Made by a program: the position numbers and the translations under genes. Of a DNA stretch of 64,000 bases, positions 1 to 64,000 are shown in pieces (the stretch's first letter is position 1; the number at the start of each line of letters is the position of its first letter). Source of the DNA: Nephromyces sp. MM_2019. Taxonomy: Eukaryota > Apicomplexa > Aconoidasida > Nephromycida. The notes below the pieces were generated by a model. It did no database searches. It was not told the origin of the DNA and saw nothing but the letters and a program-made list of their open reading frames with translations. The stretch is taken from the NCBI GenBank assembly GCA_015657535.1, contig JADHZB010001899.1:1-64000 (forward strand), written 5' to 3'.

Positions 1-179
1 TCACTACCAGCTCCCGCAGAAGAACCCCATACATTATGAACCTTCTCTATTTTCACATTTTTAGAATTTTTTCCATTCTGATCAGTACCGTCGATATCAG
101 CCTCAGAATCGCCAGGGGGTAGATATACGACCTGACCATCAGATAATTTCACGTATGAACAACGCGGTTTATCCACCAT
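1..179 (-). CDS. 5' end of an unidentified minus-strand gene, running off the left edge
   Basis: Reading the minus strand from an ATG at 179-177, an open frame runs through 59 codons to the window edge without a stop. It starts MVDKPRCSYVKLSDGQVVYL and continues with a proline/glycine pair, then an acidic stretch (DSEADIDGTD), and then lysine/asparagine-rich sequence. The start context (CAAAGATGG) is good for a eukaryotic start, and stops occur upstream in frame. I do not recognise the family. The short hydrophilic beginning has no signal peptide or membrane helix, so a cytosolic or nuclear protein is likely. This could be only the first exon. Coding status is supported by the unbroken frame and reasonable codon content, but the piece is too short to be sure. 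Confidence 0.45.
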   Translation of the reverse strand, partial: MVDKPRCSYVKLSDGQVVYLPPGDSEADIDGTDQNGKNSKNVKIEKVHNVWGSSAGAGS

Positions 180-3004
180 CTTTGAAGCTATCTAAAGCAT
201 CCTTCCCCGCCACTTCAGAGAGAAATATATTTGAAATGACGCTAAAAAAAATTTATCAGAATATATCAAAATCTACAAATAATAAAATACTCGTCTTTCA
301 GAAACTCATTTAATCCATTAATGTGCGTACGTTGAATACAAAGATATACGTTATGCGCATACTCCAAAAGTTTGCACTCTATGTATTCAGCCGTCACTCT
401 GCCAAGTTATAATACATTTCGTTAAGATATAAATGATACGATATTTCAGTCCTTAAGATGTATAAAAGTCCGCGGGTATCAAAAGTAAACAACTTTTTCA
501 TATATGGCAGGCAGTGGTATAAATATCTTTAAATTCTTTTCTATCACTAATAAGAATACTGTAGTTTTACAATACCATCTTAAGGCAGAAACACAGCTAG
601 CGAGATATGGGGTGACATGGAAACAACTGCTATCTTCAAGGCAATCTGCTTCAATCACAAGGATACCATGAAGCGATTACGCAGTTGAGTACGTAGTTTT
701 TGGGGCGCCTAGTGATACAGTAGCCTATGCATCTTAACTACTTCAAACTGTAGAGTAAAGGTAGAGTATTTAGCATGCAGTAAAGGTGCAGTGCGCTGCA
801 CAAAATAGAGGTAAAATATACCACACATCGTGTACAGAAGCCAAATTGTACAACTTGTACCCCAATATAGCCTTTGACTGTTGTATCACTCTGCCTTAAT
901 TTTTGAAGGGTAGGCTCTCGCGGCCTCGAAACTACCCTGGAAGTTTTCGTAACATCCATCAAACATGCTGCCGAAGCATCGCAGCATCATGCGTGATACC
1001 ATACAAGCTCCAGTGCCATAGGATAGTATACGGGTTATGCAAGAGGGTTACATGCCAATGTGTCAATGTTATAAGCTTGATCATGCTATAACGGTTACAA
1101 AATAATTTTCCGTTTCTCATAAATGTTAGATAAACGCCATCGTGTTCCTTCTATCCAGCTACCCAAGACATTTTTCGAATTTTTTGTATGCACCGTCCCT
1201 TGTCACCCACACACCACATTAGTATCTCGTATTACCTCAATGCAACTGCGCATATCGCTCTGGTAAGCCTGCTACTGTTCAATTGCTGGCTTTATCCTAA
1301 CGATAGGCAGATTACTACCGCGAGTAGTTTTGTTCTTCAATTGCTTTGTATCACTCTAATCAGAAGCTGTTCCCCCTTTCTATTTCCCGTTACCTGCACA
1401 TCGGAACATACTGAGCTCCACTGCTTAGTCTCAAATCTTGCATGTGCGCATGTGATGGCGTAAACATGCATACATTCGCTTGCCAGCTAATATATCAGTG
1501 CGCACCGACGTATCCACGCAAATGCGTAGACAGGCTCATACGTGACGGGATGCACATGTATCTTTCCAGGACATAAACCGGGATACTCCCATATCTTCTG
1601 AGTTCTGTTAACAAAAAAGTCGTCAGAACGTGGGTAATTGCATTTTTTGTTGTCAATTCCTTAACTGCGTTGTGTACATTGTCAGTGTGGCAAATGCATA
1701 TTGTTGGAAATACTTTGGCTTTGACATTTGATAGTAATTGTTGTCACTATGCTTGCGTGGAACTTGTCTATTTGCCAAAGTGAGTTTTTGAAGCATAATG
1801 CCGCACCCTTGCTGCTAGGGGAATCCCAGGGTAGAGTGTCTATACTTATTTCTTGAACTGAGTTTCACACTACTTTATATCACAATATGCGTCAAAGTTT
1901 GCAGTCCACTTTATATGCTTCAATTAACATGAAAGTGCTATGATATTAAAACTTCGTCTGTACTCATCTTCAGATGATGTCTCCTACGATATTTGTATAT
2001 GCAGCTATAACTTTTTAATGGTCGTATCAATCGGGGGGTGTGTGTCGCGTACACTATCCCTCTCACAGTAAACTTCTAGACAATACCTATACTTAATAGT
2101 GTACTTTTACTCTTTTAAAAGGTAAGAAAAGCAGGTGTTTTGTTGATTTACTTCTCTATGACTAGGATTGGAAGGTGCCAATGAGTGAGAAAAGGGTGGC
2201 GTTGGTTATAAAGGGTTAATATAGGCGGAATAGTTTTTATGCTTGTGTTGGAGGAGTTTACTGTAACTTTTAAGAATTACAGTCCCGATTGAGGATAGAT
2301 TTGAGCAGGTAGATCCATGCGATTTTGTAAATGCTTAGCATATGGTTAAGCTTCCTGTTGATACTTACGTTAAATTGCACTATATCGGATGTTATACAAC
2401 AGATATATTTCCACCGTGGGTGCGAAATATTTTTAAGAGTTAATTTTTTATTTATAATTAGGCTTGACTCTGAGGTAGTTTCCGGTATTATAATGTACAT
2501 TATCTTAATTTTCTCAGTTCAGTCATCTATAACTTATAATAGAGCTTGCTACATGATAAACTGCATGCTGATCACGGCTGGTACCTTACTAGCTCATAAT
2601 TAATCTATTTTCTACACATGTACCTAGGATGTGTGAGGGTCCAGTACTGTATGCCGATTACCAATTAGTTTTTTTCATCAACGCTATAATTTGGGAGAAA
2701 ATTTTGTCAGCCAATCTAACCAGTGGAGGATGAAGACCATAATATTGAATATTTCATTTATGGATTGATTTCATGCTATTCTTATCCTCGTATTGCTGAA
2801 TCGGTACAATTTTTTAGCTATTTTGATGCCTGCTTTTACAGGCTCCTCTTAGGATGTATTTCCAGGATACCTCTTGACTCTTTGTCCTTATTAATATCGG
2901 AAAATTAATGATTTCTGCATAGAAATTTTATCTTTTCTGAGTAGGGGTCTATACCAGCAGTCGCTGCTCGATTATTTTTATGAAGGCTAATTTGGTACTA
3001 AAAA
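180..3004. other. Intergenic stretch, no supported gene
   Basis: This spacer separates the minus-strand gene at the left edge from VPS29, so it probably holds two divergent promoters. It is AT-rich with only short, unconvincing ORFs (the longest about 90 codons, hydrophobic and without recognisable motifs). I see no tRNA, no repeat array and no splice-bounded coding blocks. Confidence 0.4.
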
Positions 3005-4188
3005 ATGGGGTCAAATTTTACGGAATTCGGTGATCTTGTACTCTTGATAGGGGATCTTCACGTTCCGGATAGAGCTCCAGACTTGCCAGCATGCTTCAGG
3101 GAACTATTAAATACCGACAAAATACGCCATGTTCTTTGCACGGGTAACGTTGGGTCCCCAAAAATGGTTGACTATTTGAAAAAAATATCTAGCTCTGTAC
3201 ATTTTGTTAAGGGAGACATGGATGTTGATTTTGACTTTCCAGACTATAAACTTTTAAAATTAGGTAAGTATGAAAGATTGCTTAATTTACGAGCCAGTAC
3301 TTACCTTATAGGGTCTAATAGCAAACAAATAGAATTTTGTGTGACTATTTTTATAATTTTGTTTACTGAGAAGGAGGAATTCTTATTGCTTTTGATATAT
3401 TGCTTAAAGTACCTGATTTTGAGGTACTTGGATAAATTTGACAAGTAGGGTCTCTGCTTTTAATACTATCGGGATTATATTTTTGGCCTCAAATTGCTAC
3501 ACACTTTAGTAGCAAAGATTTCATGATTATATCGCAATTAGGATCTCAGTTAATATATTTTTGATACAGCATACACTACATCTCATAAAAAAATAGACTT
3601 GTAACTAATAATTTGTTTGATTTATGCTTAACCATTGAAAATAAAAACACGTCCAACTTTTGGACTGAACCCCCTTTAGATAGAGATGTTTTTGATGCAA
3701 TTTAATTTCTCCAATTTGCAAATTGATGCGTATATGTTTTTAACGTTTTTTTTTTATTTGTTGAATGCTTAAGATAAAATGCTTTACCCATATGATCCGA
3801 TGTGCCGAATCCTAAAATTAGTAGTACTAATAATTGTTTGTGTATCATTGGTTTAGGAGAAATTAAAGTCGGATTGATTCATGGGCATCAAATAGTACCT
3901 TGGGGTCAGAATGATGCCTTAATGAGCTTCCAGCGACGCTTAGACTGCGATATTTTAGTGTATGGCCATACGCACAAGAGCGTAGTTTTTGAGGTCGATG
4001 GAAAATACTTTATCAACCCTGGTTCAGCCACGGGTGCTCCTCAATCATATAGCTCTGATATAACTCCTAGTTTCATGCTTATGGCAATTGTGAACAACAG
4101 TGTAGTGTTGTATATCTATGAGGAAAACGAAGGAACTGCTCACGTGGTAATGAGCGACTTTAAGAAGGACCCGAAGCCATCCAGTTAA
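3005..4188 (+). CDS. VPS29: VPS29, retromer subunit (two exons)
   Basis: VPS29 is the small retromer subunit that binds VPS35 and supports endosome-to-Golgi retrieval. Exon 1 is 3005-3263, the intron is 3264-3856 (GTAAGT...TTTAG, phase 1) and exon 2 is 3857-4188, giving 196 residues. That is close to the usual 180-190, with a slightly extended N-terminus. The protein has the metallophosphoesterase fold signature of the family: GDLHVP (D17, H19), TGNVGS (N48), KGDMD (D71), HGHQ (H95, H97) and YGHTHK (H124, H126), then INPGSATGA. In characterised VPS29 these pocket residues mostly serve as a protein-binding surface, and activity is weak or absent. Both sides of the splice join read through the conserved KLGEIKVGLIHGH block, which fixes the intron. 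A longer unspliced reading of exon 1 ends at 3448 and is clearly intronic. In Apicomplexa retromer takes part in trafficking to secretory organelles. Confidence 0.96.
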
Positions 4189-6421
4189 AATTATAATGTA
4201 ATTATAGTCCTGCGTTTTGCGATCATTAAAACTTTGTTGAAGGTGCTGAATGAGCACTGAAATATGCAAGAGTGTTGAGGGGTGGCATGGAAATTTGTTA
4301 GTGTTTGAGACAACACTATTGAGCAGATTATTAAAGTATGATTAGTTTGAAATGCTACTAATTAAGGCTTAACAAGAAATTTACATTGTTATGTGGAAAA
4401 ATTAATATATCTAGCATGTTTGTGTCGTTTTCTTTGTGCCTTGCTCTATAACTCCAACTATTTTGGTCAAAAAGAAGAAACTATAGTGCGGATGGAGCAT
4501 GCTTTTGCTTCTGTTTCAACATATTAAGGATGAGCTACCAGAAAATTACCCTCATACATCTTACTTTGTAAAATTGAGCACTCGTGCTTATTAGCAATTC
4601 CTAAATTGAGTTAGTCTTCACGTTTCTTGCATGAATGAACAATAAGCTTTTTGAATTTAAATTGATTATTTCATGACGAATTAAGATGAGGAGAAAATTA
4701 TAAAGTTTGAAACAAGGCAATTTCTGGATAAAGGAAAGTTTCCCTCGAAACCTATCCAAGGCTTTCTAGTAGCCTTAGGTATATCCCAATAGTAAATTGC
4801 TAACATTAGGGTGTTTTCTAATATTTTTGCTGTAGCAATTTTAACTTGCCTGTGAATCAACCTGCAGAGTTTCTAAGCGAAATGATATATAGCAGGTGGA
4901 AAGCTCACTTGGTTTCTACTGGGTAAACTTTGACCAATAAACGGAAATATTTCCGAGTTAGGATGGTTTCATAATATTCTCAGCGTGATGAAAGGTTGCT
5001 TTTGCATCTGATGGAAGAGATACGACGAAGCATTTTGAGCATTCTAATTGGATGGCGAAGTGATGCAGTTTTTTTAGGACTATGAAAGCTGCCGAGCTTA
5101 ATGTAAAATGCTGCGTTTTAATGCTTCCTAAATATTGTTCGCTTGTAATGAAACAACTTCGCTATGATTGCTCATGTAGTTGAAACCGTTACAAGCATTA
5201 TTTGAGGGGCTTCCACTAAAACGCCGAGTGTAATATGTTTAGGTCATTCCTTCACTATTCCCATTTTAATTGCAAGTATTACAGAGGAAACTGTAGCCTT
5301 AGAGCAACGGTTGAAAGGTGATGGCGCTTATTTTGTAGCTGACGAAGTGTAGTTTCTTTAATTATAAACTTTTCAATAAAAAATAGTTTAGGATTTCTGT
5401 TTATTATCGTGATGTAATATTTATTAACGAAGGTTTCGTTGCATGCAGTAGGCGTGGGAATTTTTTTTTTATTAGATGGTAAATTTTCGCGTTGTATCTG
5501 AGGAAGTATTGTTAATTTCTTATTTCGTGTTGCACATTTCACTCCTTTGCTCTAGCCCATCATATTCTAACAAGGCTTTCTAATTTTGTTGAAAATTTGC
5601 CTTATTGAAAAAAGCTTTTTCCCGGAGAAGCCTTGACAAGTTATGTAACTGAAGTTAAGGTTTGCCTTGTCGATTAAACTCTTAGTTGGTTCTAGTTCGA
5701 TTCCTTTGAAATGACACTGCCGCCATTGAGTCTAAGTCTCCAACCTTTTTATACACCTCTTCGATCAAGGGCACACCACTTACTACCGTTCTGAAATATA
5801 AAAACAAGGGTGAAATCCTTGTATTTCTGAAGTAGACTGACAGTTGCACTCACACTTTTGTGCTTTTATCACTCTTGGGAAGCATGGATTAATGTAGCTG
5901 ACCACATGCAGGGATAAATATTGCATTATCTGCTGAATTTGCAACAATTTTGGATGATTTAAAATTTGGTGCAATTTTCATGTACTCATCACGCAAGTGC
6001 TATGAAAGGTGACTAGGTTTTTTCCGCAGACCTGGCAGGGAAGCTACTAACAAAATCAAGCTAGCTGCTATTCCGCTTTGCATATAGCAATTCAACAAGA
6101 TGCTAAACATACATTTTCAAGTTAATCTTCTGTTGCTTTTGTAATTTTTTTTCTGATAATGTTGAACTTTACACATAAATAATCATGCGATATATGTATC
6201 TGCACTAAGTTAGTTATTTATTACATACCGAACTATTCGATTGCGGTATAATATTTGAGCCGTACAGTTCTTTGGAGATTTTTTTGGGGAAGTATAACGA
6301 TATGCTGCCATTGTGTTGAGACAACCACAGGCGAAAAACTAGAGTCGTAAGAATATGCTTGTAGGAACACGAAGCGTATGGAAGTATTCGATGCAGTGGA
6401 TGTATATAGTGGGTTTGCCAT
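4189..6421. other. Spacer between convergent genes, no supported gene
   Basis: AT-rich sequence between the 3' ends of VPS29 (+) and the four-helix membrane protein gene (-). I found only short random-looking ORFs and no splice-bounded coding blocks. A tRNA-like GTTCGATTCC motif near 5694 lacks a matching stem and was not accepted. Confidence 0.4.
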
Positions 6422-9358
6422 CTAATGCTTAGCCAAGCATGATTTGTTTTTGTTTGAGCTGATTAAAATGGTCACTAAGCTATTGATTATTTTACATGAC
6501 ACGTACTTCTCATAGTAAAACCGATAAACCAGCCTCACAGTTGCAATTAGCAATGCGAAGGATACCGATAACAGTACCAGTTCCGACTTTAAGATGCTAT
6601 CGGCTCTCTTCCCTGAAATAAGAATTGCCATAAACGTTGATGACATAAATGTAACCAAGTTCAAAATAAAGCTCCACAGCACCTTGTCCTGGTCCTTTCT
6701 AAGATAATTGATTGCTTGAGTCATGGAAATAAAACCATGGGTACCCCGGAGGGCTAAACCTATAAAAAAGACTACCACAGTCATTATGTCTTGCTCGGTA
6801 AAGGCACTCGAAAAATTTATAGTAGTTGCTTCTATTCATAGAGTGTGTCACATAGTGGCGCCAACATAAATGGGGCAAGTATTTTCATAGCAAAGTTATA
6901 ACTACCTACGCCCTTTCTGAGGTGTCTGCTCTTTGAAGAGCTCACCCGATTCCATTACAATTCATGTGCTCTTCAAAAAAACTTGGCACTTGTAACATCA
7001 TTCAGATCATTGCTTTTCTCATTAACTAACATGCCAAGAATCCGAGCTCTAATGCCGTCGCTGCTTCCCTTTTATATCGGCGTACATGCTTAGCACAAAA
7101 GTGGTATGCGCTTAGTTCTATGTTTTATCGTGGCCGATAATTGCTAGCATCATAGTGCAACTACTTCTAACAAATATTTCAGTTATCTTTCATATTGGCA
7201 TGTTGTAACCACATTCAGAGCTGCTGCATATATTTTTATTGGAAGTACGCAAAAAGCTGCCCATAAAGGGCTCACAGTTAAGTTGAATCATTTAAAATGT
7301 TGGTTTGATGCATTACTATAAAGAAAAACTTACGAGACCCTCTACTGCGTATTACCACGAACAGCATAACACTTTATCTTCTTTGACATTTATCTCACTC
7401 ATGACTCTCAGATTGCTTGAACTACAATGTAGTACTATATCAGAACTTGTTAGGAAAAACCAATATCCACCAAACCTATAGTTTCACGAGTGCTGCCTGA
7501 TAGTAAAAGGCATAGCAGATGCTTTTCATCTAAGCATGGTCTTCATTACGCTGCTTCGATTGTTTTCTCGGACCTTGTATTTATCGTAGCATTTATTTTT
7601 ACTGGCCCTTTACTACAGGGTTGTTTTATATATCGCTAATTTTTTCGTTTATAATGTGGAGAAAACTTGCGCAAGTATTGGCCTGGCAATTATTTCTACA
7701 CTAAACATCATCAATAATGTCATTATAGGTGAATGCATTACATAAAATAGTTGTAAAGAAGAGACCCCACTATTACAAACTAAATACTTCATTGTATTGA
7801 GTTACGTAGGCAAATCTGGTTAATGTAATTTCCTTCTCATCAAGAAACTCATTATTTCTCTGAATAACCTTCCAGCCGTAATCGGATCCTTAGGATAAAA
7901 ATATGTAAACTAGCTGCTTTTACAGATTTTCCTATGCACATTTTACATGTGTGGCAAATGAACATAAAACTACGAGGTACAACAATCAGAAAGTAGGATA
8001 TCCATTGTATGTTTGTTTCTGTCATTTAGGCTATGGTGTGACGCAAGATTTATTTCAATGTATGATTTAACATATTCGACACTTCAATAACCTTTCACTT
8101 TGTTTACTGTACGCCACTATTTACCTATATGGCATCAAGGCCTTGCAGGTGACTTCATCATACTACATAGCCTTACTCTTTGATGACTATGGTCAGTAGC
8201 TGCGCACGAATATTCAACCTGAGTATTCGCTTTGGAAAAATCAGGATTTCAATAGCTGCATTATAACCAACTTAAAAAACGTAACCTTAGGTAAGTATGA
8301 AGTGGGGGAAAATGCCCCTGCAATAATGTCGAGGTACAACATAAGGATTTGCTGTTATTGAATTGATGATCCATCTTGTGGGTATAAACTAAATAAAAAG
8401 AAGTACGGGTTAAGCATCATTCCATCCCTTTATGAACATATTTTTGTTCTCTGCTAGCTCTCAGCATTTCCTAGATGCGTTGGGATCCACCATTCTAAGA
8501 ATTGTTCGTATGCATTACACCATTTAGCACTTTCTAATGCCGAAGAAGGGTTATTATATTTCAGATACTCCATCCCCAGGTGCTACGTGTACGTATAGAG
8601 TGCAATTTGATATTCAACTTTTTAATAAGTATATATTTATTATAGTTATCGAAACAAGCAAATCTTGTTTTGTATTTTTCCCCCACATTGTTCAGTAAAA
8701 ATTCCAGTCCTATACACTAAATTAATATAGGAGCTTCCGTATGAAAGCATGCATGGATGCTGGCATTCCTCTCACATTACTTGTGACGCTACTGTAACAA
8801 TTGTTTACACACCTACTATCATGCATAGCCGAATTAGCATCTGCAGTCATTATTCGCATGCTATAATTAATCTGTTATGCCTTACATATATCTTTAATTC
8901 CTGAGCGACTGTGTTTATTTCTCGGAGCCATCGCCTATATACTCACCTGGTGCCAGAATGGATGAAAATCCAGCTCTTACTATTATAAAGACAGAAAGCA
9001 CCAGAGTGGTTATTACGAGCAGCGCATAAATGGTACTGCTTACACATGATATATTGCGGCATGAATACGAGGACGCCAATTGGTGCGAGGAAAATCCCGC
9101 AATAACAGTAGCCTGAGTAGAAATTATCCAAAAATTTTGAGATAGCCAATCAAGCTCTTTTTTTCGTATCATCATATCTTCCTCGCTTAAACCGGTAACC
9201 AACGAGTTTTTTAGAATAGAAAGCATTTTTTGGCCACTGGAAGGAATAAGCGAAAGTGCTCTACAATACTTCCGTAATGCATCCAACGAAAGGAGCTCAG
9301 TTGATGAAGATAAATAACCAGATATTGTTTTATGAAATTTAAAATAAGCTTGTAATTC
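6422..9358 (-). CDS. Four-helix membrane protein, possibly Orai-like (5' end unresolved)
   Basis: Two minus-strand exons join in phase. The upstream exon is 9358-8947 (acceptor TTTTTTGTAG, donor G|GTGAGT) and the downstream exon starts at 6759 (acceptor TTTTTTATAG) and stays open to a stop at 6422. The join reads ILAPG-LALRGTHGF, a natural loop between helices. Four hydrophobic segments are visible: around STQATVIAGFSSHQL, STIYALLVITTLVLSVFII, WSFILNLVTFMSSTFMAIL and LVLLSVSFALLIATVRLVY. This topology and the 'AGF' motif in helix 1 resemble Orai-like four-helix proteins of protists, where a PGLALRG-type loop also occurs. The acidic pore residue of animal Orai helix 1 is not obvious, so channel activity is inference only. 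The 2.2-kb intron is long for this locus. The N-terminal exon above 9358 was not found. The last codons before 6422 may instead be replaced by another exon. Confidence 0.6.
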
Positions 9359-11434
9359 CTACAAAAAATATTCCGTGGCTTATGAACAACCGCTCTGTTT
9401 AAAAGGATGTTTGTAGGGATCAATGAAGATAATGAGTCACGAGAGAATGGACCGCAGACTAGGCAGGGAGTCAAGTAAAAAATTTACTTAACATTGCAAG
9501 CACTAGCATATCAATTTTTTTGCTCGGAAGTTGTGATACCACAGAAATAGCCATATAATATACCAGCACTTCAAGTACTGCAGCAGATTCATTGCCGGGG
9601 ACTAAATTGATATCGGACTAATTCTATATCAGCTAATAACATGGGCTTTTATCATAAGATTCCATGCAGTTCGTTGCTCGAGATAACATGGTATTACGTG
9701 ACTCATGCCAATGTCCAGCGGTGGCAGATTTTTTGTTTTTGGTACTCTGCTATAGGATGGGATCGTTTAATAGAAACAGAAATACTCTACTTACCATTAC
9801 TGCCCGATGTTTCCTGCAAGTTTAAGCAAAATCCTGCTATTCACTATATTGATACCCGTTGGTAGCTCGAAGAATAAATTTCGTCAAATGATTTGTTGCA
9901 TACTACTGCTATTCCTATAAAAAGCCTTCGATAAAAGTAGAGCAAGTGAAATGAATCCCAAATATATAGCAGTAAGAGTGAGCATCCTCAACCTAAGTCC
10001 TTCAGGCTAGTGCGTCAAGCATGCCAACGAAGTGGCTAGAAGATTAGCTTATTGTTCAATATTCATCCACTCCAGGAGTTGCAGTACTGAACAGTCATTC
10101 TACAGTTATCGTTGCATGACTTAGGTATATGCTGTTCGCTGACGCTACAAAAGTGTAAGATCCAAAGACCATAGCAGGTAATATGCTGGGTTAGCCCCAT
10201 AAAATGTACGACTTTCTCCGGTATTATTAAATAAGTTTAACCCAAAGATATTTTAACATAAAGTTATCCAAAGATATTTAACAAAATATAATAATTAGAA
10301 AGTAATTTGCTTAAGTTTCGATACTCGTATATTACACTTGTTTTAAAGGGTATGGTTAGCCTCAACCCGAAGAATCAACGCTGAATTTACGACATAGCCA
10401 TGATATCTACCTGATGACAATGCGCAGACTACTGCCAGGCCGAGTTATTTTGTTATCAGGAAGCCTCTGCACCTCGAAGTATCATGATACGATATTTATC
10501 GTAATTTCAAATATCGTGGAATCATTAGTTCAACTACATCAGTTATTAAGGTCAGTTGTAAGCGAGAAGGGATCATAACAATAAAATTGTGGAAAAAAAC
10601 CCTAAAAAGTTTCTCGTTTCCTGAATACGAGTTTTTTCGTGCGCAACCTGCTCTTTAAGAGGCTTGATGAAGAAGCTGCCTACTTGAAATTTAGAGTTAA
10701 AAAAGTTCCAAATGTAGCATTATGCATATGAAGCTAGAGAATAAAAGTCTTCCTAAAACCATTAGGCGCCAAGGTAGACTTAGTTGGGGGCGGCAGATAA
10801 ATAGCAATTTATAGGTCTGCCTATCTTCTGTGGTATACGGGGAGATGCGGTGTGAAGGATATGAGTAAGACGCTACTGCAGGGAATTATCGGCTATATGA
10901 AAGGAGTTAAGAAAGAGGCTGGTAAATACTGGTGTACTAATGAGAAAATACCTCAAGTATGGAACCTTAAAAGAAATTAGGATTTCAGTAGTGAAGTAGC
11001 TGTTGGAAGAACTGAAAAAGACCATTAAAATAGAGTATTTTCCGCGGCTTTAAAACTCGCAAATTCATCGTTCTGGCACACCTTAATGTGTACCTCGCTC
11101 TCAAAAAATGCGTGCACGGCACATTCGATAAATCGCGGTCTGTGCGAGTAAATAACAGCGCTGCATAGCAGCTGAAGCACGCAAACTACCTGCAACCTCG
11201 CTGAGTCAACCAAGCAGTGATTTCCTGTGCATGATCTTCGATACACAACAAGTTATTAAAAAAATGAAATTGCTTGGAAAATATATATCATGCGTAATTC
11301 ATAATGCATAGCATCCGTTCGTGACCATGCGGGAAAAGCGCGCGTAAAGCATGCTCTCTCAATAGCTGCCAATAGAAATAACGTTAAGTCAAGGAAGTTT
11401 GACAGTGCTGGAACCTATCATTCTATATGAAACT
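9359..11434. other. Spacer with probable hidden 5' exon of the membrane-protein gene
   Basis: The membrane-protein gene ending at 6422 lacks a start codon in its first resolved exon, so at least one short exon should lie here or slightly further upstream. I could not identify it. Otherwise I see only AT-rich sequence and short ORFs, with no repeats or RNA genes. Confidence 0.3.
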
Positions 11435-13624
11435 CTATGCATCCCGCTGGAGGTCGTTGCCACAAAATCTTCCTTTCAGTAGTGAAGAGATCTCAGCCCA
11501 ATCACGAAAAGAGTTACCTATACTGCCACTCACAGGAAGCTCCATCAAGTGGCTTGCAAAGGGATCGCAGGAAAAAAAATTTCGTTTAAACGAAGCTTCT
11601 GCTTGAGAAATATCTTCCGGTGAAGTTTGCGAACAAGCACCCTTCAGAAAATCTGAGTTATTATCCTGAGAATCACGTTTACGCCGCGCTTGACTCTCAG
11701 TAGAGTTAGTAAGCCACAACCTTGAAATTTCCTCGGTAGCATATCTAAGCTGAAGCTGCAGATGTTCGATATCCTGCATATACTTGCTACACTTATCACA
11801 ACCATTTCCTGCAGAAGGTGATGTGCACATTACAGTTTCCCCTCCTACTAAAGACGAATTTTGTAGACAAAGCAAAAAATTTCCTAGTCCTTCACCTGAT
11901 GATAGCTCCCGCTTAGTCAAACAGCGGTGGATTAGCTCCCGAGCTGGTAGCCTTACATGATCAAATGCCTCTGAATTACCTTTTTTGAGTGTGTCGTTAA
12001 TTAATTTAGAAGCTTGGTATGATAAGGTACTGTTGACTTCATTTTCGCTAGCTTCTTCGCACTGAAAAAGTAGGAAGTAGGGCGTCGATGAACGATATAA
12101 AACAAGAATTATTGCAACTGCAGATGAAAACTGGCTAATGAATGTATTAAATGAACTGCTGCGGGATTCAAAAAATACAATGCTAATTGCGAAAAAAATC
12201 CTCTGCAGCTGGACGTATCATTTAAACCTGATCACCCAGTAACGACATCTCTAGAATAGGTAAACTTTTATACATTACAGCATGCCCTTCAACTGATAAC
12301 ACAGTTGAATACCCTTACCGCAGCATATCATGGGATGATAAATGCAAGGTGGATAAAGCGTATGATTTAGCAGACATTTGTTGGCCCTAAGATATATTAA
12401 AAAATAGGAACGAACCTCTTCGTTTCTTCGTAACTTTGGAGTCCTCGAAGGCTGCAACCCGTCCAGCCATTGAAGCTCTAGGTATCGCGGAGGGCAATCA
12501 TTCCCAAAGAGGCCCTCTGCAACCATCTTATCAGCGTCCTCATCATTAGGGTTAACGGGAAAAACATGAAAACTATCAGCGTCAATGTGCCTGAATTGTG
12601 CATTGTCGGAAGATAGATTACTAGTGGCTTCGGCCAAAAAGGTTGACACTGATTCCGCTACTCCCGCGCAGTTTATCGCACTTGGCGTAAATCGCATATC
12701 TGCCCTGTCGCAGTTTTGGACTGTACCACGGGCTTCATTGGCTACACTGTTCCACCTTTCGTCAGATAACTGCCTAAAAGGAATGTTTGGGTAGCCATTG
12801 TAATGCATATCTTTTTTTATGGGCAGCGAATTTTTCCACAGGGGTGTGGCACAAGTATGGGCATCAGCAAAGCTACTGTTACCATTGCTATTCTGCTCCT
12901 CCGCACTTAAGCTATCCAATAAGAATTGTGTTAAGGTGTTGATATCATCCTTGGATGATATGAGATGGTCTTCCGAAGGCACTGATAGGTTAGAGATATA
13001 GCTGGCGTTTTCACTTTCGGAAATGCGAGTGGACGATGAAAAAGAACCAAGCCCTGCTAATACTGGCATCTTTTTAGTCAACAAAGGAACCATGTTCACT
13101 GCGTTGGACGAAGGTGGCATGACTTCTTGAATTCCGGTAAAAGATGTCATTTTGTTTAAACCCATAGAATCGTTGGATAAAATTGCTTTGCTCTTCCGAA
13201 TTTTTAAGATACCCTCAACCTTATGTCTTATTTCTTTATCCGCCTTCTTATGTGCGAGCAGAATTTCGTCGACCCTCGACCTCCAGCCTTTCCAATGTGC
13301 TTCCCAGTGCTGCCATAGCATTTCTGCTACACCTTTATCATTTGCATCGTGATAAAAGGCGCACTTATGAAGATATTCGCACGTCTTATTCTTCGCCATT
13401 TGGCATGCCTGAGATTTGTAGACCATTGGGTGGAATATTTTCTCTAATTTTGAATGCGCCAAGGGACACCTTCCATCATTACATTTTCGAAGCTCCGGGC
13501 AGTCGACAGGAATATAGAAATACTCATAAGTATCACGCCGATCAAATTTCTGCACCTCGAATGGGAAGCTCCTTGCATGATCAAACGACTTCATCACCGG
13601 CTTACCGGCGTTGAACATATGCAT
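11435..13624 (-). CDS. Tandem CCCH zinc-finger protein (RNA-binding type)
   Basis: Two exons: 13624-12416 and 12061-11435, with intron 12415-12062 (donor GAG|GTTCGT, acceptor TTTTTCAG, phase 0), giving about 611 residues. Near the N-terminus are two closely spaced CCCH fingers. The first is C42-x5-C48-x4-C53-x3-H57, preceded by YFYIPVDCPELRKC. The second is C74-x7-C82-x5-C88-x3-H92. Such paired fingers resemble plant TZF and Unkempt-type proteins that bind AU- or U-rich mRNA and affect stability or translation; the exact target here is unknown. The long middle is Ser/Asn-rich and probably disordered. The second exon carries a CDKC pair and a short coiled coil around residues 495-515 (YMQDIEHLQLQLRYATEEI). 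The start at 13624 is the first Met in frame. A stop lies a little upstream, but a 3' splice-like CTAG in between leaves room for an earlier exon. The unspliced reading to 12275 is intronic. Confidence 0.8.
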
Positions 13625-16600
13625 TGTGTTGACAAAGAATGAAACTAGTAAATAAATAGTTTTACAAACCTAGGCTTTTCTTTCGTCAAATATGGGAAAC
13701 ACGATCATGCAGCTAAGATATACATATAATTTTGAGGAATCAATTCATAATAAACGCTTGGCGAAGCAGCCCATTAATATGGGACATTATGGCGAGTGCA
13801 GATATTCGAGATTAGCTAGATACGGCAATAGGTGAAAAATTTATGTTGTGTATAAAATTAGTTCAGGAAAATTTTGATCCTATTCTATCGGATTGAGATG
13901 CTAGGCAAAAACCCTACGTACGCTCTTAATATCATGAGCTGGTGGGTAAAAATTTATTTATCAGGAATTTTTTTCTAGCAGTACATTTAACTGTTGAAAT
14001 ACGAAAGTCAAGCACCTATATTCAACTTAAATGAAAAATCGAATCTATCATCTGCTCTTTAATGATGCCTATACTAACATTGCGAGTCACGACTTAGTTG
14101 CAAAAATTTCCAAATATATGCATATAGAAAGCATAGCGAATAATACTTTGTGGTTTTACTCACTTTATTGCATATTTTGTACCTTCGGTATTTCATTTAT
14201 TATAAAATATGTTGTAAGGCGTTTTAATCCTTTTATTATACTTTCAAAAATGACAACAAATTAAACTATATCTACGCTGCTATGATGCTAGTCAGATATT
14301 TTCAAATAAAAATTTGACTCGAATACAACGAATAAAATTGTTGTATAATTAAAAATCTAATGAAACTATCCGTGCAGACAAATTAATTAAACCCTAGTCC
14401 GTGAGGAAATTTAGTAAAAAGAAAAACATTAAAAATTATGAACTGAATTGATATATTTGTATTAAGATAATAATTATAATATACTTTGAAAATGTAAAAG
14501 ATTAGGTTACTCTTTACTTCTAGAGGTCGTTGTCTGTCTTTCGAAACGTTAGCAGTATTCAAAAGTGGAAATATCAAGACCTGCTGCAAAATATGCTGGT
14601 ATTTTTGTGTCATCTTAGAAAACAAATGTAAACCAGAAGTGAGCTTTATGTAAATTTGCTGTAGTTAGACCAACCAACAAACCTCTGTGATCAGCTTACT
14701 TTATGATGCACGTCTAATATTTAGATATACTCGAGTACAGTAGGTGCTACCCACATGATATTTCAGACTATTTCTTTCTATCTATTGCAGCTTCTCAATA
14801 CAGAAGTCAAAATATTGCGTTAAAATTAGCAAGTACGGGTAACGGCCGTAGAATCAAATTGGCAGCTAGTTATTTCCTAGCATAAACGTAGCACTGCAAC
14901 AATCGTGAATGCTATTCACACCTAAAAACCTACATGAGTTAGAGGGCAAACTATACGCAAATACTTGCAACAAATACCTAGAAGGAGCAAACGAACCTGT
15001 TAAACTGTTGTACACTAGCAAAACATGCTCGGAAAACCTAGAAATAAAAAAATTTGTTTGGGTCAGAAACTACCCCAGTTAAATCTCCGCCATTGCCAAG
15101 CAATTTGCCGATAATAATTTTCGCTTTTGTTATGTTGCCTCACTTACTAAACTTGACTAGAAGGCTACTTAAATTAACTGAGGCCTACATAGCAAAGTGA
15201 GAAAATTCAGTTTCTAAAACAATACAATACTATACGTACTGGAGATAAAGAATGAAAGATATGAGTGGTTTCGTGGCCAATCAGCATAAGGTTATTATGG
15301 CATATATTAATTACCCTAGTGACAGTGCTAACAAAGAATAGTTGTAAACCATAAGCCGTGAAACACTTGGGCTTTGAAGCAAAGTAAGATATCATAAACG
15401 TAGCATCCCAAGCAATAATTTCGTAAAGCCGTGGCTTGCAGGAACTGAATGATCGCAGGTTTCTACGTAGTATGGTATCTTATAACCCCTTGCACGTAAT
15501 CAGCTTAATGAAATATGGCTCATTTTCGGGATGCTATTGAATGAGGCCGTGATTTAATATATTTAAACATTTCGTTAAAGGAAGTAGCTAATCTTTGTTC
15601 AAAAAATTTAACGGCCGCGCACACATGTATTCATTTAAATTCTTAATAGCTGCCAAAAAAAATCCCTGAAATAACAATAGAATTTATAGAAAACTCTGCA
15701 CCGGCGCAATGGCTAGCGTAACTCTGCTAGCTTCATGCTCGATAGAACCTCACAAAATAGTTTGTATGCTACTGGTATGCTTCAACCATATTCTCAGATT
15801 ACATCTACGCTGAAACAACCACCTAAATAAAATGTGAAGTCTAATAAAAAGCTATTTGCTGGCAAAGAGAAGGCTGCTGGCACGCATAACATTATATTGA
15901 AAGCTAGCCCTACTTTCAAGTAAAGAAGTGGCGTACTAACGTAGGACTCCTGTGCTATGGGGGCCTCAAGGCGTATTCGTGCCAATTGCTATAGCGCATC
16001 TAGGCTTGGGGTATGCGCAGTTATTACTATGGCATAAAAAAAAGTGCCGTGAAGCATCTGCTATCAGTTCGGGCATTCAAGCAGTTATGGCCCTGCTTAA
16101 AAAATTTGTTTCAACAGTGAGAAATGCCCAAAACAATGATCGCTGGGGGTAATACGCGTTATGGTACCCTGCTCCTTGTTAACTAGCTAGCCCAGATGAA
16201 AGGAGGTTCAGAGAGGAATCAATACGGAGCACACAATTGCACATGATATAAGGAAGTAATCAAATGCGATTATAAACAAATAACTATCAAATACTTGATG
16301 AGCATAACAAATGAAAATCCATCATGGGTGATATTCGAACAGTATATTGCGGGTAAATCAATATAGCCTTCTGATATAAGCCCCTCAGTATCACCTCTCC
16401 CCTCATGGAACTATTCCTATGGTAGCATAACCTTGGCGTTTGTAGGCTAGGCGCACATTGGCTTCGCTCATGAAGCAGTGCAAGTTGGCTCATTTCAAGC
16501 ATCAAAGCCATCTCATGCAGTAGGACGCAAACGTGATTTTTAAGAATTTATTCCTTCCTGGTCTATCTATAAGGCAAGCAAGGCGAGTATATGCAGTGCA

Positions 16601-19600
16601 ATATAGCGATGTACCCGCACTTGCTAGAAGTACAAGTTTCGTGTAAAGTGCTTGAACGTTAGGGTGGGATGAATATTAAGAAAGTTGAAAAGCATCATAA
16701 AACCAAATGCAAGGTAGTCAGCGTTATAGCTCTGAACGATACTGTCTGCTCGCACTTCTAGCCGGTCTGTCCGCTGAGCTAACAACATGTGTGTATCATC
16801 GAATGGAAACCACAACCATAAGAGCAACCACGGAGGAAAATTCAATAGCACAAATGCTTAAACTAATGACAGTTATAACAGTGATGTTATCACGAGATTG
16901 CTAGAAGGAAAACTGTTCGTAGCCAGGCGCATCAACCCTGCTCGACAACTCTCGCCGGCAAGACCGCGTTTCACTTTCATAAAGGGAAATCGATGAGTTA
17001 CAGCCTACCGATACTGCCATAAAACAGCAATAGGGGCATCAGCGAATCACTTACCGTAGCGAAAGTGCTTATAAACCTCAGTAGTTTGCATGGTGAAGCA
17101 TTCATCGGTCGGGCCCCTACGCTTGTCTAGTTTAATGCATTCACCCACGATACAAACTATCACCATACTGTTAGTCCGTGTCAGAGTTGGCGGCAAACAT
17201 AGCTGGAAAGAAACTGAATCTTACAAGAGGCTATTGCATACAGTGGGAAGAAAACCTCTAGCTTTGGCTCCATTGATGGAGATGCTATCGGCGAAGCTGC
17301 ATCAGTATGTAACAGGCGTGGACTATCGCTAGCGTGTTCGCACAAATTCGTCTAAGACCACTGAGAGCTCCTCCCTCGTACGCTCATGTATCGCGCCTAC
17401 CGCTCAGGTGTATACCTGCGTATGCAATGACTGCTTTAAGAAAATGTTTACCGTCATGATCACCATAGATACCCAAATTATTGAAATTTAACGTAGCGCA
17501 GGTAGGCTTAAAGATGTAAAAAACAAGAGAGGAATCATAAACTACTTTGCTTCTACTTATTGTAACTGGTTAAGCAACAAGAGGACAAGCTAGTTGCCTA
17601 TAGTTGCCATCGCAGTTTGTCGAGATTGTTTTGCCAGAGGTGGTCCCCTAGCAGTATACGCTACGTGCTATGCAAAAAGAAACCAACCGGAAACGAAGAT
17701 TCCTGCTAGTGCAACTGCCCACAACCCCTCGTAGATAAGTTAACACTATGCCTGATAGGTTGATAACACAAAAGTAGATTCTGCGCATAGGTCTGGTAGT
17801 GTTTTACTGAATGAAATTCAGGAATAGATAGTTATGGTGGAATATTGCAACAAGCATCGTATGAGCAGCTAACGGCACATTCTGTTGCATTTATGTCCGC
17901 CATGGTGGCAAATGGGGTGCTGATACTTGCTGTGAAATTGTGCAGATAATGAATCAATGTTGGACAACAAGAAACACTGAATCAGACAAAACAGTAATGG
18001 AACGAACAGCTGTTCCAAGGCCCAGAGTTACAATGTTTAGCACAGCACATGTACATGCTTGCCTATCATTTTCCTGTAGTAAAATGTGTTTTTTACCTAT
18101 AAAACATAATGGTTACAGCGAGCATATAGCGCTTACTTATTTACAAAGGCCCTTTATTATTTAGATATACCTTGTAATAAAGCGTATGGCATATTTTTGT
18201 TTTGGCGGTGCCTAGCTTAGGTGGCACGTTGACGGTGACTTTTCATATCTAAAAGAAGCGTTGCCGAAGCTCTCATTCGGAAATAAACGGCAGAGGATAT
18301 TCGGCAATTACGCAAAAATGGAGTGTAGCACTCTTTAGGGCATTTTTCGCTTTTTTAAGGTGGTGTCATGACTTGCATAGGCGACAGTGTATTACAGCTG
18401 CAAGCAAAAAGTTGTTACTAGTGTCCAAAATGAGGGCCTTGTGTTCCTACTAAGCCTAATTGATAAGGATTGCGCTGACTTATGCGCTATTAATTAGCTG
18501 CGCAACAAAGTTGTTAGACTGAAACGTAGCCCACTCTTGGACGATAAACGAGGTAATTGCCGAGATTAGTTTGGAAACAAGCCTGCCGTCCGCTCTATTG
18601 CTTTGTTCTTATGCAACGTTACATGCAATGTGAATTTTGTTGCGGAAATAGTTGTGAATACTACTCGGAGCTATTCACGGTATACGGGGACTTATCGTTG
18701 GTTACCAAAAGGAGGCACACAATTATTTATCATCAAACAATACAGTAAAATGGCTACCTTTTATAGTGGCATGATATAGCAATTTTAAACAGTAGCGAAA
18801 CGCCAACATACTACGATGCTCAATCGGCTTAGTGGTAATAGTAGCAATTTCAGCGAATATGCCATGGATGCAGGTTATCAGCGTTCTGTGAACTATAGGT
18901 ACCCTTCAACTACCTCAAAAATATTAAAGGTAAAGGCTACTCTTCCCATCTGTCAATTAAGTTTGCAAAGACTTGCTAGAAATATTGCTTGAAAGATATG
19001 GCATAATAATTTAACTATTTCCAGGAAAATCAATTATGTAATTATCTTAATCCAGTATCAGAAAAGTCTTCTATAGTTGGAAGGCCGTCTTTGGTGATGG
19101 CTAGGGCTCTCATAAGGGGCTAAAGTTCTCCCAAACAAACTTCGTAATATCCAAGTTGCCTGGTAATAGTAAGACTTACTAAAACGACATCAGAAAGCTG
19201 GCTGTCCCTGAAAATCATTTTTGTGAGCATATAATCTAATACGAAGTAAATTAGGCATACAGAATAGCTTTCACTTCGTGGGCCACCAACTCTGCATAAT
19301 TAATAATGTCAATCCTGGAAGTACTTAACGGTACAGTAACACTTCCACACCTGTGGGTGCCCTTGAAAAAGCCCCCTCTTTGACCAGTCTTTTTTCCAAG
19401 AAAGATGTCTCCTTCCGGTAAGAAACTGTAAGTTCATATTGTTATGTATCTCTATCTCTAGCCTAGCCACGACTGATAAGTTTTCTGTTTACTTGCTCCT
19501 GATTCAGTTATTCCGAAAGCTCCTAAAATAAATAAATGCTTAGATCACTAGATTGAACTTTTGATTATATGTTAATCCGGTGTTTTTAAGGCGCTTCATG

Positions 19601-21717
19601 TACTTTCTATAGGCAGGAATCCATTTTGTACTACCTCTCTGAAGTATTTTATTCTCAAAGCGGTCAATGATTGTGTTGCCGAACTCGGATAGTTCAAAGC
19701 TCGTGTTTGCTTGCCTACCCAGCTATTCGCCATAAGTCATGAGCATCCAGTAAGCCCAAAACACCTGATGAAATCATAACCAACAATAGTGGTATCGATT
19801 TAAACAGGATTTTATCCATTTTAGTAGTGAGTAAATGGAGAGGTCGTAATGAAATGCAAAAGTGCCTCTGAAAAATGATACTAAAAATGGTAGTTGATAA
19901 GCATGCAGAATTGCAAGGATACTATCCCATAAATATACTAGGTTAAAGCCCCCTCCACGGTTAGATTAGTAATGTAAAAGCTCTTAAATTACAAAAGTAG
20001 AGTCGCCTGGATACGCGCTTTGCACTTCTGGTAAGTGGGTACGTTAAGAGTATGTACACTTTGCATATACGCCGTTTGTGTCTAAAATATCTTTTGCTTC
20101 AAGATTTAGAAGCAATTTTTTGGAATTAAATTTATGAATGTTTTTTTAACCAAAAATTCCGGAACATGATATATAGAACCAGCATTAGTAGATCTTAGTG
20201 CAGCTAAGAGTAACTCAAATGATGAGAATATGATGTATCCAATGACATTTATTAACCAAAAAATCACATCCAATGTTCGTGTGATTAAAAGATTATATAT
20301 TTTTTTTTATTTTTAGAGATACCAACTATACCAATAATCTATCTCATGAGTAAAGGAAATTATTATTGAAAGAAGATGGCCCGTGTAGTTTATTCCGAAA
20401 AAATTTGCGATTTGATAATATATGCATGCAATATTGTCAAAAAGAAATCCTCGAATGATTCATGTCAAAGAATTTTTTTGTACCAGCTACACTTTGAGTC
20501 ACGTATAGTATACTTAGTTCAGAAAACCTAGTGAGCAGCAGCGGCAGATGCTAATTTTGATTTTAATTCAGACTTAGCTATGCTAAACTGCGCTACAATG
20601 GATATTTATGATTCTAGGGAGAATTTTACTTTGATTTGACTGGCCTCACGCTTTGTGTCGAGCGTTGTGGTATAAAACTTTTTATTAAGAGTAATGCTCT
20701 ATTGCTTCTTTCTGATTCTGTTAGATGGTTAGGCGACCACTTATGTCACTCCTGCCTGTACGCATTGTTGCAATGGGCGTACCAACTAATATATGATAAA
20801 TTGCGAAGAGGCAAACAAATGATTTCGAGCTGCAAACTGATAGGCGGTATATCAGTAACTCCATAAGAGCAATAGCAGCCTTGATATATGACGTTTAATT
20901 TTAGCAGGCATTTATTAATTTCTACAAAGCTTGCTGGGTAGCATCTGAGGGTTAAGGCGCTTTATCGAACTCAGCCACTCATGCGTAATATCCACTAATA
21001 TCTTGTCTGCTCTCCTTATGCTCCAGTATTCTAGCCTTAAGTTTCCTTGTTGAGGCTACTTAGACAGCCTGGTATTCATGTCAAACATTGGAGTTTGCTT
21101 ACATAACGTTTTTTAGGGTATATATCCCTACTTTGATGCCTTTGAGGTGTGCGGTGAAAACAATTCAAGCTAAGGTCTTTTATCACTTTTCAAAAGTTTC
21201 AGAAACTAGAGAAACGCAGCAAAAAAACTTGCTCTTGCTCCGTTTCGCTTTAATATAGAAGTCATTGTGCTATAACCTGATTTTCAAAACAAAAATTTTA
21301 CAAAAGCTTAAGAATTGCGTAGCGTAGAAATGTAGCTACAGCTGCAACGGTTTGTAATGGGTATGATAATTTTGTATTTAGGTCACTGCCTACAAGATCA
21401 TCGTTCACGAGACACCTTGCTGTGTCCTAGCCGCGCTTACGCATGACGTGTCGCTGTTATAGGGGTATACACGGCTTCTGTCTGCAGTGTTAAACCTCTT
21501 TTGAAGCAGCTGCATGAAGCAGGACACACAACTTTCAACTTCCAGATTGCTTCTAGCGGAATTATTTTCATGAATGAAGCGTCAGGCGCTTATTCTTCCA
21601 CAAATTTCGTGGTACCCCGTGTATGAAATTGCCAACAAGACGCTGCTTGCGAGTATTTAAGCCAACTTTGTAATTTTATCCGATTATATAACTTCACAGT
21701 TAGAACGAGCATTTGGC
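13625..21717. other. Gene-poor region of about 8 kb
   Basis: Apart from one small candidate ORF (14031-14264) I could not support any gene in this stretch. ORFs are short, in all frames, and none shows a family motif or splice-consistent continuation. The sequence is not repetitive by eye. Because real exons in this window can be as small as 41 bases, small multi-exon genes could be hidden here, particularly around 15.9-18.2 kb, where several ORFs of 60-80 codons lie on the plus strand. Confidence 0.3.
14031..14264 (+). CDS. Possible small single-pass membrane protein (77 aa)
   Basis: An uninterrupted 77-codon ORF begins MKNRIYHLLFNDAYTNIASH and contains one clear transmembrane segment (around LWFYSLYCIFCTFGISFIIKY) followed by a basic stretch (VVRRFN), the layout of a small inner-membrane or ER single-pass protein. 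Small mitochondrial complex subunits of this kind are common in alveolates, but I cannot match it to a named family. The surroundings are AT-rich, where chance hydrophobic ORFs are frequent. It is placed low because there is no conservation evidence. Confidence 0.25.
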   Translation: MKNRIYHLLFNDAYTNIASHDLVAKISKYMHIESIANNTLWFYSLYCIFCTFGISFIIKYVVRRFNPFIILSKMTTN

Positions 21718-23493
21718 ATGGAAAACTTGAAGAAGGCGCCACCTCCCTACATCGCGCGGTATCCATGCCTCCATCTTCTTGAAGTTACGGAACGCCTGCG
21801 GTTTTTCATTTTGCATTGAGAGTTGAAGTCTTTCTTGATTTTTTTTAGGCGAATCTAAGCTTGTCTCATATCGTTTGCTTCCCTTATAGTATCCGTGTGG
21901 GTACTCGTATGCCGTGGTACGAATTTCATCTTCTGTTTACTCATCATTGATATTAGCTTCATCCCCCCTATGGAAATTTGAGATAAGCGATTTAGAGTAT
22001 CACTTGTGTGTTCTTCTGTTATAAGCACAGATTGAGGAGTGTTAACCACATTTCTTGTTCAATGAACTCCTTCTGTTGTTAGACGAGTGCTGGGACGATG
22101 TCTTTCGGACTACATTGGAAAGAATGTGCGAGTAGTGGGCGAAGTGCTCTCCGCTCAAGATTCCGCGATTACTCTTAAAACATCAGATGGTCAGTTTTTG
22201 TCAACTCTTAACTTTGCTATTTTCTGATCGTGGCAAGTTTTTACCATGCGAGCTTGACAATGCCATGTTACTCTTAAACATTCTGCTTACTTGTTTTTTC
22301 TATCAAAAATGTTGTTTTTATGCCTATAGGAATGCTCATGCTTGCATGCCCAGTTATGAACCGCGGTGGAATGTGAATAGAATGAAATGATGTTCAATAG
22401 CATATTGAGTTGACGCCATTTGGCAATCTAGATGAAGATATCTCTTATTTTTAACAGAAATTCTTTCAGCCTGATCAGGCACTTCTTACACAAGTTTTAG
22501 CGTTAATCGTACAGATAAGCTTTTGTTGCTCGATGTTTTTACCGTGCCTTTGAGTATTTTTTAGGCGAGTTAGTGCAGTTTGACCTGACTGAAGAGCTAC
22601 CAATTTGCAAGTATGTGGAAATTATGGGGCAGGTAACGTGCTCAATTAATTTTTCCTGAAAACTCTCTTATGCGATTACAAACATCCGCGTGAACCTTCC
22701 AGTCAGCATTTTATTTTATCACAGCGGTGACTAGCTTGATGCTTGCCTTTGGAGTTTTGAGAAGTTCCGTAATGCCATTGCAGTAGTGTTTTATTTTAAT
22801 TGGAATGAATGTAAACAAGTGCACTACATGAGCGAGTAAGTGCAGTTGTAAATTTTTGTAGATCAAATTCGAAGCTTATAAGAAATTTCGATTGTAGAAA
22901 AAAATCACTAACACTAAGCATCATTATTATATCTGAATAATGATCTTCCTGCTTCATTTTCCAGGTTTATGATGACCGTTCTATTACGCAAACTGGGCCA
23001 CTGTTCGAGCTCGGAGAAAATATAGGTATCCAATATTAGTGTGTGTGTAGTGTATCTGGATGGATAATATTTTTTGACAAAATTTCGTGGTTTAAATGTA
23101 AAATTGCTAATATTACTCTGTTTTTGCCGTTGTCCATTTCGCATGTTTCTTGAAGCATTTGTCTTTGTTTATACGAATATGCGTTGAGTATGGGGCAAGC
23201 CTATCGCAGCTTCATGCGAGAAGAGTGGGCTTATGCTGTGCGTCTAGTTATATATGTAGTTAATTTTCAAGAATATTTGGCTGGAGCTGCCGCGCGCTGC
23301 GCTGCTAAATTTTTTAAGGATCCGAAATTGTTGGTTATATGAATATATTCAACCCGTACTTCCCATCTTGAAATTTTCTACCGGTTAGTTCTCATTATTT
23401 GCAGACCTACAATTGATTAATCGTACCATCCTATGTACGATGCACCCTGAATATAACGGATTCTTCAATCCCACAGAGAGTTCTTTGGAATAG
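21718..23493 (+). CDS. RPA3: Replication protein A 14 kDa subunit (RPA3), five small exons
   Basis: Exons 21718-21758, 22083-22189, 22565-22632, 22965-23025 and 23405-23493 join with phases 2, 1, 0 and 1 in perfect agreement. All introns are GT-AG, and the product is 121 residues, the length of human RPA3. RPA3 is the small OB-fold subunit that holds the RPA heterotrimer together on single-stranded DNA. Family features seen: the start RRVLGRCLSDYIGKNVRVVG (matching the 'VxGxxLxxYVGxxVRxVGxV' opening), a TLKTSDGE turn, CKYVEIMGQV, and the FELGENIDLQLINR block near the end (usual form FGxxxDLxxYNxxV). The first exon gives MENLKKAPPPYIAR. No exon exceeds 107 bases, so no ORF scan would show this gene. 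Donors are CG|GTATCC, G|GTCAGT, CAG|GTAACG and G|GTATCC. It lies between the gene-poor region and the assembly gap. Confidence 0.9.
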
Positions 23494-23784
23494 CTAGTGA
23501 CATCAAGGCGTTATTTACAGCGGTTTATGGTTCAATTCGGAACTTTTTGTGAATTCTGGTAGCTGGTCCGCAAGCATCTCTCAGTGACTTACATACAATA
23601 AACTCTGTGCCTTCTTTCATATTTTCAAAATATATAAACTTAACCAGTATAAGTAGTATAACGCGAGTAATAGCGCAGAAAAAATAACAAGCACTACGCT
23701 TCATATAATTGTTCGCCTTGCAGAATTAGTTTGGATGTGTAAGACCAATGTAATGAAACTCTTCTATAATTCAGTGATTACCTA

Positions 23785-23862
23785 NNNNNNNNNNNNNNNN
23801 NNNNNNNNNNNNNNNNNNNNNNNNNNNNNNNNNNNNNNNNNNNNNNNNNNNNNNNNNNNNNN
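23785..23862. other. Assembly gap (78 N)
   Basis: A run of 78 undetermined bases. The sequence to its right quickly becomes GC-rich, so the break may reflect a region that is hard to sequence or a scaffold join. Nothing can be said about the true gap length. Confidence 0.99.
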
Positions 23863-23989
23863 TACCCACAGCTAGAGAAATACTTGCCGATATGTTTGAG
23901 ACAGGCACTCAAGGGTAGGCGCATTAGAAAATATGAATAGTGAGCCGTGAAAAAATACACTACCCGTGTGGCTGCTTGACCTGCAAAAG

Positions 23990-24850
23990 CATTAGTTACA
24001 GCGAGGAGACACCTGTGCTTCGAACGAAACGCCTTCGCATAACAGTAAGCACCTAGCTGCCGCGCGTTCCAGCGAGGATCAGCTTGTATGCTCGAACAAA
24101 TAGCAGCGTTGCTCCTCCGGCGGCGGAAACGAAGGCTCACCGGCGATACCGGCGGTTATGCCGCGCGGCTACTCCCTCGACCGCGGCCGGAGATGGGACA
24201 TCAGTGGGAGACTTCACGAGGATCTAGCCATTATCCAATCTTAGGCGTAACGTATACCTCGGGATCACCCCGGGACATTCCGGAAGGAATCTTTCTTAGT
24301 ACTTTCTCTTCATATATTTTGCCCCTAAACCTAGCTCTACGCAATCATTCTATTCGAAGCTTAAGCGCCGCCGCTGTTTCATGATTCAAAATGCATGATC
24401 CACCGGTGCACCGCGCCAGGTTCGCAGGAAATACCGCGATCGGCATTTTCTCCAGCAGCTGGTTCAGTAAACTCCCCCATCCACAAGGATGTACAAGGAT
24501 CGATGTAACAGACAGCACGGCGGCTTAAGTTTTGGGGCCACTACAGCATCTTCCCAACCCTAATACCTAATTAACTGCACTCCGTGCAGTTGTGCCCCCC
24601 CGACTCAAAAACCCAAGGACACGTACACAGACCTTCACAAACCCCTGTGTAGCTTTCCACTTACAAAAGATACGTTGATCTCAAGCACTAACCGCAGGAG
24701 CGAAGCATCCCCACTTCGCAATACTCCAAAAAACCTACACACTTGCCCCACGGAGAATAAATGGGTTTCTGCCCGCAGCAGCACTGCAGCGACACATGGA
24801 GCTAGACTTGATAGCGCAGTTTCAAGCAACGTAACTCCTCTTAACACATT
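23990..24850. other. GC-rich island beside the gap
   Basis: From about 23990 to 24850 the base composition is clearly richer in G+C than the neighbourhood, with clusters such as CTCCTCCGGCGGCGGAAACG, CGCGCGGCTACTCCCTCGAC and GTGCCCCCCCGACTC. Open frames occur on both strands (about 98-100 codons on plus) but none looks like a known protein. It may be a promoter/CpG-like island, a non-coding RNA gene, or material from another genomic context joined at the gap. Confidence 0.4.
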
Positions 24851-25518
24851 GGAGAACGAAATGAGCAGAGTTGGTTGTTTTAACCATATATACGCAAGGA
24901 AGCGGCTAGTTTACCTGTATGAACCGCAGTATATTATAAAAAACACATACCACCTACTTAAAACTTCAGTTAGATAGATCACCGGAAAACTCGGTACAAC
25001 ATCTAGTGCCCCTGCATATTCGCGACTTACACAGAAGTGAAACGACTACTGTAATTTTTCCCAAGCTACGCGAAGTAAAACAAAACAAGCAACATTCCCA
25101 ACAAAAAGTTGGTTTACTAATAAGCATTGAAATTAACAAGGCTGTCAGCATGCTCAAAGGTTATGCAACGATTTCCCGACTAGTTGAAATCTAACGTTAC
25201 TCTCAAAAAATAATGCGATAGATGCAGAAATCTTTAGCTTCTGTTCTTTGAATGCTGCATGAATATACTACCTCGGGATACATCATGTCAAACTATCTCG
25301 TTTCCTCCTAAAGTGCATCATTGCGATTGCCACAAGTAGCACTTTCGCCAAATTACATCTTATCTCGGAAAATTGAATGGGCGCGAAACATATACGATTC
25401 TTCCCCCCCCTCGGTGAATAAGTAGGCGAGTCCTAGCATAAAATTGCTGGCCTAATCAAGCAGTACAGCATGATTGGCACCGATTGATTTTTATGGCTCT
25501 CAAAACAAAGCCTTTAGT

Positions 25519-28500
25519 TTACTTTAGCATGCCTGTCGTAGCACTAGTTGCACGGCGTTTTCCACGGTAGAAATAGAAAGCAGCGCCAATTCCGATCGCG
25601 AGTACCACTACAGGGATCACCACAATGAGAGCAATGGCCTAAAAGGAGTAAAGGCATACGATCAAAAATAAAAGTATATGCACACGAAGCATCCAATATA
25701 GAAGCAATCTTCTTTGCTTCACAGTGGTTTACATTGATAAATCTTTTCACTGACAAAAGGTTATGGCATAATGGCAAGGAATTCAAACCACGCGTTACAG
25801 GAAAGCTAATGACGCGATTGAGTAGGGCTGAATTAGTTTGAAAGGCAATATGCTTTCAGTTTGCTAATGAAAGCGCTTTTCTACATTACTAGTTCACAAT
25901 ACAAAGGGCAAATAATCACGTAAAAATATATATTATCCTCCTGGTGGGTAAAAGAATATCATCCCAACTGCTAAGTTATCTAGCCCCATGGCAAAAGGCA
26001 AGTCTAGCGCCTAAGCGGGTTCTTTCCGCTGATAAATGCATTAAATAACCCTTGGGGGGAACCCAGTGTAATTTCAAGCGTTTAGTGACTGCCAGTCTAA
26101 AAGCCACTAAGGAAAAGCGTTGCGGCCATAAACAGAGATGGTGATAGTACAGCGACGGGGCTTGTGGTCTCATGCAAATATTGGCAGTTCAGCGTGGTTA
26201 TTGAGCTTACCGTCGTGGTGAGTCCGCCCGATACCCTCCTTGTAGGTACATTACTGAAGGTCACTGAACATGAAAAAGGGAAACAGAAAATCAGTAAATC
26301 GTCTAATCAGCCAGAAAGCCCTCACGACGTGAACTTGACGGCAAAGGCGCGTCATGAACACGCCAATAAAACTACCCCCCAACAACTCATGGCCCCAAAA
26401 GGTAACATCTCCGAAAAAATTACTTTCGAAAGGATAAAAAATACAGAAAAAGACTCTAGCATTCGTGCCTAATAAACTAATTAATAACTTGCCGCGATTT
26501 AACAACTGTAATGAGCACACGCGGCGAAACATTCATATCTTTTGTATCTTGCAACTCGTGCGTTGAAAATCGTTGCACATAAAATGAAAAATATGAGGAA
26601 TAATTAGCTTGTGTAAAACCTTGGCAATTATCAGAGAAATAAATAAACCTGCACCAAACGCTTCCAGCCTGCAACGAAAGTTTAATACTAAAAGAAGATT
26701 CGGAAAAGCTATTTCTACTGTTGAAATACTGATAGAATCAGCAATGGCAGGCAGGACATTGCATCTCACTTACCAGAATCTGCCTCAATTGAGCAAGGAG
26801 CGGCTTTACATACATGTTGCTTAAATACTGGAAAGCAGTCGGAAATCAAACCTTCGTAAGCTTCATCTTCCATCAGTGTCTCCCGCATGGTGCCGTAGTC
26901 TCTAGAACAATCACTTATACTGCATGCACTTAATCCTGCTGACGTGTACACGCAAGGCCTATGGAAAGATATAACCTGCAAAGGATTATCCCATTTGAAT
27001 TCACCTGGTTCTTCAACTGTGTCTGGATTAAAGTTGTGCGGCTTCACTTGGTCTATATTTCGCTGCTCGCACGGTATCTCCATGATTGTATCGTCGAAAT
27101 CTTCAAAGTTTGGATAGTCCTCCATCTAAATGATAAAATAACAAAAAATTTCTTGTGCAGCTCTTTTGCCAAAGAAGCAGCTATCAGTACAAAAAAAAGT
27201 GCTATCCTCGCTGGGATTCATGACATGTCATTGCCAATAGAAGCGCTCAAAAGTTGACTCACTTTTTGTGGCCATGATTAAAAAAAAATTAGCACTCCAC
27301 AGTGGCTGCATGCATAAAACGAAGAGCACATAATCACAATTTCTTTGAATCGTGCAATGCATTTCTATGCATAGCGCTCATAAGCTTATTGTATGTGAAG
27401 GGGAGCTTTCCTAAATATTAAAAAAAAAATTTAAAACCCCTCATATTCCAGTCATTAAAAAAATAAGCTTCACAACCATTAAAAATCACGGGGATTGCAC
27501 TTTCACAATACATTGCAATAAAAACAGACCGAAAAGAAGAAAGCTATGTATAATCAGTGAAGCAGACTACATTCTGAAGCGATAATCCTTCAAAAGTGTT
27601 ACTAAAAAAATCAGGCAGCCCTAACTTCCAGTGTGCCAGCAAGAAATCACGCATGCCAAAAATCAGAGATACACAATTGTAAACGCACACAAAAAAGGAC
27701 AAACACATAAAGAGACATACACAAACGCAAACGCACACACGCACAAACCAATAGATTCTCTAAAAAAAAAGTGCACACAAAGTCTGCATTTTTCTTCTCT
27801 AACGGTTAAACTCGCAAAAAAGCATGAAAAGCTGTTTAATTTTGCAAAATCTCCAAAAAAAGCGTGCAAAGCGAAACAAAACAAATCCACCGTCGCTGCA
27901 ATTCATAAACCAAAAGCCGTGGGTAGAGAGAAGCCTTTACAGTGGCTAATCTCATGTAATACTTACAAATCCATCACGACCCTTGGCAAATCTGCAGCTC
28001 ATATTGATAATTTCATTCATTTTAGCAAATGCCACGGGGCCATGCAATTCCTCGGTTATTTGTGAAAGTCCTACTCCTCCTTCGTGCTGAATTAGCCCTG
28101 GCGTTGCATTAAGGCTATCAAGGATACTCCTCCACGCACTCTTGGGAGCATCATCATCGTCACCCTGACAGTTCAATAGTATGCGAAGCAGGCATTTCAC
28201 TCGATATAAAGAACATGAAGTCTGTCTAACGTCTTGAAAAACGTTAAGCAGCTATTATCCTAGCTTGACTAGCGAGAGAGTTAAGATAAAAACATCACAA
28301 ACTGCTGGCTACCAATCAAGATCAGTAAGCATAAAAGAAGCAACGTCAGCTATATAGCCAAATTCCTTCATGCAATGTAAAGGCGCATGATTTCGTAAAC
28401 CAGCAAACTACACACCCAACAGGACAAAAATACTACTGAAAAATTGGGATTTCCTATACATACTTGACGTATTTCAGGGAGACTCAGCAATCTTAACTTA

Positions 28501-31500
28501 GAGCTTCAAATCTCACATCTTCACGTGATATCTTCAACCCTACTCATTAATTATACGCGTATGCTACCAGCATGTATAAAGTAAGAATTAGCAAGCAGAT
28601 CGCCTAATCTTGCCCAGTATATAGTAAACAACACTACATAAACTCTGGTAAAGTAGTTTTGGAACACGTAGAGGCTCTACAGTGACTGCTGTAAGCAGTA
28701 CAAGCACACCCTTTTATGAAATGCGAGGAGCTCGAACAATACCCCTCATTAAAACCCACCGGTAACGAATTGATGGAGAGCACAGTCGTCATCCTCATCC
28801 TAGGTATTTCCCTCCCTCTGTTACCGTAATACACAGCTTGTGCTGTTACCCTCGTAGTATCATCTTCTGTAGAAACAAAACATAGATTTCGTCGGCGGTT
28901 TAATGCGCAAATTATAAGAACGCATACTAAATTTCACAAACAGCAAGATTGCATAGCAAACAGCACAGGATAGCACACCAAACAGCGAATTAACCAGGAG
29001 CATTACGTCGGGTTAAAACCCTCCTAAACTTCACAATGGTAAATCTTCAACGCTTAATCTCTTCTTTGATAAATCGTGCAGCTTTTCAATCATAAAAGCG
29101 CTAAAAGTCCCACCTGGATGTCCTGCCAAAACTGTGTAAAGCGTTCTCCATGCTTCCACGTATCTGTCCTGATACTTTTTGATACCGAAGCTGCCACTAC
29201 GAGTATATATAGTTGCAGTGACGCTGCGCCTAGTGCTGAAGACGAACAGCAAAATTATTATCATCAAACTTCAGTCCTATCAACGTGCATTTCATCTTCT
29301 CTACCACAAATATGAAAGCTTGAGCAACAAACAAATGCAACTAGATGACACTAGCATAAAAAGGTGGAATAATCCGAAAACTAACACTGAACACAACCGG
29401 AAACTACAAAAATTCATTGAAGAAATCAGATTCCATGAAATTCGCTTATTTGTACGGTTTAGTCTTCAAATTCAAAAAGAAAGTCAATCCAAATCCTTAC
29501 CGGAGGTGATGTGGGGTGTCAAATGCGTTATCCACGAAAGACATATAGTTTATCGTAAACTTCGAGCCTTGAGGTAAAATGCCACTTTCCGAAAGGGATG
29601 TGAAACAGTACTGCAAGCAGATTGATGAACGAGTTTCTTGCAGAGTACAAGTCAAAAAACTCGAGTTTCATCCCTGAATGTTTCAAATGGCATATTCAAA
29701 TGCAACGAACAACACAGTTCTCTCGTGAGCTGAGGATACCCCCTCATAAATAGACATATTTCCTCATCATTAAGCATAAAAAGCTCGTCGAAACAAAACT
29801 TGTTTAGACTAAACCCCAAAGAAATCTTCTTTTGATTGCATTTCACTTCATCCAACCTAGAAACATCGAAAGAAAGATCTTTGCAGGTTGAAGGCTGGTT
29901 TCCTTAGAACGGTTTCTATATAGATGAATTGATTTCCAAGTCTTTGATATATATACCTGCTACTTTTGACGCGGCGACAGCATGATGATAGGCGCACGAT
30001 GGGGAGAAGAAAATGCGATCAGCTTCAGAAAGTTGCAGAGATTAAAGCAAATGAAGCATTGAGTAACACAATCTTTCAGTAGGTTGACTTAAATCCACGA
30101 AAAGTACCAAGAAGCTTACCGTGAAACCATTTTCTGTGCTCTCCTCAACCCATCCACTATGCACGTTGTTGCCCAGTGAAGGGGTTGTGGATTCCAACGT
30201 TACCGATGCAATAGTCACCGGCGAGTGAGTAAATCCACTTTCTTCATAAGGCACGCTTACGCAAGCATACTTGACATCCTAACAACAAAAAAGATCCAAA
30301 AAGCTTGATTATGCTGAGGTCGCGTGCGCCGTATTGTGCGCTGCGTGTTCTGCTTATGTTGTGTTGTGCATATGTGCTCGTATGTGTCTCGTTTTGATAC
30401 AAAAAGCTCAATTACACCGTTTCTATTGGCAATCATTAGTTCAACGATGCCCGACAATACCCAATGAAATAAGCTGCTGCTGAATAGTTTCAAACACATT
30501 TTTTCGATGTAAAATCAATACAGCAACTCCTATTATAGATACTATATATATAAAAATGATTGGCTCAACAAAGTGTTGAGACTTCATCATCTTCATCGCA
30601 TGGGATCGACACACACTCGTGGGCAAATCAAAGAAAATCACCGAAACAACTGCAAAAAAGATGTGATCTACAGAAAAAAGGCCTCAATCAGTGTGAACTA
30701 CAGAAAAAATTTGAAAAATTTGAGAATTGATGGAACTGAGAATTCGAGTTCATTGCATTAAATTAGTTGGATACATCTTCAAAGACTCAGTTTTCAGGAT
30801 ATGAGCCCCCAGTTTAAACCTAACTCTGTAGGCGTTCCAAAAAAGAAAAGATAAGTTCTCACACAAGCAACACACCTCGTCCTCAATTGTGACTGTAGAC
30901 GTCCCATAATATAACTGATGGGCGTCCTTCACTGCTTGCACTTGGGCTTCAAGTGAAGTATTGCTATCGAAGGCCAAGTAAGAGATTCCTTTTTCGACGA
31001 CATGATCTGAGGATTCAGGTACGTGGTTCTCTCGATAGCATAGCTGCAGAAATGAATTGACAGTTATCACTTCTCATACCGCCTCAATAAGAGTCAATAG
31101 GAAGATTTTGAAGATGTGGTACTCAATATCAAAGAGCTATTTCCTCTGGTAATAGCTTTGGTCATCGATGAAAAATTCCATAAAAAACATACTCAACAGC
31201 AATAAGCGTAAAAATGAGTTATAGCTCATTAGGAAAATGACATGAATCATGAATAAGGATCGTCAATCAGGTTAAAAACTAGGCTACATCAAGCAGTAAA
31301 CATAAACAGCTTATAATAGAGCACCAAAAATTTATGGCTGCTACAACACATCTCGGGGAAATATAGTTTGTTAGCCCTCTCGCATCGTATCTAGTTGATG
31401 CACACACATTCCTAAGGAAACTACGCCTTCGGAGAATTTTTCCCATGTTGAAGAGCATGGTTGAGATAGAGTAGCAAAGGTGGAATGAAGATAGACTAGT

Positions 31501-34500
31501 GAAAATAGACTCGCTGAAGCAACACTATTGAAGATAGACTGAAGATTGACTAGCTGCAGATACACTAATGAAGCAACACTATTGATAGACCGGAGATACT
31601 CGTTTCTCTTACAAATTGTTCCTAAATAGCAGAACACTCTTCAAGCCACATCTAAATACTTCACTGCGCAAGCGATGAAGGCACCACCACAAGGCAAGAC
31701 GCAGATAGAGAACCAACACACATTAGATCGAAAAAAATATCAGCCTGTGACTTACCGTGAAGCCATCCCGAGTTACATTTTCCACCCAAAAGCTGGTATC
31801 ACCGTGGAGATCATTCCCTCCAACATCAACATTACCGGAGAAGAGAAAGATAGGAACACTAGGAAACGGTTCTGCAAAGACGTGTGCTTTGCAATCATTG
31901 CCAGTCGCTGATTCCCCGACTACGAAAGCAACTTGATCTCTGGAAAACAAAGACCTCTCCACGACTAACCTGAGTGTGTGCAAAAAGTTTATCCGAATTA
32001 GCTAGCACAAACGATATTTGAGGAATAACGTAGCTTTGGAGGCGTTGAAAAATCAAAAAGACTAGCAATCTTGCTTATAATCTTGTTCAATTTTTCGCAC
32101 ACATGGAATTCGTTTCGCTTACAATCTGATCATTTTTTTCGAACACACCTAATTCATTTTATCTCCATATATTTCACTATGTGTTTTATTTCGCGGCATG
32201 GAGTGCACTCCACAATGTAAAAACTCTAGTTCTCATGGGGCTACATATAAGGAAATACATAATTATGCAATGCTCTTGAAGTGCGCAACAGAAGTGGATA
32301 GAAACGCACGACTTAGGCGTGTTAGTGCATTCTGGTGTATAGTGTATGCGATCGCGTGTTAGCATGCGTTGGTGCTTTCGTTAACGAGTTCACATATGAT
32401 GATATCCAGACTATCAAAACCTAAAAAAATGCTGCAACGAAACCCAAATCGTGTGGTTCTCTGCTCTAAACAAATAAAAAAATATTAAAACCTCTGCAGC
32501 TGACAACCTAGGCATTCAGTGTTAGTAGATCGCATTTTACCAGTCAATATATGCTCCTTCATAATTACTCTCCTCCGAACTATTGGAGAGTTGCTTATTG
32601 CAGTATACAAATCCAGTAAGAAAATTTTGTGAGGCATACTCTGAGATAGCTTCAGTTCGGTATCGCTTGGTGAATTGGTAAGTCGAGCCTTCAAGAATTA
32701 AATTAGAGCTTTTTTGAACGCACACATGCACCCCGTGGTAGGAGCTTTGGACACTAACATTCTGCAACTTGCAGCCACGCTGATTCATGTTCACTCGCAC
32801 ACTACTCTGCCATCATATAAGATATAACTTCAATTTACATTCCCTCAGCTAGATTCTTTTAGTCTCAAAAATCGGCCAACTTTTACTCCCCTCAAAGAGG
32901 CATTTCTTCGAATTTTAGGTAAGAAAACCACACATTATATACATATCCATGTAAAACATCAGATTGATTGCCGGAAGTGAAGGTAATCTTTGGAATAATA
33001 CAAAAGCAATATAGCACCTTGCCTTGAAAGAATCGTGAACACACTAAACAACTTTCGAAATAGCTAAATACACTACTGCAAAACGGCTTAGCCACACCTA
33101 TGAAATGCGCATGATGCTATTGTGATGACCTGCATCCAAGCTCCCATCTTCCACTACTTGCGATGTGGAAGATTTCTCTCAATTTCTAAGATAAAAATCA
33201 AAAAGTTTGGAGCGACCACACGCAAAAAAAACAAATAGGGCCCTAGGTCTTCCAATGCGATTATACGTACCGACTCGCCCGAAGTCTTTCTTTGACTTGT
33301 AGTTCGGCGTGGCAATTACTGCAGGTGGAAGTAAGCTAAAAATTCCCGCTGAGAATCCTCTGTGAGTCTCCCCTACAATAGGGTAGGGATAGGTGACTCC
33401 ATAGCACGTCTCATAACCTGGGAAAGGAGATTTAGGGCAAATTCATGTAGAAACGTGTGTAACATCCCTCATCCCTGCTAAATTGAAAAACGCAAAGAGA
33501 GATAGACAAGTGGTAGAGAAAAGCTCATAGTGTAGAAATACTCATTTGGCATCGTTCCATCTAGGTAATATACACTAATATAAGCACATTTGCTTAATAT
33601 ACGCGCAGCTGCACACGCTGCCATAAAATCACCCTCACGTACACATTCCCACAAACGCCCTCCCATAAGCACAAGGTCCGAAAATTCTACGCTTTTTGGA
33701 CGTGATATGGCAAAAGCAAAATGCGTTTACTATAAAATAGCTGCATCCATTTATGGAAAAGGAGTAGTTGTGAAGTTTAAACGGCCTGCCTTGCCCAGGT
33801 GTACGTATTCCATAACGTCTGCTGACAATTGCCTTGATAGACGTAACGGCAGACACTATGAATTTTGCTCAAGGATTCATTCCAGAAGAGAACACACATG
33901 AATGATCCCGATAACTGCTTTATGTTAAAAGAATGCTCAATAAGATACGAGTGCATAAAGTCTACAAATACGAATATAAAAGCAAGACCCACCATCTTTG
34001 AGAACAGGTTGCAGATCCTCCATGGAAGTTGATCCTGAAAATCAGATTATTTCAAGGCAGTAATGTTACCGCATTGCACGCAAACAACATTTGAGGACAT
34101 CACTTAGTCTCATTGAGAACGTGGTGAATCTATATGGGAGCCTCTTAGCCACACCGTGACTTCCCAGCCGTTAGAAGATTGTAGAGTAACCTAAGATGCT
34201 GTGGCGATGGGGGGCTCGCATATTAAGCCCCATGCTCTTGAATCAATGACACAAATATATATTGAAACTATCCACTAGCTAAATGTAATGAACAGCTATA
34301 AATTGGCTAATACCAGCACAATTAGAGTAAGCAGTCATCATGAGGAGTAATTATTTCAAAACATAAAAAAGTGCGAGGAATGTATATATTTTCCGGTGCT
34401 TGGCTTATTAGCTATGAATAAGCAAACGTTAGGACAGACTACTGTAACTACACATATTCATGGTAGCTGGGAAGATGATTTGCCTTTATATTTTCCAATC

Positions 34501-35255
34501 TGGTCATGTTCTTGGTTAATGAAAGTCATGGGATCATGAGTAACAGAATGCGGCGCAGCAAAGAATATCGTTATTAGAGCCTTATAGCATTAAGCGTGAA
34601 GAGCTCTGCACAAAATTCGATACCACCAGTGCTAGAAGCTACTAGTTGCTAAGCTTGTATACCACGAAGGTAATTAATAATTAAGAGGTTAAATGTTGAA
34701 GGTATCGACCCCAAAGCTCGCTCAAAGTAACGTTATAAAACATCGATCTTATTTGGTAATGTATCCAGAGAAATTCTAATGGTACTTTTGTTGCCTTAAT
34801 CAACTTGCTGGCTTGGTGATGCGCCAAAGGTAAGCTAGCGATTGATGTCCACTTCATATTACTTGACTTACGATGTGTGGAGTATTGAATTTAAAACGGG
34901 AGAACGAGTGGTCCATTTGTCAGAAACTTGTTAGGGAAAAACAAAGTGTATATCATTCTAAGACATTGTAGGTTATGTTAATACGAAGGGGAGGGGAGAA
35001 TGAACACACGGGGGACAAGAGATTGCACACAAACCCAGACACCCTCCTACACACAAGTAGTAACTCTAATCTTTACAAAAAACTAAAGCAGAGCGTACAG
35101 TTGTGAGCTCTTTCATTTCCAACAAAGAAATTAGCACTAGAAATACCTGCACGATAATCAGTGAGTACTCGAGCATCTAGATCCAGCTGAGCATATGCTA
35201 AGCTGATGTACAGAACAAGTGCCAATAGGCACGAGCGCAGCAGGCCATTCATCAT
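25519..35255 (-). CDS. Type I membrane protein with H-type-lectin-like repeats (about 15 exons)
   Basis: Minus-strand exons: 35255-35147, 34034-33993, 33417-33271, 33043-32943, 32806-about 32640, 31939-31756, 31043-30876, 30278-30120, 29610-29501, 29190-29114, 28866-28760, 28164-27967, 27125-26774, 26263-26211 and 25638-25519. Phases agree at every join; together they give about 697 residues. Only the fifth exon's donor is uncertain, since it could extend to about 32543. Order of parts: signal peptide (MMNGLLRSCLLALVLYISLAYA); a Cys-containing N-terminal part (YETCYGVTYPYP); a weak first repeat; lectin-like repeat 2 (FAEPFPSVPIFLF...FWVENVTRDGFT, then GISYLAF); repeat 3 (GWVEESTENGFTYCF...INYMSF); an alpha/beta stretch; a Cys-rich region with an acidic start (MEDYPNFEDFDD); a transmembrane helix (IALIVVIPVVVLAIGIGAA); and the tail YFYRGKRRATSATTG. 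The NVTxxGFT motif followed by an aromatic-rich strand is typical of H-type (discoidin/snail agglutinin) lectins, which bind GalNAc/Gal sugars. A surface or secretory-organelle adhesin is inferred. Confidence 0.78.
31440..31600. repeat. Degenerate GATAGACT-type repeats inside an intron
   Basis: The intron between the sixth and seventh exons of the lectin-like gene contains imperfect copies of AGATAGACTAG/GAAGATAGACTG and two copies of TGAAGCAACACTATTGA about 60 bases apart. It looks like a decayed minisatellite. No coding function is apparent. Confidence 0.5.
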
Positions 35256-36224
35256 GATTAGTGCCTCAATAATTTTGGATAGAAGATACAGCCCGTGCAA
35301 TTGCTCTAGACTCCGAAATAAAGCTGAAGGAAGCCTTAAGTGCGGGTGTCCTTTGTGAGAACGAAGTTCAGCTTCTAGTGACTGCAAATATACAAGTCGA
35401 GGAGAAAGCACTGCCCTAAACACCTAACTTACAAAGAATGCTAAACATGTGCAAGTAACTTGTTGCTTTGCATGAGATTACAGGCAAGCTTAAGTATGGT
35501 ATACGGAATGACTGGATGCGGAGTCATTCAAATACAAGCCAAACTAGGGCGGATTTCTAAATGCCTTTCCACCACAAACTTAATAAGCTACAGTAGTGTG
35601 AGCCTCAAAGTAGCTGCCTCCAACCCAAAATATAGTCTACCACCCAAAAAACAACACATGAGCAAATAGTTACGTGCACACATATAGTCAGGATTCTACT
35701 AAATAAACATCTCACATACAGCACCTCTGGTTTGTGCGAAAAAGCACCTTATTGGGATATCATACTGTTCACGCTTGTGGCAGTGCTTTCTAGCTACACA
35801 GAAGTAACCCCAGGTAGACACCAATTTTATGATGGGGATACCTGCATTCGGTAGCACATAATAAATCAAACTATCTAATTTGCATTACACACATCGTGCA
35901 ATAGCTCGAGCACCCGGAATAAAATCAACTCAAATTTGCTGAATGAGAATCCCACGAACTACCCCTATAAAATCCTACGAAAACTCCTATATCCATTGCA
36001 ATTCGTTCCCTCCTGAATGCACCCACTAAACAGTTTATGGTCCAAAAAACATTGAACTAACAGTGGAATCCTCGTTTACTCCTGCGCTATCCTGTCATTC
36101 TACACCCGTACTCGCATAACGTAAGAATCAAATAAAAGTGACTACCCTCCGCGTTACACTGCTTAGTTGCCCAGTGTGCCTGAACACAGTTTGTGAAACT
36201 CCACAAAGAAAATCTGTGGCGAAA

Positions 36225-36285
36225 AATTAACCTGAGGGTGCACCTTGTGAAAGATTAACCTCCGAGGGTGCATCTCACAGGTAGG
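36225..36285. repeat. Two-copy tandem repeat (about 29 bp)
   Basis: ATTAACCTGAGGGTGCACCT is followed directly by ATTAACCTCCGAGGGTGCAT with similar downstream bases. It lies at the left border of a GC-rich island. Confidence 0.5.
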
Positions 36286-36840
36286 CAAGGGGGCAGGCTC
36301 CTCCCCGTTTTAAAGTTGGTGCGCCACACGTCCCGTGATGCAGCCTGCGATGTGCCCCGTTCCACGGCACCATCCCCCCCCGTGGTTTGACGGTGCAAGA
36401 AGCTTCGACTATTCGTCCACCACTATTTCGCTGATTTCGGAACCGCTACTCGTCCCTGCACAGGATCACAGTCTATTACGTTGCCGCGAATAGCTTTGGG
36501 AGGTAAAGCAGTAAAGCAGCACCGATGAGGAACTTGCAACACCCCCTTATTAGCCGACCATTTCACCGAAAGTTGTCCGGGGGGAGGCTGTAAGCTTGAT
36601 GGGTAGTTGGCTTAACCCCCGTCGGGATGCATTGTCTGGCAAGTGGGAGTCATTGTTCAACCCCGTTAGGGGGCGTTATTTAACCGCGGCTGGAGACTTT
36701 ATTTCAGCCCTTATCGAATCTGCACGAAGCGAAAAATGGTGCACTATGCACCTTGACCTGCAAGTCATGTGTATGCTGTTCGCTGGAAGACTACGCTCGC
36801 TGCAGTTTGGCGAATAAGGGGTAGAGCATAAGCTGCATGC
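36225..36840. other. GC-rich island upstream of the lectin-like gene
   Basis: About 0.6 kb of sequence is distinctly richer in G+C than its surroundings, with C and G runs (CACCATCCCCCCCCGTGG, TGTCCGGGGGGAGG). A 73-codon plus-strand ORF (36596-36817) spans part of it but has no known motif. The island begins about 1 kb upstream of the start of the minus-strand lectin-like gene, so a promoter or an unrecognised RNA gene are both possible. Confidence 0.35.
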
Positions 36841-38624
36841 TTTCATGATAACATGGCGGTAATACTAGGGTTTCTACGACTTAAAAAACGCTTACACGTC
36901 TGCCTGCAGTGAATGTGTCGTACCCAAAACGGTTTTTTTGGGTGTCCTATGGACCAGAAACATCCATTTCCGCACAGTAGGAGAGAAAGGAGGGGACTTT
37001 CTTGCACAGGATTGACTAGCAGCTGCAGCTGAAAAAATACAGGGAGGAAAATAAAAAAGACAAATCACCAGCACGTCACAATGTAGTTGCCAGAGCTCTA
37101 TACAATAATAATTGGGATATAATCGCAAAAGGGTGTATATATGTGTCTGTCTTGTAAGCCTTTTGGCTGTATTTCCCAGTCGGAATATCCATAGTACTAG
37201 CTCAAACACTCTAAGATGAGATTTGCTTCTTTTTGAGTTGCAAAAAATATTTCGTTTCTCCATGAAAGCGAAAGTGCTCTACCCGAATTTTGGAGCTGCC
37301 TTGTAGTTTGTGTGGAATCAGTATCTCTAAGAAAATATATTCGATATCATATTATGGATGTTTTATACAAAAATATAGATGCTAATAAAAAAATGTAGAT
37401 TTTCCGAATAAAAAACGGAAAATAAAATATTCTGTATCGCGGAAACTTAAGTATTGCATAGGATATCAAGTTGTATCTTTTAGTGATGAAAGAAGTTACT
37501 GATGGGCGTGAACTCCATTTCATTGATAGCAAAGGGGTGGGGCTTTACTGTGCTGATGCAACCTGTGATGATAGTCTTCTTATGCACAAAAAACGAGATG
37601 CGACAAAAGGACCTCTGCATAGACAATATGTATATCACTGGAGTTATTCCCAAAGGGATGAGGCTCGCTACTAGTATTATTTGCAGAACACACGATGCTA
37701 GTCGCTTCGCTAAAAATTAAGGCATCTGTACAATTTTTGTTGATTTTCTATAAACTTCAAATATACCGCTTTGCTGGTTGTGGCACGTCTGTCTCTTGAT
37801 TTGAATTTGTCAACGACCTGCGTCACCTATTCTGCAACTTGTGTCCACGCAAATAAAATCCTAATTCTATCAAATTATTAGCTTGAATTAAGTTACCACT
37901 GAAACAGTGACACTTCTTTAAACATTTCTCCCGCAAAAAAAGTGCTTTGCTTAGCACCTGGGGGAAATTTTGCTCGAGTTGGCATTTCCCTTGTCAAACA
38001 GGATTCAATTGTTTCGACTTAAAGAGGCGTAATAAATGTGAAATTGTATTTTTCATGGTTAGTCCATCGAAGAACAGCGTATTAGTCACTATGTGTTACA
38101 CAAGTCTGCGAGAAAAAAGGCCCTTCACAAAATTCTTCTACTGTGCTACTATACGCTTCGTGAAATGTTGAAAAAAAGCTTTGAAATTCACTGCACAACG
38201 ACCTGTTTGTAACTTAGCTCATTCACAGAGATCATGAATCATTGCTTGTACAAGTAAGACGATCTGAACTTCTTTGAAAATCCTGGTAACAATGCATACA
38301 TCTTTTAAACTAAATGTTGGTTAAAACATTTGCCGAGAAAAACAAGTTTTGAGATTTAAGAAAATTAATTTTTTTCCCTGAAAATCCGCTCTAGCATTTT
38401 TATATTAGACCAAGACTCCGCGGAGAAATGGATGTAATAGGCGTTCCATGCTCCTTTCTATATAAAATATGATGGAAATATTGAGGTACACGCTGCGCTG
38501 AAGGCAGCTTTTATACCAGTAAACTTCATAATGTTTTTCTTTTATGCCGATTACAAAAAATAAGCAATGTGTTCATTGGCAGAGCATCCTTGTATCGAGT
38601 TCTCTGTAAGGAAACCTCAACTTT

Positions 38625-38757
38625 GTCGTACAGTCGTTTGGCACACGCTTTCCACTAGAATAAAGTTTACTATGCACGTCAAGCCTCAAATCTGTTTGTT
38701 GTACAGTTATTTGGTAAACAATTTCCACTAGAATAAAGTTTATTATGCACGTCTTTT
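38625..38757. repeat. Two-copy tandem duplication, 73-bp unit
   Basis: A segment starting GTCGTACAGTCGTTTGGCA at 38625 recurs at 38698 as GTTGTACAGTTATTTGGTA. Both share CCACTAGAATAAAGTTTACT/ATTATGCACGTC. The copies differ by scattered substitutions, so the duplication is not recent. Confidence 0.8.
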
Positions 38758-40707
38758 GCATTGGTATAACTACTGACTGTGTTTTGATCGTGATGGCTCT
38801 TGTCGATATGGCATGATTTCTGTAGCTGGCAATTTGTTAATGTCATGGTAGGATGAAACTCTGGTTCTCTTTCAGTGTGTGATTGGTTTCTAACAAAGAT
38901 TTTCGCGTTGCAGGCTGAAATCACATCTGGAATCAAGCTTGCAGAGTATAACAACCATTTTGTAATAACCAATACTTGTTTTTCAATATTTAGATGAATA
39001 AACACACGGTAGATGAAATTGCCGGATAGAATTCGTTAAGTATGGCCGCAAAAAAGGATTTTATAGCTATTTAAAAGCCTCTCTTCGATAAAAGCCTCAT
39101 CACTAATTTTTATAGCGTATATAGCTGGACCGCCAAAATGCATCAACGCGCTTTTCTACGCGTTTCAGTATGGAATGAAAAAAGTAGTGACAAGTGTAAT
39201 TTTTTTAAAGGATTCCTTGAAGCAACGGAATCGCGAACTGAACATTTTGATGCTTGAAGCCAAGATATTGATTTAGAAGGCGATAATATAATAATTAAGC
39301 AGTTGGGTCACCTACGCATCTTGAAGTGTAATCGATGAAATTGCCAAAATTTCCTTCTTTTCACTTGCTGGAGCAAACTAGCTTACGATTTGCCTCAAAT
39401 ATTTTTTTGTTAACTCAGTAGGATTTAAGCTGGAATTCATTGGTGGTCTACAACTATCGTTTTTAATGCTTTTTTTAGCTTCACCAACACACACTGCTAG
39501 CAAGAACACAAGATTTTCCTCAGCTTCTCATAAGCAATTAAGCTGTCAATGTACTAAAATTTTCAGGCTGCACCTACAAAAGTGGAAATTTTTACGCATC
39601 GAGTTTGCGAGACTAGTGAACGATATTCCAGAGAGTTTGCCCTCTTGAAAATTATGTGGGATCTGCGCGAGACTAGCAATATGTAGACAGGAGAACAAAA
39701 ACTTTATAAAACTATTAGTATCCAATGTATGTAGCCATACTGCGAGATCAGTAGTACCCATTAACAAATAATTTTTACCAGTTCACATATTCAGATTCAA
39801 ATGTAGCAATTGGTTTCTCACCCCAATTAGCAGCTAGTTTTTACCAGTTTATATGCTCAATGTAATTGAAATGTAAAAATTGGTGACAAATTGCAAAAAA
39901 TACCTAAAAAAAGTGTAAAATTTTACGGAGCTATCAAAACTAGCTGCTAGAATCCTAGAAAACTCAAAAATAACTGCAAAATTTCAAGGAAAATATTGGT
40001 TAAAGAAAAGTTCTTCTTTTCTACACTAAGAAACTCATGTTTAAATATTTTATCTTTCTTTTCTCCCCTCAAAAAATATAAAACTCCTAGTCTTGTACGA
40101 CCCAATTAAGCCCGCAAGATGTTGTATATAATGCATTAACATTATCTTCTTTTGTTAATGATCTATATACTCAAAATTGAAGCAAGATTATGGCAGGATT
40201 TTTTCCGTTGCTTCTCTTTATTTGCAAATCTTTTAAATTTGCAGCAATATTGGGATGATCTAAGATTTTACCCTAACCTTATTTTGGCTTCTATAACTAA
40301 CAAAAAAATGGATTATAATATCTGAGGTTTTTACGACTAACCAACCATTCTGCGCCCGCGTAGCTCCGCCTATCTTTATGTATAACATAACGTATTAACT
40401 GCGTTGCACCCGCTGCGAGAGCAGGGCCAGCTGGCTGATTCCGTGCAGACTTTGGACGCAGTAGCATGCAAAATCGCTCGGAGGGTGGTGCCCCTCGTAT
40501 CCATAAATGGAAACTAAGCCTATTTTATGTGTGTGTGGTTTGTGCATGTGTTTTTTTTATCTCCCTCATATAAAGGCTGCCCCTTGCTGCATTAACGAGT
40601 ATGTTTGCTCACTCCCTCAATGGGAAGAGGGAATATGATGCGTACATGTCATGATTACTGAGAAAAGATGTTCTCCCTACTACTTCTTTTGGTGTACAAG
40701 AAAAATA

Positions 40708-40805
40708 TCTTATTTTTGGTACTTTGAAAGTTTCGCTCTTTTTTTTGGATAATCTACCGTTTTTGGTACTCTAAAAGTTGCCCTCTTTCGTTGAGATAAT
40801 TTGCC
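40708..40805. repeat. Imperfect two-copy repeat (about 48 bp)
   Basis: TTTTTGGTACTTTGAAAGTT with CGCTCTTTTTTTTGGATAAT is followed by TTTTTGGTACTCTAAAAGTT with GCCCTCTTTCGTTGAGATAA. The alignment needs only substitutions and small gaps. No function is apparent. Confidence 0.6.
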
Positions 40806-42265
40806 TCTTCAAAGCTTGTTTTATACTTTTTAATTTTTCTCAGACGAATTGGTACTTGCTAGGATCGTACGATCATAGTACGTTGTGCCTTCGGGACCCA
40901 GCATATAGTATGATGTCTATTCTATTCATCCTGAACCATAAATGATTTTTGGTATGCAAAATCTCGGCTAATGGGGACATTTCCTGCTGATATCGTTATC
41001 AACTTTTTCATGTGGCTTTCGTCCTTTCACGGATAACATGCTGCGGCTGGTCTTACATGAAGAATCTGGCTCTGAAAGAGGCCTTTTCTGTGTTTACTCG
41101 TCAAAAGAGTGCCCGTCGGACCATTTTTGTCCATCAATTCTATGAGGAAGAATAGAAAGTTTGTGGGTTTGAAGCTTTCCGCTTGTTTTCCTTTGCCCTG
41201 TGTGATCTCGTTCCGAGGTAAGATGTTGATACTTGTATATGTCGGGCTCTATGTTGTTCTATTCAGTAAGTTTTTGATAAGTTGCAAGGGGTTACATCTC
41301 GTGTTTCTTTGAAATTAAAAGAGCAACAATATGTTGTTCTATTCAGTAATTTTTGGATGAAAATTTTGTGTAATAAGGTGGCTGTGAGGGTTTCTTGGAT
41401 TCCCTTTTTTTTTAATACATTTTCAAGATATTACACCAAGGAGTTGCCAAAGTCTTTAATGAGGACTCTAGTGTATTATAGGATATACTGTGATACATAT
41501 ATATAATAAATTTATGGAAAATAAGTCATTATAGAGTTATTTCTTTTCTTGAAGCCTCTTTCGATGAGAATTTTTGAAGCCAATACTTGGGTTTGAAACA
41601 ACGAAGTACTTGATTTTCTCGCTAATTTTTAAGCCATTATTGAACTTTTCGCTAGTTTTTGCTTAATATAACATGATTGGAATATCCTCTTCGTGGCTCT
41701 GATCAACGTCAGATCTCATACAGAAAAAGCTATGGAAAAAACGTCATAGATTCATTTTTTATAGCTTAAACATCGCGGAGAGTATTTTTTACTCTTTTTT
41801 CCTAGAATTAGTAAACAAGAAACATATAGATAGAAGTATATCAAATTTTTTTCATGAAGTCTTGTAGAATCGCAGAATTAGGCATTAATGGTAAAAAAAA
41901 GTATTAAATCTGAGGTAATCTATTTGTTTGAAGAGAAAACAGTGTATTTACACTCCTTTTAGTTTTTACAGGATTAAGAGTTTTTTAAGCTTTAAAAGCC
42001 CTGCTCCATAGCGCAAAATCGGTATTTGTTTTACTGAATTGCCTTGTATATATGAAATTTGCTTAGCATTTCTAGAGCTGAGGGAGTAATGAGCATGCAC
42101 ACGCGCATGGGTATACTTGAGCGGAGATATGCACGCACGCACATACACGAACACACACTGGTATACGTATACGTTAGCCCTAATCATGCTACCTAAAAAT
42201 GAATGAAGCCTGTGCAGATATTGCATACACCTAATGCTCTATAAGTTGAACTTTTGGTGTATTAG

Positions 42266-42460
42266 GCATGTGAGAATGTGAGAAGCTCAAACTTCAAAGT
42301 ATATGTATGAAGCCTAGAAGCTAAGAGTGTGTGTGAATATTAGAAGCTCCTAGTGCGTGATCATGAGAAGCTCAAAGTGTGTGAAGACTAGAAGCTCCTA
42401 GTCTGTGTGTGAATATTAGAAGCTCCTAGTGCATGAGGATGAGAAGCCCTTTGATGTTTG
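42266..42460. repeat. Minisatellite with AGAAGCTCCTAGTG core
   Basis: Several imperfect copies of a 25-50 base unit built from GTGTGTGAATATTAGAAGCT, CCTAGTGCGTGATCATGAG and GAAGCTCAAAGTGTGTGAAG. The first copies begin near 42266 and the last near 42440. It marks the left edge of the TG-rich part of the window. Confidence 0.75.
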
Positions 42461-42886
42461 AAGTGTGTCCCTAGTGCTTTCTTGCTGTGAATATCACACG
42501 TGAAATATATGAGATTATAGCGAGAAATTCATCTGAAAAAGTGAATTTTCTTGTTCAAAATTTGTTGCCTTGCAAATTTCCGTATCCTTCATTAATGCTT
42601 GCGTTAAAGTATCTTTTTATGCGTTAAGTTACTCTGTAATACGGTGTGTTAATCATCTAAATTGCATAAAGATGAAGTAATTTCTAATCTTTGTAATATA
42701 GAGCGACCAGCTAATTGCAAAACTGGTCATAAAATCTTCTCTTTATACAGAAGCTGATCGGGTTGATGCACAAGGCCAGAAAAGGCGTATGATGATGAAT
42801 TTTTTAGATAAAATTATTGGAGGAAGAGAAAGCACTTATGCGTTATTTTAGTGGTGCTGTATATAATTTTATGTTAATGTTTCGTG

Positions 42887-42995
42887 GATGGTGAGAGGGG
42901 TGGTGGAAGGGGGATGAGGGAGGTGGTGGAAGGGGGGTGTGAGGGGTGGTTTAAGCAGGAATGAAGAGGTGGTTTAAGCAGGAGTAGAGAGGTGA
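42887..42995. repeat. G-rich tandem repeats (GGTGG/GGGG clusters)
   Basis: The plus strand has repeated GAGGGGTGGTGGAAGGGGGA and GGTGGTTTAAGCAGGA(A/G)T units. Several runs of three or more G lie close together, enough for a possible G-quadruplex. The minus strand shows a meaningless Pro/Ser/His-rich ORF here, a by-product of the repeat. Confidence 0.7.
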
Positions 42996-43509
42996 TCGAA
43001 CAAGTCAAAGAACTAGAAAATTCGAGGAAATGAGATGCGTGTGACTTCAAAATCGACATTTTCAAGCCTAGCTAACTTGAGTTTTCCTTGTATTCTAAAA
43101 GAGTTGCTGTGTGTGCTAATTTATTTTTTTTTACTCAATTTGGACTTGAATTTCACTGTACATTTGCTTGCTTGATATTTCCTGCTCTGCTGAAAATTCT
43201 GTGTATTATTTACTGCTTCTAGATGTTGTCTATAGAACTTATAGATTCATCTAATATACGAATATTTGAAGGTTTGTAAGAATTGCTCTTCCGAATAAAA
43301 CTTAAGCTATGCGTAAGCTCTACCTCTTCCCGGTCTAAGTTTTGCCGGAGTGTTTTGTGTGTGTGCTTTTTAACCGGAGTTACATTGCCGGTACGTTTAG
43401 TGTGTTATATGCAAAGCTAGCTGGAAGATACCTGGCTATTGGTTGCTAACAAGTCGCATTTATCCTCTTTGAGATATATTCAATAAAAGTGAAAAATTTT
43501 CTTTTATCA

Positions 43510-43735
43510 AGACTTGTGTTATGTTGTATATGTGTGTCTCTCTGTGTGTGTATGTTGTGTGTGTGTCCACTGTGTGTTTCGTGTGTTGCGTGTGTGTCTC
43601 TGCTGTGTGTTGTGTGTGTGTCTCTGCTGTGTGTTGCGTGTGTGTATGTCTGCTGTGTGTTGCATGTGTATGTGTCTGCTGTGTGTTACGTTTGTGTGTG
43701 TCTTCTGTGCGCTGTGCGTATGTATGTGTAGCTTA
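43510..43735. repeat. TG-rich minisatellite (about 30-bp unit)
   Basis: Repeats of the type TGTGTGTCTCTGCTGTGTGT with TGCGTG/TGTGTG spacers run for about 220 bases. All three plus frames stay open and give Cys/Val repeats, which are artefacts of the array rather than a protein. Confidence 0.85.
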
Positions 43736-45535
43736 AATGTTGTAAAAAAGTCTTTGATAGAGCGAAAAATCTTGATTATGTGGTATTAGGCGGTGTGTGT
43801 CTCGTGCAAGCAATAGAGAATTGCTTGCCAAAGCAGTGATTATCGATGCCAAATAATTTTTTGCAGGCTTTACCTGTGATATACGCTGAAAGAAGCTTAC
43901 TTTATTTAGCAGGATAATCTACCTAAAGTCTACAGCGTAAGCAGATTTCTCTTGTAAGAGGGTCTTTTTCGATGTGAGAGTGTTTCTTATGATTTTGTGT
44001 GTTGTACTGAATCTACTTAAAATATGGTGTTTGTTGGGCCTCTGATCTTCTTCATAACACTAGAAGTTGCTATAGTGAAATGTGGATGGAAACTTAGTGC
44101 TCAGACGTTTTCCTATATAGAAATGTAATACACACGCGCACACACAGATCGGCATGCTAAGAGAGGTTAAAATGAGCAAATACTGAGACCTAAATACACA
44201 CAAACACACACATTAACACACTAAATCGCACACTATTTAAATGAGAAGTATAGTCGACTTCTTCTTTATTTTGATGGTGATTGTGTGCTTCAGAATTCTT
44301 CTAGTGCGTGCTGTGTGCTGTCTTTGTGTGTTGCTTTGACGAGAGTACATATCAGTGTGTGTAGTAAGCTCATCAATAGCTAAAGCTCTACATCACTGTG
44401 TGCAGTTTTAAATCGCTGTGCGCGTGTGCATATCGCTACCTGTATATGTGAAGCTCGGCTGTTTCTTTTACGCGTTCTCCTTCTAGTGCTTGTTTGATTT
44501 ATTGCTAGTATAAGTTTAATAGCTGCTAGGCTAATTTTTCTGTTTTGTGTATGTGTTCCAATTGAGATTTCAAATTCTCTCAAGTCATAGGAAGTAATTA
44601 AGCCTTCATGCACTGATTAGCAGCATTTTGTGCTGTTGTTTTTGCTTGGAGTGATCGCTCTCTCTTAAAGGCAGTGTGTGCGTGTGTGTGAATCACAATG
44701 ATGATATCCAGGGAGGTGTGTGTGCGTGATTATCTTGATGATATGCAGGGAGGTATGTTTGTGTGCATCACATAATGATGATATACACGGTTTTGAATTC
44801 CTTGCAATTTTTATTAAGAGGGTATAAGTTTGATTAGCCATTAACATAGGAGTTTTCCTTGTTGCTGATTATAAATGGGTATGACACAAAAGCTTACAGT
44901 GGGTAATGCATGTGCGATTGCCTGTGATTTCACACACCTATTGTGGGTTTTTGCACCCATTGCAGCTCTGAATCCTCCTTAAAGCTTCCACCAACCCCCA
45001 CTCCGGCTCTCAACTTCCACTGAATCTTCCATCCCTCTCTACAGCTTCCAACCTCCCGCACACCCTCCTCTTTAACTCACAATATCTCCTTCTCTCCTTC
45101 TTTCATAGACTGGCTCCCCCTTTCACCTCCTTGAAGAGCTTTTCCCTTGCAAACTCCCGTCTCTTTGCTGCTTGCTGCCTCGTAAACCACTAGATAATGG
45201 CGAATGCTAAACCTTCTTTTCCCAAGCTTTTTTCTTCAGTAGATAGTCATAGATTCTACCCACATTGTATAACCTTTATATGCTCCTCCCGGGCACTCTT
45301 TTAGGCATTTTCAATACTCTTCTGCAATACTGAAAGAGCCACTGTTATCTTATCTGGCAATCTCCTCTTAAGCTGATTCTTAGTGTGTGTGCTGCTTATA
45401 ACACGAGGCATGTCCAAAAAATTCCTGTCAAACTAGTTTGTCTCAGCGTGTCATTTCATCTTCAAAGGTAGCTTGGATTGCTTAGTTTTTCGTGTGTGCG
45501 AAACGAGAGTTTTTAGTATATATATCCATATCACA

Positions 45536-48500
45536 ATGTCGGGAGCTTCTGCTATCTTCATACTGGATTTGAAAGGTAGAGTTATTATCAGCAGGAATTA
45601 TAGAGGAGATGTTCCTATGAATATTGCTGAGCACTTTTACGCACACGTTATAGAGCAAGATGACTCGCTTGTTAGACCAGTGTTTGTTAACGCTGGGATT
45701 ACGTACTGCTGGATAAAGTATAATAACCTGTATATACTGGGAGTTACTCAAAGAAACAGGTGAGGGGGGCATGTGTGCCCAATTGCATTGGAGGATGAGA
45801 GCACCTGTGTATCGCTAGTTTTCTTTCCTATGTGAAGTTCTGTGTGTTGTGTGCAATTTTTTGAGTGGAAAATGCTAAAGACAGGCGAAATAGTAGGAAT
45901 AGTGGAAGGAAGGGGTAGTAGTGGTGGTAGTAGAGCCGCGTTGCTATTTTGTGAAGAATTCACAAGTTTCTTGTTAAAATTTCTTGCTCTTTCTAAACCT
46001 AGTTTTTCTCTGCAATTCATGATGAAAACTCTATCATATCCATCTCTGTGTGTGTGAAGGATCAAAAACTTAGTCGAAAAGTGCTGATTTGTATCACTTC
46101 ACAAAGTAGTTAGGCACACGAAAAGCAGGATGAAACACAAACTCACACACATAATGAGTAGCCACACACACATAATCAGTGGCCACATACGCAAACAATG
46201 AGTGGCCACATACGCAAACAATGAGTGGCCACACACACACAATGAGTGGCCACACACATCACCATCTCTTGGAGTTTCTAGTAATAATTTTCGAATGAAG
46301 AGATACTTTTCTATATAAGCCTTGAGTGATGGAGTGACTATAATTTTCTTACCACTAGACTTTCGGTGGACGCACACACACGCCCGGCCAATCATTATAG
46401 ATTATTCAAGTCTTTTCACACTGTAAATTTTTGCTTCTTCAGCAACAGTACTATGCTGGTTACCTTCCTCTATAAGTTAGCGAATTTGCTATGCGCTTAC
46501 TTTAATGAGTTGGAAGAGGAGAGCATCCGCGATAACTTTACGATTACCTACGAGTTGTTGGATGAGATTATGGATAATGGCTACCCACAGTCTACAGAGG
46601 TGCAAATACTTCAGGAGTTTATTAAGAATGAAGCACATCGCCTGACTGTCGATAAGGTGAATATTAAAGATGAAAAGGAGGGTTTCTTGAGGGTGAAGAG
46701 GTTTTTTTCGCTTTTTTGATAATATTATTTTAACGTTTTTCGCATGAAAAAGGGGGAAATACTGTGTTTATGTGCTATTACTGTATATACACTCCTATTT
46801 ATATCTGTAGAGATCTATATATTATTGTTTGTACAGCTTCAGATAATACATCTTCTTGCACCTCTTCATGTAAGTTTGTTTCTTTCTCTGCATACCTACA
46901 TCTTCATCTCGATACCTCTAAACCATAACATAAGCTTTCACAGCGAATTTTTTCTTCGGAAAATTCCTGTGAAGTTGTAAAATCCGCCTTTTTATCGTGA
47001 TTATAGGAAAAATATCTAAAAAATAAAACAACTCTTTTTCATGAAATATCAAACGACGAGAGAGCCTTCTCAATTAGCTAAATTTCTCACAAAAAACACC
47101 CCATTTTAGCCTGATTTTGAGCTTTTTTTGTGTGTTACTTCTTTTTCACGGCTTTTCTTTTCTAGATTCGCCCTCCTACTGCTATAACAAATGCTGTGAG
47201 TTGGAGATCAGAGGGTATAAAGCACAAGAAGGATGAGATCTTCTTGGATATAATTGAAAAGCTTAATATACTGGTATCTTCAAGTGGCACAGTTCTTCGC
47301 AGTGAGATTATCGGAACGTTGAAGATGAAGTCATTTCTATCTGGCATGCCGGAGCTCTTACTTGGTTTGAATGATAAGCTTCAATTTGACGGTGGAAGCT
47401 CCTCTCATGGAGGCAATGATGGTGTGAGTAGTCCGGGAGCTTCTACGAGCTTTTCTTCAAAAGCCATAGCTATGGAGGACATCAAGTTTCATCAGTGTGT
47501 AAGGCTGGCTCAGTTTGAAAACAATCGGACGATTAGCTTTATACCTCCTGATGGAGAGTTTGAGTTGATGAATTACCGGCTAAATAGCCATGTTAAACCA
47601 CTGTTCTGGATTGAAGCTGTTGTTGATGCTGGTTCGTGGGAAGGACGTACTTTGATAAGGGTTTTTGACTTTTCAATGATTTTTTTGGTTCATCTTCGCA
47701 GCTTTTAACGGTTTTTATGTAGTGAGTTAGCTTTGTTGGTGGTGGCAGGGAAGGAACTTTCAACTCTGGTGTGTAGTGGGTGCTTGAAGATGTTGAATGT
47801 GGGTGTGTTGCTTGAAGATATCGAATTTGGGTTTTGTGTTGCTTGAGAATATCAAATAATCATCAATTTCGATTTATCTTTGACTGAAAAAGCCCTTTTT
47901 TTGTAGATAGCTCATGGCTGTCTGCTTTGTCTCCTTTATTTAAGTTTAAAGATTTTGCGTAGCTTTCTGACGATATGCATTTAAGTATAGGCGTATGTTT
48001 AGCAGTTTATAATGAGTTTTTTCTCTTGCACTTTTACATTGTTTCTGTTTCATTCTTGAACTTGCCGATGAAATACTAGAATAGCTGATATTTGTCTGTT
48101 TTTGGCTTTCTTTGCGATGAAGATTATATTTCCTAAGATAGAATGATGCAGCTTCAGCCGAAGGATGCAAGCCATACGCACTCATGTGAACACACAAAAA
48201 AACTCACAGACGAATGTACAAACACATACCCACATGCATCCAAATACACCTCCAGGCATGCGCCCAGACTTGCATCCAGACGTACGTTAAGACACACTCA
48301 AACTCTTCCCTCAAACACACTCAATCTCTCACTCAAGCACATGCCCCAACACATACTCAGACGCACACTCAAATACACTCAAACACCTTCCCCGATAGCC
48401 ACTGAAACGCACACTCAAACACCCCCCCACCCATATACCCACCCACACAGACAATTTTGCGTCTAACTTCCCACTTTTAGGGCGTAGTTCCTCACGTATT

Positions 48501-49811
48501 GAGTACCTAGTGAAGGCTCGCTCGCAGTTTAAGAACAAGAGGATAGCCAATAACGTTGAGATACATATTCCCGTTCCTCCTGACGTCGATTCTCCCTATT
48601 TTAAGACACATGTAGGCACCATAAAGTATCTTCCCGAGTCGAACTCGATGGTGTGGAGTATAAGGCAGTTTCAAGGGCAGAGAGACTTTGTTATGAGTGC
48701 AGAATTTGGTTTACCGTCGGTAAGTATGTGTGTTGATGATTTGTGTGTGCGTGAAAAATGAAGGAGGAGCTTGTCGTTTGTTTAGAGGTTTATGATTTTT
48801 TTGGTTTTGTTATGGTGGCATCGCTTGTTCTGGAGGCAGAGAGTAGTTGTGTGTGTGGCGACAGTAGATTACATCATTTCTTGGTATAATGGGGTTTCTT
48901 GATTGAAGGAAGGCATCTTTTAGTGTGTGTTAGGGAAATGTTTCGTTTGAAGAGTAAATCTGAGTTGTTGATGCTTCGTAGTTCAGTTGCTTACTAATGA
49001 AGATTACAGTGTTCTAGGTTTAACTTGCTGTGTGTGTGTGTTTGGTGCGCGATTTGGAGGGTAGGTGTGTGCCAAGTTTTCTGCGTTTTTGATGAAAAGA
49101 AAATCTTTTAGTGTGGGTGATTTGTGGGGGCTTTGGAGTTGCTTTCCAATGTGTGCGCCAGTTGTAGTTTGGTGGTATTGATATTGCAGATTTGTTGTGG
49201 GAGAGTTTAGAGCGAGTGTGTTGTACATTTTTGTTTAGTTTTGGGAGGTAGATATGTTTGCTGATGTATGTGTTGGTGCTGTCTTATGTGTTTTGTTGCT
49301 ATTACTTTGCAATGTGTTGAATGTATTAAAAGTGGGTGAAGAATACCTCGCTCGCATCTACATTTATATATCTACCACCCACTTGTATTTTCACTCTTTT
49401 TGCCGCTGTGTGTGAGGAGCTTTTGCAAAAGCATTCCTTCGTTTTGCCAGTGTTTTTTCATTGCTTGTAAACTGGTAGAGTTGCCCCTTTCAATTGTCCT
49501 ATAAAGCAGTCTTCATTGGCTATTTGCTGCTTCCTGATGATGAGTATTATAAGGATGTGAAGAGTGTGTATCTTTTTTGATTTTGCGTCTTTTGATGAAC
49601 TTTAAAGATGCCTGCTTTCCCCTATTGGCGTATAGATAAGTGATGAATCTCGCGATTCTTATACAAAGAGGCCTATTGTGGTGCACTTTGAGATGCATAG
49701 CTTTGCTGTAAGTGGGATTTACGTGCGAAATTTGAAGATTTACGAGAAGAGCGGTTATCGTGCCCTTCCCTGGGTACGTTATATTACCAAAGATGGTGAC
49801 TACCAATTGAG
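45536..49811 (+). CDS. AP1M1: AP-1 complex mu subunit (clathrin adaptor medium chain)
   Basis: Resolved exons: 45536-45759, 46443-46656, 47166-47631, 48481-48719 and 49636-49811, with phases 2, 0, 1 and 0 all consistent; 439 complete codons so far. The family length is about 425-440. Mu1 recognises YxxPhi sorting signals in cargo at the trans-Golgi network and endosomes. The N-terminal longin-like domain (MSGASAIFILDLKGRVIISR, then NELEEESIRDNF and YELLDEIMDNGYPQST) is followed by the mu-homology domain from RPPTAITNAVSWRSEGI through SGMPELLLGLNDKL, FHQCVRLAQFENNRTISF, SQFKNKRIANNVEIHIPVP and SGYRALPWVRYITKDGDYQL. The signature matches mu1 rather than mu2-4. A Gly/Ser-rich insert follows LNDKLQF. 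Donor 3 is G|GTTCGT. After 49811 (AG|GTACGG) the last few codons are unresolved: either an unspliced run to a stop near 49858 or a tiny last exon. Introns contain TG/CA arrays. Confidence 0.95.
46125..46262. repeat. Minisatellite in AP-1 mu intron 1 (about 23-bp unit)
   Basis: Five or so copies of AATGAGTGGCCACACACACA or AATGAGTGGCCACATACGCA in direct succession. They lie fully within the first intron (45760-46442), between the donor and the acceptor CTTCTTCAG. Confidence 0.85.
48170..48450. repeat. CA-rich tandem repeats in AP-1 mu intron 3
   Basis: About 280 bases built from ACTCAAACAC, CACACTCAAA and ACACATAC motifs on the plus strand, ending 30 bases before the acceptor CCCACTTTTAG at 48480. 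Open frames through it are composition artefacts. Confidence 0.75.
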
Positions 49812-50049
49812 GTACGGAACGAAGATGCTGATTAAGTTGATATGCTGCTGTCAATAGTCAGCTTTTAGTGTGTGGAGAGAATATTTAGCTGTTTTTAAGC
49901 TACCTAGTATTCGCTGTTATTTATAGCTCTCGATTAGATGCCACTTAAGGTGGTAAGTGTGTTTTTCTTCTAGGTGTGTTAAATTTTATGCTAGGTGCTA
50001 GGTTTTATGGTTTATTAGGTGCTACTTTTCACACTCCACTCATTAATAG

Positions 50050-53000
50050 GTTTCATACTCTGCCACAATTGGTTTAACATTAACACACGACTCCAGGTGC
50101 TTCAAAGTACGCTCTGTCGGTTCATGAAATCGCAATTTTTATTTGCCTTTAAGCTTTTCCCATCTGAAAAGATGATTGAGAGTATCTTCAATCCTACGGA
50201 TGGCAAGCCTCATAACTTTTTTTTAGTTTTTGACTCCTGTTCTTGAGGACTTCACTTAAGAAATACGTAGGCGCATCATTTTCCAGTTGTTTTTGTGATT
50301 TTTGAAGGCTGTTCGCTTCAAGTACCCCAAAGTTCATTACAATGGGAATTTATAGCACTTTTTTCGCTATACTTTAGCTAAATCTGCAGATGAAGTTTTC
50401 GATAAAGATCGCTATAAAATTAATAATGAAGTAAACTCAATTTGCCTTTTGGGAGCATTTTTATCTTCAAAGACAAAGGTGTCTCCATTTGCAGAGCTTA
50501 CATCTTTAGTGATTTTAAGGGTTTCCCTTCACATCATAAGACTGTTCTATTGCAAAGAATGCACGTTCTGGCACTGCAACGGTGGTATTATCGCATGTGT
50601 GCATAGAATCGGATTTTGGTTTTGGATAGAGTGTGGGAAGTTTGGTTTTATCGCTAAGTCCCCCATTCCACAACCTCCCCTCCCAGCAGAAGCCTCTCCC
50701 AACACAACCCTCTCCCCCTTACTCTCTCCTGAACGCATCAAAGATATCCTGTGTTTCTTATTCCGAAAAGCATACACAAGGAAAACAAGTAGTTCGCCAA
50801 AACAAAGTGAAAATCTGATATACGCATCACTTTTTCATGCATCATGAAATTCCTGGGGCTTGCTTTCTGATATTCTTTTGCTTTTTAGCTTGCTGTACTA
50901 TTTTATCGCTTGTAGGCTGTGACTCTGCCGTTTCTATACTCTTGATTTCCCCGCTGTTTCTCCGCTTTCGTATGTTGCACCTCTATATTTTTTGTTTATG
51001 CTCTTTTTTATGAGGCAGTGTTTCTAGCACCCATTTGACGCTCAGTGTGTGGAGTGCCTTGCGGATTAGCAGACTATTTTCCCTGCGAACACTAGAGCTC
51101 TAATGGTCTAATTCCTAAAAAACTTGATGGCTTTGCTTTTAGGATGACGTAATGGTGCTGGAAAGATCGACTAGAAAGCTTGGACGTCCAAATTTTCTTA
51201 GCGAAAGATATAGCTGATTGCATAATTTTTGGCATCCTTGTATGCTGCAGCATATTGCGTTGAAGGTGTAACATTTGTTGTCTTGCGATTCGCCTGCAGA
51301 AAACATGAAGTTTTTGTTGACGTTCATTTCATAGGGAGTAAAATGTTCCTTAATAATTATGATAGGAATTTTTTTTTGGAATTTTATATCGGCAAGTGCT
51401 TTTGTTGCAATAACTTGTAAAGTCCTACTGATATAAAAAGCCCTGTCAAACGGCGGTCATTGGATCAAAATCGTACTATATATCCTGGACCGACAACTTT
51501 TCATGCCTGAAAATGATGAATGAGGGCTTTTATGAGTAGTTGCAAATGAAAGTGGCTCCTTTATAATTTGTGGCGTGCATTTTGGATTTTGTAAGCCCTA
51601 AGAAATGCCCTACTATGACGAAAAAAAATACTACAATGAAGTTCGGCCGCTTTTGGGTTGTGAACCTGAACGAAGTTCAAAAGATAGTCCGCGTCAAATG
51701 CTTCTGCCCTGCCAAATATGGCTTGCTTTGGTGAGCGCGCTTTATATCTATAGGAGCACATACGCTGGTATACCATTTCAGTTTCACATTGTGGCAAAAT
51801 TTGGTCGAGAACGATATTAAATCAGTTTTTTCCACACGAATAGCTATGGATGTGACCCCTGTTTCTTGATGTTTTTCAGTAACAACTGTTTCAGGTTACA
51901 TCATCAATTCTAGTTTATCCATCAAAGTAGTGAGTTACGGCGTTTCCCGGCTGTTTTTTTTAAATTTTAAGTCGCGGGAGCATAGAAATTGACATTTTAG
52001 CGTGGTTCTTAGGCTTTAACATGGGTTTTTTGAAACGGTTAGTTAAGTTGCTCCCAGAAGTAGGTCATGTGTCTTGCCAGTATACGGGCATCAACTTTTA
52101 AGCTCCAAGTATTTTCAAGGAATAATTCCCACGAAAGGAGCCCTGCGGATGAATAAATATGTAGAGCCATGCCTCGTTTTGTAGGATGTACGACCGGGGT
52201 CTACTCGCCCTCGGTAATGTAAACTGCTGAAGTCTTTTGCAAAGCGTCTGAATCTGCAGCGGCGCTTCGGTGATGTGCACTTCACTTTTTTAAGTTTTAT
52301 AACGCGCACACATGCAAGTATTCCTGCCGGGGATGATAACCAGTATGTAAACTCATGCTACTTAGCTGGAGTAAATTATTTATAGAAAATGCAGCATTTC
52401 TATAAATATGGACATTTAGTATCTAAACCCATTCTAATTTACCGAAACAAATTATATCTATTGTTATTTTTGCAATCCCAGAGGGGTTTCTCTGGTATCT
52501 CAGGCAGCTTGAATTTCATTCATATTTTGGCGAGAGCAAGAGTTTTGCCGTACTACGAAAGCACATTTTCCTGCAAACCGTGCGCTCAGAGGTTTTTGCC
52601 TAGTCTGAGGGTTTGTCCGACATGCTGCATATGCGGTTACTTTTTAGTTTCGACTAATTCAGCGTTCGTATAGTATTACATTTAGAAGCTTTCTCGGGGT
52701 TAAGCGGTCCAGTAATGCTTGGCGAAAATCTACCGCATCATGGCGGATGTTCACCGGCCTTCACGACCTTCCCCAGTGAATGACTCGCATTACTATATTT
52801 AGCTTCGCTTTGAACATACGTGTAACATGCTGCGAGTCTGCAAGTAAGCAGGAAAAACATTCCGTCGAAGTACCCTACTCTGGTAGAAATAATGCGAAGT
52901 GTTCTCTGCTACCGCTGCGGAGAAAAAGTTTGTTCGGTAGGCACCCTACGCCGCAAATAGAAGCAGCACCATAGATTGCTGTTGTAGCTGGCGTTACCTT

Positions 53001-53579
53001 TTCATCTCATCTGCAGAATGGGTTACCCTTTGATGGCCAGTATGTGCAGTATCCCGTTTTTGTGATGTTTCGCCGAGACCCATCAGATTTAGAAAAAACA
53101 AGACATCAGTTTTTTAATGTGCTGTCGTGTATAATGGCTGCGCCAAAAAGAGGTTTCCTTGTGAAGCAATCCATGGATGAGCACAATCTAGAAGTCTGCA
53201 AACAATTGCTTGCAGCAGCAGTAATTCGCTGTTTTACCTTACTTGGAATTTTGGGACTGAGAGACGCTCCAGTCAACTCTACGGGTTTTGTATTGCTCAA
53301 CTCCGAGTAGCTGCTACGCCCGACAAGACAGTGCGGTTTTCATGGCAGCGAGATGAGACCGTGGTTGTGGAACTCAGTATGTGATTCTTATTCAATGATG
53401 AAAGCTTTGATTTTCGGTGCAGAAAATGTTCAAAGCGGCTCTTTTCACTTTTGAACATAAAACAGCCTTTCAGCTTGATGTAGAGTTCCTCCCATGTGTA
53501 TATATACAATTGCCTAATAAATTGAGTGCGCTTCTCAGGTACTTCTGGAGATGGTTCAACAGCCAAAATTAGGCTTTGA
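50050..53579 (+). CDS. Probable GRAM-domain protein locus (gene model partly resolved)
   Basis: Several splice-bounded plus-strand blocks suggest one gene downstream of AP-1 mu. The first block (about 50099-50180) ends FAFKLFPSEKMIES, like the start of a GRAM lipid-binding domain. The next, near 50309, adds CSLQ. A block at 50420-50620 reads LSSKTKVSPFAELTSLV, then LFYCKECTFWHC, matching the later GRAM strands. Blocks near 51.3 and 51.6-51.8 kb (STYAGIPFQFHIVAKFG) recall the VASt sterol-transfer domain that often follows GRAM, but only weakly. The 3' end is better: exons 53017-53152, 53311-53376 and 53539-53579 join in phase, run YVQYPVFVMFRRDPSDLEK, then KTVRFSWQRDETVVVEL, and end STSGDGSTAKIRL-stop. 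A GRAM/START-type membrane-contact protein is a guess. Whether all blocks belong to one gene is unproven. A competing 96-codon ORF at 53551-53841 overlaps the end. Confidence 0.4.
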
Positions 53580-54655
53580 GAATACGGTCCGCGATGATTT
53601 ATTCCAGCTTTTAGCCACAATCGCAGGGAAAAGGCACAAAATCTTGCTTAGGGCGCGAAATACTGCTCAGGCAGTAAAATCTTGCTCCGCCATTTTTTTA
53701 TCGCGGCCTCGGTCCACGCAACCCCTCGCGACGAAATCCCGGTTTCCCATTTTGCTCAATCCCCGCAGGACGGGTTGTTCTTTTGATAGAAAATATAAAA
53801 ATAATCAGGCGAGAGGGGCTATTGAACTAAGAAAGGCTTAATACACCTATTGAGGTGTATTATCTGCCCTAAAATATGCATGTAATCGACAGAGAAAGAT
53901 AGAATATGCAAATCACTCGTTGCCTCCGTAGTTGCAGAACTGTAGTGCAAATCTTGCTGGAGTACTTTATCATCCCCTCCATAGTTTTTTTGTCGATAGA
54001 AGCGAAACAAAGAGGTAATTGCAAGCCGCGGGGTAATGAAAAGCATGAAAAACGGAGTAGAGATGCTAATCGGCGGTCTTTAATTCAGCGAATGGACATG
54101 CACAGTGCAACGTGCAAAATTCATTGATTTTGAGATATCAACAGTAGCTATAAGGTCTGCAGTCCATGCATCCCAAAGAGCTCAGTAGTTGTGGTACATG
54201 AACATTCAAGAGCACACACGCACATTTATAGACACGTAGTCGCCCAGACATCCAGATGTTTTCCCCACACACTGTTAAAAGACCATATCCTTGGGTTCGC
54301 TACCGTTTCCTTTTCATCTTAATACCAAAAGAACCAAATTTCGGCAAAATTCAACTTAAGTCTCTGCTTCTTCAAAGCATATTCAGCTGTAGCACTAGCG
54401 ATCCGAAGGGAGGCTCAGCCTAGACTTAATTTACTAGCAAAAACACACGCTTTAATAGATGTTGAAAGAGGAAGAGCGATGAAAACTTTATAATATACCC
54501 GCGGGGTGTATGAATCTGCTGAGAGAGAATAAGAAACTAAGTTTAAAGATTCATGATTATTTGAAGAAAATTCGTTAAATTTTTACATAGAAGAGGAAGA
54601 TCAAATAGACTGCTGTATTATGAAGGTGTGCTTGCTTCTTTCTGGGGTAGCTTTC
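53580..54655. other. Spacer between convergent genes
   Basis: Lies between the 3' ends of the GRAM-like locus (+) and CCDC174 (-). A 96-codon plus-strand ORF ending at 53841 (QPKLGFENTVRDDLFQLLAT) is protein-like and might be an alternative last exon of the GRAM-like gene. A second ORF at 53906-54127 has no visible motif. Confidence 0.35.
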
Positions 54656-57600
54656 TTAAGTTTTGTGGCCAAATCTTTGGTGCCTTCGCTCCCTAGCTCT
54701 CAGTTCTAATAGTCGCTTACGGAGAGAAGCACGCAGAGACTGCCTCCTTTCATCATACACTTCAGGCGCATCGCTGAATCAAAGTTTTTCGGGCAGAGTT
54801 TTTTCCAACATTTACGTAAAAACATGGTGGCCTAGTCTGCTGAGTATATAGTATATCTTAACATGTTAAATGCTACAGCAAAGCAAAGAGGTTAGTTAAA
54901 ACCACCAGAAATATACAAAAAAAGTAAAAAAGGCTTCAAATTATCACTCAAAATTTCAAATAACAACGCACAAACTCACAACTAAAAAGCCTTATAAAAC
55001 CCCATAAAAGTCGCTATTATCTAAAAACCAATGAAAATGTAAAAGCAAACAGACAAGAAGCCGTCAACGACTGCAAAAGATATGCCTGAAAACCACAGAT
55101 ATTTGCTTGGTTTGCAGTATTTTCATCCTGCCAACTGACAAGGGCTGGGGGAAAGCTCAACAAACAAAACTATAAAAATATGCTTGGCAGGCCAACAGAA
55201 TGGAGAAGCCTACATATATCTATTGGATGCTAAAAAGCGTAAACAAGCGCTAAAATTTAGCAATTTTTACAATAAAAGACAAAAAATCGCTACAAAAGTC
55301 CAAGAAAAGAAGGAAAAAAAGAGAATTTGAAGCTCTACCATAGGAAAAAGTGTATGTGGGTGTTTGGGTGAGTGTTTTTGTGTGTGTTGGTGGCCGGATA
55401 TGTGTGTGCTATCTGTGCGTGTGTGTGTGTGCACTACCGTTTCAACAGATTAATATCACAGCACGCAGTGATATTATAATAAAAGGCAAACGGAAAATTT
55501 TAACAAGAAATCAAAAAAGGTCCAAGTGATGGTTTTCTGTAAGTTGTTTTTGCAGCTTCCCCAAAAAGACGTAAGCCCAACACACAGAAAAAGTACGCAA
55601 ATATATCAGACAAAGAGGGAAAAAAGCAAAAATTTGTAGAGAAAACCTTAAGCATCATCCTTAAACTTGGATATTACTCACTTCCAGCAAGAAATCATAG
55701 CAAAAGCTTTGAAGCTTGTAAAAAAAAACGAAATCCTAGCTAAAACGTCTAAAAAACCACACATCCCAGCTTAGTAGCAAGTTAGAGAGAAGAGAAAGAT
55801 GTGTAGGAATAGAAGGAGAGGATACAAGAGGAAAAGAAGGAAACATGATGAAAAAAAAGAGGAAGAAGAGCTGATGAAGACAAAGAAAAAAGTAGGAAGA
55901 CGTAGAAGAACTGAAGAAAAAATGATGAAGAAGAACTGATGAAGGAGAAATCATCATTAAGATGATAAAAAAGGGCTGATGAAGAGCAACTGCAACAAAA
56001 AAAAGATAGAGAAGATGACAGAAAGAGAGAGAGATTTACAGCTTATCAATCTTCAAATTACAAATATCACTGAATCATGCATACACAAATTTCAAGCATC
56101 CCATTTAACTTATAAGACCTGCTCATACTAGGGCTGATTTCTGGGAGGTTTTCAAGATACACAAGATTATCTTTAGTCAGATACTGTTTATCCCTGCTCT
56201 CCTCCTGAGAGTCTACTTTTACTAAGAAAAAACATACAAACACAAACAAAATCTATCAATTTAAAGCACAAAAAATTACTTCTTCTTACAGATGTTCAAA
56301 ATCAAAAGAAAAATGGAAAAACGTCAAAATTAGCACACAAAAAGGAGTAAAAAAACAATCATTCTTCATTATATGGCTTGCTTTGAGTATAGCAGAGAGC
56401 ATAAAAAAGCTTCTAGTATATGTGCATTGATTGGAATGTATGTGTGCGTGATTAAGGGAATGCATTTATGCGTGTTGATTGGAGTGTGTGTGTGTGTGTT
56501 TATGGGAATGTATGTGTGCGTGATTAAGGGAATGCATTTATGCGTGTTGATTGGAGTGTGTGTGTGTGTTTATGGGAATGTATGTGTGCGTGATTAAGGG
56601 AATGCATTTATGCGTGTTGATTGGAGTGTGTGTGTGTGTGTTTATGGGAATGTATGTGTGCGTGATTAAGGGAATGCATTTATGCGTGTTGATTGGAGTG
56701 TGTGTGTGTGTTTATGGGAATGTATGTGTGCGTGTGTATATGGGAATGCATTTATGCGTGTTGATTGGAGTATGTGTGCGTGTTGACTGGCATATGCGTT
56801 TTTGTGTTGATTGGCGTGTGTGTGCGCGTTGATTGAAGTGTGCCTGAACTAAATGAAATGCACGTGCGAGCTAATAGAAGTTCATTTCTGAGCTAAATGA
56901 AGTGTGTGTATTCTCATTTCAGAAAAACTGGCAGTGTGTGTTCCGCTTTGTGTGTGTGTATGTAGATCTGCGTCTCCAAGTCTGTGTGCGCTAATTGGTG
57001 TAAAGCACCTACATTATATAATCTAATCGCGAAAAGCTTCACTATATAAACTAACTACATGATAGCATACCAATACTAGCATTGCTTCGTTCTCTAAGCG
57101 AGCCAAACAGTTCAGCCAACTCCTCACCAGCAGTGGATCTGAGATTGCACACACACATAAACGATATTATCTTTGAAGATGCTATGCTGCTGTTCCATCC
57201 GATCAAAAAAAAGAGCGTGTGTGAAGATGATATATCTGCTTGCACTGTTTCGGCTTCTTTCTTCTCTCATCTAACTACTTCATCTTCAAACGAATATCCA
57301 AATAGAAATCTAATGAAATGCTTGAAATTCCTGCTTTCTTTGCTTTTATTGGTGTTTTTCGAGAGAAGAGGCAGAAGAGGTAGAAGAGGGAGTAAAATGA
57401 AAAAAATGAGAAGAAAAAGAAGGATATAAGCAGAAAGAAGAAGAAAAAGATAAACAGAAAGCAAAGGATACACCAAAAGAACACAAAGAAGATGAAGAAG
57501 CAGCCATTTTCAATAAAAGGCAATCCTCAGGAAAGCTACTGCATCTACCACTTTACGAGGTATTTTTCGTAGTAAACACACCTGCTCTTGCTGGGTGTAT

Positions 57601-59795
57601 ACGAAAACGCTTCATTCCTCTTAACATATTCTGCATTTCTTCCAAGTTCTTCTTCCTTCTTGCTCTTGAAATCAATCAAAAATCCCTTTTCTTCAGCGAG
57701 TTTTTGCTTGCTATCGCATGAAGATGAAACTGCAGTTAAGATCTCTAAAATGATGAAAATCTCGAATCATTTAAGCTCAAAGTATCAAGCAAAAAGCGAG
57801 TTTAAAGCAGCTTAATCTGATTAGAATTAGAGAAGCAAAAAAACCGAAAAAACAGCCAAAAAAGATGCTCAAAGGAAAGCATTATATAAAGCTAAGAAAC
57901 AACACACAATATAGCAAAGATAGTGGGAGAATAAAACGCACAAAAAGACATTGAAGATCATGTATTTTACACACTCTGAGAAATTAGCCTTAAGAGAGCA
58001 ATTGTAGGAAATTAGGAAGAATCATTGAGGGAAGATATTATAGAGACAGGAACACACGCACCAGAAAAAAAAGCACAAGTAGATAAGCAAAAACACAGAC
58101 AGACGCACACATAGACACACACACATAGACACACACACAAAAAGACACACACACAAAAAGACACATTGGCCAAAAAACCTAAATAAATTAACACACAAAG
58201 TACATACCAGTACATAGATGCAGACATCAAAAAAACATAGATGCATATATTAATACAGACACAAAACATACATGCAGGCAGACGCATACACAAAAAATAG
58301 ATACTTTCATACACACAAAAAAAACACACACAAATAAAATAACACACATAAAAACACACATACACACTCACTCAACAGAGTACATTCACATGCACACACA
58401 TAAAAAGAAAAAACACACACATCTACCCTAGAAATATAGCTTAAAGCTAGTAACAAACCCCTTTGAAAATCAAAGCTTTCCTTACCAAGCAAATCATACA
58501 ATTCGCTTTTTTCCTCTAATTTCCGATGAATGTTAGAATGAGACTTCCTTCTTTCTCGAAATAGTAACTCATCCTTCTTCCTTCTAACATCAACACCTTC
58601 ATTGCTTATATCTTGAAATATCCAATCTTTTTTCCCACTTTTTAGCTGAAAAACAAGGAATTTGGAGGCAAATATCTCAGCAGAGGAGAAGAAGGAGGGG
58701 GTGAACAGGGATAAGGGGGGGAGAAACAGGGAGAGAAGATGAAGCAAAACATAAAAAAGAGGAAAAAACACAAAAAAAATGAAGAGGGAAAGCCACAAAG
58801 AAATTGAAAAAAATATACAAAAAAGATGAGGAGGAAGAAACACACAAAAAAAGGGAAAAAAGCGTACGAAAAAGATGAAAAAGAGGGAAAAATGCACTAA
58901 AAATAGCAAATATTATAGCAAATTCATTGGCCACCTACTCACACATTCCCACAAGTTCCAACATTTTTTTTACTAAAGAAAAAACTCTGTACTTCAGTAA
59001 TCATACAGGCCAGTAAATAGATCAAAGCAAAGAAGAGGATGAAGATGCTGCTTTACACGTACACTACGGCTAGAAGCTTCATCTTAAGCTCAGAGTGCCG
59101 GAGGCAGACGAAAATCAGCATTTTCGCCTTACAATGCTCACACAAGGCAATTAGGATGGTGTATGTACACCTTCATCCGCTATTTTTTGCAGTATCAAAA
59201 AAATGAATCTACAACCACTCTTTTCGTTTTTTTCTCTGGTTTTGGATGTAAAACTTCTATGAAGAAATTCTTGAAGCTACTCTATGACCTTGAAAAAACT
59301 ATTGAAGCAGCCACCAAGAAGTAAGCAAATATTAGCAAGGCTGAGAGCAGGTGCATGTGCACTCGAAAGTTATTTTTTCATCTTAATCATCTTATTTTTT
59401 TTCATCTTCGGCTTCTTCTTCTTCTTCTCTTTGGTAAAAATTACCTTCTCACAAGAAATCAGACAGCAGAACTAGCAAAACTTTTGCACACACAAAAGAA
59501 CATGTAACTCCAGTTTAAAGGCATATACTCGAATTTTTTAACATTTGAAACGAAAAACTACATCTTCATCATCAGAGTAAGTAGAAGATGACTAAACTAA
59601 CGACCGAAAGAGGTTTTATTTGTATACCTTTAAAGTATGAAAAGCCGTCTTCTTCTGCTTCTTCTTCCCTTTTGAGATGTTATCCTCCACATCGTATATA
59701 GCAGCATTCAATGCTTGAAGAGATGAAGAAGGAACGTTTATCTCTGTGCCCTTTCGAGGGAGAATAGTACTCTCGGTCAACCAGCCATACGACAT
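54656..59795 (-). CDS. CCDC174: CCDC174-family protein
   Basis: Minus-strand exons: 59795-59628 (start MSYGWLTESTILPRKGTEIN), 58645-58486, 57729-57582, 57138-57071, 56221-56119, a possible 33-base micro-exon 55714-55682, and 54773-54656 with the stop. All intron phases agree, with or without the micro-exon, giving roughly 254-265 residues. Family marks: the YGWLTES-LP opening; DWIFQDISNEGVDVRRKKDE followed by RKLEEKSELYDLL (human CCDC174 has a matching KLEEKAKLYEKM); FLIDFKSKKEEEL; the acidic/basic KDNLVYLENLP segment; and the basic coiled end RRQSLRASLRKRLLELRARE. CCDC174 is a nuclear coiled-coil protein linked to the exon-junction/splicing machinery in animals; its role in protists is unknown. 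The human protein is much longer (about 467), and the conserved GVGYFAF region was not found, so an exon may be missing between 56.1 and 54.8 kb. Confidence 0.78.
55780..56035. repeat. GA-rich (purine) tract in CCDC174 intron
   Basis: The plus strand is a nearly pure purine stretch of GATGAAGAAGA/AGAGGAAGAAG repeats, so the transcript of the minus-strand gene has a CU-rich tract here. Open frames (Lys/Glu on plus, Phe/Ser on minus) are artefacts. Confidence 0.7.
56415..56835. repeat. Minisatellite, 70-72 bp unit, in CCDC174 intron
   Basis: Units begin GATTGGAGTGTGTGTGTG at 56477, 56549, 56619, 56691 and 56763. Each contains TTTATGGGAATGTATGTGTG, then CGTGATTAAGGGAATGCATT and TATGCGTGTT. The copies are nearly identical except for the length of the TG run, so the array is young. 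It sits inside the intron between exons ending 57071 and starting 56221. Plus-strand ORFs across it are repeat artefacts. Confidence 0.92.
58070..58420. repeat. CA-rich repeat tract (ACACACAAAAAGACACAC)
   Basis: Alternating CACACACA, AAAAAGACAC and ACATAGACAC motifs run for about 350 bases inside the intron between the second and third CCDC174 exons. The minus strand gives Cys/Val-rich open frames that have no coding meaning. Confidence 0.8.
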
Positions 59796-60029
59796 GCTGT
59801 GTGTGATTTATTTGCTCGGAATGCTTGATTCGGAGTGTTTGTGTGTTGGTTCGGGTGTGAGTGACTTTCTCTTCCTTATATCTTCCTTATATCTTCCTCT
59901 CTTTTCTGCATATATGTATATACATCTCTATATACGTGTGTATCTGTATCTCTATCTAGATCTATACCTATGTATACCCATTAATATATCTCTGTGTATC
60001 TCTACTCCTTCGCCTCCTCCCCTTGCTTT

Positions 60030-60110
60030 CTCTGACTAAACACACACATTTACTATAAACTTACAACACACACATTTACTATAAACCTACAACACACACA
60101 TATCCCCCAA
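60030..60110. repeat. Three-copy CACACATTTACTATAAAC repeat
   Basis: ACACACACATTTACTATAAA occurs twice in direct succession with a third partial copy (ACACACACATATCCCCC). Unit length is about 26 bases. It lies just upstream of the CCDC174 start (minus strand) and could fall in its promoter area. Confidence 0.7.
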
Positions 60111-60327
60111 CACCCGTGTATTTCGCAAAAAGCACTTCTTTCTCCCCCTGAAAAGACATCAGAAAGCTGATTCCTATCACCAGCAAAGCTTGCTACTGAA
60201 GTGTGATTTAAGCATCAAATCCACACACATAAGAAATAGTTAAAAGCTACACACACACTTATAAAATTTTGCCTGTAAATCCCATAAAAACCCTGAAATT
60301 CGTGTGTGTTTCGCAAAAGCAGCACCG

Positions 60328-62395
60328 TCAACACACGAGACTGCGTTTATGTGGAGAGTTGTGAGTGTGAGACACTTTGACAATGCCAGTAGAGTAAATA
60401 AAACTGCCTTCTTCCTCTTCTTCAATGTAAAAGGAATATTTGAATCCAATCATTAGAACTTCGGTTGCTGTAAGATACAAATAGTGTGCATTTTAAGAGA
60501 GAACTCTACTGTTTCCTGGTAGTTTGCTGGATATCATCAATGGCTACATAATATGATCTTACTGGCTGGTAGTTGAGCATGAAAAAAGAACGTAAATAAG
60601 ATAAGGATGTGCAGCGAAGTAAGGCATATGTGTGCGTCGGTGTGTGTGGGTGTGTGTGTGCCAAATTTTCGTTAACTTGTGCTTATGTGTGTGGGCGTGT
60701 GTTATATGTCGTCTATGTACTTGTATGTGTGCGTACTATATATCTTGTGCTATATGGATGTTTGTGTGTGTGTGTGCTATATGTCGCGCATGTTTTCTAC
60801 ATGCAGAGGGTGATTCTGCCACTTGTGGTGTGACTGTAGAGAAATCCAGAAAACTAGAATAATACTCCTTTGAAGAACTTCAGGCAGGTGTATATAAAGT
60901 GAAGAAATTACACCTTTTTTCAGTTTCAAAGTGATTGTGTGTGCGCCCAAGAAAGCCTGTATAAAGACTTACTTTTCTATATCTCAAGGCAGACACAATT
61001 GCCAAAAGAAAACAAGAAAAACTCAAGCAATTTCCTGTATCATACGCACACACATTATTGCATTGAAAAAAATGTCAATTAACAGCGAAAGATTGCGATT
61101 TTCTGCCATCTTTCGCGGAGATGTAGCACACATAAACACAGAATAAGCCTTATTTTAGAGTAGGCAGTTCATAAGGGGAGGAGAGAAGAGGTGAATACAC
61201 GGAGATATAAGAACATAAATAGAATTTTAGAGGCAAAAGAGTATATATCTACCTGCAAGAAACATGAGATTTCACTGCTAAAAGCACCTATAAAAGCATA
61301 CAAATCGCATCGATTCTAATAACCCCAATTAACCCCTTCTATAAGCGCTGCTTGCGTGCGAAAATTTCGTCATTACTTTCACGGTAAATTTAAACTGTGT
61401 GCTTCTCGGAGGATGTGTTAATATGATCGATGGGAAATTTACGCAGGATCTATATCCCTCTTTCTAGCTCTCGCTTTCGTTTACTCACTCTCTAACACTT
61501 CCTTTCAGTCTCAGTCTCTCTCTCTCTCATAAAAGTAAAGATTTGGTGCCAAATTTTCTCAAAATATGCAGGATATTCCGCCAAAAGATGGAATCTACGT
61601 TTTAACACTGAAAAATTGGAGTTTCTCGTCCATCAACTCATCACTGTAGTGGTTGAAAAGCCTTCCATCACGTGCTATAAGCTTTACGGCATCCTCTTTC
61701 TCTTGAAGACGATGAAGTAATCAACTTTTCAATGTATCTACGCTCACCTGCTTCATCATGCAATTAGTAGCTTATCAGCTTGAAAAGCTTTCAGATAGTG
61801 GTAAAATGTAAAAAACACGATGCTGAGCAATTTTCGGCATATTTTACAGGGAAAACGAAAACAGAACGCGAGAAATTTGCAGTGTTTTTCAAGCACACAC
61901 ACATTGAGCAGCATAGGTATGCCTCATTATCAAAGATTGCAAAGCTGGAAGTGAGTCGTTTTGACGATAAGCAGAGAAAAAACGGTAAAGGAGTGTGAGG
62001 AAATGCTATTAATAAAAGCAGAAACTTATAAAAAAAAGTGGTTCATGAAAAAACCGATAATTTAGACGGAAATTGCAAAAAGCAGTACTATTTTGAACGG
62101 GGCAAAATCATGATGAAATTGTTGGTATAAAGAAGAAGAGCTGAAGAAGATAAAACGATGAAAAAGACAAAATTATGAAGATAAAAGATAAAATGATGAA
62201 GAAGATAAACCAATGAAAAAGATCCTTGGAGAAAACTTTCAAAAGCCTACAAACTTCACAGTTTTTCAACTTGAAATTTTAGTTTTCCAAATAAAAAAAA
62301 GACGGTGGAAGCTCCACAAATACTTACTGCTTCAACTGCATCAGTGTATGTACACCCCCTCTACTTCTTCTTCAAGCAATTAAAAAAGTATACAG
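60328..62395 (-). CDS. Coding-like blocks of an unidentified minus-strand gene
   Basis: Four short blocks look like exons but could not be joined confidently. (1) 60467-60328, after acceptor CTTACAG, reads TEVLMIGFKYSFYIEEEEEG and stays open to 60328. (2) 60580-60506 reads QPVRSYYVAIDDIQQTTRK and ends in a stop or a weak donor. (3) About 61703-61606 reads EKEDAVKLIARDGRLFNHYS, then DELMDEKLQFF. (4) A block near 62390-62324 ends LMQLKQ at a strong GTAAGT donor. All are on the minus strand, upstream of CCDC174 and in the same orientation. They may be one gene or two. I do not recognise the protein. The acidic run and charged helices suggest a soluble protein. Confidence 0.3.
60640..60785. repeat. 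TG-rich tract
   Basis: Irregular (TG)n runs with GTGTGTGGGTGTGTGTGTGC-like and TGTGTGTGTGTGCTATATGT segments. Plus-strand open frames across it encode Cys/Val-rich artefacts. Confidence 0.6.
61084..61116. other. Perfect 9-bp inverted repeat (stem-loop)
   Basis: GCGAAAGAT and its exact complement ATCTTTCGC are separated by 14 bases. It overlaps a short plus-strand ORF and lies between coding-like minus-strand blocks. It could form a hairpin in DNA or RNA; the function is unknown. Confidence 0.5.
61495..61535. repeat. CT microsatellite
   Basis: A CAGTCTCAGTCTCTCTCTCT tract within a wider pyrimidine-rich stretch (61440-61540). Confidence 0.6.
62120..62225. repeat. GATGAAGAAGATAAA-type purine repeats
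   Basis: The plus strand carries AAGAAGAAGAGCTGAAGAAG, then several copies of GATGAAAAAGA/TATGAAGATAAAAGA. It has similar composition to the purine tract in the CCDC174 intron at 55.8-56.0 kb. Confidence 0.55.
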
Positions 62396-62659
62396 CAATG
62401 AAGATCTTTTTTTGTGTGCTGAAGGATATTTTTTTTGATGAGGAAATCACGATGAACCGTGTTGTGTGGAAAAAAAATTCGTAGGCGTTCCTGACATCTT
62501 CGTCATCTAAATAGTTTAAAATTAGCAAAAACATCAAAATTCATTGTATTTTTGCAATAATCTAGTGAGTGAAAAAAGAAGTGAAGTCCATGACGAAAGC
62601 AATTTAAAGAGGAGAAACATCAAAAGTTGCTAATTTTACGCGAAGAAGGACAATCTTCA

Positions 62660-62950
62660 CACGCCCACAAAGTTTCACGCACACACATACAAAGTATCAA
62701 GCACACACACAAAGTATGACGCATACGCGCACACACAGTATCACACAGACTCAGGCACGCAAACGCGCGCTCTCATATATACAGTCTCAGATACTGCCTC
62801 GCACACACACACGGGCTATCTTTTGTGGCAATCTCCACACGCACACACGTAACTGACCTTTATAGGGGCAACGCCGCACACATGGGATGCCGCTACCCCA
62901 CTATACACGCTGCACACACTCCACACACACGCACACGCACATATCTCTCG
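62660..62950. repeat. CA-rich tract (CACACACA with AAGTATCA spacers)
   Basis: CACACACATACAAAGTATCA, GCACACACACAAAGTATGAC and ACGCGCACACACAGTATCAC follow one another, a degenerate unit of about 25 bases, with further CA runs to 62950. It lies at the left border of the plus-strand exons that leave the right edge. Confidence 0.65.
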
Positions 62951-63239
62951 ACTCCTGAGAGCCGGCGACCTCGCCACCTTTTGATGCTCACGCTGATGAG
63001 GCTGAAGGGGAGATTACCCCTATTGCATGGCTAACACACACACACATTCCGAGTTTATGTTAGTCTCCTGCTATTCTTCTTGAGCTATTCTTACTGGAGG
63101 TAAAGAAGGAATGAAATAGTGGGATTGTTCCGCCAGGAATGTCAGTACTCTTGTGCTTTAATACGTGAGAAACATAGGGTTACAATAAGGTGTGTGTGTG
63201 TGAGTTTATGAGAGAATGATGGGGGAGGGAATGTTGGTA

Positions 63240-63690
63240 ATGAAGGGATGTGCATGTGTGTGTGCACGCCTCACAGTATGATGGCTGCACTGTTGGTATA
63301 ACAGTTGCGTGGTGTGTGTGTATGCGCCTCACAGAATGATGACGGCACTGTTGGTATGTCAGGTGTGTTTGTGTGTGTGTGTGCCTCACAGAATGATGAC
63401 TGCACTGTTGGTATGTCAGGTGTGTTTGTATGTATGTGTGTGCCTCACAGAATGATGACGGCACTGTTGGTATGTCAGGTGTGATTGTGTGTGTGTGTGC
63501 CTCACAGAATGATGACGACACTGTTCGTATAACAGGTTTGTGTGTGTGTGTGTGCCTCACAGAATGATGACGGCACTGTGGGTATGTCAGGTGTGATTGT
63601 GTGTGTGTGCGCCTCACAGAATGATGAGGGCACCATTGGTATAACAGGTTTGTGTGTGTGTGTGTGCGCCTCAGAGTATGAAGAGATTGC
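63240..63690. repeat. Minisatellite of 55-59 bp units carrying splice-site-like borders
   Basis: CCTCACAG (or CCTCAG) occurs at 63269, 63327, 63384, 63443, 63500, 63555, 63612 and 63669, each preceded by a TG run and, in the first seven units, followed by AATGATGACGGCACTGTTGG and (T)AT(G/A)(T/A)CAG|GT. The eighth unit changes after CCTCAG into AGTATGAAGAG, which starts an apparent coding exon (63675). Each full unit therefore looks like polypyrimidine-poor acceptor, 28-base mini-exon, donor. Confidence 0.92.
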
Positions 63691-64000
63691 TAGTCGTAGA
63701 AATGCGTATTTAACTATTGAGAGTACACATCTCTTTTTGCTTGTAAGTGGTATGTAAAGTGAAGAGACGGGTATCATTAGAATAAGAAGAAGCGAACACG
63801 TTCTGCACACGAGGGCGGGCAGCACTGTGTGTGCTGAAAAGTCTTGTGGAAGTAGAAGATTGTGGCAGTAGATGCTCAGAACAGGAAAATTTTTCCACAC
63901 ACACGATACGAGTATACCACTGGATGGACGGTTGAAAATGCAGTGAAAGTAGTGCCTATTGGTTCTCTATATGTGTGGAGAATCTTGTGTGTTTGTGTGT
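63675..64000 (+). CDS. Exons of an unidentified plus-strand gene, running off the right edge
   Basis: Two exons join in phase 0. The first is 63675-63742 (acceptor GCGCCTCAG, donor CTT|GTAAGT), reading YEEIASRRNAYLTIESTHLF. The second starts at 63856 (acceptor GGAAGTAG), reading IVAVDAQNRKIFPHTRYEYT, then GWTVENAVKVVPIGSLYVW, and is open to the window end, though its last codons (TG run) may already be intron. An upstream block near 62960-63035 (EPATSPPFDAHADEAEGEIT) may be another exon. The gene's function is not recognised. The regular alternation of strands and aromatic residues suggests a beta-rich domain. The acceptor of the first exon is formed by the last unit of a minisatellite. Confidence 0.5.

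What the first reader, a model, noticed from the sequence alone, without database searches (positions are those of the whole stretch)
25519..35255. Multi-exon type I membrane protein with H-type-lectin-like repeats
Fifteen minus-strand exons rebuild with consistent phases into a protein with signal peptide, repeated NVTxxGFT-type lectin signatures, Cys-rich stem, one transmembrane helix and basic tail. I know of no standard name for this architecture. In an apicomplexan it would be a candidate sugar-binding surface or micronemal protein for host or gamete interaction.
Basis: partly seen in the sequence, partly recalled or inferred. Interest (0 to 1): 0.75.

Follow-up and report, generated by a model that had tools for sequence, protein, structure and literature searches.

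The report
Lectin-like surface protein of tunicate apicomplexan
The gene is real: it appears to code for a membrane-anchored protein of an apicomplexan related to parasites of sea squirts, built from two snail-lectin-like domains and a thrombospondin-like domain, and it belongs to a small gene family; a similar domain combination occurs in a Toxoplasma protein that helps trigger host-cell entry.

Summary
The gene at 35255-25519 (minus strand) is real. My preferred model has 14 exons and 717 aa; the 80-bp stretch 33097-33018, readable as a fifteenth exon, has no counterpart in a sister copy whose 10 introns match window introns in order and phase. Architecture: leader, a weak first module, two H-type-lectin-like domains, an alpha/beta stretch of unknown kind, a six-cysteine TSP1-like domain (the 'Cys-rich stem'), one membrane helix, a basic tail of about 15 residues.

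The lectin reading holds as homology. Pfam H_lectin stays below cut-off in the window (18.0 of 24 bits), but held-out profile hits, sister copies and an AlphaFold2 model of one copy's domain lead to H-type lectins. Sugar binding is unsupported: Helix agglutinin Arg63 and Trp83 are absent from 8 of 8 modules checked.

The assembly holds five copies, one apparently broken, plus a related gene. It resembles Nephromyces/Cardiosporidium and seems to mix species. H-lectin, TSP1 and one TM together are known from Toxoplasma MIC15/RDF1, reported as Coccidia-only. Verdict: new variant of a known kind.

The parts
35147..35255 (-). exon 1: start codon and leader (MMNGLLRSCLLALVLYISLAYA), phase-1 donor
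   Evidence: C1032 copy ends its first exon at the same ...DYRAG, phase 1
33993..34034 (-). exon 2 (short; fused with exon 3 in the C1032 copy)
33271..33417 (-). exon 3: first half of module 1 with IATPNY(K/H)SK motif, phase-1 donor
   Evidence: motif and donor position shared with C1032
33018..33097 (-). 80-bp stretch readable as an extra exon in a 15-exon model; not supported
   Evidence: phase-compatible but absent from the C1032 copy
32541..32793 (-). exon 4: second half of module 1 (lectin homology not shown), phase-2 donor; acceptor uncertain
31756..31969 (-). exon 5: first part of H-lectin-like domain D2 (...WVENVTRDGFT|)
30876..31043 (-). exon 6: end of D2 (LCY...ISYLAFDS) and linker
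   Evidence: (H_lectin 5-66/67)
30120..30278 (-). exon 7: first part of H-lectin-like domain D3 (...GWVEESTENGFT|)
   Evidence: no Pfam match of its own
29501..29610 (-). exon 8: end of D3 (YCF...INYMSF), phase-2 donor
29114..29235 (-). exon 9: start of an alpha/beta stretch without Pfam match, present in copies
28760..28866 (-). exon 10: alpha/beta stretch
27967..28164 (-). exon 11: alpha/beta stretch
26774..27125 (-). exon 12: six-cysteine TSP1-like (spondin-type) domain
26211..26263 (-). exon 13: juxtamembrane linker
25519..25638 (-). exon 14: transmembrane helix, short basic tail (RGKRRATSATTGMLK), stop
   Evidence: C1032, C36, C51 copies end alike

Best explanation
The gene codes for a type I surface or secretory-organelle membrane protein of an apicomplexan of the Cardiosporidium/Nephromyces line. 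Two H-type-lectin-like beta-sandwich domains, each probably closed by a Cys-Cys pair, sit far from the membrane; a TSP1-like domain stands near it; one helix anchors the protein and the tail has only about 15 residues. Shown: gene, membership of a gene family, domain homologies, one membrane segment. Inferred: the lectin modules bind an external partner (a host or self surface, glycan or protein) with a changed binding face; the TSP1-like domain acts as stalk or as contact to a partner protein; signalling, if any, goes through a partner, because the tail is so short. By analogy with Toxoplasma MIC15/RDF1 (H-lectin, TSP1, TM; partner of the CRMP proteins in rhoptry discharge) the likeliest job is recognition or attachment at the apical surface before entry into, or lodging in, host tissue.
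Confidence: 0.6

Rival explanations
1. The H-lectin-fold modules have lost sugar binding and are protein-binding or structural parts of a receptor complex, for instance the docking half of a CRMP-type complex.
For: Arg63/Trp83 not kept in 8 of 8 modules; a tryptophan eight residues before the conserved Gly in 6 of 8 and a Cys pair point to fold conservation, not ligand conservation. Toxoplasma MIC15 acts in a complex and probably contacts CRMPA (passages).
Against: H-type lectins may differ in ligand residues, so absence of the Helix pattern does not exclude another sugar; 2 of 8 modules have Asn-His at the Trp83-His84 place.
Confidence: 0.3
2. The protein acts between parasite cells (gamete or zygote adhesion) or in a cyst or oocyst wall rather than on the host.
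For: A multi-copy, diverged membrane family (modules 19-38% identical to window D3; joined copies 24-26%) fits self-recognition as well as host recognition.
Against: No stage data; Pfam saw no known gamete-protein domain in it.
Confidence: 0.15
3. The lectin resemblance is a chance match to a generic beta-sandwich.
For: Window E-values alone are marginal (0.0033 best); unrelated IL6Ra-bind scores 0.087 against 0.094 for H_lectin in the whole protein and 0.012 for module 1; 7 of 13 modules show no H_lectin; profiles found no H-type lectin.
Against: Convergence of two profile searches on the same loci, H_lectin as the only Pfam family in five of the six module matches, H-type lectins leading the lists.
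Confidence: 0.06
4. Two neighbouring genes were joined.
For: No cDNA; the N-terminal exons are the least conserved.
Against: The C1032 copy has the same order from leader to TM and 10 of 10 introns that match in order and phase, though phases guided some of my splice-site choices there.
Confidence: 0.04

Closest known systems
Toxoplasma gondii MIC15 / RDF1 (TGME49_247195)
   Same: H-type lectin plus TSP1 plus one C-terminal transmembrane region, leader peptide (passages)
   Different: 2909 aa, three TSP1 domains, two ~300-aa Cys-rich repeats and a 180-aa tail; here 717 aa, one TSP1-like domain, two lectin-like domains, ~15-aa tail. Sequences were not compared: no MIC15 sequence was in reach
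Toxoplasma TSP1 protein TGGT1_277910 of the CRMP complex
   Same: one TSP1 domain and one TM
   Different: 1232 aa, no H-lectin listed, no signal peptide
Helix pomatia / aspersa agglutinins and discoidins (H-type lectins, PF09458)
   Same: predicted sandwich of one copy and profile match of family modules
   Different: membrane-bound multi-domain protein, shared cysteines, Helix-type ligand residues missing
F-spondin type TSP1 (PF19028)
   Same: six-cysteine spacing, C.Y...CS.S.C start
   Different: below the Pfam cut-off in C51 and no match in the window copy; the WxxW and CG motifs (recalled) are absent in the window copy

Membership tests
H-type lectin domain (PF09458) | profile score over the curated cut-off of 24 bits | tested here: not met
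   window D2 18.0 bits, D3 no match; the related gene on C804 has 24.5 bits
H-type lectin domain (PF09458) | six-stranded H-lectin sandwich | tested here: inconclusive
H-type lectin domain (PF09458) | Helix-type GalNAc site (Arg63, Trp83; roles recalled) | tested here: not met
   0 of 8 modules, hand alignment anchored on the GF motif, chain letters
TSP1/TSR domain | six cysteines in TSP1 order | tested here: met
   shared by window, C1032, C36, C51
TSP1/TSR domain | Pfam profile over cut-off | tested here: not met
   window exon 12 no match; C51 TSP1_spondin 22.7 of 41 bits, 1-52/52, E=1.2e-4
MIC15/RDF1 orthologue | H-lectin, TSP1, single TM together | tested here: inconclusive
   present as diverged homologous modules, below Pfam cut-offs
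MIC15/RDF1 orthologue | three TSP1 domains and ~2900 aa | tested here: not met
   one TSP1-like domain, 717 aa
MIC15/RDF1 orthologue | sequence orthology | not testable with these tools
   MIC15 lies outside the length range of the protein searches made; no MIC15 sequence was in reach
type I membrane protein | leader and one TM near the C-terminus | tested here: met
   sequence and hydropathy only; no dedicated predictor
micronemal protein | location in micronemes | not testable with these tools
   no localisation data

The most novel reading that the evidence does not exclude
Outside the Coccidia, in the tunicate-dwelling Nephromyces/Cardiosporidium line, a compact family of H-lectin plus TSP1 receptors has expanded and diverged; it would be a minimal, older or parallel form of the MIC15/RDF1 contact sensor and the set of receptors by which these organisms recognise tunicate tissue.
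Probability: 0.25. Interest if true: 0.65.

Novelty: new variant of a known kind. Interest (0 to 1): 0.5.

Why it matters
How apicomplexans sense a host cell before they fire their rhoptries is open; in Toxoplasma MIC15, which has an H-lectin domain, is an outer part of a complex needed for that step and was reported as Coccidia-only. A short, multi-copy family with a similar domain combination in a distant line gives small constructs for testing whether such domains bind sugars at all, and candidates for host recognition in a line that includes a reputed apicomplexan mutualist.

Tried and rejected
Rejected: the 15-exon model. Module 1 as an H-lectin: no Pfam H_lectin match, -1.2 bits (window) and 0.6 bits (C1032). 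PDB hits to WBP4 and to levansucrase and antibodies: short stretches or unrelated proteins; these searches found no H-type lectin. C592 and C1010 as relatives: TSP1 arrays (TRAP-like by eye) without a lectin-profile hit better than 1.6. SAG family: no match, but the control rang nowhere, so not informative; AMA-1 has two matches. Full-length homologue searches found nothing in the 7990 candidates scored each time; they reach only proteins of 0.55-1.75 times the length that share exact 5-residue words. The PDB fold search of the window exon alone found nothing usable. Alignments A9 and A11 were discarded because fragments were misplaced or one row dominated; A10 was used. Passages of PMC8431231 and PMC8878817 did not name the ligand residues; passages of PMC7737231 held nothing on lectins; a search on co-infection listed no Nephromyces paper.

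Full report
Observation. The minus strand between 35255 and 25519 holds an intron-rich gene. I first rebuilt a 15-exon reading like the one described (748 aa). A protein search of the whole assembly with it found its own exons plus matches on contigs C814 (E 2.7e-8), C1032 (1.8e-6) and C36 (0.07). Reading those contigs showed copies with the same order of parts; C51 was added through a family search and profiles. The C1032 copy gives an 11-exon, 796-aa model; its 10 introns match window introns in order and phase. Phases helped choose some of its splice sites, so this is not a blind count, and the aligned place is clear only where the proteins align well (not in exons 9-11). It has no counterpart of the 80-bp stretch 33097-33018. 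I therefore prefer 14 exons and 717 aa. BLASTP between the two joined proteins gives E = 9e-20. The C36 and C51 copies were read only from about D2 onward.

Domains. Exons 5-6 and 7-8 code for two related modules (invariant C, P and W across seven modules). The only Pfam family found for a piece of exons 5-6 is H_lectin, E 0.0033, positions 5-66 of 67, 18.0 bits against a cut-off of 24; exons 7-8 alone match none, and in the whole 15-exon protein IL6Ra-bind (0.087) stands beside H_lectin (0.094). Of 13 modules scanned singly on six contigs, 6 show H_lectin and 7 do not. Stronger is the convergence: a profile built from seven modules, without C51 or C804, was run against 3439 ORFs of the window and fetched loci; its held-out hits were C51 5e-8, C804 7e-5, C814 9e-4, C51 1e-3 and C36 7e-3, the next hit being 0.44 and the best reversed decoy 0.84. 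Pfam H_lectin over the whole assembly gives none at 0.001 and four places at a loose threshold: C804 (24.6 bits, above cut-off), two on C51, and one on C793 that looks like chance. Three of the four are the same places. Against the PDB, profiles without C51 and C804 found no H-type lectin, whereas the profile with them ranks Helix agglutinins and the lectin SLL-2 as its top five sequences (E 0.0073-0.034).

Ligand site. On the chain shown, Helix agglutinin has Arg63 and Trp83; that these hold the sugar is recalled, not taken from a call. Anchored on the GF motif, 0 of 8 modules keep either residue, while 2 of 8 have Asn-His at the Trp83-His84 place. Sugar binding is therefore unproven, and a changed or lost binding site is a serious rival.

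TSP1-like domain. Exon 12 has six cysteines shared by four copies. Pfam finds nothing in the window's exon, but TSP1_spondin over its full length in C51 (E 1.2e-4, 22.7 of 41 bits). A three-copy profile has F-spondin as second PDB hit (E 0.27, after a coat protein at 0.08), and in 4500 ORFs the best hit of the four-copy profile outside the family copies is a TSP1 array on C1010 (0.0033; best reversed decoy 0.94). Exons 9-11 form a stretch without a Pfam match.

Organism. The AP-1 mu subunit encoded at 45536-49812 is 73% identical to Cardiosporidium cionae and 68% to Neospora, and groups with Cardiosporidium in a 25-sequence tree (support 0.93; 24 of the 120 listed proteins used). The assembly (48.3 Mb, 1127 contigs) has uricase on three contigs, which among apicomplexans was reported for Nephromyces and Cardiosporidium, and a published Nephromyces draft had 1,176 contigs over 5 kb (passages of PMC6320678). 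Nephromyces is thus likely but not proven. The assembly has a second AP-1 mu in one open frame on C1017 at 72% identity, so it probably mixes species; read 'five copies' as five in one assembly.

Known relatives. Passages of PMC9218915, PMC9670195 and PMC9815656 describe Toxoplasma MIC15/RDF1: H-type lectin, three TSP1 domains, one TM, 2909 aa, in a complex with CRMPs, needed for invasion and rhoptry discharge. PMC9218915 calls MIC15 and MIC14 exclusive to Coccidia; PMC9815656 instead names a Plasmodium thrombospondin-related protein as the closest orthologue of MIC15, with very low sequence conservation. The assembly has Ephrin_rec_like domains, which CRMPs also carry. The window protein shares the combination, not the size or the repeats, and no sequence comparison was possible. 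In the held library two papers hold both 'H-type lectin' and 'apicomplexa', three hold 'H-type lectin', 'thrombospondin' and 'parasite', none holds 'H_lectin' and 'Toxoplasma', and the one on 'Nephromyces' and 'lectin' concerns LCCL proteins (listing only); in those searches I found no report of this family.

Verdict.

Noticed in passing
G000 C1017:18957-20234 and window 45536-49812: Two AP-1 mu genes, one in a single open frame and one in five exon pieces, 72% identical: the assembly probably mixes two or more apicomplexan species.
   Followed up: partly
G000 C548, C1018, C1090: Uricase matches on three contigs, on C548 in a single 364-aa frame and on the other two split over several frames; fits a Nephromyces/Cardiosporidium-type organism.
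   Followed up: partly
L016 and L017 (G000 C814:93854-98664): A family copy with in-frame stops and a change of frame in some matching stretches while other exons are intact; pseudogene or assembly error. Not mended.
   Followed up: partly
L038 (C51 D2) and L039 (C1032 exon 5): The loop before the last strand of D2 carries a low-complexity insert, His-Gly-Asp repeats in C51 and a Lys/Pro-rich stretch in C1032, at about the same place.
   Followed up: no
window 29235-27967 (exons 9-11): Alpha/beta stretch between lectin and TSP1-like domains without Pfam match; the strand-helix order recalls SEA domains (recalled, untested).
   Followed up: no
L035 (G000 C804:20083-20622): Another gene with an H-lectin module above the Pfam cut-off; its other parts were not identified.
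   Followed up: partly
window 63180-63966, minus: Repeat-like frames with recurring EAHTHT units, probably a minisatellite.
   Followed up: no
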